From NCBI GenBank assembly GCA_938074325.1, contig CALJFZ010000046.1, positions 1 to 44,506 on the forward strand: a stretch of DNA of 44,506 nt, written 5' to 3'. The notes under the pieces are model-generated. The model ran no database searches and was not told the DNA's origin. It saw nothing but the letters and a program-made list of their open reading frames with translations. The DNA comes from an uncultured Flavobacteriales bacterium (GTDB lineage: Bacteria > Bacteroidota > Bacteroidia > Flavobacteriales_D > Sanyastnellaceae). Position 1 is the stretch's first letter. The number at the start of each line of letters is the position of its first letter. A program made the position numbers and the translations under genes. Positions 1-44,506 of the stretch are shown piece after piece.

Positions 1-37
1 AAGGCCCGGTGCTTCTCGCTTTAAGGTGTGTCTATTT

Positions 38-3000
38 CTATTCTGGGCACGGGTAGCTGTACGCTGCCAAGAATTCGAGCAAATCACCCGAGCCCACCAA
101 TCCGTTGCCATCCACATCGAATGGGCAACTGTTCTCAGCCACCAATTCACAGCTGCCATCGTCTGCCGTTGCATCTGCGTTGTAGTTCGAAGCTTCTGGG
201 TATGTGCAACCCAGCACTTCGTACGTACAGGAGCCGTCGTCGTTCAATGCCAGTGGGCAGTAATTGCTCGCCGACTCGTCGGTGCACCCGTCGAATGAAC
301 AAGAACCGTCGTCATACGTGGCCGCTGGATCGTAGTTCGATGCGTTCGGGTAGGCACAGCCGCCAGCGATGCAAGAGCCGTCATCCACGTTTGCACCTGC
401 GTCATAGTTATCGGCGTTCGGGTTGGTGCAACCGGGGTATTCGCATGAACCATCATCGTCTGTGGCGTCTGCGTCAAAATTCTGGGCTTCCGAATCGGTG
501 CACCCGGGAACTTCCAACTGGTTGCAGATGCCATCTCCATCGTCGTCTTGCAGGCAGTTACCGTCGCAATCGTAGAACGTTTCGGGGAACACACATGAAC
601 CGTCGTCGGTGTTGGCATTCGGATCGTAGTTACAAGCTGTAGGGAACGTACATCCGCCGAATTCACACGAACCGTCGTCATCGGTAGCCGACGGATTGTA
701 GTTATCAGCGCCGGAATCCGTGCAGCCTGCTACTTCCAATTCATCGCATACGCCGTCTCCGTCGGTATCGTTTACGCAATTTCCATCGCAATCGTAGAAT
801 TCGGCTGGGTATTCACAGCTGCCGTCGTTGGCTTCCGCTTCAGCGTCGTAGTTGCACGCGGTCGAATCCGTGCAGCCCAATGCAATCTCAGGGAACACCA
901 ATGTTTCATTGAACACCTGTGGATTCTCACCGTTTTGTGCGCGGTATTGAAGGTTGACCTGAAGGGAAACCTGGCCTGCTGTTGTCAACTGAGCAATCAA
1001 TACCTGCCCGTTTTCATCCGGGAAAGCCAACGGTTCCATATCGGGCAACACGAACCAACTAGCACCAAGCGCGTTGTCCACCTCAAAGGCACCTCCCGCC
1101 TCAAAGTTCGCCGCAGCGGCGTCGGTACCGACCGTGGAGAGGTTCAGGTTGCTGTTCTCTCCGCCGATGGTGAACCAACTGTCGTAAGCGACGTCCGGAT
1201 CCACTTGGTCCGCAAAGGGATTGATGTCACTCGCAAACGCTCCACCGATGGCGTTTTGGTAAAATTCTCCCGTAGTCTCGATGTTCATAGGATTGCCGTC
1301 CTGTGCAAACACCGCGGTCAACTGATCGTTGGGATTCGTGAAGTTGGCATATACACGGAACGTTCGCATGCCCTCTTCCGGTTGGTTCTCGGCGACCATT
1401 TCGTAGGACAGGCCGTTGTAGCTCGGCACGGGGTATTCGCATGTGCCGTCGTCCAACAAAGCTGTGGGATCGTAGTTGCTGGCAGCTGGATCCGTGCAAC
1501 CGGTGCCGGTGATCTCCGCTTGCGGGAACGTCAAGGAAAGCCCTGTAACCTCGAAGGTCTCGTCGTTTTCGTCCCGCAACTGCAGGTTGACCAAGGCGTC
1601 GGTTGAACCGTCTGTTGTTACCTGCGCAAGTAGGACTTTACCGTCCACAGGGACGGCTTGTGTCGATGCACCAGGAATCAAGAACAGTGAACCACCCAAG
1701 AAGGTGTTCACGTTCAACGCACCGCCCGCTTCAAAGGCCGAAGTGAAGACGTCCATGCCCACTGTATTGGACTGATCGTCATCCCCAGGCTCCGCGCCGA
1801 TGGCCAACCAAGAATCGAATTCCAGGGTCGGAACGACCGCGAAGAACGCCGGGTTAATTCCACTGGCGAAAGCGGTTCCAACCGCATCTTGATAGAAAGA
1901 TGACGAAGGAGTCATCTGCCATGGAGAAGCTTCCGTACCGAACAGGGCGGTTACTTCCACGTCATCAGAAGCGAAGTTGGCGTAAAGCCGGTAAGTGGTC
2001 ATTCCAGAAATGCCGTCCTCAGCGTACACTTCGTACGACAGCGATTCGACCAAGCCGCCGAGCCATTCGCATGACCCATTGTCGGTGATGGCTTCCGGAT
2101 CGTAGTTATCCGCGGTCTCCGACGTGCAACCAAACACCTCCAACTCATCGCACAGTCCGTTGCCGTTCAAATCATTCACACATGTGCCGTCGCAGTTGTA
2201 CAACTCCTCAGGGTAAGTGCATGAATTATCGTCGTCGGTCGCGTTGGGATTGTAGTTACAAGCCATCGGATCAAGGCAGCCGGCAGTTTCGAATTCATCG
2301 CATACGCCATCGCCGTCGGCATCGTTCAAGCATGCACCGTCGCAATCGTAGCCGGATTCCGGACCATTGCCCTCGCAATCGCAAGCGCCATCGGCAATGC
2401 CGTCTCCACCGCAGACGCCGCATTCATCCAACTCGGCGCACGAACCATCGTCCACATTGGCTTGGGGATTGTAGTTACACGCCATGCTGTCCGTGCAACC
2501 AGCGATGACGGCTTCACCTGTGCAGTTGCAATTGGCGTCATACGCATCATTCAAAGTCATTGCATCACCGTCGTCACACGCGTCTCCAGGATACGCGCAG
2601 CTACCATCATTGGCTTCGGCTTCCGGATCGAAGTTGCATGCGCCTTCGTCTGTGCAGCCCATGGCTACTTCTGGGAACGTTGCGCTCAACCCATCGGTTT
2701 GGTAGGTGTTGCCCGCTTCATCGTCGTACTGGAAGTTCAACGTCACTGTGCAAATACCGTCAGTGGTCAATTGGGCAACCAGCACTTTATTATCTGCACC
2801 TGCCAATGCATCGGCGGAGGCTCCAGGCAGAACATACCATGAGGCACCAATGAAGGTGTCCACAGTGAAGCCATTGCCTGTATTGAAGCCCGCCAAGTAA
2901 GAATCCAGTCCGACTGAGCCGACCTGACCCGTGCCGAGCGAGTTCTCAGAACCAATGGTCAACCAGCTGTCAAATTCCAGTTCCGGGAAAAACGCGAAGA

Positions 3001-4303
3001 AAGCTGGGTTGATGTCTTGGCCAAAGTCCGAACCCGTCGCCGGGTTGAAGAATGAAGTGGTGGACACAATGCTCAAAGGAGCGTTCTGATTCTCTCCCAC
3101 AGTGCCGTACACGGCAGTCAGTTCATTTGTAGGGGCATCGAAAGTCGCGTACACTCGGTACGTCGTACCGTTTGCAGACGTCGCGTATTCGACCACTTCG
3201 AGGCCAGCAGGACCAGTAGGCATCAAGGTCCCTTCGCAAGAACAGTCGGATTGGTACACATCGTCCACAGTATTTCCGAGGCCGTCATCGCAGGCGTCAC
3301 CCGCAAACGCGCATGACCCGTCGTTTTCCTGTGCCAACGGATCGTAGTTGCACGCCGTGGCATCGGTGCACCCCAGCACAATCTCAACTCCCGCACAAAC
3401 GCAATCGTCGCCGATGGCATCGCCGCTTGTTCCGGCATCCCCATCGTCGCAGCTGTCTCCAATGAAGATGCACGTCCCATCATCTGTGTTCGCTGATGCA
3501 TCGTAGTTGCACGCTGCGGCAGCGGTGCATCCTTCAACAACCGCATCGCCTGTACAACCGCAATTGGCATCGTAAGCATCATTGATGGTCATTGCATCGC
3601 CGTCGTCACAGGTATCTCCCGGGAACACACAACTTCCGTCGTCTGCTTCCGCTGCGTCGTCGTAATTGCAAGCACTGGCATCCGTGCAACCACTCGCAAG
3701 CTCTGGGAACGTAGCAGTCAAGCCAATTTCAGCGGATGTGTTGCCATCCACATCGTCGTACTGGACGTTCAACACGACTGTAACGACGCCGTCCGAGGTG
3801 AGCTGCGCAACAAGCACTTTGTTGTCATCGCCCGATACCGCGTCTGCTGAAGCGCCGGGAAGCACATACCACGATCCACCTGTGAACGAGTCCACGGTAA
3901 AGCCATCACCGTTGTTGAAATCGGCGAGGTAGGTGTCCAGACCAATGGATCCAACTTGGCCAGTGCCAAGTGAGTTCTCCGATCCTATGGTGAACCAACT
4001 GTCGTATTCCAGCTCAGGGAAGAACGCAAAGAATGCCGGATTGAGGTCTTGAGCGAAATCCGATCCCGTGGCCGGATTGAAGAATGAGGTTGTCGTCAAG
4101 ATGCTCAATGGGGCATTTTGCGACTCTCCCACCGTCCCGTATACGGCGATTAATTCGTCGTCAGGCGCATCAAAGGTGACGTACACGCGGTACGTAGTTC
4201 CGTATTCCGAGGTCGCGTACACTTCCGTCTCCAACCCAGTGAGGGTGGCGAACGAAGTCGACGCGAAGCATGCTCCAACGAGGAGCAACAGTAAATTTCG
4301 CAT
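38..4303 (-). CDS. large secreted repeat protein with GCTD/DDGSC Cys-rich repeats
   Basis: A 1421-residue exported protein of unknown function. I chose the ATG at 4303 because it gives a clean Sec signal peptide (MRNLLLLLVGACFASTSFA); the frame stays open upstream but lacks one. Four related beta-rich modules of about 180 residues lie at roughly 24-204, 367-548, 750-934 and 962-1142, sharing TTYRVYATFDAP, NPAFFAFFPELEFDSW and (A/S)W(Y/F)VLP. Between and after them are sixteen copies of a ~21-residue unit of the form GCTDxxACNYDPxAxxDDGSC, eight of them in the C-terminal tail, plus four CDDG...NCxCTG units and four YDCDGxCVNDxDGDGVCDELE units that look like calcium-binding loops. The last ~30 residues hold a dockerin-like DVDGNGLVGSGDLLEF element between cysteines. 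No classical T9SS C-terminal domain is visible. A surface or matrix protein is inferred; the real role is unknown. Confidence 0.85.
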   Translation of the reverse strand: MRNLLLLLVGACFASTSFATLTGLETEVYATSEYGTTYRVYVTFDAPDDELIAVYGTVGESQNAPLSILTTTSFFNPATGSDFAQDLNPAFFAFFPELEYDSWFTIGSENSLGTGQVGSIGLDTYLADFNNGDGFTVDSFTGGSWYVLPGASADAVSGDDNKVLVAQLTSDGVVTVVLNVQYDDVDGNTSAEIGLTATFPELASGCTDASACNYDDAAEADDGSCVFPGDTCDDGDAMTINDAYDANCGCTGDAVVEGCTAAAACNYDASANTDDGTCIFIGDSCDDGDAGTSGDAIGDDCVCAGVEIVLGCTDATACNYDPLAQENDGSCAFAGDACDDGLGNTVDDVYQSDCSCEGTLMPTGPAGLEVVEYATSANGTTYRVYATFDAPTNELTAVYGTVGENQNAPLSIVSTTSFFNPATGSDFGQDINPAFFAFFPELEFDSWLTIGSENSLGTGQVGSVGLDSYLAGFNTGNGFTVDTFIGASWYVLPGASADALAGADNKVLVAQLTTDGICTVTLNFQYDDEAGNTYQTDGLSATFPEVAMGCTDEGACNFDPEAEANDGSCAYPGDACDDGDAMTLNDAYDANCNCTGEAVIAGCTDSMACNYNPQANVDDGSCAELDECGVCGGDGIADGACDCEGNGPESGYDCDGACLNDADGDGVCDEFETAGCLDPMACNYNPNATDDDNSCTYPEELYNCDGTCVNDLNGNGLCDELEVFGCTSETADNYDPEAITDNGSCEWLGGLVESLSYEVYAEDGISGMTTYRLYANFASDDVEVTALFGTEASPWQMTPSSSFYQDAVGTAFASGINPAFFAVVPTLEFDSWLAIGAEPGDDDQSNTVGMDVFTSAFEAGGALNVNTFLGGSLFLIPGASTQAVPVDGKVLLAQVTTDGSTDALVNLQLRDENDETFEVTGLSLTFPQAEITGTGCTDPAASNYDPTALLDDGTCEYPVPSYNGLSYEMVAENQPEEGMRTFRVYANFTNPNDQLTAVFAQDGNPMNIETTGEFYQNAIGGAFASDINPFADQVDPDVAYDSWFTIGGENSNLNLSTVGTDAAAANFEAGGAFEVDNALGASWFVLPDMEPLAFPDENGQVLIAQLTTAGQVSLQVNLQYRAQNGENPQVFNETLVFPEIALGCTDSTACNYDAEAEANDGSCEYPAEFYDCDGNCVNDTDGDGVCDELEVAGCTDSGADNYNPSATDDDGSCEFGGCTFPTACNYDPNANTDDGSCVFPETFYDCDGNCLQDDDGDGICNQLEVPGCTDSEAQNFDADATDDDGSCEYPGCTNPNADNYDAGANVDDGSCIAGGCAYPNASNYDPAATYDDGSCSFDGCTDESASNYCPLALNDDGSCTYEVLGCTYPEASNYNADATADDGSCELVAENSCPFDVDGNGLVGSGDLLEFLAAYSYPCPE

Positions 4304-4342
4304 AGGTCTTGGGGTTACGATTGCTTGGTAGTTGTGAATTTG

Positions 4343-4372
4343 CAAACTACGATGCAAGCAACGAAAGCGCAA
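4343..4372 (-). promoter_or_regulatory. possible promoter of the secreted repeat protein
   Basis: On the minus strand TTG (4372-4370) is followed after 20 bases by TAGTTTG (4349-4343), close to the Bacteroidota -33 TTTG / -7 TAnnTTTG pattern but one base short between TA and TTTG. It would give a leader of about 35 bases before the ATG at 4303. Weak match. Confidence 0.3.
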
Positions 4373-4388
4373 CCCCGTTTAAACGACG

Positions 4389-6008
4389 CTATCGATTCAA
4401 CCGTTGGATCAAGTGCTGCGTACTGGCATCATGCGCCGCATGGGCGATGCTACCGGACCATTCACCCAGGATGTTCTTGGCCAACACCTTTCCCAATTCA
4501 ACACCCCATTGGTCGTAGCTACACACGTTCCAAAGCAAGCCTTGAATGAAAATGCGGTGTTCGTAGAGAGCGATGAGCTGCCCCACATTTGCCGGACTCA
4601 ACTCATCAAGGAGCATGAATGTGCTGGGGCGATTGCCTTTGAACACACGATGCGGTGCAATGGCATCGATGGCATCAGCATCCCGACCGGCGGCGGCCAT
4701 TTCGTTCCTCACTTCCTTTTCGGTCCTTCCACACATCAACGCTTCCGCTTGCGCTACCGCATTGGCCAGCAATTTCGTGTGGTGATCTTCAAACTGTGAG
4801 AGCGGTGCCTCCACGGCGATGATGTCTGCGGGATGTATGCTGGTGCCTTGGTGCAGGAGCTGGTAAAAAGCATGCTGGCCGTTGGTGCCCGCCTCGCCCC
4901 AAACCACCGGACCGGTCAGGTGCTCAACCGGCTTTCCATCCCGTCCAACGTATTTCCCATTGCTTTCCATGTCCGCCTGCTGCAGATACGCTGGGAAGCG
5001 ATCCAGGTCTTGCGCATATGGCAACACCACATGGGTGGCAAATCCTAAATATTCACGGTACCAAATGCCGAGCAAGGCCGAAATCAACGGCACATTCTCT
5101 GCTGCAGGAGCGGTCGCGAAATGGCGATCCATGGCGCGGGCCCCTTCGAGCAACTCGTTGAACGCTCGGCTTCCGACTGCGCAAGCGATGCTCAGCCCCA
5201 CCGGCCCCCACAAACTGTAGCGACCACCCACCCAATCTTTGAAACCGAAGATGTGATCGGCATCGACGCCGAAGGCGACGGCTGCCGGGATGTTCGTGGA
5301 CACTGCAGCGAAGTGTTGATCGATGGCCTGCTCTCCCAACGCTGCCACCAACCAGGCCTTGGCTGCGTCGGCATTGGCCATGGTCTCTTGCGTGGTAAAG
5401 GTCTTGCTCACCACGAGGAACAACGTCGAAGCCGGGTTCAACCCTTCCAAAACGGATTCGAGATGAGCACCGTCTACGTTGCTGACAAAGTGAACCTTGG
5501 GTCCGCCGTTGCTATGCTTTCGAAGTGCTTTGGTCACCATCAGTGGACCGAGGTCGGAACCGCCGATACCGATGTTGACCACATCGGTGATGCGACCGGA
5601 ACTGCGCACGGAATCGGCATAAGCTCCGAACGCTTTTCGCGTCGAGAGGACATCATCCATCACGTCCTCACCATCGACCTTGAAATCATCCCCTTCCAGC
5701 CCACGCAAGGCCATGTGCAAAACGGAGCGGTCTTCGGTCTGGTTGATGTGCTCTCCTGCAAATAGCTGGCGGACACCTTCTTCCCATCCCGCCTCTTCTG
5801 CGAGCGCAACAAGAGCCTCCATAACTTCTGCCGTGACCCGGTGCTTGGACCAGTCGATGTACAGGCCGTTCACTGAAGCGGACATACGCTGCAGTCGGCT
5901 TTCGTCATTGGCAAAAAGATCACGCAAGTGCGCTTGGCCTACACTTTGAGCCAGGTCAACGAGCCGTTGATGCGCCTTTGACGCACGCAGGTGAAAGGGC
6001 TTCAACAT
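4389..6008 (-). CDS. pgi: glucose-6-phosphate isomerase
   Basis: Interconverts glucose 6-phosphate and fructose 6-phosphate in the cytoplasm (glycolysis and gluconeogenesis). At 539 residues it matches the ~550-residue bacterial form. Visible family signatures are NIGIGGSDLGPLMV (sugar-phosphate loop, about residue 147), VSKTFTTQETM, WVGGRYSLWGPVGL, GEAGTNGQHAFYQLLHQGT with the catalytic Glu/His region, and the C-terminal QWGVELGK with the active-site Lys. The start lies three bases after the stop of the aldolase gene on the same strand, so the two are almost certainly co-transcribed as fba-pgi. Nothing unusual is seen. Confidence 0.97.
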   Translation of the reverse strand: MLKPFHLRASKAHQRLVDLAQSVGQAHLRDLFANDESRLQRMSASVNGLYIDWSKHRVTAEVMEALVALAEEAGWEEGVRQLFAGEHINQTEDRSVLHMALRGLEGDDFKVDGEDVMDDVLSTRKAFGAYADSVRSSGRITDVVNIGIGGSDLGPLMVTKALRKHSNGGPKVHFVSNVDGAHLESVLEGLNPASTLFLVVSKTFTTQETMANADAAKAWLVAALGEQAIDQHFAAVSTNIPAAVAFGVDADHIFGFKDWVGGRYSLWGPVGLSIACAVGSRAFNELLEGARAMDRHFATAPAAENVPLISALLGIWYREYLGFATHVVLPYAQDLDRFPAYLQQADMESNGKYVGRDGKPVEHLTGPVVWGEAGTNGQHAFYQLLHQGTSIHPADIIAVEAPLSQFEDHHTKLLANAVAQAEALMCGRTEKEVRNEMAAAGRDADAIDAIAPHRVFKGNRPSTFMLLDELSPANVGQLIALYEHRIFIQGLLWNVCSYDQWGVELGKVLAKNILGEWSGSIAHAAHDASTQHLIQRLNR

Positions 6009-6011
6009 GAA

Positions 6012-7082
6012 TCAGGCGTTGCGGTTCACGCAATTGAGGTCTTCAAAGGCTTGCTTGAGGCGAGCAACAAAGTAGCCCTCCCCTTGGCGCAACCAAACAC
6101 GCGGGTCGTACTTCTTTTTGTTCGGTACATCAGCGCCTTCCGGATTCCCGATTTGCGTCTTGAGGTATTCAATGTTTTCTGTGACGTAATCGCGGATACC
6201 GCTGAGGAACGCCCACTGCATATCGGTGTCGATGTTCATCTTGATGGCACCGTATGAAATGGCTTCGCGGATTTCCTCCACGGTCGAGCCACTTCCTCCG
6301 TGGAACACGAAATCCACGGGGTTGGCGTCAGTTTTGAACTTCTCCTCGATGAACTTCTGGCTGTTGTCCAAGATTTTGGGGGTCAGCGTCACGTTGCCAG
6401 GCTTGTATACGCCGTGAACATTTCCAAAGGCCGCAGCCACCGTAAACTGATCGCTGATGGTGCTCAATTCCTCGTAGGCGTATGCCACTTCCTCGGGTTG
6501 GGTGTAGAGCTTGCTGCTGTCGATGTCGGTATTGTCAACACCGTCTTCTTCCCCGCCAGTCACGCCCAATTCAATCTCGAGGAACATGCCCAACTTGTGC
6601 ATACGCTCCAAATAGGGTTTGCACGTAGAGATGTTCTCCTCAATAGGCTCTTCACTCAGGTCGATCATGTGCGAACTGAAAAGCGGCTGGCCCGTCGCGG
6701 CGAAATGCGCTTCACTTGCATCGAGCAATCCATCGATCCATGGCAACAGTTTGCGCGCGCAGTGGTCCGTGTGCAGGATTACAGGAACGCCGTAAGCCTT
6801 CGCCATGGTGTGCACGTGGTGAGCGCCAGCGATGGAACCCAATACTGCGTTTTCCTGGTTGTGCAATTTCAATCCTTTTCCTGCGGTAAACGCAGCGCCA
6901 CCGTTTGAAAACTGGATGATGACCGGCGAATTCAAGTCGCGTGCTGTCTCAAGAACAGCGTTGATGGAATTGGTTCCAATGACATTGACAGCAGGGAGGG
7001 CATACCCATTGGCTTGGGCATCTTCAAAAACCTCACGCACTTCTTTTCCCCACAGTACGCCAGGACGAAATTTTTGACTCAT
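6012..7082 (-). CDS. fbaA: fructose-bisphosphate aldolase, class II
   Basis: Zinc-dependent cleavage of fructose 1,6-bisphosphate to dihydroxyacetone phosphate and glyceraldehyde 3-phosphate. The ATG at 7082 (MSQKFRPGVLWGKEV) gives 356 residues, close to E. coli FbaA (359); the open frame upstream adds 17 residues that look non-coding. Class II motifs are present: VILHTDHCARKLLPWIDGL (first zinc His), EIELGVTGGEEDGVDN, AAFGNVHGVYKPGNV (zinc His) and VFHGGSGS with the phosphate-binding loop, then NIDTDMQWAF. It is first in an fba-pgi pair. A TAGTTTTG box at 7108-7101 is a plausible -7 element. Confidence 0.97.
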   Translation of the reverse strand: MSQKFRPGVLWGKEVREVFEDAQANGYALPAVNVIGTNSINAVLETARDLNSPVIIQFSNGGAAFTAGKGLKLHNQENAVLGSIAGAHHVHTMAKAYGVPVILHTDHCARKLLPWIDGLLDASEAHFAATGQPLFSSHMIDLSEEPIEENISTCKPYLERMHKLGMFLEIELGVTGGEEDGVDNTDIDSSKLYTQPEEVAYAYEELSTISDQFTVAAAFGNVHGVYKPGNVTLTPKILDNSQKFIEEKFKTDANPVDFVFHGGSGSTVEEIREAISYGAIKMNIDTDMQWAFLSGIRDYVTENIEYLKTQIGNPEGADVPNKKKYDPRVWLRQGEGYFVARLKQAFEDLNCVNRNA

Positions 7083-7100
7083 GGTTAGCAATTTGGAGCG

Positions 7101-7108
7101 CAAAACTA
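7101..7108 (-). promoter_or_regulatory. -7 box (TAnnTTTG) of fba-pgi
   Basis: The minus strand reads TAGTTTTG, an exact match to the Bacteroidota primary-sigma -7 consensus TAnnTTTG, 18 bases before the aldolase ATG. A TTG at 7133-7131 lies 22 bases upstream and could be the -33 element, slightly farther than usual. Confidence 0.5.
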
Positions 7109-7189
7109 CGCCCTGCTTTTGACATAACCCCAAGGATTAATGCAATCTTCACGCAGCATGTGCACCACGCGTCAGAAGGCATGTACAGT

Positions 7190-7687
7190 CTACATTCCCG
7201 AAGCAGCGTCCAGGTTTTGCAATGATTGACGCGCCCAGGTGGCTGCCTCCGATTCCGGGTGGACCTCAATGACCTGCTGGTAGGTCTTGCGAGCCTGTTC
7301 GCGGTCGTTCAATTCGACTTCAGCAATGAAGCCAACCAAAAACGCACATACCGAGCGTTTTTCATACGCCGCGTAGTGATCGTGCACATCCCGAAGCTGG
7401 GTCATGGCCTCCTGGAACCGTCCAGCTGAACGCAGAAGATCTGCACGGCGAAACAGCGCTTCCGGTGTAAATGCATCGTCATGACACGCATTGGCGAAGT
7501 CGGCATACGCACGCATCAACGCAGCGCGCGCCTCTGCATCAACCGATAACCCGCCAGCAAGCATCGCTTGCTCCATGGCTTCGATGTCCTCTCGGAGCTG
7601 CTTGCATTCACCTTTTGAATCGCCGCCGCAGGAAGCGAGCACCAACGCGACCCCCAACGCCAACACGATGGTCCATGGCGTCTTCAT
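7190..7687 (-). CDS. lipoprotein with TPR-like helices
   Basis: A 165-residue predicted lipoprotein. The signal peptide MKTPWTIVLALGVALVLASC ends in a lipobox (LASC, Cys20). The mature part is helical and reads like two or three tetratricopeptide-type units, e.g. FTPEALFRRADLLRSAGRFQEAMTQ and LNDREQARKTYQQVIEVHPESEAATWARQSL, resembling TolA-associated YbgF or BamD-type repeats. Its ATG overlaps the stop of the peptide deformylase gene by four bases (ATGA), so it is translationally coupled to def. A periplasmic scaffolding role is inferred from the fold only. Confidence 0.85.
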   Translation of the reverse strand: MKTPWTIVLALGVALVLASCGGDSKGECKQLREDIEAMEQAMLAGGLSVDAEARAALMRAYADFANACHDDAFTPEALFRRADLLRSAGRFQEAMTQLRDVHDHYAAYEKRSVCAFLVGFIAEVELNDREQARKTYQQVIEVHPESEAATWARQSLQNLDAASGM

Positions 7688-8256
7688 CGCTTGCGTTTAG
7701 AAAATTTCATACGGTAGTCGGCCGGTACCTTTCCAAGACCGATGTCCCGCAACTTACCGTGCAGCAATCTGCGTTTGATGGGCGTGATGTGGTCCGTGAT
7801 AAGTACGCCGTCCAAGTGATCGTTTTCGTGTTGCACGATGCGAGCTGCTACGCCGGAAAGGCGCTCTTCCACCAGCTCCCATTTCTCGTTGTAATACTCC
7901 ACGCTGATGGTTTCCGGACGCTCTACCCCCTCCCGGATGCCGGGGATAGACAAGCACCCTTCTTCCATGGAGGTCTGTTCTTCCGATGGATCAAAAATGA
8001 CGGGATTGATCATGACCCGCTTGAAATCTTTGCACCCCGGATCTCCTCCTTCCCCTTCTGCGAAAGGAGAACCATCGCATACGAACAAGCGAACAGAAAG
8101 CCCTACCTGCGGCGCGGCCAACCCCACCCCATCGGCCTCGTACATGGTTTCCCACATGTTTTCGACCAACTCAGCCAATCCCGCATGTCCTTGCTCAATG
8201 TCTTCGGCTTCGGCCTTCAAAACCGGGTCGCCGTATGCTACAATGGGTAAAATCAT
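7684..8256 (-). CDS. def: peptide deformylase
   Basis: Removes the formyl group from the N-terminal methionine of nascent proteins; metal-dependent cytoplasmic enzyme. At 190 residues it carries all three family motifs in order: GVGLAAPQVG (motif 1, about residue 44), EGCLSIPG (motif 2, metal Cys) and QHENDHLDG (motif 3, two metal His and the catalytic Glu). The ATG at 8256 sits four bases after a perfect TAACTTTG box, which suggests that the transcript starts at or next to the ATG. It is divergent from ribB and overlaps the downstream lipoprotein gene by four bases. Confidence 0.97.
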   Translation of the reverse strand: MILPIVAYGDPVLKAEAEDIEQGHAGLAELVENMWETMYEADGVGLAAPQVGLSVRLFVCDGSPFAEGEGGDPGCKDFKRVMINPVIFDPSEEQTSMEEGCLSIPGIREGVERPETISVEYYNEKWELVEERLSGVAARIVQHENDHLDGVLITDHITPIKRRLLHGKLRDIGLGKVPADYRMKFSKRKR

Positions 8257-8260
8257 GGCG

Positions 8261-8268
8261 CAAAGTTA
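8261..8268 (-). promoter_or_regulatory. -7 box of def, leaderless spacing
   Basis: The minus strand reads TAACTTTG, then CGCC, then the def ATG. This is an exact TAnnTTTG match with only four bases to the start codon, so transcription should begin at about the A of ATG. It lies back to back with the ribB box at 8295-8302. Confidence 0.6.
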
Positions 8269-8294
8269 GGGCAGTTATTCGGCGAGGTTCACCC

Positions 8295-8302
8295 TACTTT
8301 TG
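8295..8302 (+). promoter_or_regulatory. -7 box of ribB, leaderless spacing
   Basis: TACTTTTG followed by CATC and the ATG at 8307. Exact TAnnTTTG consensus at the same four-base distance from the start codon as for def. A second in-frame ATG at 8313 is an alternative start if the transcript begins a few bases later. Confidence 0.6.
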
Positions 8303-8306
8303 CATC

Positions 8307-9428
8307 ATGCAAATGCTCGACACCATCCCGGAAGCCATTGAGGCCATCCGAAACGGAGAAGTCATCATTGTCGTTGACGACGAGGACCGTGAAAACGAAG
8401 GCGATTTTCTCGTCGCCGCCCGTCACGCCACACCGGAAGTCGTCAACTTCATGGCGACCCATGGCCGCGGGTTGATTTGCGCCCCGCTCGTCGAAGGACG
8501 CTGCGACGAATTGGACTTGCCCTTGATGGTCCAAACCAACAACGCCGCTTACGAAACGCCGTTCACCGTGAGCGTTGATTTGATCGGACACGGATGCACC
8601 ACGGGTATTTCAGCTCAAGACCGTTCAAAAACCATTCAAGCGCTCATCAATTCCAACACGGAACCACAAGAACTCGGACGGCCCGGGCACATCTTTCCCT
8701 TGCGCGCACGGAAAGGCGGCGTGCTGCGTCGGGCTGGTCACACCGAGGCGGCCATCGATTTCGCCCGTTTAGCAGGCTTCGAACCTGCAGGTGTCATTGT
8801 GGAAATCATGAACGAGGACGGCACCATGGCCCGGCTCCCGGAATGCAGGGAACTTGCCGACAAGTTCAATCTAAAGTTGGTCTCGATCGCCGACCTCATT
8901 GAACACCGCTTGCAAAACGAAACGCTCATCAAGCGCGTCGATGAGATGGACATCCAAACCGCATTCGGCCCGTTCAAAGCGGTCGTCTTCAAACAATCGA
9001 CCAACGAAGTGGAGCACCTGGCCTTGGTGAAAGGTTCTTGGGACGAAAACGACGAAGTCCCAGTGCGCGTGCACAGCACCAGTATGCTCGGCGATGTATT
9101 TCAAATCACCGACTTCGGAAAAGGCCCGATGCTCCATGCGGCGATGAAAAAGATGGACGAAATCGGCCACGGCGTCATCGTCTACCTGAACAAGTTGCGT
9201 CAAGGCGGAGGAATTCTGGATGAATTGGCCGCATACAAGAGCCTGCAAGGGAGCGACCAATCCGTACCCAATCGAATGGACAGCAAGGATTACGGCATAG
9301 GCGCCCAGATCATTCGCCAGCTGGGCGTGCGCAACTGCCACGTATTGACCAACACTCCTCGCACGCTCGGCCCCATTGGCTATGGTTTGACCATTACCAA
9401 CACGTCCAGCTTGGACCTGGAACGGTGA
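8307..9428 (+). CDS. ribB: 3,4-dihydroxy-2-butanone-4-phosphate synthase with degenerate GTP cyclohydrolase II domain
   Basis: Riboflavin synthesis: converts ribulose 5-phosphate to dihydroxybutanone phosphate. The 373-residue protein has a complete RibB half (about 1-200) with the acidic DDEDRENEGDF metal/substrate loop, HGCTTGISAQDR and RRAGHTEAAIDFARLAG. Residues ~210-373 align with GTP cyclohydrolase II (VPVRVHS, GIGAQIIRQLGVRNCHVLTNTP), but the region that in active RibA holds three zinc cysteines reads VHSTSMLGDVFQITDFGKG, with no Cys. That half is therefore probably inactive for GTP and may be structural, and a separate ribA should exist elsewhere. The ATG at 8307 was chosen from the family N terminus and the promoter; the frame runs further upstream without support. 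Confidence 0.93.
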   Translation: MQMLDTIPEAIEAIRNGEVIIVVDDEDRENEGDFLVAARHATPEVVNFMATHGRGLICAPLVEGRCDELDLPLMVQTNNAAYETPFTVSVDLIGHGCTTGISAQDRSKTIQALINSNTEPQELGRPGHIFPLRARKGGVLRRAGHTEAAIDFARLAGFEPAGVIVEIMNEDGTMARLPECRELADKFNLKLVSIADLIEHRLQNETLIKRVDEMDIQTAFGPFKAVVFKQSTNEVEHLALVKGSWDENDEVPVRVHSTSMLGDVFQITDFGKGPMLHAAMKKMDEIGHGVIVYLNKLRQGGGILDELAAYKSLQGSDQSVPNRMDSKDYGIGAQIIRQLGVRNCHVLTNTPRTLGPIGYGLTITNTSSLDLER

Positions 9429-9449
9429 AGCCTGAAAAGTGAGCCACAA

Positions 9450-9475
9450 AAAAAGGGACCATGCGGTCCCTTTTT
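9450..9475. terminator. bidirectional intrinsic terminator between ribB and rpmE2
   Basis: AAAAAGGGACC, loop ATGC, GGTCCCTTTTT: an 11-pair perfect hairpin flanked by A and T runs, so it can work in both directions. It lies 22 bases after the ribB stop and 22 bases after the rpmE2 stop, exactly where two convergent genes need it. Confidence 0.9.
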
Positions 9476-9497
9476 CAATATGGTGAAAGCCGTGGGC

Positions 9498-9776
9498 TTA
9501 TCCTTCTTTTTTCTCTCCACCTTTCTTGTCGAACTTTCCGTATTTCTGACGGAACTTATCAATACGACCTGCTGTGTCAACGAACTGCGCCTTACCGGTG
9601 TAGAATGGGTGTGACTTGTGGCTCACTTCCACCTTGACCAATGGATACTCATTGCCATCCTCCCACTTGATGGTTTCTTTCGTGGCAGCAGCCGAACGGC
9701 TCAAGAAGGCGTAATCGTTTGACATGTCTTTGAAAACAACCAAACGGTAGTTATCGGGGTGGATTCCTGGTTTCAT
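9498..9776 (-). CDS. rpmE2: 50S ribosomal protein L31, type B
   Basis: Large-subunit ribosomal protein of 92 residues. The start ([17 protein letters not shown]) and the core [28 protein letters not shown] are typical of L31. There is no CxxC zinc motif, which defines the type B, zinc-free form; this is the usual L31 of Bacteroidota. The C terminus ends in a short basic and acidic tail (KKGGEKKEG). It is a single-gene unit with its own promoter at 9806-9836 and a shared terminator downstream. Confidence 0.96.
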
Positions 9777-9805
9777 AGCTCGTATTGTATTCCCTTAAGG
9801 GGGCG

Positions 9806-9836
9806 CAAAGATAAGAGACAAGGAGGGAATATCAAA
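9806..9836 (-). promoter_or_regulatory. promoter of rpmE2
   Basis: The minus strand reads TTTG (9836-9833), 19 bases, TATCTTTG (9813-9806): both elements of the Bacteroidota promoter (-33 TTTG, -7 TAnnTTTG) at the expected spacing. It predicts a leader of about 25 bases before the ATG at 9776. This is the best complete promoter seen in the window. Confidence 0.7.
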
Positions 9837-9895
9837 CACTTGCACTTTTTAACGCATTCGTGTCAATAACGAATTCACTTCCCCCGTTTTCACCT

Positions 9896-10011
9896 CAGAA
9901 CCGGACCGATGTTTGTTCTGGTTTTAAGTGAGTTTAGCGCAAGCTAAGCATCAAGTGATAATTTGGTTAAGTTGGTCCTGTCCCAGAACGCTGGGACAGG
10001 ACTATTTTTTT
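9896..10011 (+). ncRNA. candidate small structured RNA with intrinsic terminator
   Basis: In the 330-base gap between rpmE2 and the next gene three inverted repeats follow each other on the plus strand. CAGAAC (9896-9901) can pair with GTTCTG (9915-9920). GTTTAGC (9932-9938) pairs with GCTAAGC (9943-9949) around a GCAA tetraloop. A perfect 12-pair stem (9975-10002) is followed by TATTTTTTTTT. The T run shows plus-strand transcription, and the gene to the left points away, so a transcript must start inside this gap. No SD-ORF of useful size is seen. It could be a small RNA or a leader that attenuates the gene at 10107. No matching promoter is obvious, and 9837-9895 holds nothing recognisable. 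Confidence 0.4.
9975..10011 (+). terminator. strong intrinsic terminator
   Basis: GTCCTGTCCCAG (9975-9986), loop AACG, CTGGGACAGGAC (9991-10002), followed by TA and nine T. A perfect 12-pair stem with a tetraloop and a long U tract: textbook Rho-independent terminator, plus direction only. No annotated gene precedes it on this strand. Confidence 0.85.
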
Positions 10012-10106
10012 TTACCCCAACCTGAACCCACTTCCCCCACAAAATCATGTTGGCAATTCCTCGCACACGCCCGAGGGCGCTTTCTATCTGAGGATAGCTT
10101 GCCTTT

Positions 10107-11261
10107 GTGAACCGTCCCTACTTGCATACGTGGCTCATCGCTCTTGCTGCCTTGCTGCCATCCCTGGCTTTGGCACCCATGAAGAACGCTGGGATCGTCC
10201 AAGAACACGACCTACCCAGCTCCCTTGCTCCAGGCGATTCATACACTACGACGTGGTCTCTCGACATCTACAATTGCGAAGGCTTTGCCCGTTTCCAGGT
10301 GCAATTACCGGAGGGCGTCGACGCAGAGCCGGTTGAAACCGCACGCGCATCCTACTCATTCGAAGAAGGGAAAGCCAAGTTCATTTGGATGGAATTGCCC
10401 CCTCAACGGACACTCCAAATCTCCCTAAAGCTCACGGCCGACGAATCATTCAATGGCGGCACGGTGACGCAATGGTTCTCATTTATCCGAAATGGCAGCC
10501 GAAAAGACGTGGAATTTGAACCCCACCACCTCGCGAAATCTTCTATGCCAGAAGCAACGGCGATCAACACCACCGCTGACCTGGGCGTGACACGGGACTG
10601 GACCCCGACGTCCCGTGGCTCTGGAACCATGACCGTGACCATCACGGGGCATGAAGCAGGCCAATTCTTGAAATTGACTGAGACCCTTGGCAAACACAAG
10701 GCCTTGAGCGTATTGGAAGATGGCGGGTGCCAAATCCGAGATGCCTTTGACGGCAAATTGGTATGCATTTGGCAAGCTGCCCCAGCAGGCGCCATCACCG
10801 TTAAGTACACCCTACGAGGAGGTGAACCCGAAAAAGTCACAGGGACCATTGCGACCATTCGCGATGCGGAGGCCCTGGAATTCGAAGTGGCAGCGCTTGA
10901 AGAGTCGACCGTTGATCAAGAGCCCACCGTTGCGGTACCGGACCCTGCTCCACAGCGTCAAGAGCCTGTAAAGCAAGAGGTGGCATTCCGCGTGCAAGTG
11001 TTGGCCACTCATTCGGCCGTTCAACCCCAAACGGTGAAGCGCATCTATGCCTTCCCGGGAGAAATTCGCCAAGAGCACGACGCAGAGTGGCACAAGTACA
11101 CCACTGGATACCACACGAATTACCGATCTGCTCGAGACAACCGAGTGGACTTATCGACCCACCACAACTTCCCCGGACCGTTTGTCACAGCCTACCGCAA
11201 CGAAAAACGAATCACCGTCCAGGAAGCCTTGCTCCTCACGAAACAAAATTGGATTCCCTAA
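10107..11261 (+). CDS. exported protein with two beta-domains and a C-terminal SPOR-like domain
   Basis: A 384-residue protein with GTG start and signal peptide MNRPYLHTWLIALAALLPSLALA. Two related beta-sandwich-like segments follow: about 40-145 (EGFARFQVQLPEGVDAE, KAKFIWMELPPQ) and about 165-255 (GQFLKLTETLG, KLVCIWQAAPAGAITVKYTL). The pattern 'FAKLQ..LPEGF...FLWM.LP' recurs in uncharacterised Bacteroidota envelope proteins. The end (about 295-380: FRVQVLATHS, WHKYTTGYHTNY, PGPFVTAYRNEKRITVQEAL) resembles the Bacteroidota variant of SPOR, a peptidoglycan-binding domain often sent to the division site. Its stop TAA shares one base with the ATG of the recombinase gene. The function is inferred; a TTG at codon 6 is another possible start. 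Confidence 0.8.
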   Translation: MNRPYLHTWLIALAALLPSLALAPMKNAGIVQEHDLPSSLAPGDSYTTTWSLDIYNCEGFARFQVQLPEGVDAEPVETARASYSFEEGKAKFIWMELPPQRTLQISLKLTADESFNGGTVTQWFSFIRNGSRKDVEFEPHHLAKSSMPEATAINTTADLGVTRDWTPTSRGSGTMTVTITGHEAGQFLKLTETLGKHKALSVLEDGGCQIRDAFDGKLVCIWQAAPAGAITVKYTLRGGEPEKVTGTIATIRDAEALEFEVAALEESTVDQEPTVAVPDPAPQRQEPVKQEVAFRVQVLATHSAVQPQTVKRIYAFPGEIRQEHDAEWHKYTTGYHTNYRSARDNRVDLSTHHNFPGPFVTAYRNEKRITVQEALLLTKQNWIP

Positions 11262-12208
11262 TGAAGCGCAATTCATCGGATTGGAAATCGGCCATACACG
11301 GCTATGAAACGTACCTCGCGCTCGAGCGTGGCCTCAGCGCAAACTCAATCGTTGCATACCTCAGGGATATCTCAAAATTCTGCACTTACTGTGTTGAGCA
11401 AGAATCTGTTCAGGATCCCGGGTTGGTGCAGATGGAACACATTGAGCGGTATTTGGGCTTCCTTTTCGACGAAGGCATCGCTCGCAACAGCCAATCCCGC
11501 ATGCTCTCAGGTATACGGAGCTTTTGCAAGTACCTCCGCGTCGAAGGCATCATGGAAGGAAATCCCGTGGAATTGGTAGAAGCTCCTAAACCCCAACGCA
11601 AATTACCGGATGTCCTGACGGTTGAAGAAATCAATGCCATCATCGGTGCTGTGGACCTTTCCCGCCGTGAAGGCGTTCGAAACCGGGCCATGCTCGAGGT
11701 GCTGTACAGCTGCGGGTTGCGGGTTACGGAATTGTGCGAATTGCAACTTTCGAAAGTGGACTTCATTGACCGGGTCGTTCAAGTCGTGGGCAAAGGGAAC
11801 AAGGAACGCATCGTACCCATTGGCTCCACAGCCTTGGCTGCCATCGATGATTATTTGGCGCAATACCGTGCTGACATCATTCCTATGAAAGGCCACGAAG
11901 ACACCCTCTTTCTGGGCCGCCAAGGGCGAGGATTGAGCCGTCAAATGGCCTTCACCATGCTGCGAAGGGTGGCCATTCATGCACAGGTTCGAAAAAACAT
12001 CAGCCCCCACACATTCCGCCACAGTTTTGCCACGCATCTTTTGGAAGCCGGCGCAGATTTGCGTGCCGTGCAGGAAATGCTCGGGCATGCCCAAATTGCG
12101 ACTACCGAAATCTACACCCACCTGGATCGGCGATTCCTGAAGGATCAAATTGACGCCTTCCATCCCCGCAGCGCTAGTAAAAAGAAGTCGAAGAACACGG
12201 CATTGTGA
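11261..12208 (+). CDS. xerD: tyrosine recombinase XerC/XerD
   Basis: Site-specific recombinase of 315 residues that should resolve chromosome dimers at dif with FtsK. The N-terminal SAM-like core-binding domain (WKSAIHGYETYLALERGLSANSIVAYLRDISKF) is followed by the catalytic domain with the full set: Arg in SCGLRVTELCEL, Lys in KGNKERIVPIG, HxxR in HTFRHSFATHLLEAG, His in MLGHAQIATTEIYTH and the nucleophile Tyr in IYTHLD. I chose the ATG at 11261, which overlaps the previous stop by one base (TAATG). The longer frame is unsupported. XerD rather than XerC is likely from the HAQIATTEIYTH form, but many Bacteroidota have several copies. Confidence 0.93.
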   Translation: MKRNSSDWKSAIHGYETYLALERGLSANSIVAYLRDISKFCTYCVEQESVQDPGLVQMEHIERYLGFLFDEGIARNSQSRMLSGIRSFCKYLRVEGIMEGNPVELVEAPKPQRKLPDVLTVEEINAIIGAVDLSRREGVRNRAMLEVLYSCGLRVTELCELQLSKVDFIDRVVQVVGKGNKERIVPIGSTALAAIDDYLAQYRADIIPMKGHEDTLFLGRQGRGLSRQMAFTMLRRVAIHAQVRKNISPHTFRHSFATHLLEAGADLRAVQEMLGHAQIATTEIYTHLDRRFLKDQIDAFHPRSASKKKSKNTAL

Positions 12209-13074
12209 CGTCCATTCGCACCATCTGGATGGCAGCTGGACTGGTGCTCAGTTTCAACACCGGACTGGCCCAATTTCATGCTGCGACTGAGTCTTTCATT
12301 TCTGCCAACGGGTTGGACACGCTTTTGTGCGATATCTACCTTCCTGAAAATCCCTCACCCGCAGGTTGGGGCATTGTTTTCCTTCACGGTGGAGGATTCA
12401 GTGGAGGCCAACGGGATGACACCGTCAATCGAACGTATTGCACGAAAATGGCCAAACGAGGCGTGGCCGTTGCCAGCATCGACTACCGCCTGCGCCAAGT
12501 TAGTCAAGGGTTTCATTGCGACGTTGATATTGAAGCCAAGCGCGAAGCCATACGTTGGGCTGCAGAAGACCTCGGTGCGGCGATCGAAACGTTGAAACAC
12601 CGATTTCCGGGTGGCATCATTGCCTGCGGCTCCTCTGCAGGTGCAGAAGCCGTGCTGGATGCAGCCTTTAATTTGAAGCTCCCGAAGCTGCGTGGCGTTA
12701 TCAGCCTGGCAGGTGCAATTGAACCCCGCGCGGAGTGGGCAGATGTTCCGGTGCTTGCTTTCCATGGAACATGCGATGCACTTGTCCCTTTTTGCACGGC
12801 CGTTCACCATTACTGCCCAGAAGACAGTCCTGGAGCGTTGGTGCTCGCCGGCGGCGGGGCATTGGCGCAGCTGCATGATCAAGTGTCCCTCTTAGCTTAT
12901 GACAACGCTGGCCACGAATTGGCCTCTACCCTGCTTTCCAATCCTTTGTTCATCGAACGAAACATTCAATTCATTCAGGCCATCGCCCAAGGGACCTTTG
13001 AACCCGAACACCTGACCATTCCCCTCTACCGACCATGTGCCCTTCCCCAATCCGCCCCCGTTCCTTGCAACTGA
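12205..13074 (+). CDS. exported alpha/beta-hydrolase (esterase-like)
   Basis: A 289-residue hydrolase with GTG start that overlaps the recombinase stop (GTGA) and a signal peptide MTSIRTIWMAAGLVLSFNTGLAQ. The alpha/beta-hydrolase hallmarks are HGGGFSGG (oxyanion hole), the nucleophile elbow GSSAGAEAVLDAAF (GxSxG), Asp in FHGTCDALVPF and His in DNAGHELAS, giving a complete Ser-Asp-His triad. It resembles the carboxylesterase/lipase HGGG class. The substrate is unknown; a periplasmic or secreted location is inferred from the signal peptide. It overlaps the next gene by 40 bases in another frame. Confidence 0.88.
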   Translation: MTSIRTIWMAAGLVLSFNTGLAQFHAATESFISANGLDTLLCDIYLPENPSPAGWGIVFLHGGGFSGGQRDDTVNRTYCTKMAKRGVAVASIDYRLRQVSQGFHCDVDIEAKREAIRWAAEDLGAAIETLKHRFPGGIIACGSSAGAEAVLDAAFNLKLPKLRGVISLAGAIEPRAEWADVPVLAFHGTCDALVPFCTAVHHYCPEDSPGALVLAGGGALAQLHDQVSLLAYDNAGHELASTLLSNPLFIERNIQFIQAIAQGTFEPEHLTIPLYRPCALPQSAPVPCN

Positions 13075-13604
13075 TCCCGCGTTCATTTTGCTTCATTCTT
13101 GTGGCATTTTGTGCCATTGAAGGCGCTCTTGCCCAATATCCGAATCCCGCTGATGAGCGGGGATACATCGTACGAATCGGAGATCCGGTACCTGATTTTG
13201 AACTCGTGAGCATCACGGGAGATACTTTCTCACGCGCATCCCTGCTCGGAACCACCTACGTACTGCAATTCACTGCTTCTTGGTGCGGCGTCTGCCGTAA
13301 GGAAATGCCCCATTTGGAAGAGGAGGTGTGGAAGGTGTACGGTGGCGAGGCGTTCACTCTCATCGGCGTAGACTTGGACGAGCCAGCCGAAAAGGTCGAG
13401 GCCTTCGCAGGCCAGATGGGCATCACATACCCCATTGCCCCCGATCCTGCAGGTGAATTGTTCTACCGCATCGCCGGACCCAAATCAGGCGTAACCCGAA
13501 ACGTGGTGGTCGATCAGGAAGGAAATATCGTTTTTCTCACCCGCCTTTATGAGACAGAGGAATTTGAAGAAATGAAAGCGGTCATTGCGCGCACCATGCA
13601 ATGA
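13035..13604 (+). CDS. TlpA-type thioredoxin-fold protein, exported
   Basis: A 189-residue thioredoxin-like protein of the TlpA/ResA (AhpC-TSA) type. An N-terminal hydrophobic stretch (SFCFILVAFCAIEGALA) is a probable signal peptide or anchor. The fold is marked by IGDPVPDFELVSITGD, the redox motif WCGVC (Trp-Cys-x-x-Cys) and IAGPKSGVTRNVVVDQEGNIV with the cis-Pro region altered. It probably acts as a thiol oxidoreductase in the periplasm. The ATG lies inside the end of the esterase gene, so start and coupling are uncertain, but no better start precedes the signal region. Its stop abuts the stop of gluQ, which is convergent, with no base between. Confidence 0.88.
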   Translation: MCPSPIRPRSLQLIPRSFCFILVAFCAIEGALAQYPNPADERGYIVRIGDPVPDFELVSITGDTFSRASLLGTTYVLQFTASWCGVCRKEMPHLEEEVWKVYGGEAFTLIGVDLDEPAEKVEAFAGQMGITYPIAPDPAGELFYRIAGPKSGVTRNVVVDQEGNIVFLTRLYETEEFEEMKAVIARTMQ

Positions 13605-14447
13605 TCATCTCGCGCCTCCGCAAGTCCAAAGTTGCAATGCCGCACGGAGCATCGCAGGAACGTCGCCTTTCTCCACCCGCTTCAATCCCAGGTGATGAAA
13701 TACCTCAGAAAGCACCTCTGGGGCACGCGCTCCTTCTACCGGCGGTGCCAGGGTCTGTTTCGAGAGTTTGTGCCCATCTGCATCCAATGCCAATGGAAGG
13801 TGGTGGTAATGGATTCTCATGCCCCCCAATACTTCTTGCAACTGCAAATGCGCCGGCGTAAAGGGAGCCAAATCCGCGCCGCGTACCACATCGGTAATGC
13901 CCATGCGGATGTCATCGACGACGTTGGCCAGGTGATAACTGTAAATGCCGTGCGCATTGCGCAGGAGAAAGTCTCCCACTTCCGCTGAAGCATCCGCTTC
14001 AACGGGGCCTAGCCCGCCGTCAGACCAGGATACGATGCCTCCGGGGGACCTAAAACGAACCGAACGGGGAAGAACACCCGATGCATCTCTGCACGTACCG
14101 GGGTAAACTTGGGCGCCTCCCAAATCCTTCCGAGAACAGGCACAATCAAAGGTCAATCCCCTTTGCGTTAAATCAACGAGCGCCGCTCGGTAAGCATCGA
14201 ACTGGTCAGACTGATAGGCGACCTCGCCGTCCCACTCCAGTCCAAATCCTTCCAAGGTGCTCAAGATGGATCGAATCGAGCCTGGTGCCACCCGAGGCGC
14301 ATCCAAGTCATCGATTCGAACATACCACTTGCCTCCGCGTGCTCGGGCATCCAGCCACGACCCCACCGCTGCGACCATGGAACCAAAGTGCAAGGGTCCC
14401 GATGGCGTTGGCGCAAAACGCCCAGCGTAGGGAGGAAAATTAGTCAC
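13605..14447 (-). CDS. gluQ: glutamyl-Q tRNA(Asp) synthetase
   Basis: Attaches glutamate to queuosine at position 34 of tRNA(Asp). The protein is 280 residues, the short GluRS paralogue without an anticodon-binding domain. Seen are GRFAPTPSGPLHFGS (HIGH-like site), VRIDDLDAPRVAPG, the zinc cluster CACSRKD...YPGTC, SYHLANVVDD and the KMSKS-like HKLSKQTLAP. It overlaps the end of ettA by eight bases and is downstream of it on the same strand, so the two are co-transcribed: both act on translation. Its presence implies that the organism makes queuosine. Confidence 0.93.
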   Translation of the reverse strand: MTNFPPYAGRFAPTPSGPLHFGSMVAAVGSWLDARARGGKWYVRIDDLDAPRVAPGSIRSILSTLEGFGLEWDGEVAYQSDQFDAYRAALVDLTQRGLTFDCACSRKDLGGAQVYPGTCRDASGVLPRSVRFRSPGGIVSWSDGGLGPVEADASAEVGDFLLRNAHGIYSYHLANVVDDIRMGITDVVRGADLAPFTPAHLQLQEVLGGMRIHYHHLPLALDADGHKLSKQTLAPPVEGARAPEVLSEVFHHLGLKRVEKGDVPAMLRAALQLWTCGGAR

Positions 14448-16128
14448 GCGTCAATTTGCGGTACTTCACGCGCTGCGGCCCGACGTTGCCGAGGCGCTTC
14501 TTGCGGTTTTCCTCGTATTCGCTATACGTGCCCTCAAACCAATACACTTGGCTATCTCCCTCAAAGGCGAGGATGTGGGTGCAAATGCGATCGAGGAAAT
14601 AGCGGTCGTGCGAAATCACAACGGCACATCCTGCAAAGGACTGGATACCTTCCTCCAATGCACGCAAGGTGTCGACGTCGATGTCGTTCGTCGGCTCATC
14701 GAGGAGCAACACATTCGCCTCGGTCTTGAGCGTCATGGCCAAATGCAATCGGTTGCGTTCACCTCCTGAGAGTACGCCGCATTTCTTCTGTTGATCTGCG
14801 CCATTGAAGTTGAATCGGCTAACGTAGGCGCGGCTGTTGAAGAGCTTGCCTCCAATTTCGAGTTGCTCGTTGCCCCCGCTGATGACCTGCCACACCGTCT
14901 TCTCTGGATCAATGTCGGCGTGGCGTTGGTCGACGTATCCAATTTCCACGGTCTCTCCGATGTTGAAAGAACCTGCATCCGCCTGTTCTTCGCCCATGAT
15001 CATTCGGAACAATGTGGTTTTACCAGCACCGTTGGGACCGATGACGCCGACGATACCAGCTGGAGGCAAATTGAAATCGAGGTTCTCGATCAACAAACGC
15101 TCTCCAAACGCCTTTTGCAATGAGGTAGCCTCAATGACAGAGTTGCCCAGTCGCGGTCCGTTCGGAATCGGAATGGTGAGTCGTGCTTCTTTTTCATTCG
15201 TGCCTTCTGCCAACATCTGTTCGTAGTTGTTGACACGCGCCTTGTTCTTCGCTCGTCGGCCTTTGGGCGACTGACGGACCCAATCCAATTCACGCTCAAG
15301 CTCCTTGCGGCGCTTGGATTCCTGCTTTTCTTCCTGTGCCAATCGCTTGGACTTCTGCTCCAGCCAAGACGCGTAGTTGCCTTCGTAAGGAATGCCCTCG
15401 CCGCGATCGAGTTCGAGGATCCACTTGGCGACATTGTCCAAGAAATACCTGTCGTGCGTGACGCACAACACCGTACCCGCGTATTGCTCCAAGTGCTGCT
15501 CCAACCAATCAATGGACTCCGCATCGAGGTGGTTGGTCGGTTCGTCCAGCAGCAACACGTCAGGCTGTTGCAACAACAGTCTACACAGGGCGACGCGGCG
15601 GCGCTCACCACCGGAAAGCACTCCAATTTTTGTGTCGTCCGGCGGGCAGCGCAGGGCGTCCATTGCGATGCTCAACTTGGTATCCAACTCCCATGCGTTC
15701 AACGCGTCGATGCGGTCTTGGACTTCCGCCTGTCGGTTGATCAACGCCTCCATTTTGTCCGGGTTGTTCAGCACCTCTTCGTCCATGAACTTGGCATTGA
15801 TCTCCTCGTATTCCTTTAGGACGTTAACAATGTCAGCTGTCCCCTCTTCTACAATCTCACGAACGGTCTTGTTTTCATCCAATTCTGGCTCCTGCGACAG
15901 GTAACCCACACTCAACCCTGGCGACCAAGTCACATCCCCTGTATACGCTTCGTCCAATCCTGCAATGATGCGCATTACGGTTGATTTACCGGCGCCGTTG
16001 GCACCGAGGATGCCAATTTTCGCCCCGTAGTAGAATCCGAGGGTGACGTCTTTCAAAATGTGCTTGCCTGCGGGGGTGACCTTGTTCACCCGGTGCATGC
16101 TGAAAATGACCTTCTTGTCGTCTGACAT
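14440..16128 (-). CDS. ettA: energy-dependent translational throttle protein EttA (ABC-F ATPase)
   Basis: Cytoplasmic ABC-F protein that binds the ribosomal E site and gates the first elongation steps by ATP level. From the ATG at 16128 (MSDDKKVIFSMHRVNKV) it has 562 residues, close to E. coli EttA (555); the frame upstream adds 38 unsupported residues. Two ATPase cassettes: GANGAGKST, LSGGERRRVALCRLLL, LLLDEPTNHLDAES, then GPNGAGKTT, LSGGERNRLHLAMTL, LLLDEPTNDIDVD. Between them lies the linker rich in Lys/Arg/Glu (about 245-320). No membrane domain. gluQ follows with an eight-base overlap. Confidence 0.95.
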   Translation of the reverse strand: MSDDKKVIFSMHRVNKVTPAGKHILKDVTLGFYYGAKIGILGANGAGKSTVMRIIAGLDEAYTGDVTWSPGLSVGYLSQEPELDENKTVREIVEEGTADIVNVLKEYEEINAKFMDEEVLNNPDKMEALINRQAEVQDRIDALNAWELDTKLSIAMDALRCPPDDTKIGVLSGGERRRVALCRLLLQQPDVLLLDEPTNHLDAESIDWLEQHLEQYAGTVLCVTHDRYFLDNVAKWILELDRGEGIPYEGNYASWLEQKSKRLAQEEKQESKRRKELERELDWVRQSPKGRRAKNKARVNNYEQMLAEGTNEKEARLTIPIPNGPRLGNSVIEATSLQKAFGERLLIENLDFNLPPAGIVGVIGPNGAGKTTLFRMIMGEEQADAGSFNIGETVEIGYVDQRHADIDPEKTVWQVISGGNEQLEIGGKLFNSRAYVSRFNFNGADQQKKCGVLSGGERNRLHLAMTLKTEANVLLLDEPTNDIDVDTLRALEEGIQSFAGCAVVISHDRYFLDRICTHILAFEGDSQVYWFEGTYSEYEENRKKRLGNVGPQRVKYRKLTRD

Positions 16129-16186
16129 TGCGTGTAATTCGTTTGGTGCAAGTATACGGTGAGAGCCCCGAGGAGGCCAATGATGA

Positions 16187-17434
16187 TCAGGCGCGAACCA
16201 ACTCGAGCAGTGTGATTTCCGGTGGCATGCCGACCCGGCCATGGAAGCCCAAAACCCCGAAGCCGCGGTTAACGTGGAGGAATTGGCCGTTTTCCTCGTA
16301 CAATCCGGCCCACCGTCGGTAACGCCATTTGCTTGGCGACCACTTCACGCCCAACCACGGAATTTCGATTCCGAATTGCATGCCGTGGGTGTGGCCGCTC
16401 AACGTCAGTTCAATGGGTGCCTTGCCGTCCATGACGCGTTCCTCCCAATGCGTAGGATCGTGGCTCATCAAGATGGTCGGCAATGCCTCGCATCCACTCC
16501 CCTGCATGGCCCGGTCGAGGTCCCCGCTTTTCCGGAATCCGCTTCCCCAGTTCTCCACACCGAGCAATGCCAATGCGCCTCCGTCACGTTCGATGCGCTC
16601 GTGTTCATTGAGCAACAAACGGAATCCCATCTCCGCATGGATCTCCTTGAGGCGGTCAAGGCTCGCCTTTCGTTCGTGTTCTTCGAAGGGACCGTAATCC
16701 GCGTAGTCGTGGTTGCCGAGAATGGAAAACTTGCCAAAGCGTGCCTTCAACCCCTTGAATGCATCTATCCACGGCTCCGCTTCGTTTGCGTGGGTATTGA
16801 CCAAATCGCCCGTGAAGAGAATGAGGTCGGCTTCAAGGGCATTGATGCTTTCCAATGCTTCCAGAACAGGGCGCGGTGTATTCGAGAAACTCCCGAGGTG
16901 GGCATCACTGATTTGGACCACCTTGAGCCCTTGCAACCCCTCCGGCAGCCCCTTCATGGGGACTTGTACTCGTTCGGTCCGGTAGGCGTATTTGCCCCAT
17001 GTCACTCCATACAAGAAGCTGAGGAACGTGGCACCGGAAACGGCGAGACCAACGGATGTGAGGAAGGATTTTCGCGAAATGGGTGCGGATGAGCCCGTGG
17101 CCTTCCCCACTCCCCATGAAGCACCGCTTCGGAGCCACTCCAACACCTCAAAACCGGCCATGACCAACTTCGGTATGGCCACAAGAAAGAATATCACGGA
17201 CAGCACGGACAACAGCTGAGGGTGTGTCACGCGCCAGGTAGGCCACATGATCCCGTTCACCACAAAAACAATCCATACCGATGCGGAGACCCCAATCCAA
17301 GCACGCCGTATGAGCAACCAATTCGAATGGTCTACGAATTGACGCTGCAACAACCGGTATGCCAACCATTCGATGGCCGTTAGCAATCCAGCCATGAAGA
17401 CAAACAAGAAAATGATTCGACCTAAGGTGGGCAT
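16187..17434 (-). CDS. membrane-anchored metallophosphoesterase
   Basis: A 415-residue protein with three or four N-terminal membrane segments (about 5-25, 45-65, 75-95 and a signal-anchor near 130-150) followed by a calcineurin-like phosphoesterase domain. All metal motifs are seen in order: QISDAHLGS (DxH), LFTGDLVN (GDxxN), ILGNHDYADYG (GNHD), LMSHDPTHW (H) and LSGHTHGMQFG (GHxH). The arrangement matches the YkuE-like group, whose natural substrates are poorly known; lipid or nucleotide phosphates are possible. The gene is 58 bases upstream of ettA on the same strand. A TACCTTCG near 17474-17467 is a near-match to a -7 box. Confidence 0.9.
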   Translation of the reverse strand: MPTLGRIIFLFVFMAGLLTAIEWLAYRLLQRQFVDHSNWLLIRRAWIGVSASVWIVFVVNGIMWPTWRVTHPQLLSVLSVIFFLVAIPKLVMAGFEVLEWLRSGASWGVGKATGSSAPISRKSFLTSVGLAVSGATFLSFLYGVTWGKYAYRTERVQVPMKGLPEGLQGLKVVQISDAHLGSFSNTPRPVLEALESINALEADLILFTGDLVNTHANEAEPWIDAFKGLKARFGKFSILGNHDYADYGPFEEHERKASLDRLKEIHAEMGFRLLLNEHERIERDGGALALLGVENWGSGFRKSGDLDRAMQGSGCEALPTILMSHDPTHWEERVMDGKAPIELTLSGHTHGMQFGIEIPWLGVKWSPSKWRYRRWAGLYEENGQFLHVNRGFGVLGFHGRVGMPPEITLLELVRA

Positions 17435-17521
17435 GGTGCGCTGAATTCAATGCGGTTTTGCGGCTGCGAAGGTAGCCGGTCTCCCCCCTCTAACCCCTCC
17501 AAGAAGGCCAATGTTTTCAAA

Positions 17522-18217
17522 TCAAGACTCCATCATTTGGGTCCATTCGTCCGGGGCCGCATGGGCTTCCACCGCCTGCAGTGCACCCCTGTGAATCAAA
17601 TGAACGGAGTCCACAGCGCCACGGGACACAAGGTGTTCATAATCATGGGTTGCCAGGATCAGGGATTGGCCCCGTTCTGCGGCCACTGCCAAGTGATTCC
17701 AGAAGGTTCGCTTACTCGGCACATCCAGAAAAGCAGTGGGTTCATCCATGAATACCCACGGGGTATTTTGAAGCAATGCGCGAGCAAACATTACACGCTG
17801 TGCCTCACCATCGCTCAGCGTGTCCAAGCGTCGGTCCCACCAACGCTCTTCACCGAATGCCGATAACATTGCAGTGACCTCTGACCGGTCCTTTGCCGCA
17901 AGTTCCAACACTTCTCCAACACGCAGTTGACTTGTTCGCGGAGGTGTGCTTGCCACATACGCCACCCACGCCGCGCGCTCCTTATCTGTGAGCGCATGGA
18001 TAGAGTGGTCATTGACCAAGATTCGCCCTTTCTGCAGTGGGTGCAGCCCAGCCATGGCCCGAAGCAATGTCGACTTCCCGGCGCCGTTGCGTCCTATCAA
18101 TAGGTGCACTGCTCCGTGATCAAGGCACATGTCAGCCTGCTCAATTACAGATTGATCCCGGCCGTAGCCCACCGCGACGCCCTCGACCCTCAAAACATTG
18201 GAACCTCCTTTATTCAT
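17522..18217 (-). CDS. ABC importer ATP-binding protein, FecE/BtuD type
   Basis: A 231-residue ATPase of a siderophore/heme/cobalamin-type importer. Walker A is GRNGAGKSTLL, the Q-loop lies near ASTPPRTSQLRVGEVLEL, the signature is LSDGEAQRVMFARAL (Asp replaces the usual first Gly), Walker B is WVFMDEPTAFLD and the switch His is in ILATHDYEHL. Its start overlaps the permease gene by eight bases. It is last in a three-gene unit: binding protein, permease, ATPase. The substrate cannot be read from the sequence. Confidence 0.92.
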   Translation of the reverse strand: MNKGGSNVLRVEGVAVGYGRDQSVIEQADMCLDHGAVHLLIGRNGAGKSTLLRAMAGLHPLQKGRILVNDHSIHALTDKERAAWVAYVASTPPRTSQLRVGEVLELAAKDRSEVTAMLSAFGEERWWDRRLDTLSDGEAQRVMFARALLQNTPWVFMDEPTAFLDVPSKRTFWNHLAVAAERGQSLILATHDYEHLVSRGAVDSVHLIHRGALQAVEAHAAPDEWTQMMES

Positions 18218-19178
18218 GGGCAGCTGAAGCTTTTGAAATCAACACCCAAATCACCATGGGGCCACCAATCAGGGACAGCACCGCATTGAGTGGCCACCCC
18301 TGCCCTGTCCCTAAAACGCCCTTAACGCCCCAATCCGCTGCCATAGCTAGCACAGCGCCAGTCAAGGCCGTAAGCGGAATCAGCACCCGATGTGAGCGTT
18401 CACGGGTCAACAATCGAACTACATGAGGCGTAGCAAGGCCCAAAAAGGCAACGGGGCCACAGACGGCGGTGATGCCACCTGTCAATACCCCAGCCAGAGC
18501 GACCAGTCGCCAACGCAGTTGGCGGTCATTCACTCCCATGCTGCGGGCCGTCACCCTCCCCAGGGTCCAAAGATCCAGCGAACTGTGCATCGCCCAAACG
18601 AGTCCACAAGCCAAGGAAACGCTCAGCATGAGTGCAATGCCGGTTTCAATGGACCCATGACCGAAGGTTCCCATCCCCCAGAAAACGAATTGCTGCAAGG
18701 CCTCTTGTTCAGCCTCTGACTGCAGGACAGTGATCAAGGCACCGATGACATAGTTCAGCATCAAACCGAAAATCAGCAGGGACGTGGTAGACCGAAATCG
18801 ATGCGCGACAAAGAGCACGAGCAGCAACACCAGCATGCTGCCCAACATGGCCGCACTCGCCGTAGCCCACCATCCTGTGCTAAGCCCCAGCAAAACAAGC
18901 AGCGCAACGCCCAAGCCAGCACCAGAACTAATCCCCAACACCGAAGGTCCGGCCAAGGGGTTACCAAACCACGTTTGCAGCATCAAGCCGCACAAACTCA
19001 ATCCAGCGCCTCCGGCCACTGCCGCCAACAAACGCGGAAGCCGCACATGCAAAACGATCTCTTCGTGCAAGGTCGACCATTGGCCAAAGACAGGGACCTC
19101 AATATCTCCCAACACCAAGTGGCTGATCGCCAAAACAACGAACAACAAACAGATTGCGATGGCTGTCATGTGCCTCAT
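18210..19178 (-). CDS. ABC importer permease, FecCD/BtuC family
   Basis: Inner-membrane permease of 322 residues with about nine or ten hydrophobic segments. Family signatures: LHVRLPRLLAAVAGGAGLSLCGLMLQTWFGNPLAGP near residue 45, the following LGISSGAGLGVAL, and near the C terminus VCGPVAFLGLATPHVVRLL, which is the cytoplasmic coupling region, then GTGQGWPLNAVLSLIGGPMVIWVL. One copy only, so it should work as a homodimer. It overlaps the binding-protein gene by four bases and the ATPase gene by eight. It imports a metal chelate, heme or a corrinoid by family; which one is unknown. Confidence 0.93.
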   Translation of the reverse strand: MRHMTAIAICLLFVVLAISHLVLGDIEVPVFGQWSTLHEEIVLHVRLPRLLAAVAGGAGLSLCGLMLQTWFGNPLAGPSVLGISSGAGLGVALLVLLGLSTGWWATASAAMLGSMLVLLLVLFVAHRFRSTTSLLIFGLMLNYVIGALITVLQSEAEQEALQQFVFWGMGTFGHGSIETGIALMLSVSLACGLVWAMHSSLDLWTLGRVTARSMGVNDRQLRWRLVALAGVLTGGITAVCGPVAFLGLATPHVVRLLTRERSHRVLIPLTALTGAVLAMAADWGVKGVLGTGQGWPLNAVLSLIGGPMVIWVLISKASAAHE

Positions 19179-20332
19179 GGTCGCAGCAGTTCAAAACACA
19201 TGGGGACCTCCTGCGTTGAAGAATCTGGGTAGAGCACCTTGCGCACATTCGCAAGCAGTGCATCGGGGTGCGCCACCCACCAGCCGAAATAATCACAGGT
19301 CATGGTATTGGCAGCAAAGACCCGTCGGGATTCAGGCACAATTTGTTTGTGGTGCGGACTGGACGACATCCACGAGGACACCGACAGGCCCGCCGTATCG
19401 CGCTCGTACAAAACCAGTCCCAGCACGTCTACCTTTTCGCGCAACGAATAAAGCGCCTCCAGCGACAATTCCACATTGCCTGAGGCCTCCGCATCCGAGA
19501 AAATGTACTGTCCGCCTGCATCCTCGATGAGTTGGGCCACAAAGCTGTTTCCGTTCGGCGCTGTCCACGCGCCTTGTTCAACCGAACCCGTTAGCACCAC
19601 CAAGGGATCTTCGATAAGCGGGCCGGTTCGCTGAATGTCTTGGTAACGATCTGCAATGGCCGCAAATGCAAGGTCCGCGGAATCGGCTTGTGCATCGCCA
19701 ATCAACCATGCCAGTGCACGCATCCATTCCGCTCGGCCAAGTGGGGTGGGCTCTTCATACTCAACGACAGGAACGACCGCAAATCCTTTGGCCCATTCCA
19801 CACCCTGCAGAGGGTTTCCAAAAGGATAGGTACAGAAGGCCTTAAAATTTGCCGCCAAGATGGCCTCGTGGTTCCATTCAGGGTTGCCACCAAAGTCGAG
19901 TACGTTGCCAGCTCGCACACGGCGTTGAGCTGCTTCGGATCGGATGTACTTTAAGTACCCTCCGCCGCTCCAATTTCCCAATTGCGAATCCCATGGCTCC
20001 ATCAACGCCACATGGGTGGAGCTCATGGTCGCCAAGCCTGCTCCGCTGCTGTCCAAAACCACGGCTGCCTCGGGCTTGAGCGCATCCGCCAAGTAATCCG
20101 ACGAATCGCGATAAATCGTCGCCATGACGGTGGAGTCCGCGTTCAAGATTTCCAGGCAACCCCGTGATTCCTGCCAAGATCGCCACCGAAAAAGCTGGGC
20201 GTGTTCCGGCCGCTCGTACTTCATGCCCAGGCTGAGGGCATCGTCTTTCCGCGCTGCCCCTCCTGAGCCAGAGCAGGCGAGCAGCATTGAACTGATCGCG
20301 GACACAAGCAAAAAGGAAAGCCGGAACTGCAT
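19175..20332 (-). CDS. ABC importer substrate-binding lipoprotein
   Basis: A 385-residue lipoprotein (signal MQFRLSFLLVSAISSMLLAC, Cys20 in a LLAC lipobox) of the FecB/BtuF-like class III binding-protein fold. Two lobes: about 55-190 (VMATIYRDSSDYLADAL, VLDSSGAGLATMSSTHVALMEPW) and about 215-385 (LVVLTGSVEQGAWTAPNGNSFVAQLIEDAGGQYIF), joined by a helix near PLGRAEWMRALAWLIGD. The motif PLGRAEW before the long helix is typical of siderophore and cobalamin binders. It is first in the operon, with a TACCTTTG box four bases before its ATG. The ligand is unknown. Confidence 0.88.
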   Translation of the reverse strand: MQFRLSFLLVSAISSMLLACSGSGGAARKDDALSLGMKYERPEHAQLFRWRSWQESRGCLEILNADSTVMATIYRDSSDYLADALKPEAAVVLDSSGAGLATMSSTHVALMEPWDSQLGNWSGGGYLKYIRSEAAQRRVRAGNVLDFGGNPEWNHEAILAANFKAFCTYPFGNPLQGVEWAKGFAVVPVVEYEEPTPLGRAEWMRALAWLIGDAQADSADLAFAAIADRYQDIQRTGPLIEDPLVVLTGSVEQGAWTAPNGNSFVAQLIEDAGGQYIFSDAEASGNVELSLEALYSLREKVDVLGLVLYERDTAGLSVSSWMSSSPHHKQIVPESRRVFAANTMTCDYFGWWVAHPDALLANVRKVLYPDSSTQEVPMCFELLRP

Positions 20333-20336
20333 GCAG

Positions 20337-20344
20337 CAAAGGTA
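20337..20344 (-). promoter_or_regulatory. -7 box of the ABC importer operon, leaderless spacing
   Basis: The minus strand reads TACCTTTG, then CTGC, then the ATG at 20332. Exact TAnnTTTG with four bases to the start codon, the same geometry as def and ribB. No convincing -33 TTTG is seen about 20 bases upstream. Confidence 0.5.
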
Positions 20345-20378
20345 CCTATCCGATTAACTTTACCTTGTAGCCACTGCA

Positions 20379-22010
20379 ATGAAAGACCAAGAACTACAAG
20401 CCAACCGCAACGAGGACGCCATGCGCCTCGCTTGGACCGCCATCCGCGACCGCATGGATGCGGCGGCATTGGGCGGTGGAAAAGCGCGAATTGCGAAAGA
20501 ACATGCCAAAGGGAAGTTGACTGCGCGCGAACGCCTCGCGCTGCTTTTTGACCCGAACGAACTGCCCCTGGAAATTGGGGCATTGGCCGGAGAAGGGATG
20601 TACGAAGAGCACGGCGGATGCCCCGCCGGCGGTGTTGTCGTACAGATGGGAAAAGTAGAGGGACGGTTGGTCATTGCAGTCGCCAATGACGCAACGGTCA
20701 AGGCCGGAGCATGGTTCCCCATCACCGGCAAGAAGAACTTGCGTGCCCAGGAGATTGCGATGGAAAACCGCATCCCCATCATCTATTTGGTGGACAGCGC
20801 TGGTGTATACCTGCCAATGCAGAATGAAATTTTTCCGGACAAGGAACATTTTGGCCGCATTTTCCGAAACAATGCCCGAATGAGCTCCATGGGCATTCCG
20901 CAGATTGCCGCGGTCATGGGATCCTGCGTGGCTGGGGGTGCTTATTTGCCGATCATGAGCGACGAAGCACTCATCGTGCGCGGTTCTGGATCGATCTTTT
21001 TGGCCGGAAGCTACCTGGTGAAAGCCGCGATTGGTGAAGACATCGATAATGAAACCCTGGGAGGAGCAGATACGCACGGCAGCATCAGCGGGGTCGCTGA
21101 CTACACCTGTGAAAACGATGAGGAGGCGTTGAACAAAATCCGTCGCATCGTAAGCCACCTCAAAACGCCCACGGAAACAGCGGGCATTGCCCGAGGCAAG
21201 GCTACTTCCCCGAACGGTCCGAACATCTGCTCGGTATTGCCGCCCGAACGTTCGCAGCCGTATGATACGCGGAAGCTCATTGCGGCCCTCGTCGATGCCG
21301 ACAGCTTCACGGAATACAAAAAAGACTACGGAAAAACCATCGTCACGGGCTATGCCAACGTGGACGGATGGAGCGTTGGCATCGTAGCGAACCAACGCCA
21401 GTTGGTCAAATCAAAAACCGACGGAATGCAGTTTGGCGGTGTCATCTATTCAGACAGCGCCGACAAGGCCGCTCGCTTCATCATGAATTGCAACCAGAAG
21501 GGCGTGCCGTTGGTGTTTTTGCAAGACGTCACAGGGTTCATGGTGGGCTCGCGCAGCGAGCACGGCGGCATCATCAAGGACGGCGCCAAAATGGTCAATG
21601 CCGTGGCCAACTCCACTGTACCGAAGTTCACCATCGTCGTGGGCAACAGCTACGGTGCAGGCAATTATGCCATGTGCGGGAAAGCCTACGATCCCCGGCT
21701 CATCGTTGCATGGCCCACAGCGAATATTGCGGTCATGGGCGGTGACCAAGCTGCCAAGGTGTTGCAACAAATTGAAGTTTCCCGTTTGAAGAAGCGGGGT
21801 GAGAAACCGGACGAAGCCGCACAAAAAGCGCTCTACGATTCCATTGCCCAAGGGTATGAAGAACAGACCACACCGGTTTACGCCGCCTCCCGTTTGTGGG
21901 TGGATGCGATCATCAGTCCAGAATCAACCCGCCAGTGGATCAGCTTGGGCATTGAAGCCGCCAACAACGCACCCATGGCGCCCTTCAATCCGGGCGTTAT
22001 CCAGACCTGA
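20379..22010 (+). CDS. acyl-CoA carboxylase carboxyltransferase subunit (MccB/PccB type)
   Basis: Biotin-dependent carboxyltransferase beta subunit, 543 residues, most like methylcrotonyl-CoA carboxylase beta (leucine breakdown). Seen are the N-terminal KGKLTARERLALLFD, the crotonase-like core with GSCVAGGAYLPIMSDEALIV, the two oxyanion-hole Gly regions (GSGSIFLAGSYLVKAAIGE; GNSYGAGNYAMCG), FLQDVTGFMVGSRSEHGGII and IAVMGGDQAAKVL near the C terminus. The length and the MCGKAYDPRL form favour MccB over propionyl-CoA carboxylase, but the substrate is inferred. The biotin-carboxylase partner is not in the window. Its stop touches the stop of the convergent gene at 22011. Confidence 0.92.
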   Translation: MKDQELQANRNEDAMRLAWTAIRDRMDAAALGGGKARIAKEHAKGKLTARERLALLFDPNELPLEIGALAGEGMYEEHGGCPAGGVVVQMGKVEGRLVIAVANDATVKAGAWFPITGKKNLRAQEIAMENRIPIIYLVDSAGVYLPMQNEIFPDKEHFGRIFRNNARMSSMGIPQIAAVMGSCVAGGAYLPIMSDEALIVRGSGSIFLAGSYLVKAAIGEDIDNETLGGADTHGSISGVADYTCENDEEALNKIRRIVSHLKTPTETAGIARGKATSPNGPNICSVLPPERSQPYDTRKLIAALVDADSFTEYKKDYGKTIVTGYANVDGWSVGIVANQRQLVKSKTDGMQFGGVIYSDSADKAARFIMNCNQKGVPLVFLQDVTGFMVGSRSEHGGIIKDGAKMVNAVANSTVPKFTIVVGNSYGAGNYAMCGKAYDPRLIVAWPTANIAVMGGDQAAKVLQQIEVSRLKKRGEKPDEAAQKALYDSIAQGYEEQTTPVYAASRLWVDAIISPESTRQWISLGIEAANNAPMAPFNPGVIQT

Positions 22011-22520
22011 TTATTGGGCGCGTTCAAGCCGCTGCAATGATGCGTGCATGGACTCAAATAACGCAAAACGTGGATCGTCCTTCGGCGTTTCCTCGAGTGC
22101 CCCTCGAACGGAAAGCAACGCATCGAGCAGGGCCTGCTCGTCCAACACACGCTCCAGCTCCTCTACCCATGTGAGTGCTTCCATGGCACATCGGAAATCC
22201 CCTTCTACGGCACATTCCACCACGGCCCGCAAGTCGTCCTCGGATTGAAAACCGCAGCTCCACAAAAATCCGATGATGTCCGCCTGTTCGGACTTAAACG
22301 CGGGATCGTCTAAAGCATCCGATAGGACAGCTGCGGCATCCGAAATTTTGAGGGCCCCCAACATAGAAGCAATTTCTTGACGAATGTCCTCTTCAGGGCG
22401 ATCGCGAAACGCTTCCAACAATGGGCGCACCCACTCCAGCGTTCCCCGCTCTCTCGCTTGTTCCAGCGCGTTAATTACCACGTCACGTTTGGACGAAAAA
22501 AGGCCTTCAAATCCACTCAT
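22011..22520 (-). CDS. small HEAT-like helical protein
   Basis: A 169-residue acidic, all-helical soluble protein of unknown function. From the ATG at 22520 (MSGFEGLFSSKRDVVINALEQARERG) it reads as HEAT-like helix pairs: TLEWVRPLLEAFRDRPEEDIRQEIASMLGALKISDAAAVLSDAL, then FKSEQADIIGFLWSCGFQSEDDLRAVVECAVEGD. No signal peptide or membrane segment. It lies 14 bases after the Nudix gene on the same strand and is probably co-transcribed. A binding or scaffold role is a guess from the fold. Confidence 0.8.
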   Translation of the reverse strand: MSGFEGLFSSKRDVVINALEQARERGTLEWVRPLLEAFRDRPEEDIRQEIASMLGALKISDAAAVLSDALDDPAFKSEQADIIGFLWSCGFQSEDDLRAVVECAVEGDFRCAMEALTWVEELERVLDEQALLDALLSVRGALEETPKDDPRFALFESMHASLQRLERAQ

Positions 22521-22534
22521 GGCACGAAGGTACA

Positions 22535-23188
22535 TCACCCCTCCTCCATGGCATGCGACCAAGCCATGGCAAACTCGGTGAGCATGATGGCCGTCGCACC
22601 CCAAATCACCTCTCCGTCCCATTGGTAAGCGGGCAATTCAACCCGCACTCCCCTTTTGATTTCAATGGGCACCGATTGCATCGAGCGATCATCCAACAAA
22701 GCCGATACAGGCAATGTCAACACCCGAGCCACTTCCGCAGGATCCACCTCCCACTCGGGTTCTCCCTCCAACAATGCCACGAACGGCGTAACAACAAATC
22801 GACTCGGCGGAATGAACCGTTCCGACAATCCTTGAACGATTGGAGCCTGACTCAAGTCAACTCCCATCTCCTCTTCGAATTCGCGGAGTGCCGTTGCCAA
22901 ACGGTCAGCGTCATGGGCTTCGACCTCGCCTCCGGGAATGGAAATTTGTCCGCTGTGAACACCGGGGTACTCGGTGCGCTTCATCAGGGCAATGTGCCAT
23001 GCTCCATCTTTCACAAATACAGGTAGCGCAACCGAAGCGTAACGCAGCGCAATGCCCTGCGCTTCTGCCTTCTGAGGGGTTGGCCGCTCGAATGGCATGC
23101 ATTTGTCGGTCGCTCGACTAAACCTTTCTCCGTGATCTACGAGGGCTTGTGACAACCGCTGAGCCACTGAGGTAAGATCCTGCATCAT
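22535..23188 (-). CDS. Nudix hydrolase, CoA pyrophosphatase type (NudL-like)
   Basis: A 217-residue Nudix enzyme. The Nudix box spans about residues 94-118: GGEVEAHDADRLATALREFEEEMGV, matching Gx5Ex7REUxEExGU, and just before it lies HSGQISIPGGEVE, the form seen in CoA-diphosphatases (NudL/YeaB), which cut CoA or acyl-CoA to 3',5'-ADP and phosphopantetheine. I chose the ATG at 23188 (MMQDLTSVAQ); the frame extends six codons upstream only with a TTG. Next to an acyl-CoA carboxylase subunit, a role in trimming CoA pools is an attractive inference but not shown. Confidence 0.87.
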   Translation of the reverse strand: MMQDLTSVAQRLSQALVDHGERFSRATDKCMPFERPTPQKAEAQGIALRYASVALPVFVKDGAWHIALMKRTEYPGVHSGQISIPGGEVEAHDADRLATALREFEEEMGVDLSQAPIVQGLSERFIPPSRFVVTPFVALLEGEPEWEVDPAEVARVLTLPVSALLDDRSMQSVPIEIKRGVRVELPAYQWDGEVIWGATAIMLTEFAMAWSHAMEEG

Positions 23189-23255
23189 GTGGCGAAAGTT
23201 CGCCAATTAAAGTTTTGCCCTGTACATTGCTGCCATACTGACCCCCTTCACTTGC

Positions 23256-23951
23256 ATGGACCAAGAGCCCAAAGTCACCTTACTCGATGAAACCATTGCC
23301 TTTCCGCCCGTTGAGGATGCGTGGGAGGGGCTTTTGGCTGTGGGTGGAGATCTGCAAGAGGCGCGGCTAATCGCTGCATACGAACACGGCGTATTCCCTT
23401 GGTATGGGGAGAACGATCCGATTCTGTGGTGGGCGCCAGAGAAGCGGTCCGTCCTATTCCTAGATCGATTGCACGTCGCCAAAAGCATGCGCAGTGTTAT
23501 CAATCAAGACCGCTTCGAATTGCGCATTGACACGGCATTTCCAGAAGTCATCAAAGCCTGTGCCGACGTTCGACGCAGTGAAGAAGGGACCTGGATTTCC
23601 GACGACATTGTCCAAGCCTACATCCAATTGCACGAACTCGGGCTTGCTCATTCATTTGAGGCTTGGCGCGAAGGGAAACTGGTTGGGGGATTGTACGGCG
23701 TGTCCATTGGCCAGATGTTTTTCGGAGAGAGCATGTTCTCGATTGAGAGCAACGCCTCGAAATTCGCATTCATCCAACTTGTTGAATGGGCAAAAGACCA
23801 TGGGTACGGCCCCATTGATTGCCAAATCAGCAACCCACACTTGGCTTCTTTGGGGGCCGAAATCATATCGCGGGAAGCGTATTCGAAACTGCTCAGAACC
23901 CACCTCGCTGGGGGCACAACGCTGCGGGGTAAGTGGACAATTCACAAGTAA
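23256..23951 (+). CDS. aat: leucyl/phenylalanyl-tRNA-protein transferase
   Basis: Transfers Leu or Phe from tRNA to proteins with an N-terminal Lys or Arg, marking them for ClpAP (N-degron pathway). At 231 residues it matches the E. coli enzyme (234). Signatures: GVFPWYGENDPILWWAPEKR, GTWISDDIVQAYIQLHELGLAHSFEAWREGKLVGGLYGVSIG, FFGESMFSIESNASKFAF and IDCQISNPHLASLGAEIISREAY. Divergent from the Nudix gene with 67 bases between. An AAGTTTTG at 23208-23215, one base off the -7 consensus, may start its transcript. Confidence 0.96.
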   Translation: MDQEPKVTLLDETIAFPPVEDAWEGLLAVGGDLQEARLIAAYEHGVFPWYGENDPILWWAPEKRSVLFLDRLHVAKSMRSVINQDRFELRIDTAFPEVIKACADVRRSEEGTWISDDIVQAYIQLHELGLAHSFEAWREGKLVGGLYGVSIGQMFFGESMFSIESNASKFAFIQLVEWAKDHGYGPIDCQISNPHLASLGAEIISREAYSKLLRTHLAGGTTLRGKWTIHK

Positions 23952-24027
23952 TCCACAGATATCTCCAAGTCGTTAACAATTCGTTCATATTTAGTTCGGC
24001 GCCCACTTCGCTTTGCACCTGCAGTCC

Positions 24028-24063
24028 TATAATTTGCTATCGTTATGCTCCTGGTACAGGAGC
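24028..24063 (+). promoter_or_regulatory. possible promoter and 5' leader hairpin before the 89-residue gene
   Basis: TATAATTTG (24028-24036) contains both a TATAAT and a near TAnnTTTG box. About ten bases later GCTCCTG (24047-24053), GTA, CAGGAGC (24057-24063) form a perfect seven-pair inverted repeat. The hairpin would lie at the start of the transcript, about 50 bases before the ATG at 24114, and could be an operator or a 5' stabilising hairpin. The rest of the 162-base gap after aat shows nothing else. Confidence 0.4.
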
Positions 24064-24113
24064 GGTGACACAACTAGAAACTCGCTTCCCTAACCATCAC
24101 CAAATCAATCGCT

Positions 24114-24383
24114 ATGGACAAGTACGACTACATGATCCTCGACATCATTCAAACCTACAAGCAAGAGCAGCAGGCACACATTCGCCTCGCCGTACTCGAG
24201 CGAAACTTCTGGAAGCGAATTGAAGCAGATACGGATTTGAGTGTGGGTCAAGCGCGAATCGGTGAGCGCATCACCAATCTGTACCTCGATGGTATGTTGC
24301 AAAACAAAAATGGATACACGCTCACCAAAAAAGGACGTGAACAACTCGCCCTCGCTCCTTGGAAACAAAACGAGCTGGCTTAA
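24114..24383 (+). CDS. small winged-helix-like protein
   Basis: An 89-residue protein, MDKYDYMILDIIQTYKQEQQ at the start, with charged helices and a C-terminal segment IGERITNLYLDGMLQNKNGYTLTKKGREQLA that reads like the recognition helix and wing of a winged-helix DNA-binding domain (the pattern L..GML....GY.LT..G is common in PadR/MarR-like folds). No close family is recognised. It has its own possible promoter and a strong terminator. The winged-helix call is an inference; the gene itself is well supported by context. Confidence 0.7.
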   Translation: MDKYDYMILDIIQTYKQEQQAHIRLAVLERNFWKRIEADTDLSVGQARIGERITNLYLDGMLQNKNGYTLTKKGREQLALAPWKQNELA

Positions 24384-24401
24384 TCCAGAAACACATCCAC
24401 A

Positions 24402-24431
24402 AAAAAAGGCCGGAATCATCCGGCCTTTTTT
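24402..24431. terminator. bidirectional intrinsic terminator
   Basis: AAAAAAGGCCGG (24402-24413), loop AATCAT, CCGGCCTTTTTT (24420-24431). A GC-rich six-pair core with A and T runs on both sides, working for the plus gene ending at 24383 and for the small minus gene ending at 24449. Confidence 0.9.
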
Positions 24432-24448
24432 GTTGCTTGATAGCAGCG

Positions 24449-24592
24449 TTATTCTTCTAAAATTTCCAAGTTGGGGTACTTCTCTTTCCAGAAGGCCAAC
24501 TTCTCTTGGTCTCGCACCGTGATTACCGTGCGACGATCGAGCCTCACCTTGATGTTGGGCTGCAATTCTTTTGATCGCTTTTTTCGGGCCAT
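24449..24592 (-). CDS. 47-residue basic protein
   Basis: A short frame from an ATG at 24592 to a TAA at 24449. The protein begins MARKKRSKELQPNIKVRLD and ends in NLEILEE, with a basic N terminus, a central RTVITVRD and an aromatic WKEKYP. It ends 18 bases from a bidirectional terminator, which serves exactly this position, and the intact frame with a reasonable amino-acid mix supports a real gene. I believe similar tiny MARKK.. proteins exist in Bacteroidota, but this is from memory. The function is unknown. Confidence 0.65.
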   Translation of the reverse strand: MARKKRSKELQPNIKVRLDRRTVITVRDQEKLAFWKEKYPNLEILEE

Positions 24593-24625
24593 GGCGCTTT
24601 TGTTTTTCGAATACTGGGCAGGAAT

Positions 24626-24706
24626 AATTTCCTTACACTAAAGAACACAGAATTCGACCAAAAAGTTGCGTTTGTGCAAAAAGATTGCCGCAGTGTTAAG
24701 GAAATT
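24626..24706. repeat. near-perfect inverted repeat, 14/15 bases, 52-base spacer
   Basis: AATTTCCTTACACT (24626-24639) and AGTGTTAAGGAAATT (24692-24706) are inverted copies differing by one inserted base. They bracket most of the gap between the sugar transporter gene and the 47-residue gene. It could be an operator pair, a long-stem RNA, or the ends of a very small inserted element. No flanking target duplication is visible. Confidence 0.5.
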
Positions 24707-24710
24707 TACA

Positions 24711-24730
24711 AAAACGGCGTCACAAACGCC
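24711..24730 (-). terminator. intrinsic terminator of the sugar MFS gene
   Basis: Read on the minus strand: GGCGT, loop TTGTG, ACGCC, then GTTTTTG. A five-pair GC-rich stem followed by five T, starting 13 bases after the transporter stop codon. Short but correctly placed. Confidence 0.55.
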
Positions 24731-24743
24731 CTGTGACCTGGGC

Positions 24744-26057
24744 TCAACCCGCATTTGCAACGCGGGTAGCGAAGAATTGAATGTAGAAGTAGCACAGCAC
24801 GGGCAAGATGAGCGCAGTAGCAAAACCAAAGCCATCGGCCAACGCACCTACTGCTGGAGGAATGAAGGCACCTCCCACAATGGCTGTGCACAGCACACCG
24901 CTTCCGAGGGGTTTCAGGTCGCCCAATTCACCGATTCCCAACGTAAAAATGGTAGGGAACATGATGCTATTGAACAAGCCAACACCAATGAGCGCCAGCA
25001 GAGCGGTTACACCGTCAGAGATTACACTCAAGATGATCAACGAGGCAGCGCCTAAGGCGAAGAACCCGAGCAATCGACTGGGTGCAATTTTCTGCATCAA
25101 CGCCGACCCAAGGAAACGGCCTACCATGGCGCCGCCCCAATAAAAGGTCAGCAGCGCTCCAATGAGGCCTTTGGCATCCATACCGGCCAACGTTTTACCG
25201 CTAATGCTTGCTGCAATGCCCGCCATGGAAGACAGCCACGGTGTATCCCGGATTATGCCGTCAACGCCCAACTCCAAGCCGTATCCGACCATGTACGACC
25301 CAATGGCGACCTCAGACCCGACGTAAACGAAAATGGCTCCAGCTCCATACCTCAGCGTCCGATTCGACCACACTTGCGCCATTCCGCCGTGGAGATTGCC
25401 GCCCAGGATGCGCGGGAGTTTACTCACTCCAATCAATACAGCGAGAACCAAGAAACCCAATGCCAATGCCACAAACGGTCCTTGCACAGCTGCCGCTTCT
25501 CCCAATCGATACGACTCAAGGTCCGCGACGCTCAAGCCGGCTTGTTCGTCCGCAGATAGAATTTGATCGCTCAGTAAAAAGCTCGCTGCAATGATGGGAG
25601 CCAGCGTCGTGCCCAAAGAGTTAAATGCCTGTGCCAGGTTCAGACGACTCGAAGCCTTTTCAGGCGCTCCCAAAACGGAGATGTACGGATTGGCAGCTAC
25701 CTGCAGAATGGTGATTCCTCCGGCAACAACGAAAAGCGCCATCAAGAACAAAGCGTACATGCGTGTTTCGGCGGCCGGATAGAAAAGCAAGCAGCCAAGA
25801 GCTGCCAACCCCAATCCGACCAGAATGCCTTTTTTGTAGCCAATCCGCTCAATCAGATTTCCACCGGGAATACTGAGGAGGCCATAGGCTGCAAACCAGG
25901 CAAATTGCACGAGACCGGCCTGCAGCAGGTTCAATTCAAAAACATCCTTCAATCGCGGAACTAAGGCATCCACCATGACGGTGATGAAGCCCCACATGAA
26001 GAACAAGGTGGTCACTACGATAAACGGACCACGGAATGAAGAAGGGTTAGCGTTCAT
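24744..26057 (-). CDS. sugar MFS transporter, FucP family
   Basis: Inner-membrane sugar/proton symporter with about 12 membrane segments, 437 residues from the ATG at 26057 (MNANPSSF). Signatures of the fucose/glucose-galactose transporter group: LFFMWGFITVMVDALVPRLKDVF near the N terminus, FFAAYG-like FAWFAAYGLLSIPGGNLIERIGYKKGIL, QVAANPYISVLGAPEKASSRLNLAQAFNSLGTTLAPI, and FYWGGAMVGRFLGSALM. The substrate is a hexose or deoxyhexose by family; no sugar-catabolic genes are nearby to narrow it. A GTG two codons upstream is an alternative start. A -7-like TTTATTTG ends five bases before the ATG. Confidence 0.93.
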   Translation of the reverse strand: MNANPSSFRGPFIVVTTLFFMWGFITVMVDALVPRLKDVFELNLLQAGLVQFAWFAAYGLLSIPGGNLIERIGYKKGILVGLGLAALGCLLFYPAAETRMYALFLMALFVVAGGITILQVAANPYISVLGAPEKASSRLNLAQAFNSLGTTLAPIIAASFLLSDQILSADEQAGLSVADLESYRLGEAAAVQGPFVALALGFLVLAVLIGVSKLPRILGGNLHGGMAQVWSNRTLRYGAGAIFVYVGSEVAIGSYMVGYGLELGVDGIIRDTPWLSSMAGIAASISGKTLAGMDAKGLIGALLTFYWGGAMVGRFLGSALMQKIAPSRLLGFFALGAASLIILSVISDGVTALLALIGVGLFNSIMFPTIFTLGIGELGDLKPLGSGVLCTAIVGGAFIPPAVGALADGFGFATALILPVLCYFYIQFFATRVANAG

Positions 26058-26062
26058 AGCCA

Positions 26063-26070
26063 CAAATAAA
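26063..26070 (-). promoter_or_regulatory. -7-like box of the sugar MFS gene
   Basis: The minus strand reads TTTATTTG, one mismatch to TAnnTTTG, with five bases to the ATG at 26057. Same short spacing as for def, ribB and the ABC importer operon. Confidence 0.35.
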
Positions 26071-26097
26071 GCGAAATATCGCTTGCGGCTGAATCAC

Positions 26098-29000
26098 TTA
26101 GCGCATGAGCTGCAACGTACCGCTGTATTCTTCAGCGTCTGTGTTGTAGCCCTTCAGGCGAATGACCCAATTGTAGATGCCATTCTCAGCGTAATGGGTT
26201 CCGTCTTGAACATCGCCAATCCAAACATCGTCGAGGCTCGTGCTATGGAACACCGTTTCGCCCCAACGGTTCATGATCCACAATTCGTAGTTCATGATCT
26301 GCGATCCGACCACCTTGAATGCATCGTTGATGCCGTCGTTGTTCGGTGTGAAGGCGGTAGGGACGTAGAGCAAGACGGGGCCACGAACGACGGTGTATGC
26401 CTGGTTCGTGCACCCAACCCAACTGGTCACGTCCAAGGTGACGGTGTAATCACTCAAGCCGTCAAAGACGTGGGTCGTCAAGGGCTCATCCGACGTATTT
26501 CCGTCGCCAAAATTCCAGTCGTAGGAATAAGCACCTGGGAACGGTTCCTCTGGCGTTGGAGTCGCTCGGAAAGTATATGAATTCTCATCCAATTCAGACA
26601 TGCTCGCAACGAAGTCGCTGAACAAGTACTGCACCTCGATGTTGGAGTTGGTCTCGATGTTTTCGCCGCAGATGTCGGTGGCAATCACAGGGTACACGGC
26701 CGATTGCAGAGGCGTGATGTACTGGACCGGACCGTAGGCGTTCAAGGTGGGCCAGAAGTACACAAAGCCTTCCTCCCCTCCCATTGCCTCAACTTCCAGT
26801 GAAATTCCATCGCCAGCACAAATGGTGGTCGATGGCGTGATTTCCACAGAAAGTGGAATGTCCGGGATGTGGTAAACGAGTGAATCGTTGTCCGCACCGC
26901 CGCAACCGTCGGTTACTTCTACCGAAACCGGCACCGTGCCGTACGATTGCAGGGTGATATCCGATCCCTGATCGTAGGCCTCGCCGCTCACGAACCAGTC
27001 GTAGACATAGCCGCCCGCACCGCTCACAATGTCAACGGGGATGTTCGTGAAGTCCACACAGCTGGCATAAATGTCCGGTCCCAACTCCACCACCAAAGGC
27101 GGATTATCGATGGTCACGAGTGCACTCGCACTGCCGCTTTGGCCACAACCGTCGTTAACGTCCACCGAGATGGTCGCAGACTCTCCCAACTGGACATCCA
27201 GACTTGATCCCGATTCGTTCATGTTGATTCCGTTTTGGAACCACGTGTAGGTGTAACCACCGCTTCCGCTGGTTACGTTGGCGGTCATGTCGAAAACTTC
27301 CGTGCATGGCCCTACCAACTCTTGCGGCAAACTCACTTCCACGTCCGGAGCTTCGACCACAATCTCAACTGAGGCTGATTCAGTCTGGCCGCAGTTATCG
27401 CTAACCTCCAGGACCAAGGAGGCGTCAGCACTGGTTTGCCAGTTCAATGTCGCATCAAAGTCGAGCCATTGGGTCCCGTTGTACCAAGTGTAGAAAAACG
27501 GAGCCGTTCCAGACGCGGAAGCGCTGACGGTAAATGGATCGTTACACAAGACGTCAACCGTCTCGTCGACCGTGATTTCAATGGGTGGGATGTTGTACTC
27601 GATGTCAATGCTGTCCTGCACTTCGAAGCCGCAACCATCGGTAAGGGTCACGAATACTTCGTCCGCCCCGGCCCATGTACTCAGATCCAATTGAGATGGG
27701 TCAAACCAGGACCCCCACAAGTTTCCACCATCCTGGTCCTCCCATGTGTAGGTGTAGAAACCGTCGCCACCGCTCGCTGTAGACGTGATGGTTGCCGTTC
27801 CGTTGCACTCCAACGTAATGGGACCATCTTCATTGATTTCAATGGCCAAAGGCGGAAATTCAAGGACTTCAATGGATACCTCCACGTCGACCGGGAATTC
27901 CGCCAGGTCACAGGTATCCCCAACCGTCACAATGCACGACCAGTCGTCCAAAGGAGACATCAGCAGGGTGGCTTCATCGTCGCCCTCCGGACACGCCCAG
28001 TCAAACGTGTAGTTGCCATACCCGCCGGTCACGATAGGTCCGACTTCAATTTCATCTCCTTGGCAGATGGTTGCGGAGAAATCAGACACCTCGAATGGAG
28101 GTGGATTCTCTGCAACGTAGAATGTGAAGTAGGTTGTCAATCCTCCTCCGTTGCACGCGGCAACATTTTCAATCTGCATCTCCACTAATTCAGGTCCTTC
28201 GTCGATGCCATCGATTTCTGCGACGAGGTCGAACGAAACGACACTCACGAACGGTTCAAAAACCACCGAATCTGGCAATGGCAGAAGCGATCCGTCTGGT
28301 TGTGGCTGACCGTAGTCAACGCCATTGGTGGCTTCACTGTTGCCGTAATTGATGTAAACCATTTCCTGAATTTCGAGGATGGTTTCGACCGGGCGTTCAA
28401 ACGTGAGGGTTGCCTGACCGCAATCCTCGTAAATGGTGTTGGCTTCCGGCCCTCCCACGTCAATGGCCAAATCAATTTGGACCACCGCATTGGACTCAAA
28501 CGAACCTTCCTCCAATACAACAATGGATTCCAATGCTGTATCGGAACCATCGGCAATGGCCAACTTGATGTGGTATGTCTCACCGCACTCCACGGGGTAT
28601 TCCGCCTTGAAGGGCACGGTGTAACCATTGATGCACACATCTGTTCCTCCTTGGTTGTCAACGTAATACTCCGAATTCGTGCCTGAATTCACGGAAGAAA
28701 TGGTAATGGGCAGGATGGGATCAGTTTCAGGTACGCCGGCGATGTTCACCGCACCATCGGGAAATTCTGCCGGGCTATCGTAAGGCCCCGTGATGCCAGG
28801 TCCACTGAGGAAGAAAGCGAAAACGTCGTTGTACTGCGTGTTGATCCACGTTTCATACTCGTCTGAACCGAAGACGTAATTGAAACTCACCGTATCCCCT
28901 GCTGCGACAAAGTCAAACTCAAGCACACAGCCGTCATTGACTGAGTTCACTGAGAACGATTGACCGATCATGCCCGGAACCGAGTTGGCAATATCGAGCA

Positions 29001-29334
29001 AATCGGGATCATTGAAGCCGTTTCCGAGGCAACCGTCGCAAGTCAAAAATTCATCCGGACATTCAAGATTCTCAGCAACATCGCAGCTCAACACCAATCC
29101 CGAGCTCAGCGAAAAAGTATCCTCGCCTCCTGTGAGGTAGCCCAATTGGTTTGTGCCGCCCTGGTAGGTGATGTTTGATGCCTGAATCCCGCTTCCAAGC
29201 AAGATGTCATTGACATATTCCTCGAGCGTCAAACCAGTTTCGACTTGAAGTTGAGCTTGGACAGGCAGTGCGAAAAACACGGCTGCCAAAGCGGTGAAAA
29301 AGAAGGGTAAAAAGGACGATCGCATTCGGTTCAT
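26098..29334 (-). CDS. large T9SS cargo protein with choice-of-anchor L and gliding-type C-terminal domain
   Basis: A 1078-residue secreted protein. Signal peptide 1-27 (MNRMRSSFLPFFFTALAAVFFALPVQA). Residues ~30-275 form a choice-of-anchor L type domain (LTLEEYVNDILLGSGIQASNITYQG, NYVFGSDEYETWINTQYNDVFAFFLSGPG). The middle (~290-920) holds repeated Ig/SprB-like beta units, most with a TDGCG or SDNCG signature and GGY.Y.W cores. A PKD unit (YDWNFGDGNTSDEPLTTHVF) precedes the C-terminal ~90 residues YVPTAFTPNNDGINDAFKV...MNRWGETVFH...W, the gliding-associated type B sorting domain of type IX secretion. It should be exported across the outer membrane and stay on the surface. No enzyme domain is seen; adhesion is inferred. 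Confidence 0.93.
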   Translation of the reverse strand: MNRMRSSFLPFFFTALAAVFFALPVQAQLQVETGLTLEEYVNDILLGSGIQASNITYQGGTNQLGYLTGGEDTFSLSSGLVLSCDVAENLECPDEFLTCDGCLGNGFNDPDLLDIANSVPGMIGQSFSVNSVNDGCVLEFDFVAAGDTVSFNYVFGSDEYETWINTQYNDVFAFFLSGPGITGPYDSPAEFPDGAVNIAGVPETDPILPITISSVNSGTNSEYYVDNQGGTDVCINGYTVPFKAEYPVECGETYHIKLAIADGSDTALESIVVLEEGSFESNAVVQIDLAIDVGGPEANTIYEDCGQATLTFERPVETILEIQEMVYINYGNSEATNGVDYGQPQPDGSLLPLPDSVVFEPFVSVVSFDLVAEIDGIDEGPELVEMQIENVAACNGGGLTTYFTFYVAENPPPFEVSDFSATICQGDEIEVGPIVTGGYGNYTFDWACPEGDDEATLLMSPLDDWSCIVTVGDTCDLAEFPVDVEVSIEVLEFPPLAIEINEDGPITLECNGTATITSTASGGDGFYTYTWEDQDGGNLWGSWFDPSQLDLSTWAGADEVFVTLTDGCGFEVQDSIDIEYNIPPIEITVDETVDVLCNDPFTVSASASGTAPFFYTWYNGTQWLDFDATLNWQTSADASLVLEVSDNCGQTESASVEIVVEAPDVEVSLPQELVGPCTEVFDMTANVTSGSGGYTYTWFQNGINMNESGSSLDVQLGESATISVDVNDGCGQSGSASALVTIDNPPLVVELGPDIYASCVDFTNIPVDIVSGAGGYVYDWFVSGEAYDQGSDITLQSYGTVPVSVEVTDGCGGADNDSLVYHIPDIPLSVEITPSTTICAGDGISLEVEAMGGEEGFVYFWPTLNAYGPVQYITPLQSAVYPVIATDICGENIETNSNIEVQYLFSDFVASMSELDENSYTFRATPTPEEPFPGAYSYDWNFGDGNTSDEPLTTHVFDGLSDYTVTLDVTSWVGCTNQAYTVVRGPVLLYVPTAFTPNNDGINDAFKVVGSQIMNYELWIMNRWGETVFHSTSLDDVWIGDVQDGTHYAENGIYNWVIRLKGYNTDAEEYSGTLQLMR

Positions 29335-29433
29335 GGTCGGGTCGTTCTAGGTACTGTAATTATACTACCAAAACACCAAACATCCATAAGAACCAAGTGG
29401 TTGCATGCCGTTCGAAGGCATGACATTAAAGCT

Positions 29434-29937
29434 TCAGTCGCGGAAGGCAGTAAGCTGCGCGCTCAACTTCCGACGCGCGTGGAAGATTCGGCTCTTCACT
29501 GTGCCCATGGGAATTCCTAACTCCTCTGCAATTTCGTCGTAGTGGAAGCCTTCCATGAACATGTTAAAGGGGACCTTGAATTCGGGCTTCAAGCCATCGA
29601 TGGCCTCGCGAATGTCCTGCTCATTGATCACTGTCGTAACCGTGTCAGACTGCAATGAGCCAGAGTTGATGTAGTACTGATTGTCAGTGGTATCCAAAAT
29701 GGTGTTTTGGAATTTCTTGCGCTTGTAATTGTTGATGAAGATGTTGCGCATGATCGTGTACAACCACCCTTTGATGTTGGTGCCTTCTTTGAAGTTGTTT
29801 TTGTACCGCAGTGCCTTCACCATGGTGTCTTGAATCAGGTCTTCCGCATCCTGCGAATCGCGTGTAAATCCAATGGCAAAACCTTTCAGAAATTGTCGGT
29901 TGGCGACCAATAACGTGTTGAATTCTACTGTGCTCAT
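29434..29937 (-). CDS. ECF-type RNA polymerase sigma factor
   Basis: A 167-residue sigma-70 family ECF factor. Region 2 (about 5-72) has FAIGFTRDSQDAEDLIQDTMVKALRYKNNF and GWLYTIMRNIFINNYKRKK; region 4 (about 110-160) has LKPEFKVPFNMFMEGFHYDEIAEELGIPMGTVKSRIFHARRKLS with the helix-turn-helix. No anti-sigma gene lies next to it. The MerR-type regulator gene is 149 bases upstream on the same strand. From memory, this pair stands in front of carotenoid genes in many Flavobacteriia; here a T9SS cargo gene follows instead. A hairpin CATGCC/GGCATG at 29404-29422 follows the stop but lacks a T run. Confidence 0.94.
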   Translation of the reverse strand: MSTVEFNTLLVANRQFLKGFAIGFTRDSQDAEDLIQDTMVKALRYKNNFKEGTNIKGWLYTIMRNIFINNYKRKKFQNTILDTTDNQYYINSGSLQSDTVTTVINEQDIREAIDGLKPEFKVPFNMFMEGFHYDEIAEELGIPMGTVKSRIFHARRKLSAQLTAFRD

Positions 29938-29962
29938 GACCTTTTTGTTTAAAGATTCAGGT

Positions 29963-29993
29963 CAAAGATTAAACAGAAATTCCTTCAACGCAA
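29963..29993 (-). promoter_or_regulatory. possible promoter of the ECF sigma gene
   Basis: On the minus strand TTG (29993-29991), 20 bases, then AATCTTTG (29970-29963), one mismatch to TAnnTTTG. It predicts a leader of about 20 bases before the ATG at 29937. AAAGATT also occurs as a direct repeat at 29951-29957 and 29964-29970, which may be an operator for the upstream regulator. Confidence 0.4.
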
Positions 29994-30086
29994 GGTTTTG
30001 TTCAACTTTTATGAAAAAACTTTAAACAGTTTTCAGGAAACCCAGCAAAAACAAGGGTTACAGAGGGACTGACAAGAAATTTTAGC

Positions 30087-30983
30087 CTATGAGAACAGAA
30101 TCTGCGCCAGCCCGGCGCCGTCTGTGACGGTTTTTATGCAATCTGTACCTCCCACTCCTTCGAACACCTTCCCGCCTAGAACAAACTGGTTCTTCGAATC
30201 TGCAAATTCCGAATCAATGAGCTCGACATAAGCAGCGGCCTCGGAAGACGAAGGATGCGTCGTACAATAAGAGACAAAGACGGCGTTTGGAAATTGGTCT
30301 GCGACCGTGATCAGATCAGAAAAAGGAACACTTGCCCCCAGGAAGATGCTCTTCAATCCGTTCAATCTGCACAAGAAGTGAATGAAGAGCAAGCTGATAT
30401 CGTGAATCTCGCGTTCGGGTAGATACAACACCAGCGGGGGATGATCCTTCCGAACTGGGATATCCGACGTTGAGACCGCCGCGTGCAACTCTTGCCGCAT
30501 GAGGTGGCTGATGAAATGCTCCTGCGCTGGGCAAATGGTATTGGTCAACCACAACACACCTATTTGAGAAAGGAAAGGCAGAAAGACGTCCAAGACCGTC
30601 TTATCAAGCCCGTGTTCGGATGTGTAGTCATCCACTATTTTCCGGAAGAGCACCTCATCGTAGTTGAGCATGCTCAATTTCATCTGGCTGAACACCGCGC
30701 TCAAGCCTCCCTCTTCCATCTGCATTTCTTGGACCCGATCAATCAGCGCCTGATCGGACAGTTGAGCGACTTTCGAAATCTTACTCCCGTGGTCAATCAA
30801 GTACCCAACGTTCAGCAACTTCTTTAGGTCCTCCCCGCTGTAATACCGAATGTTGGTGGACGTCCGTTTGGGAGTCAAGAGGTTGTAACGCTGCTCCCAA
30901 GCACGAATCGTATGAGACTTGATGCCCGTGAAGTGCTCCAAGTCTTTGATTGAAAATTGTTGGGCTATCCCTCGTTCCTTCAT
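30087..30983 (-). CDS. MerR-family regulator with CarH-like cobalamin-binding domain
   Basis: A 298-residue regulator. The N terminus (about 8-75) is a MerR winged helix: FSIKDLEHFTGIKSHTIRAWEQRYNLLTPKR, NIRYYSGEDLKKLLNVGYL. The C terminus (~85-298) has the four-helix plus Rossmann layout of the B12-binding domains of CarH/LitR. Three key features match: Trp145 followed after exactly nine residues by Glu155-His156 (W-x9-EH, the cap over the adenosyl group in CarH), and His194 in EIHDIS, the place of the lower-ligand His of DxHxxG (Asp to Glu, Gly to Ser). GASVPFSDL and FVLGGKVF close the fold. It should be a light-sensitive repressor using adenosylcobalamin. I chose the ATG at 30983; a GTG seven codons upstream is possible. 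Divergent from the GlmU-like gene. Confidence 0.9.
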   Translation of the reverse strand: MKERGIAQQFSIKDLEHFTGIKSHTIRAWEQRYNLLTPKRTSTNIRYYSGEDLKKLLNVGYLIDHGSKISKVAQLSDQALIDRVQEMQMEEGGLSAVFSQMKLSMLNYDEVLFRKIVDDYTSEHGLDKTVLDVFLPFLSQIGVLWLTNTICPAQEHFISHLMRQELHAAVSTSDIPVRKDHPPLVLYLPEREIHDISLLFIHFLCRLNGLKSIFLGASVPFSDLITVADQFPNAVFVSYCTTHPSSSEAAAYVELIDSEFADSKNQFVLGGKVFEGVGGTDCIKTVTDGAGLAQILFS

Positions 30984-31042
30984 AATCCTCGGTGCCTCGG
31001 GCACGTTTTAACTACCTACCTTTACGTTGTTACGATTACGCT

Positions 31043-32200
31043 ATGTCCAATCTCGCATTCTTTACCGCTACCCACTGGAACGAACTGTTCCCCTTCGGCC
31101 ATGCCCATCAATCGGGCCTGCTGCGCCTGGGCGCACTCAAGTTGAGCGAATGGTGGTCACGAGAAGCTGCTCGATTTCTCCTGCACAACGAACAAGCCAC
31201 AAAAACAAATGTTCTCGCGGTCATTCAAAACGGGCGCCTCAACGACCGTTGGATCCCCTCCGCATCGGCATTGAATCAATTGGCCGAGCTCCAAATCGGA
31301 CAAGCGCTCTACTCAGGCAACACACTCTTGTTTGAACCGCATGTGAGCGATGATGCCATTGAGCCGATGAACGTCGAGGGGGAAATTGAATACGTGTGCC
31401 ACCCCACAGAAATGTTTACCCAATTGGCGAATTGGCTCGAGCGTCAGCATGAATTCATCATCGAGGCCTGGGAACTGGAAGCGCCCGCACTTCCTGCACA
31501 CGTCACGATTTTGGGCAAAGCAGAGGACATCTGTATTCACCCAAGCGCTGTTGTGAATGCCAGCACCTTGAACACAAGTGCCGGCCCCATCTTCATCGGA
31601 CCGGGTGTTGAGATTCAAGAAGGTTGCCACTTGCGAGGCCCACTCGCCATTGGAGAAGGCACCATCATCAAGATGGGTACACGGATATATGGACCCAGTG
31701 CATTCGGCCCCGAATGCAGGATTGGTGGCGAAGTTTCGAATTGCGTGTTTACAGGCTACAGCAACAAAGGCCACGACGGATTCCTGGGCAATTCGGTCGT
31801 TGGCAAATGGTGCAACCTGGGGGCCGACACGAACTCCAGCAACCTCAAGAGCAACTACGGCCCTGTTCGGCTTTGGAACGAAAGCAAGCAAGACTTCACC
31901 GATAGTGGGCTCCAGTTTTGCGGTGTACTCATGGGCGACCACAGCAAATGCGGCATCAATACAATGTTCAATACCGGCACGGTGGTGGGCGAAGGGTGCA
32001 ACGTCTTCGGGGGTGGCTTTCAGCCTAAGCACATTCCGAGTTTTTCGTGGGGAGGTAGTGACCACTGGACCCTCCATGAATTTAATGCTTTTATCCGCAC
32101 GGCCGAGCGCGTTATGGCGCGTCGAGGGGCAGAACTGACACCGGAAGAAATTGAATTGTGGCGAGCACAACATGCAGCCTCTGCCCCACGTTTGGGTTAA
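31043..32200 (+). CDS. GlmU-like bifunctional UDP-GlcNAc synthesis protein, Bacteroidota form
   Basis: A 385-residue protein with a left-handed beta-helix C-terminal half (about 160-370: IFIGPGVEIQEGCHLRGPLAIGEGTIIKMGTRIYGP, GNSVVGKWCNLGADTNSSNLKSNYGPVRLW) and an N-terminal domain that departs from the usual GlmU nucleotidyltransferase (FTATHWNELFPFGHAHQSGLLRLGALKLSEWW; no GxGTRM loop). This matches the alternative Bacteroidota GlmU family (TIGR03991), annotated as UDP-N-acetylglucosamine diphosphorylase/glucosamine-1-phosphate N-acetyltransferase. The ATG at 31043 is chosen; the frame upstream is non-coding leader. A TACCTTTA box at 31016-31023 is a one-mismatch -7 element. Confidence 0.88.
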   Translation: MSNLAFFTATHWNELFPFGHAHQSGLLRLGALKLSEWWSREAARFLLHNEQATKTNVLAVIQNGRLNDRWIPSASALNQLAELQIGQALYSGNTLLFEPHVSDDAIEPMNVEGEIEYVCHPTEMFTQLANWLERQHEFIIEAWELEAPALPAHVTILGKAEDICIHPSAVVNASTLNTSAGPIFIGPGVEIQEGCHLRGPLAIGEGTIIKMGTRIYGPSAFGPECRIGGEVSNCVFTGYSNKGHDGFLGNSVVGKWCNLGADTNSSNLKSNYGPVRLWNESKQDFTDSGLQFCGVLMGDHSKCGINTMFNTGTVVGEGCNVFGGGFQPKHIPSFSWGGSDHWTLHEFNAFIRTAERVMARRGAELTPEEIELWRAQHAASAPRLG

Positions 32201-32206
32201 GCGGAC

Positions 32207-32232
32207 CTGACAAAAACTGCTGACACATTGTC
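32207..32232. promoter_or_regulatory. CTGACA direct repeats with GACA/TGTC dyad upstream of lon
   Basis: CTGACA occurs at 32207-32212 and 32220-32225 (13-base period), and the second copy forms an inverted repeat GACA-CAT-TGTC with 32229-32232. It lies just upstream of the sigma-54-like element of lon and is a candidate binding site for a stress regulator. Confidence 0.4.
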
Positions 32233-32243
32233 CGAATTGCCGG

Positions 32244-32258
32244 TGGCACGGCATTTGT
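32244..32258 (+). promoter_or_regulatory. sigma-54-like -24/-12 promoter of lon
   Basis: TGGCACGGCATTTGT matches TGGCACG-N4-TTGC except for T in place of the last C. The -24 GG (32245-32246) and the -12 G (32257) are separated by ten bases, the strict sigma-54 spacing. Transcription would start near 32270, about 25 bases before the lon ATG. No TAnnTTTG box is seen here. Confidence 0.5.
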
Positions 32259-32294
32259 CCTAAGTGGGGCCAACGCGAACGAGATTAAGGCGAC

Positions 32295-34721
32295 ATGTTT
32301 GAAGACCAACACGACGAAGAAGGATGGGCATTGAGTGATGCCCAGGACCATGAATTCATCCCGCTGATTTCTCCAGAGGATGAAGAGGCCATGCAGAAAG
32401 AGGAGGTACCGGAGGCGTTGCCTTTGTTGTCCTTGCGCAATACCGTTTTGTTTCCCGGCGTTGTGATTCCCATCACCGTAGGCCGGGACCGCTCCATTCG
32501 GTTGGTCAAAGAAGCCCACAAACTCGAGCACCGCATCGGTGTGGTCAGCCAAAAGAACGACGACATCGAAGTGCCTCACGGCGAGGACTTGAACGAAGTG
32601 GGCACGGTAGCCAAGGTCATCAAGATGTTGCGCATGCCCGATGGCAGCAACACCGTCATCTTGCAAGGCCAAAAACGATTCAAATGGACCGAAATCGTAC
32701 AGGAGGAGCCGTACATGAAGGCACGCGTGGTGGAATACGACGCCGAGAACCTTCCACCCAAAGACGATGAGCACGAAGCCTTGATGCAGAGCCTGAAGGA
32801 ATTGGCTGTAGAGATCATTCAGCTCAGCCCGAACATCCCCTCCGAAGCTGGTTTTGCCATCAAAAGCATCGAAAGCCTGACCTTCTTGGTCAATTTCATT
32901 GGCTCCAACATGAATGCCCCCGTCGAGGAAAAGCAAGCCTTATTGGAAGTCGCAGGAATCAAGGCGCGGGCACGCCGCGTTCTCGAATTGCTCAACAAGG
33001 AGAAACAAATGCTCTCCTTGAAGCGTGACATCCAAACCAAGGTCAAAGGCGAACTCGACCAGCAGCAGCGCGAGTACTTCCTGAACCAGCAACTCAAGCA
33101 AATCCAGGAAGAGCTGGGCAACAACCCCCAAGCGCAAGAAGTCGCTGAACGCAAGTTGCGCGCCGAAACCATGGAGTGGCCGGAACACGCGAAAGCGGCC
33201 TTTGACAAAGAGATTTTGAAGCTCGAGCGGATGAATTCCCAAAGCGCGGAGTACAGCGTACAAGCCAACTACGTGGACTTGATGCTCGATTTGCCGTGGG
33301 CGAAGAAGTCAAAGGACAACTTTGACCTGCACCACGCCCAAGCCGTCCTGGACGAGGACCACTACGGATTGGAAAAGGTCAAGGAACGCATCATCGAGCA
33401 TTTGGCGGTGCTGAAGATCAAAGGCGATCTCAAGGCCCCCATCATATGCTTGTACGGCCCTCCGGGAGTGGGCAAGACGTCATTGGGACGCAGCATTGCC
33501 AAAGCACTGGGTCGGGAATACGTGCGCATGAGCCTGGGTGGACTTCGCGACGAAGCTGAAATCCGGGGCCACCGCAAGACCTACATCGGGGCGATGCCCG
33601 GACGAATCTTGCAAAACTTGAAGAAAGCGGGCACCTCCAATCCCTTGTTTGTCCTCGACGAAATTGATAAGCTCGGACGCGACCACCACGGCGACCCATC
33701 CAGTGCGATGCTGGAAGTCCTCGACCCCGAACAGAACAGTGCCTTTCACGACAATTACCTCGACCTCGATTACGACCTGAGCAACGTCATGTTCATCGCG
33801 ACTTGCAACAGTTTGGCCTCCATCCAACCCGCCCTGCGCGACCGCATGGAAATCATCGAAGTGACGGGATACACCGTGGAGGAAAAAGTACAAATCGCGA
33901 AACGTCACTTAGTCCCCAAGCACCTCAATGAGACGGGCATCACCAACAAGCAACTGAAACTTCCGGTTAAGACCTTGGAAGCCGTCGTTGAGCAATACAC
34001 CTCGGAGAGCGGAGTGCGCGGCTTGGAAAAGCGCATTGGAAAACTGGTGCGCAACCGGGCCAAGGAAATTGCATTGGACGAAGCCTACAGCATTGAGGTC
34101 GCTCCAGAACAATTGCCGGATGTCCTCGGGCCGTCGCGTGAGAAAGACCGATACCAAGGCAACGAAACACCCGGCGTCGTCACCGGATTGGCTTGGACAC
34201 CCCACGGTGGGGACATCCTCTTTATTGAGACGTCCTTGACCAAAGGAAACGGCAAGCTAACGTTGACCGGAAACCTGGGAGACGTGATGAAGGAAAGCGC
34301 TATCATCGCATTGGAATACATCAAGTCCCACGCAGAAGAAATGGGCCTCGATCCGGATGCGTTGAGCAAACTCAACGTCCACTTACACGTGCCACAAGGC
34401 GCCATCCCCAAGGACGGACCGAGCGCCGGCATCACCATGGTATCGGCCATGGTATCCGCGTTTACCCGCCGCAAAATCCGAAAGGCCCTGGCCATGACGG
34501 GAGAAATCACGTTGCGCGGACAGGTCCTGCCAGTTGGGGGCATCAAGGAAAAAATCCTCGCAGCGAAACGCGCGGGCATCAAAGAAATCATCCTGTGCGA
34601 GCGCAACCGCCAAGACATCGATGAAATCGATGAACGTTACCTCAAGGGCTTGACCTTTACCTTCGTATCGGACATCATGGAAGTCGTTAACCGCGCACTC
34701 CTCCGCACCAAAGCCTCTTGA
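32295..34721 (+). CDS. lon: ATP-dependent Lon protease
   Basis: Cytoplasmic AAA+ protease that degrades damaged and regulatory proteins; 808 residues. N-terminal LON domain about 45-240 ([27 protein letters not shown]), coiled linker near 250-330, AAA module with Walker [10 protein letters not shown] near residue 390 and Walker B region [10 protein letters not shown], and a C-terminal Ser-Lys protease domain with KDGPSAGIT (catalytic Ser710) and VGGIKEK (Lys about 751). The acidic N terminus ([20 protein letters not shown]) is longer than in E. coli Lon but common in Bacteroidota. porQ starts one base after its stop, so lon heads a long plus-strand gene run. Regulation: sigma-54-like element upstream. 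Confidence 0.97.
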
Positions 34722-34722
34722 T

Positions 34723-35760
34723 ATGCCCATGACGATTCGGTCGCTTGCCTTCTTTGCCGCCCTGGCCCTCCCCTTCGCCTTGTTTGCCCAAGGTCAGGAG
34801 TCGCTCATATTTGAGCTGCCTATCGACGCGCGCGGAGCAGGATTGGCAGGGTCCGTCATGGCAGACTTGGAAGACGATGCGCACGGAGCAGGATTGAATC
34901 CATGCCTGATGGATACGGCGAAACAGGGTGAGCTGACCATCGATTACGTGGATTACTTCGCAGGTATGGGCTTGACGGCGGTAAACTACCAACTGCGCCC
35001 GCGTTACGGCTGGAACCTGCAGGTAGGAAGCCGCTTCATGAACCTCGGCACCTTTTCGGGGTATGATGCAGCCGGCAATCCCACCTCGAACTTTCAAGGC
35101 GGGGACCAATTGATCTATTGCGGCACAAGCCGTTCCATCGATTCCATCTGGACTGTTGGCGCACAAGCGTTTGTCGGCAGTCGTCACCTCAACCGCGAAG
35201 TCGCGGGCTGGATCGGGCTCGAAGCTTTTGTACATGCTCGTTGGGTGAAACAGCAACTCGCGCTCGGATTGGCGGTTACCGGTTCTGGACACCAATGGGG
35301 GTTAAAGGGCGCCCAACCCACAGGTTTCCTGCCACACAACGTGCAAGTCGCCCTGACCAAGGGATTCAACAATGCGCCGTTTCGGCTCTTTTTGAAAGGC
35401 CAACATTTGGAGGTTTGGGATTTGGCCCCACCGGGCACCTACGACGATGGCGTGGATCCTATCACACAAGAGGTGGTGGAGAACACCACGTTTAAATTCG
35501 GTGACCAGTTGATGCGTCACGTGACCATAGGCACCGCCCTCAGCGCGGGTGAAGCCATGGAAATCTGGGTTGGGTTTGACTACCGCAGGCGCATAGAACT
35601 GATGGCGACCGATCGCCTAAGCGGCAACGGATTGTCCATCGGCACGCAATTCGAACTGGGAAAATTCGATGTGCGCATCAGCCGCTCCCGGTACCATTTT
35701 GCCGGCGCTTCCACTCACATTGGAATTCGATTCAATCCCCGTCAATTTACCCGTTCATAA
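34723..35760 (+). CDS. porQ: type IX secretion system protein PorQ
   Basis: Outer-membrane beta-barrel protein of the T9SS attachment complex (with PorU, PorV, PorZ), needed to fix secreted cargo to the cell surface. 345 residues with signal peptide ending ALPFALFAQG. Seen are LIFELPIDARGAGLAGSVMA, GAGLNPCLMD, and a run of alternating amphipathic strands (YFAGMGLTAVNYQL, WNLQVGSRFMNLGTF, GASTHIGIRFNP at the end). The close link to cmk directly downstream, common for porQ in Bacteroidota, supports the call. It starts one base after lon. The cargo protein at 26098-29334 needs this system. Confidence 0.85.
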   Translation: MPMTIRSLAFFAALALPFALFAQGQESLIFELPIDARGAGLAGSVMADLEDDAHGAGLNPCLMDTAKQGELTIDYVDYFAGMGLTAVNYQLRPRYGWNLQVGSRFMNLGTFSGYDAAGNPTSNFQGGDQLIYCGTSRSIDSIWTVGAQAFVGSRHLNREVAGWIGLEAFVHARWVKQQLALGLAVTGSGHQWGLKGAQPTGFLPHNVQVALTKGFNNAPFRLFLKGQHLEVWDLAPPGTYDDGVDPITQEVVENTTFKFGDQLMRHVTIGTALSAGEAMEIWVGFDYRRRIELMATDRLSGNGLSIGTQFELGKFDVRISRSRYHFAGASTHIGIRFNPRQFTRS

Positions 35761-35790
35761 TCGGCGCGGTTACGTTAAATTGCATCCCCG

Positions 35791-36489
35791 ATGACCAAGC
35801 GCAAAATCAACATCGCAATCGACGGACATTCCTCAGCAGGGAAGAGCACCATGGCCAAAGCACTGGCCAAGGAACTCAACTTCGTCTACGTGGATACCGG
35901 AGCGATGTACCGCGCGGCTGCGCTGTTCTGCATCAAAGAACGCCTGGTCGAAAGCAACGAGATCGACTCGAAAAAAATCGACCAAGCGGTGGACCGCATG
36001 TACATTGGTTTCAAGTACAACCCCAAGACCGAACAGCCTGAAGTGCACTTGGGAGGCGTGAACGTCGAACAAGAAATTCGGTCCATGGAGGTGGCCAAAA
36101 AGGTCAGCTTGGTCGCAGCCATCCCACGCATTCGCCACAAACTCGTCGAGTTGCAGCAGCGCATCGCCGAGAATGGAGGTGTCATCATGGACGGCCGGGA
36201 CATCGGAACGGTGGTCATGCCGAAAGCAGAACTGAAGTTCTTTATCACGGCCGACGCCAAAGTGCGCGCTGAACGTCGGGTGGCCCAGCTTCGGGTAACC
36301 AATACCGACATACAATTTGACGATGTGCTGAACAACTTAGTGGAACGCGACCGGATCGATTCGAGTCGCGCCGTGAGTCCATTGCGTCAAGCAGATGATG
36401 CGGTGGTCTTGGACAACAGCCAACTGACACCCGAGGAACAATTTGAATTCCTGCTGTCCCACGCACGCAAAGCGATGGCAAGCGAATGA
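35791..36489 (+). CDS. cmk: cytidylate kinase
   Basis: Phosphorylates CMP and dCMP with ATP; pyrimidine nucleotide supply. 232 residues. The P-loop is IAIDGHSSAGKSTMAKALAKEL, followed by FVYVDTGAMYRAAALF, the CMP-binding insert, and GVIMDGRDIGTVVMPKAELKFFITADAKVRAERR, then RDRIDSSRAVSPLRQADDAVVLDNS. All CMP-kinase hallmarks are present. It lies 30 bases after porQ and overlaps the next gene by four bases (ATGA). Confidence 0.97.
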   Translation: MTKRKINIAIDGHSSAGKSTMAKALAKELNFVYVDTGAMYRAAALFCIKERLVESNEIDSKKIDQAVDRMYIGFKYNPKTEQPEVHLGGVNVEQEIRSMEVAKKVSLVAAIPRIRHKLVELQQRIAENGGVIMDGRDIGTVVMPKAELKFFITADAKVRAERRVAQLRVTNTDIQFDDVLNNLVERDRIDSSRAVSPLRQADDAVVLDNSQLTPEEQFEFLLSHARKAMASE

Positions 36490-39431
36490 AGCAGTTCCGC
36501 AGTGCACTTTGCCTGATCGGGACGGGCTGGTTCCTGTCCGTCGCTTCACTTTCTGCTCAAACCTCTCCTCCCTTTCTCGAACCAGCGCACGCACACTACG
36601 CTGATTCCGTCCTGGCAACATTGAGCTTGCGGCAGCAAATTGCCCAACTGCTCATGCCGCCGATTTATGCCCATACCACAAAAGAGGGCTGGGAAGAAAT
36701 GGAGCGATGGGTCGCTGAATATGAACTGGGTGGCGTGATTGCCATGCAAGGCGCCCCTGCCCCTTACAGAAAGCGATTGCAGCGTTTGCAAGACCGCGCC
36801 ACAGTTCCATTGCTCATCTCCACGGATGCCGAATGGGGATTGGGAATGCGCATTGATTCCACGCGGTCTTGGCCCCGAGCATTGACCTTTGGTGCGGCCA
36901 ATGACACTGCGTTGACCCGCGCATTTGGTCGGGAAGTTGGCCGATCGCTGCAGGCCATGGGCATGCACGTAAATTTTGCGCCGGTGGTGGACGTCAACAG
37001 CAATCCGTTGAACCCGGTCATCGGAAGCCGATCGTTTGGAAGCAGCACGGAGTTGGCCGGAACCTTGGGCAGCGCCTATTCCAAAGGCCTGCAAGATGTG
37101 CGGGTACTCGCCACGGCCAAACACTTCCCCGGACACGGGGACACCGACGCGGACTCGCATTACGCACTGCCCATCATCCGCCACGAGAGGGATCGGTTGG
37201 ATTCCATTGAACTGGCACCGTTTCGCACGTTGATTCAAGAGGGGGCCGGCGCCATGATGGCAGCGCACCTCTACATCCCATCCCTCGACTCCACTCCCAA
37301 CCAACCCTCGACCTTGAGCAACACCATTGTCCAGGGCATTTTGCGGGAAGAATTGGGCTTTGAAGGGCTGGTGTTCACCGATGCCATGACAATGAAGGGA
37401 TTCACATCGTTCACCCAAACGACCACGCCCCATGCGGATGCATTGCTCGCCGGCAATGACGTATTGCTGTTCCCGGGAGAACCGGGAGCCACCATTGACG
37501 AAATCGAAGGACAAGTGCGAGTGGGACGTCTCGACTCGCTGTTGATTGCCGAAAAATGCCGGCGGGTGTTAGCCGCCAAATCGTGGACACGTGCTGCGCA
37601 GGCACCAGCGGGTCCTTGGGACAGCCCCGAAGCCGAGGTGCTTCACCGCGAAGTCATCAGCAAGGCCCTAACAGCCGTGAAGAATGACGAGCCGGGGTTG
37701 CCATTTGGTGCCTACGTACAAAGCGTTGAACAGCTCTTCGTGGGGTTCGAATCCGGGGAAATGGAAACGAGCAACCGACTCGTCCAATCCATCCTCGGTT
37801 CCAAAGCTGAAGTGAGAGGAGCGTCCATGACGAAAGAGGCGTTTGAAACGGCAGGCATGAGCCAACTGGACGAAGCGTTGAGCAACGAGCCAGACTGGGT
37901 AGTTCTGCACATCGGTGGCACATCGCACCGCGCCGCGAAAGGGCACGGCGTCACCGATGCCGCAGTGGAGAAGATTGCGAAGTGTGCCGCACAGGCCCAC
38001 AAGCGCAACGTGCCGTTTGCATTGGTCGTCTATGGCAGTCCATACCTCCTGAACCGACTGCACTCGGCCATTGCCCTGAGCGATGCCGTCATCGTAGCGT
38101 ACCAGGACGACTCCCGCACAGTGGAAGCCGTAGCGCATGCTTTGACCGGTGCTGGCCCGGCCGGAGGGCACCTGCCGGTTGCGACCGAGCATTTCCCCTT
38201 GGGCCACGGTTTGCCTTGGATGGGCCGGATTCGACTGGGGTTTTCGGCCACCCCTCTTTCTACTTCGGCCGCCATTGACAGCATCGTAACCGATGCCATT
38301 GAGGGCGGGGCCATGCCCGGGTGCCGGGTGGTGGTGGCCCATGAAGGATCCATTGTTCACGACGGTGTATACGGGACGCTGGACGGGACAAAGCCCGTTC
38401 AAGCGAGCACGCTTTACGACTTCGCTAGCATTACCAAAATCGCCGCTTCCACCCTCGCACTTATGCGGCTGGAAGAGGAAGGCCGAATCGCGCTCAATGC
38501 CAGCCTCAGCACCTACCTCCCCGAACTCGAAGGCACAGAAATGGGAAGCCGGCAACTGCGGGATGTTCTGTCCCACCGCGCAGGCCTTCAATCGTGGATC
38601 CCCTTCTATTTGGAAGCCTTGAAGGACAGCACAGCGTTTTCGCCGGTTTGGACGGAAACCCACATGGAACGCATCTCGGATGCCTGTTACATGCGGCCCG
38701 CTTGGCGTGATTCCATATGGGATCGCATCGTGGCCTCGGAAGTGGATCCGGTGGGTACGTATCGCTACAGCGATCTGGGGTACTATGCCATCCAGCGCAT
38801 CATTGAAGGCATGACGGGCAAAGGCCTCGACCCGTATACCAAAGCGCAATTTTATGCCCCAGCGCATTGGCACAGCCTCGGCTTTAGCCCCGGACAAGGC
38901 ACCGAGGCATCGGTGGCCCCCACGGAAGTAGATGAGGTCTTCAGGCTCTGCACGGTCCAAGGCGACGTCCACGACCCGGGCGCTGCCATGTTGGGCGGAG
39001 TCGGCGGACATGCAGGGTTATTTGGAGACGCATACGACCTCGCACGGCTGATGTACATGCTTCGGATGGGAGGGACGTACGGAGGAGTGGATTTTTTCCA
39101 ACCTGAAACCGTCCAAGCGTGGACCCGGCGTGTTGATCCCGACCCCGAGCATCGTAAGGCCTGCGGGTTCGACCGTCCTGCCCACGAACCCGATGCGGGC
39201 CCCACGTGCAACGAGGTCAGCGAAAACAGCTTCGGCCACTCGGGCTTCACGGGCACCTTAGCTTGGGCCGACCCGGATCACGATTTGGTCTATGTTTTCC
39301 TGAGCAATCGAACTTATCCATCCGCTGAAAATCGCAAGTTGATTGATTGGGATGTGCGAACCAAAGTACAGCATCAGGTGTATAAAGCCTACGGGGTTCC
39401 GTCACGGTTCCCATCAACTGACCTTCCATGA
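36486..39431 (+). CDS. GH3 beta-N-acetylglucosaminidase fused to a beta-lactamase-type serine hydrolase
   Basis: A 981-residue exported fusion. Signal peptide MKQFRSALCLIGTGWFLSVASLSAQ. Residues ~40-375 are a NagZ-like GH3 barrel with KHFPGHGDTDADSH (acid/base His-Asp loop, about 212) and nucleophile Asp299 in FTDAMTMKGF. A GH3 C-terminal-like region (~390-580) follows. Residues ~600-975 form a class C beta-lactamase/DD-peptidase-like domain with Ser648-x-x-Lys651 (SITK), Tyr near 761 (YSDLG in place of Y-x-N) and HSGFTG near 918 in place of KTG. A sugar-cutting and a peptide or ester-cutting enzyme in one chain suggest cell-wall turnover in the periplasm. Four-base overlaps with cmk and bshA indicate one operon. 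Confidence 0.93.
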   Translation: MKQFRSALCLIGTGWFLSVASLSAQTSPPFLEPAHAHYADSVLATLSLRQQIAQLLMPPIYAHTTKEGWEEMERWVAEYELGGVIAMQGAPAPYRKRLQRLQDRATVPLLISTDAEWGLGMRIDSTRSWPRALTFGAANDTALTRAFGREVGRSLQAMGMHVNFAPVVDVNSNPLNPVIGSRSFGSSTELAGTLGSAYSKGLQDVRVLATAKHFPGHGDTDADSHYALPIIRHERDRLDSIELAPFRTLIQEGAGAMMAAHLYIPSLDSTPNQPSTLSNTIVQGILREELGFEGLVFTDAMTMKGFTSFTQTTTPHADALLAGNDVLLFPGEPGATIDEIEGQVRVGRLDSLLIAEKCRRVLAAKSWTRAAQAPAGPWDSPEAEVLHREVISKALTAVKNDEPGLPFGAYVQSVEQLFVGFESGEMETSNRLVQSILGSKAEVRGASMTKEAFETAGMSQLDEALSNEPDWVVLHIGGTSHRAAKGHGVTDAAVEKIAKCAAQAHKRNVPFALVVYGSPYLLNRLHSAIALSDAVIVAYQDDSRTVEAVAHALTGAGPAGGHLPVATEHFPLGHGLPWMGRIRLGFSATPLSTSAAIDSIVTDAIEGGAMPGCRVVVAHEGSIVHDGVYGTLDGTKPVQASTLYDFASITKIAASTLALMRLEEEGRIALNASLSTYLPELEGTEMGSRQLRDVLSHRAGLQSWIPFYLEALKDSTAFSPVWTETHMERISDACYMRPAWRDSIWDRIVASEVDPVGTYRYSDLGYYAIQRIIEGMTGKGLDPYTKAQFYAPAHWHSLGFSPGQGTEASVAPTEVDEVFRLCTVQGDVHDPGAAMLGGVGGHAGLFGDAYDLARLMYMLRMGGTYGGVDFFQPETVQAWTRRVDPDPEHRKACGFDRPAHEPDAGPTCNEVSENSFGHSGFTGTLAWADPDHDLVYVFLSNRTYPSAENRKLIDWDVRTKVQHQVYKAYGVPSRFPSTDLP

Positions 39432-40558
39432 AAAAGCTGCGCATCGGTTTTGTTTGCTATCCCACATTCGGAGGATCCGGTGTGGTGGCTACGGAGTTGG
39501 GAAAGGCGCTCGCAGAGAAGGGCCACGAATTGCATTTCATCACGTACAGCGCGCCTGCGCGGATGGGGAGCTTGAAAAAGAACTTATACTATCACGAGGT
39601 CCAAGTCAGCGACTACCCCCTGTTTGACTACCAACCGTATGAGTTGATTTTGGCATCCAAAATGGTGGAAGTCGCCAAGGCACATTCCTTGGATTTGCTG
39701 CACGTGCACTATGCCATACCGCATGCCAGTGCTGCGGTGACCGCGAGGGACATCCTCGCCTCTGAAGGCATTCATTTGCCCATCGTGACCACCCTCCACG
39801 GGACGGACATCACGCTGTTGGGAAAGGATCCGGCCTTTGAACCGGTCATCACCCACGCCATCAACCAATCGGACGCTGTGACGGCGGTTTCGCACAGCCT
39901 GAAGGAAGACACGCTGAAACTGTTTGGGGTGAAGCGTGAAATTGACGTGGTCTACAACTTCATCTGTCCTACGCACTTCATGCGGCCCGCAGACGAATCC
40001 TTCCGCAACGCCGTTGCACCGGAAGGCCAACCCATCATCACCCACATCTCGAACTTCCGACCGGTAAAACGCGTCGAAGACGTGGTCAGCACCTTCGCAG
40101 GAATCCGCGAAAAAATGCCAGCCAAACTGCTCCTTGTCGGCGATGGACCGGACCGCTCGCGTGCCGAGAAACGTGCTGAAGAACTGAGCGTTCGCCCAGA
40201 CGTTGTGAGCATCGGAAAGGTCAAAAACCCCATCGAACCGTTGTTGGTTAGCGACCTGTTTTTGCTCCCTTCTGCAACAGAAAGTTTCGGCCTGTCCGCA
40301 CTGGAAGCACTCGCAGCCGGAGTACCGGTTATTGCATCGAACGTGGGCGGTTTGGCCGAGGTCGTGCAACATGACCAGTGTGGCTTCTTGGCAACAACGG
40401 GAGACGTGGCGACAATGACCGAAAGTGCGTTGTCCTTGCTGGAAAACCAAGCGCTACGTGCAGCATTCCGCGAAGCGGCACTCGCTCGCGCACAGGATTT
40501 CCACATCATGAAAATTTTGCCCCAGTACGAGGCCATCTACGATCGATTGACCCCTTGA
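39428..40558 (+). CDS. bshA: bacillithiol synthesis glycosyltransferase BshA
   Basis: N-acetyl-alpha-D-glucosaminyl L-malate synthase: joins GlcNAc from UDP-GlcNAc to L-malate, the first step to bacillithiol, the main low-molecular-weight thiol of many Bacteroidota. 376 residues, GT4 fold. Seen are the start MKKLRIGFVCYPTFGGSGVVATELG, LLHVHYAIPHASAA, VTTLHGTDITLLGKDP, VYNFICP, and the GT4 E-x7-E motif ESFGLSALE within LPSATESFGLSALEALAAGVPVIASNVGG. bshB and bshC are not in the window. It overlaps the upstream gene by four bases. Confidence 0.96.
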   Translation: MKKLRIGFVCYPTFGGSGVVATELGKALAEKGHELHFITYSAPARMGSLKKNLYYHEVQVSDYPLFDYQPYELILASKMVEVAKAHSLDLLHVHYAIPHASAAVTARDILASEGIHLPIVTTLHGTDITLLGKDPAFEPVITHAINQSDAVTAVSHSLKEDTLKLFGVKREIDVVYNFICPTHFMRPADESFRNAVAPEGQPIITHISNFRPVKRVEDVVSTFAGIREKMPAKLLLVGDGPDRSRAEKRAEELSVRPDVVSIGKVKNPIEPLLVSDLFLLPSATESFGLSALEALAAGVPVIASNVGGLAEVVQHDQCGFLATTGDVATMTESALSLLENQALRAAFREAALARAQDFHIMKILPQYEAIYDRLTP

Positions 40559-40561
40559 CCC

Positions 40562-41119
40562 ATGAGTTCTGCACCCATCCAATCCATCGGTGAGCGCATC
40601 ACCTTTGCGTGGCACGAAGATGCGTTGACTGTCATCATCAACCAGCATATTCCACGCAATCAGCGCATGATGCTTGAAGGGTGGTTCCTTGCCTGGCTGG
40701 GCGTCGGAGCAGCCGTCACCATGGAAATGAACAATGCAATCGGCAACGACCGCACGTTCTTTCTGATTTTCATGGCGTTCTGGGCATTTTTCGCGTTCCG
40801 CGTCTTGAAGGTCATCGCGTGGCGCCGAACGGGTCGCGAAATGCTCCGAATCACCTCGGAAGGCATGAGCGTGAAAAACGCATTTGGCGAACTCGGTCGG
40901 GCTCGGTTTTTCTTGAAAGAAAACATCAAGAAGATGGAAGTCATCCAACGGGACCCGGCCAAATTCATGCAAAACCTGGATCAGAGTTTTTGGATCATGG
41001 GCGGTGATTCCCTGCAATTCACTTACCTCCGCAGTCGATTCGTTTTGGGCAAGCAACTCACAGCAAAAGACGCCGCCCAACTGGCCAAGCTTATCGACAA
41101 GGCCCTGCGCAAGTTCTAA
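40562..41119 (+). CDS. small membrane protein with PH-like domain
   Basis: A 185-residue protein of unknown function. Two hydrophobic segments at about 42-58 (WFLAWLGVGAAVTM) and 66-84 (FFLIFMAFWAFFAFRVL) are followed by a soluble beta-rich part (MLRITSEGMSVKNAFGELGRARFFLKENIKKMEV) ending in a helix (AKDAAQLAKLIDKAL). This layout resembles membrane-anchored bacterial PH-like (bPH/DUF304-type) proteins. It starts three bases after bshA and is last in the plus-strand run that begins with lon. Its stop overlaps the stop of a small minus-strand ORF. Confidence 0.85.
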   Translation: MSSAPIQSIGERITFAWHEDALTVIINQHIPRNQRMMLEGWFLAWLGVGAAVTMEMNNAIGNDRTFFLIFMAFWAFFAFRVLKVIAWRRTGREMLRITSEGMSVKNAFGELGRARFFLKENIKKMEVIQRDPAKFMQNLDQSFWIMGGDSLQFTYLRSRFVLGKQLTAKDAAQLAKLIDKALRKF

Positions 41120-41364
41120 CCCTCCTGCCCAGAAGCGTAGACATTCACGTCAAACGGCGCCAGCTGGACCGAAGTGGGCATCGGAACATTTGACCAGACC
41201 TCCTTACACTCATCACTCGCCGGCAACGACACATTCACGTGTACGTCGCGTACATTGGCGACTATCCACGCACTGTGGTGAACACCCTGAGCGTCCGATA
41301 CCAAGCGTCGCGCAATGAATGCGTCGTCACGTGAAAAGCTTCGGAGGAAAACCTGGTAGATCAT
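41116..41364 (-). CDS. small hypothetical protein
   Basis: An 82-residue frame from the ATG at 41364 (MIYQVFLRSFSRDDAFIARRLVSDAQG) to a TAG that overlaps the stop of the plus-strand gene. Codon use is similar to its neighbours and the composition is reasonable (VANVRDVHVNVSLPAS), with no signal peptide. A TATATTTTGG on the minus strand about 15 bases upstream could be a -7 element. A frame extension to 41400 lacks support. No family recognised; it fills an otherwise empty 330-base stretch. Confidence 0.5.
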   Translation of the reverse strand: MIYQVFLRSFSRDDAFIARRLVSDAQGVHHSAWIVANVRDVHVNVSLPASDECKEVWSNVPMPTSVQLAPFDVNVYASGQEG

Positions 41365-41403
41365 GGTGGAAGCAGCCAAAATATACCGAGAATGGCGCAA
41401 CGA

Positions 41404-41436
41404 AAAACGCCCGAGCCAAAGCGGCCCAGGCGTTTT
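41404..41436 (-). terminator. intrinsic terminator of katG
   Basis: AAAACGCC (41404-41411) pairs with GGCGTTTT (41429-41436), with an inner GCC/GGC helix around AAAGC. Read on the minus strand it ends in GGCGTTTTT, 20 bases after the katG stop. It also sits 40 bases upstream of the small ORF at 41364. Confidence 0.7.
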
Positions 41437-41456
41437 ATGAGATGAGGATAATGTGA

Positions 41457-43760
<2,304 letters not shown>

Positions 43761-43784
43761 TCAGTTGTGTAAAGTGATTTTGCC

Positions 43785-43853
43785 CTAAAGTAGGCCGACA
43801 TCAGGTCATCATAAAAATCAATAATTGTATACTTGTCATAGATAAAATTGATT
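43785..43853. promoter_or_regulatory. katG-oxyR divergent control region
   Basis: The 98-base gap holds an AT-rich dyad, AATCAAT (43816-43822) and ATTGATT (43847-43853), with GTATAC and CATAG between, a likely OxyR target by position. On the minus strand TACTTTAG (43792-43785) is a one-mismatch -7 box for katG. On the plus strand TAAAATTG (43843-43850) is a one-mismatch -7 box with five bases to the oxyR ATG, so OxyR may cover its own start site. Confidence 0.45.
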
Positions 43854-43855
43854 GA

Positions 43856-44506
43856 ATGACCATCCAGCAATTGCGCTACGTGCATGCCGTCGCCATCGAA
43901 GGGCATTTTGGCAAGGCCGCCGCCCGCTGCCGCGTGTCCCAACCCACGCTGTCTATGCAATTGAAAAAACTCGAGGATGCGCTCGGTGTTGCCTTGTTTG
44001 ACCGAAGCACCCAACCGATCCAACTGACCGAGGTGGGCGAACAAGTCCACTCTACCGCGGTGCGTGTGCTCGAAGAAATCGGCAGCCTTTCCGACTGGAT
44101 GGAAGGCGCCACCGAACGCGTAGACGGTGACGTTCGCCTCGCGGTGCTACCAACCCTCGCGCCCACCCTTTTGCCGCGGCTCCTTCCCGCATTGATGCAG
44201 CGGTTCCCGGCCCTTCATGTCAACGCCATGGAACGCACCACGAGCAACATGGTGCGCGACCTGGAACGAGGGGACATCGATGTGGGGATTTTGGTGACGC
44301 CACTGCCCGAAACGTCCTTGCGAACACGACCTGTGTACATGGAACCCTTGCTTGCCTATGTCCACCCGGACCACCCGGCTGCGGAAATACCGAGTGGCGC
44401 CCTCAAGGCCGAAGACCTCCCGATTGAAAGCATGCTTTTGCTTGAAGAAGGGCATTGTTTCCGAGCGCAGGCGCTGCAGCTGTGTGGCACGCCGGACCGG
44501 GGCGCT
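43856..44506 (+). CDS. oxyR: OxyR-type LysR regulator (cut by window end)
   Basis: The first 217 residues of a LysR-family activator; the frame is open to the end of the window, so about 90 residues are missing. Start MTIQQLRYVHAVAIEGHFGKAAARCRVSQPTLSMQLKKLED is the winged helix. The effector domain holds GHCFRAQALQLC: two Cys nine positions apart, as in the redox pair C199/C208 of E. coli OxyR (GHCLRDQAMGFC). It therefore should sense peroxide by disulfide formation and activate katG, which it faces across 98 bases. The -7-like box five bases before the ATG suggests a leaderless, autoregulated transcript. Confidence 0.93.
   Translation, partial: MTIQQLRYVHAVAIEGHFGKAAARCRVSQPTLSMQLKKLEDALGVALFDRSTQPIQLTEVGEQVHSTAVRVLEEIGSLSDWMEGATERVDGDVRLAVLPTLAPTLLPRLLPALMQRFPALHVNAMERTTSNMVRDLERGDIDVGILVTPLPETSLRTRPVYMEPLLAYVHPDHPAAEIPSGALKAEDLPIESMLLLEEGHCFRAQALQLCGTPDRGA

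Follow-up and report, generated by a model that had tools for sequence, protein, structure and literature searches.

The gene examined here lies in a window of 44,506 nucleotides, the whole stretch of DNA that was analyzed from an uncultured Flavobacteriales bacterium, and it encodes a regulator of the MerR type whose cobalamin domain is CarH-like (Table 1). The open reading frame (carH) begins with an ATG at 30983 and ends with a stop codon at 30089-30087 to give 298 residues from the minus strand; a plus-strand reading of 30087-30983 is interrupted by stops. Pfam recognizes an N-terminal MerR-type helix-turn-helix (HTH; PF13411 at 1.2e-14, PF00376 at 6.5e-9) and a four-helix B12-binding_2 domain (PF02607 at 6.8e-8), and the Rossmann half, which gives no Pfam match at 1e-3, is visible in the structure model and in Foldseek comparison. 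The top PDB sequence matches are Thermus CarH entries 3whp and 5c8d (HMMER, E ~8e-19 and 9e-19), and a profile built from 65 sequences likewise finds CarH best in the PDB, at 1.6e-22. Against the NCBIfam model TransRegCarH (NF052513) the protein scores 85.7 bits, below the equivalog cut-off of 400.

Table 1. Genes, residues and candidate regulatory elements of the carH-sigma factor locus (window coordinates)
Feature	Position	Strand	Remarks
ECF sigma factor gene	29434..29937	minus	next after carH
Candidate operator dyad 2, TGTTTAA-N16-TTAAACA (minus-strand reading)	29946..29975		exact match, 1 of 3 in assembly; overlaps promoter -7 box
Probable Bacteroidota-type sigma-gene promoter	29963..29993	minus	TTG 29993-29991, 20 bp, AATCTTTG 29970-29963; read from sequence
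Candidate operator dyad 1, TGTTTAA-N16-TTGAACA (minus-strand reading)	29999..30028		exact match, 1 of 3 in assembly
CarH/LitR-like regulator gene (carH)	30087..30983	minus	MerR HTH residues 10-77; B12-binding_2 100-164; Rossmann-like ~184-297
EIHDIS core (residues 192-197)	30393..30410	minus	His194 at lower-ligand position; Ser197 replacing Gly
Glu155-His156 of W-x9-EH	30516..30521	minus	118/118 and 117/118 distinct sequences
Trp145 of W-x9-EH	30549..30551	minus	118/118 distinct sequences

A structure model built with 64 relatives (pLDDT 93.0, pTM 0.83) shows the HTH, a bundle of helices and a part in which strands and helices alternate as in a Rossmann fold; a single-sequence model was discarded at pLDDT 39.8. 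Thermus CarH (5c8e) ranks first for the model in Foldseek, at 5.8e-15. Because the full-chain alignment with 5c8e has an rmsd of 11.6 A, the HTH and sensor halves are arranged differently from those of Thermus CarH. Isolated CarH cobalamin domains in the Foldseek list superpose with a TM of target of 0.73-0.82 and an rmsd of 3.0-4.0 A.

The query carH adjoins an ECF sigma factor gene, a pairing of the LitR-LitS type. A carH match at E 1e-3 occurs in 77 of the 88 genomes of the query's family, two of them weak only, and at the 32 sigma-paired family loci with flanks the sigma gene follows carH in every case and glmU lies beside carH in 26. In the named set used for comparison the Flavobacteriaceae mostly have carH-crtI-crtB-crtZ without a sigma gene, and the Cytophagia (e.g. 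Marivirga, Algoriphagus, Pontibacter) have carH-sigma-crtI-crtB. Within the query's family crtI is present in 78/88 genomes, mostly in two copies; it lies elsewhere in the genome in the sigma-paired genomes examined and directly after carH in the two genomes G003 and G085, whose carH has no sigma partner. The query's own assembly, 87.9% complete, gives no crtI match at E 1e-60, and 16 of 17 congeners have the gene. A gene for a PduO-type adenosyltransferase is found in the query's own genome and in 83/88 genomes of the family. Two MAG contigs whose titles read Klebsiella pneumoniae and Rhizobium (L108, L143) also carry Bacteroidota-type carH genes; these bins are probably mislabelled.

The probable cobalamin site and its core motif

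Site residues were compared in an alignment of 121 Bacteroidota sequences, 118 of them distinct, comprising the query, 40 loci of its family fetched by protein similarity and 80 named loci fetched by two peptide patterns, neither of which contains W145 or His194. Since one of the patterns contains EHF, conservation of the Glu-His pair among the 80 named loci is biased; with this qualification Trp145, Glu155, Glu192 and His194 are each present in 118/118 distinct sequences, query included, and His156 in 117/118, far more than chance would give. The one homologue that departs at His156 is L127, which has Arg there. The sequence-only reading had placed W145, nine residues, E155-H156 and the lower-ligand His194 as in CarH, and these assignments hold, being in register with the Trp, the Glu-His and the E-x-H His of Thermus CarH in the HMMER alignment.

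The same reading had described the core motif as drifted. The EIHDIS hexapeptide at 192-197 is real, but the idea that the drift sets this protein apart is unsupported, the Gly-to-Ser change being common to 52/118 sequences. Among the distinct sequences, 60 have Gly at position 197, 52 have Ser, 4 have Ala and 2 another residue; the residue there tracks gene context, with Ser in 45/54 sigma-paired homologues and Gly in 45 of the 46 that are crtI-paired. Decay of the core motif was therefore rejected as an explanation, Ser197 being a lineage state found mainly in homologues that, like the query, are paired with an ECF sigma gene.

The strict CarH motif is given as E/DxHx2G(or P)-x41-SxT/V-x22-27-GG (PMC8156234 and PMC9304148, excerpts). 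E192, H194, S238 and G270-G271 are kept in the query, which departs from the motif in Ser197 for Gly, Cys240 for T/V and gaps of 40 and 29; the SxT/V and first-Gly positions are relaxed across all aligned relatives. Of a light-response signature consisting of GxxW, EH, GxxH and GxxxP (PMC11796333, excerpt), the query has GVLW, EH and GASVP, and its GxxH position reads RxxH. Because the cobalamin site is kept on both axial sides and the strict CarH-defining motif is incomplete, the protein is, as judged from its sequence, a CarH/LitR-like variant and not a canonical CarH. The His that follows the Trp is the upper ligand in lit Thermus CarH; the corresponding residue is Leu in the query and Gln or Leu in 108/118 distinct sequences. 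His is found there in many CarH proteins (PMC9304148, excerpt).

The claim that this is a CarH-type sensor is backed by the motif, the fold, the domain order, the genome's own adenosyltransferase gene and the nature of the genes at which the probable operator described below is found. Most likely the protein works as a B12 light sensor, though one of a variant type, and would bind adenosylcobalamin (AdoCbl) and respond to light.

A shared inverted repeat at carH, sigma and proteorhodopsin genes

The 149-bp gap between carH and the sigma gene contains two inverted 30-bp dyads of the pattern TGTTYAA-N16-TTRAACA, 53 bp apart, with the probable sigma promoter lying between and within them. This promoter, read from the sequence as TTG-20 bp-AATCTTTG, is judged against the usual Bacteroidota spacing. 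Its -7 box, AATCTTTG, departs in the first base from the flavobacterial consensus printed as TTGNTANNTTTG (PMC3587595, excerpt). Each candidate half-site includes the T-n-n-A-C-A of the published CarH half-site consensus nAnnTnnACAn (PMC8156234, excerpt). Among the pairs listed, tandem exact dyads are 52-54 bp apart in 22/22 genomes and exactly 53 bp apart in 18, a spacing that would put them on about the same helix face and, with four half-sites, would fit a CarH tetramer.

Dyads were counted at a score of at least 12/14, with C allowed at left-half position 5 and G at right-half position 3, and shuffled controls were mononucleotide shuffles. An N16 dyad lies 3' of sigma-paired carH in the query (1/1), its congeners (8/8), the rest of the family (23/24) and the named loci (12/15). 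It is rarer in family loci without sigma (2/8), is found at 19 of the 44 named crtI-paired loci, often with a -7 box TAnnTTTG inside the spacer, and is absent 3' of carH from all 11 named loci with neither a sigma nor a crtI neighbour. Ten of the 80 named loci fall outside these named groups, namely L075-L083, mostly of the query's family, and L147, which has crtB, in which neither sigma nor crtI was found and which was set aside. Other spacers mostly gave 0-4 and at most 9 (N8, N9), and shuffled means were no higher than 0.88. Upstream of the sigma gene the dyad is present in 32/32 loci, versus 2/149 for six neighbouring genes (singly 0/22, 1/29, 1/26, 0/26, 0/24 and 0/22). Of the binding sites guessed beforehand upstream of 29937 and 30983, the former is thus matched by two candidate dyads and the latter by none, the best score being 8/14. 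An operator on this glmU side of carH was likewise rejected from the relatives, where it was found in 1/8 congeners, 1/24 other sigma-paired family loci and 5/44 named crtI-paired loci.

The exact pattern occurs at three places in the query's own 2.15-Mb assembly, and a reversed-pattern control at none; two are those between carH and sigma, and the third (G000:C21:7706-7735) lies 70 bp before the start codon of a proteorhodopsin gene. That gene occupies 708-1430 of locus L175 (G000:C21, about 6913-7635) and matches PF01036 at 6.2e-38. Over the 88 family genomes there are 115 exact sites versus 3 for the control pattern. Proteorhodopsin loci were read in 56 of 60 matching family genomes and 36 of 48 matching genomes from other families of the order, L220 (26 bp upstream) and L261 (a 21%-identical rhodopsin) being counted as misses. 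The N16 dyad precedes proteorhodopsin at 29/56 family loci, in eight genera (other spacers 0-6, shuffled 0.57), and at 26/36 loci of the other families (other spacers 1-7), the latter divided into 14/16 in one genus and 12/20 in the remaining genera. A dyad scoring at least 12/14 is missing before 27/56 family and 10/36 other proteorhodopsin genes, including all five of genus g17. Loci of the same genus are not independent of one another; spacers and start-codon distances vary between genera, so the dyads are not one inherited block.

Their joint distribution bears on whether CarH is the protein that reads the dyad. The exact dyad is present in 58/68 family genomes with carH, in 4/13 without detected carH (including G083 and G084, which have weak matches only) and in 0/7 of genus g19; the co-occurrence has a Fisher p of 1.5e-4, which ignores relatedness. 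In genus g19 the recognition region reads WENRY in 6/7 carH, and a changed dyad TGTA..A-N16-..TATACA lies at 5/6 carH and 3/3 readable proteorhodopsin loci, as found with a post hoc TGT..ACA filter that had no shuffled control; in the seventh genome, G085, the region takes its usual form, WEKRY, and the dyad is close to normal (13/14). The altered recognition helix and changed dyad are seen at L057-L062, and at L057 carH lies beside fasciclin and flavin-reductase genes. Two proteorhodopsin genomes of genus g2 are without both carH and the dyad, the best sites scoring 9 and 10. A counterexample is G072 (84% complete), in which no carH was detected and the proteorhodopsin dyad scores 12. Such a contrast is lacking in the other families, where each of the 36 proteorhodopsin genomes read carries a carH match at E 1e-20. 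Apart from G072, the co-occurrence, the paired change in g19 and the joint absence in g2, all uncorrected for relatedness, argue that CarH is the probable reader of the dyad.

A different element precedes crtI. The operator dyad was looked for there within the query's family and rejected (0/20 loci), an ECF-like element being present instead: TGAAC[AC]-N16-TGTT is found before crtI in 13/20 family loci (L155-L174; 0.02 after shuffling, no more than 3 with other spacers), is a probable ECF sigma promoter, and suggests that the sigma factor may drive the carotenoid genes. Exact dyads do occur directly before crtI in two family genomes outside those 20, of two genera (G022:C12:6504-6533 and G023:C64:6561-6590), the first without detected carH. 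A similar element, TGAAC-N15-TGTT, lies before 15/56 proteorhodopsin genes (9 of the query's genus, 3 of g3 and 3 of g6). Before proteorhodopsin of the query's genus, the -35 box of the sigma promoter overlaps the right half-site of the dyad and has bases in common with it, so that promoter and operator readings are inseparable there by sequence.

Twenty further exact dyad sites were chosen by hand from the site list and fetched. Thirteen precede a fasciclin-domain gene, four of them with a divergent photolyase gene and three with proteorhodopsin next; the rest comprise two before a displaced sigma gene, three inside genes (chance) and two before other genes. Pfam confirmed 2/2 fasciclin and 2/2 photolyase calls that were run, the other fasciclin calls being made by reading. 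As general targets these genes were rejected, the dyad being present at just 2/20 fasciclin starts that were not chosen by dyad; since it is also absent before the fasciclin gene of the query's own genome, fasciclin targets, and with them the light-related character of this group of sites, are limited to some genera. At L289, L293, L294 and L305, in several genera, the dyad separates a fasciclin-domain gene from a DNA photolyase gene divergent to it; such a divergent pair also exists in the query's own genome (L369), where the fasciclin gene has no dyad in front. A dyad also precedes an ECF sigma gene of genus g6 that is located away from carH (L300 1473, L302 1524).

A candidate light-controlled circuit and its alternatives

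The preferred reading, to which we assign a probability of about 0.6, is that the protein is a variant CarH/LitR dark photoreceptor-repressor acting on the ECF sigma gene and on proteorhodopsin. In the dark the AdoCbl form, probably oligomeric, would bind the two tandem dyads and so cover the adjacent sigma promoter, and the same form would also bind the single dyad before proteorhodopsin. In the light the Co-C bond would break and the complex disassemble, whereupon sigma factor and proteorhodopsin would be made. The sigma factor would then turn on the carotenoid operon, also the source of the retinal precursor, and in the query's genus it may aid proteorhodopsin transcription. A circuit in which CarH represses sigma and proteorhodopsin, and sigma drives the carotenoids, is the simplest. 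The chances are about even for a wider proposition, that a B12-dependent switch of CarH type has direct control of both proteorhodopsin and an ECF sigma carotenoid relay through an inverted 30-bp operator common to Bacteroidota, which would make photoheterotrophy in many Flavobacteriales dependent on vitamin B12 as its light sensor.

The protein might bind the dyads and control the same genes and yet not sense light through AdoCbl, in the manner of CarA or class II LitR, light being perceived by way of another protein or of redox, or the protein being a reporter of B12 status. The degenerate strict B12 motif is in keeping with this, as are class II LitR, which work with a LOV protein (PMC9758184, excerpt), and the B12-independent CarA (PMC8156234, excerpt). 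However, CarA is without the Trp of W-x9-EH (PMC9304148, excerpt), whereas here W, E, H and the lower His are near-invariant, and the Rossmann half that is missing in class II (PMC9758184, excerpt) is present in the query; this explanation is considered rather unlikely. A different question is raised by the TGAAC-N15-TGTT elements before the 15/56 proteorhodopsin genes, for the sites there could be sigma -35/-7 promoter elements, with CarH acting on the sigma gene alone and reaching proteorhodopsin via sigma. In other genera and families, dyads with the full score of 14/14 (L207, L247, L265-L267, L286-L288) have the right half TTAAACA, not TTGAACA, and differ among themselves in spacer and in start-codon distance; such an indirect route is judged unlikely.

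It is improbable that some other regulator, with its gene elsewhere in the genome, binds the dyads and that carH is a mere neighbour. The operator was assigned from position and statistics, and an exact dyad is found in 4/13 genomes in which carH was not detected; but dyads accompany carH in both gene orders and occur in exact form in 58/68 carH genomes (relatedness uncorrected), HTH and dyad are changed in the same genus (g19), and the half-site includes the T-n-n-ACA of the published CarH half-site. On the preferred reading, that of a dark repressor of sigma and proteorhodopsin, the more interesting part of the locus lies outside 30087-30983, in the probable operator that links carH to the ECF sigma factor and proteorhodopsin. 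The dyad supplies a candidate regulator together with a candidate site for proteorhodopsin control, and offers a compact candidate operator with which genes of Bacteroidota could be controlled by green light. In many related bacteria proteorhodopsin genes likewise have the probable carH operator in front of them, which suggests that their capture of light energy may be under the control of a B12 light switch; if this is true, light harvesting in a large bacterial group is tied to vitamin B12.

For Bacteroidota CarH the searched literature yielded nothing beyond Chryseobacterium lacus, in which the authors found no car or lit genes according to the excerpt of PMC7064467. No title or abstract opening in the scope of the search, which left aside subscription journals and preprints, reports a link of proteorhodopsin with CarH/LitR or cobalamin. 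Proteorhodopsin and CarH are both mentioned in PMC9614035, PMC12627116 and PMC8582858, none of which links the two in the excerpts available.

Comparison with known regulators

The query shares with the CarH proteins of Thermus thermophilus and Myxococcus xanthus (class I LitR) the MerR HTH, four-helix bundle, Rossmann cobalamin domain, W-x9-EH motif and lower-ligand His, and, in its relatives, carotenoid genes as targets. It differs from them in the Ser that replaces the Gly of ExHxxG, in SxC and in having no His after the Trp. Its probable operator is a tandem inverted N16 dyad, not 11-bp direct repeats; Thermus and Bacillus CarH bind direct repeats and not inverted dyads (PMC8156234, excerpt). 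The probable targets, proteorhodopsin and the ECF sigma gene, differ as well. Class II LitR of Pseudomonas resembles the query in the MerR HTH and four-helix half, but has no Rossmann half and works with a LOV partner (PMC9758184, excerpt), so that the query, with its Rossmann half, falls outside that class.

M. xanthus CarA has the same domain order and retains the cobalamin motif and the EH, but it has no Trp in W-x9-EH, where the query has one, and it acts independently of B12. In the Streptomyces LitR-LitS system a CarH/LitR regulator gene lies next to that of an ECF sigma factor thought to drive carotenoid genes, and the query locus has the same adjacency of regulator and ECF sigma gene. 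The two systems belong to different phyla, and differ further in that the query's family has its carotenoid operon elsewhere in the genome and a proteorhodopsin gene with a candidate site of its own.
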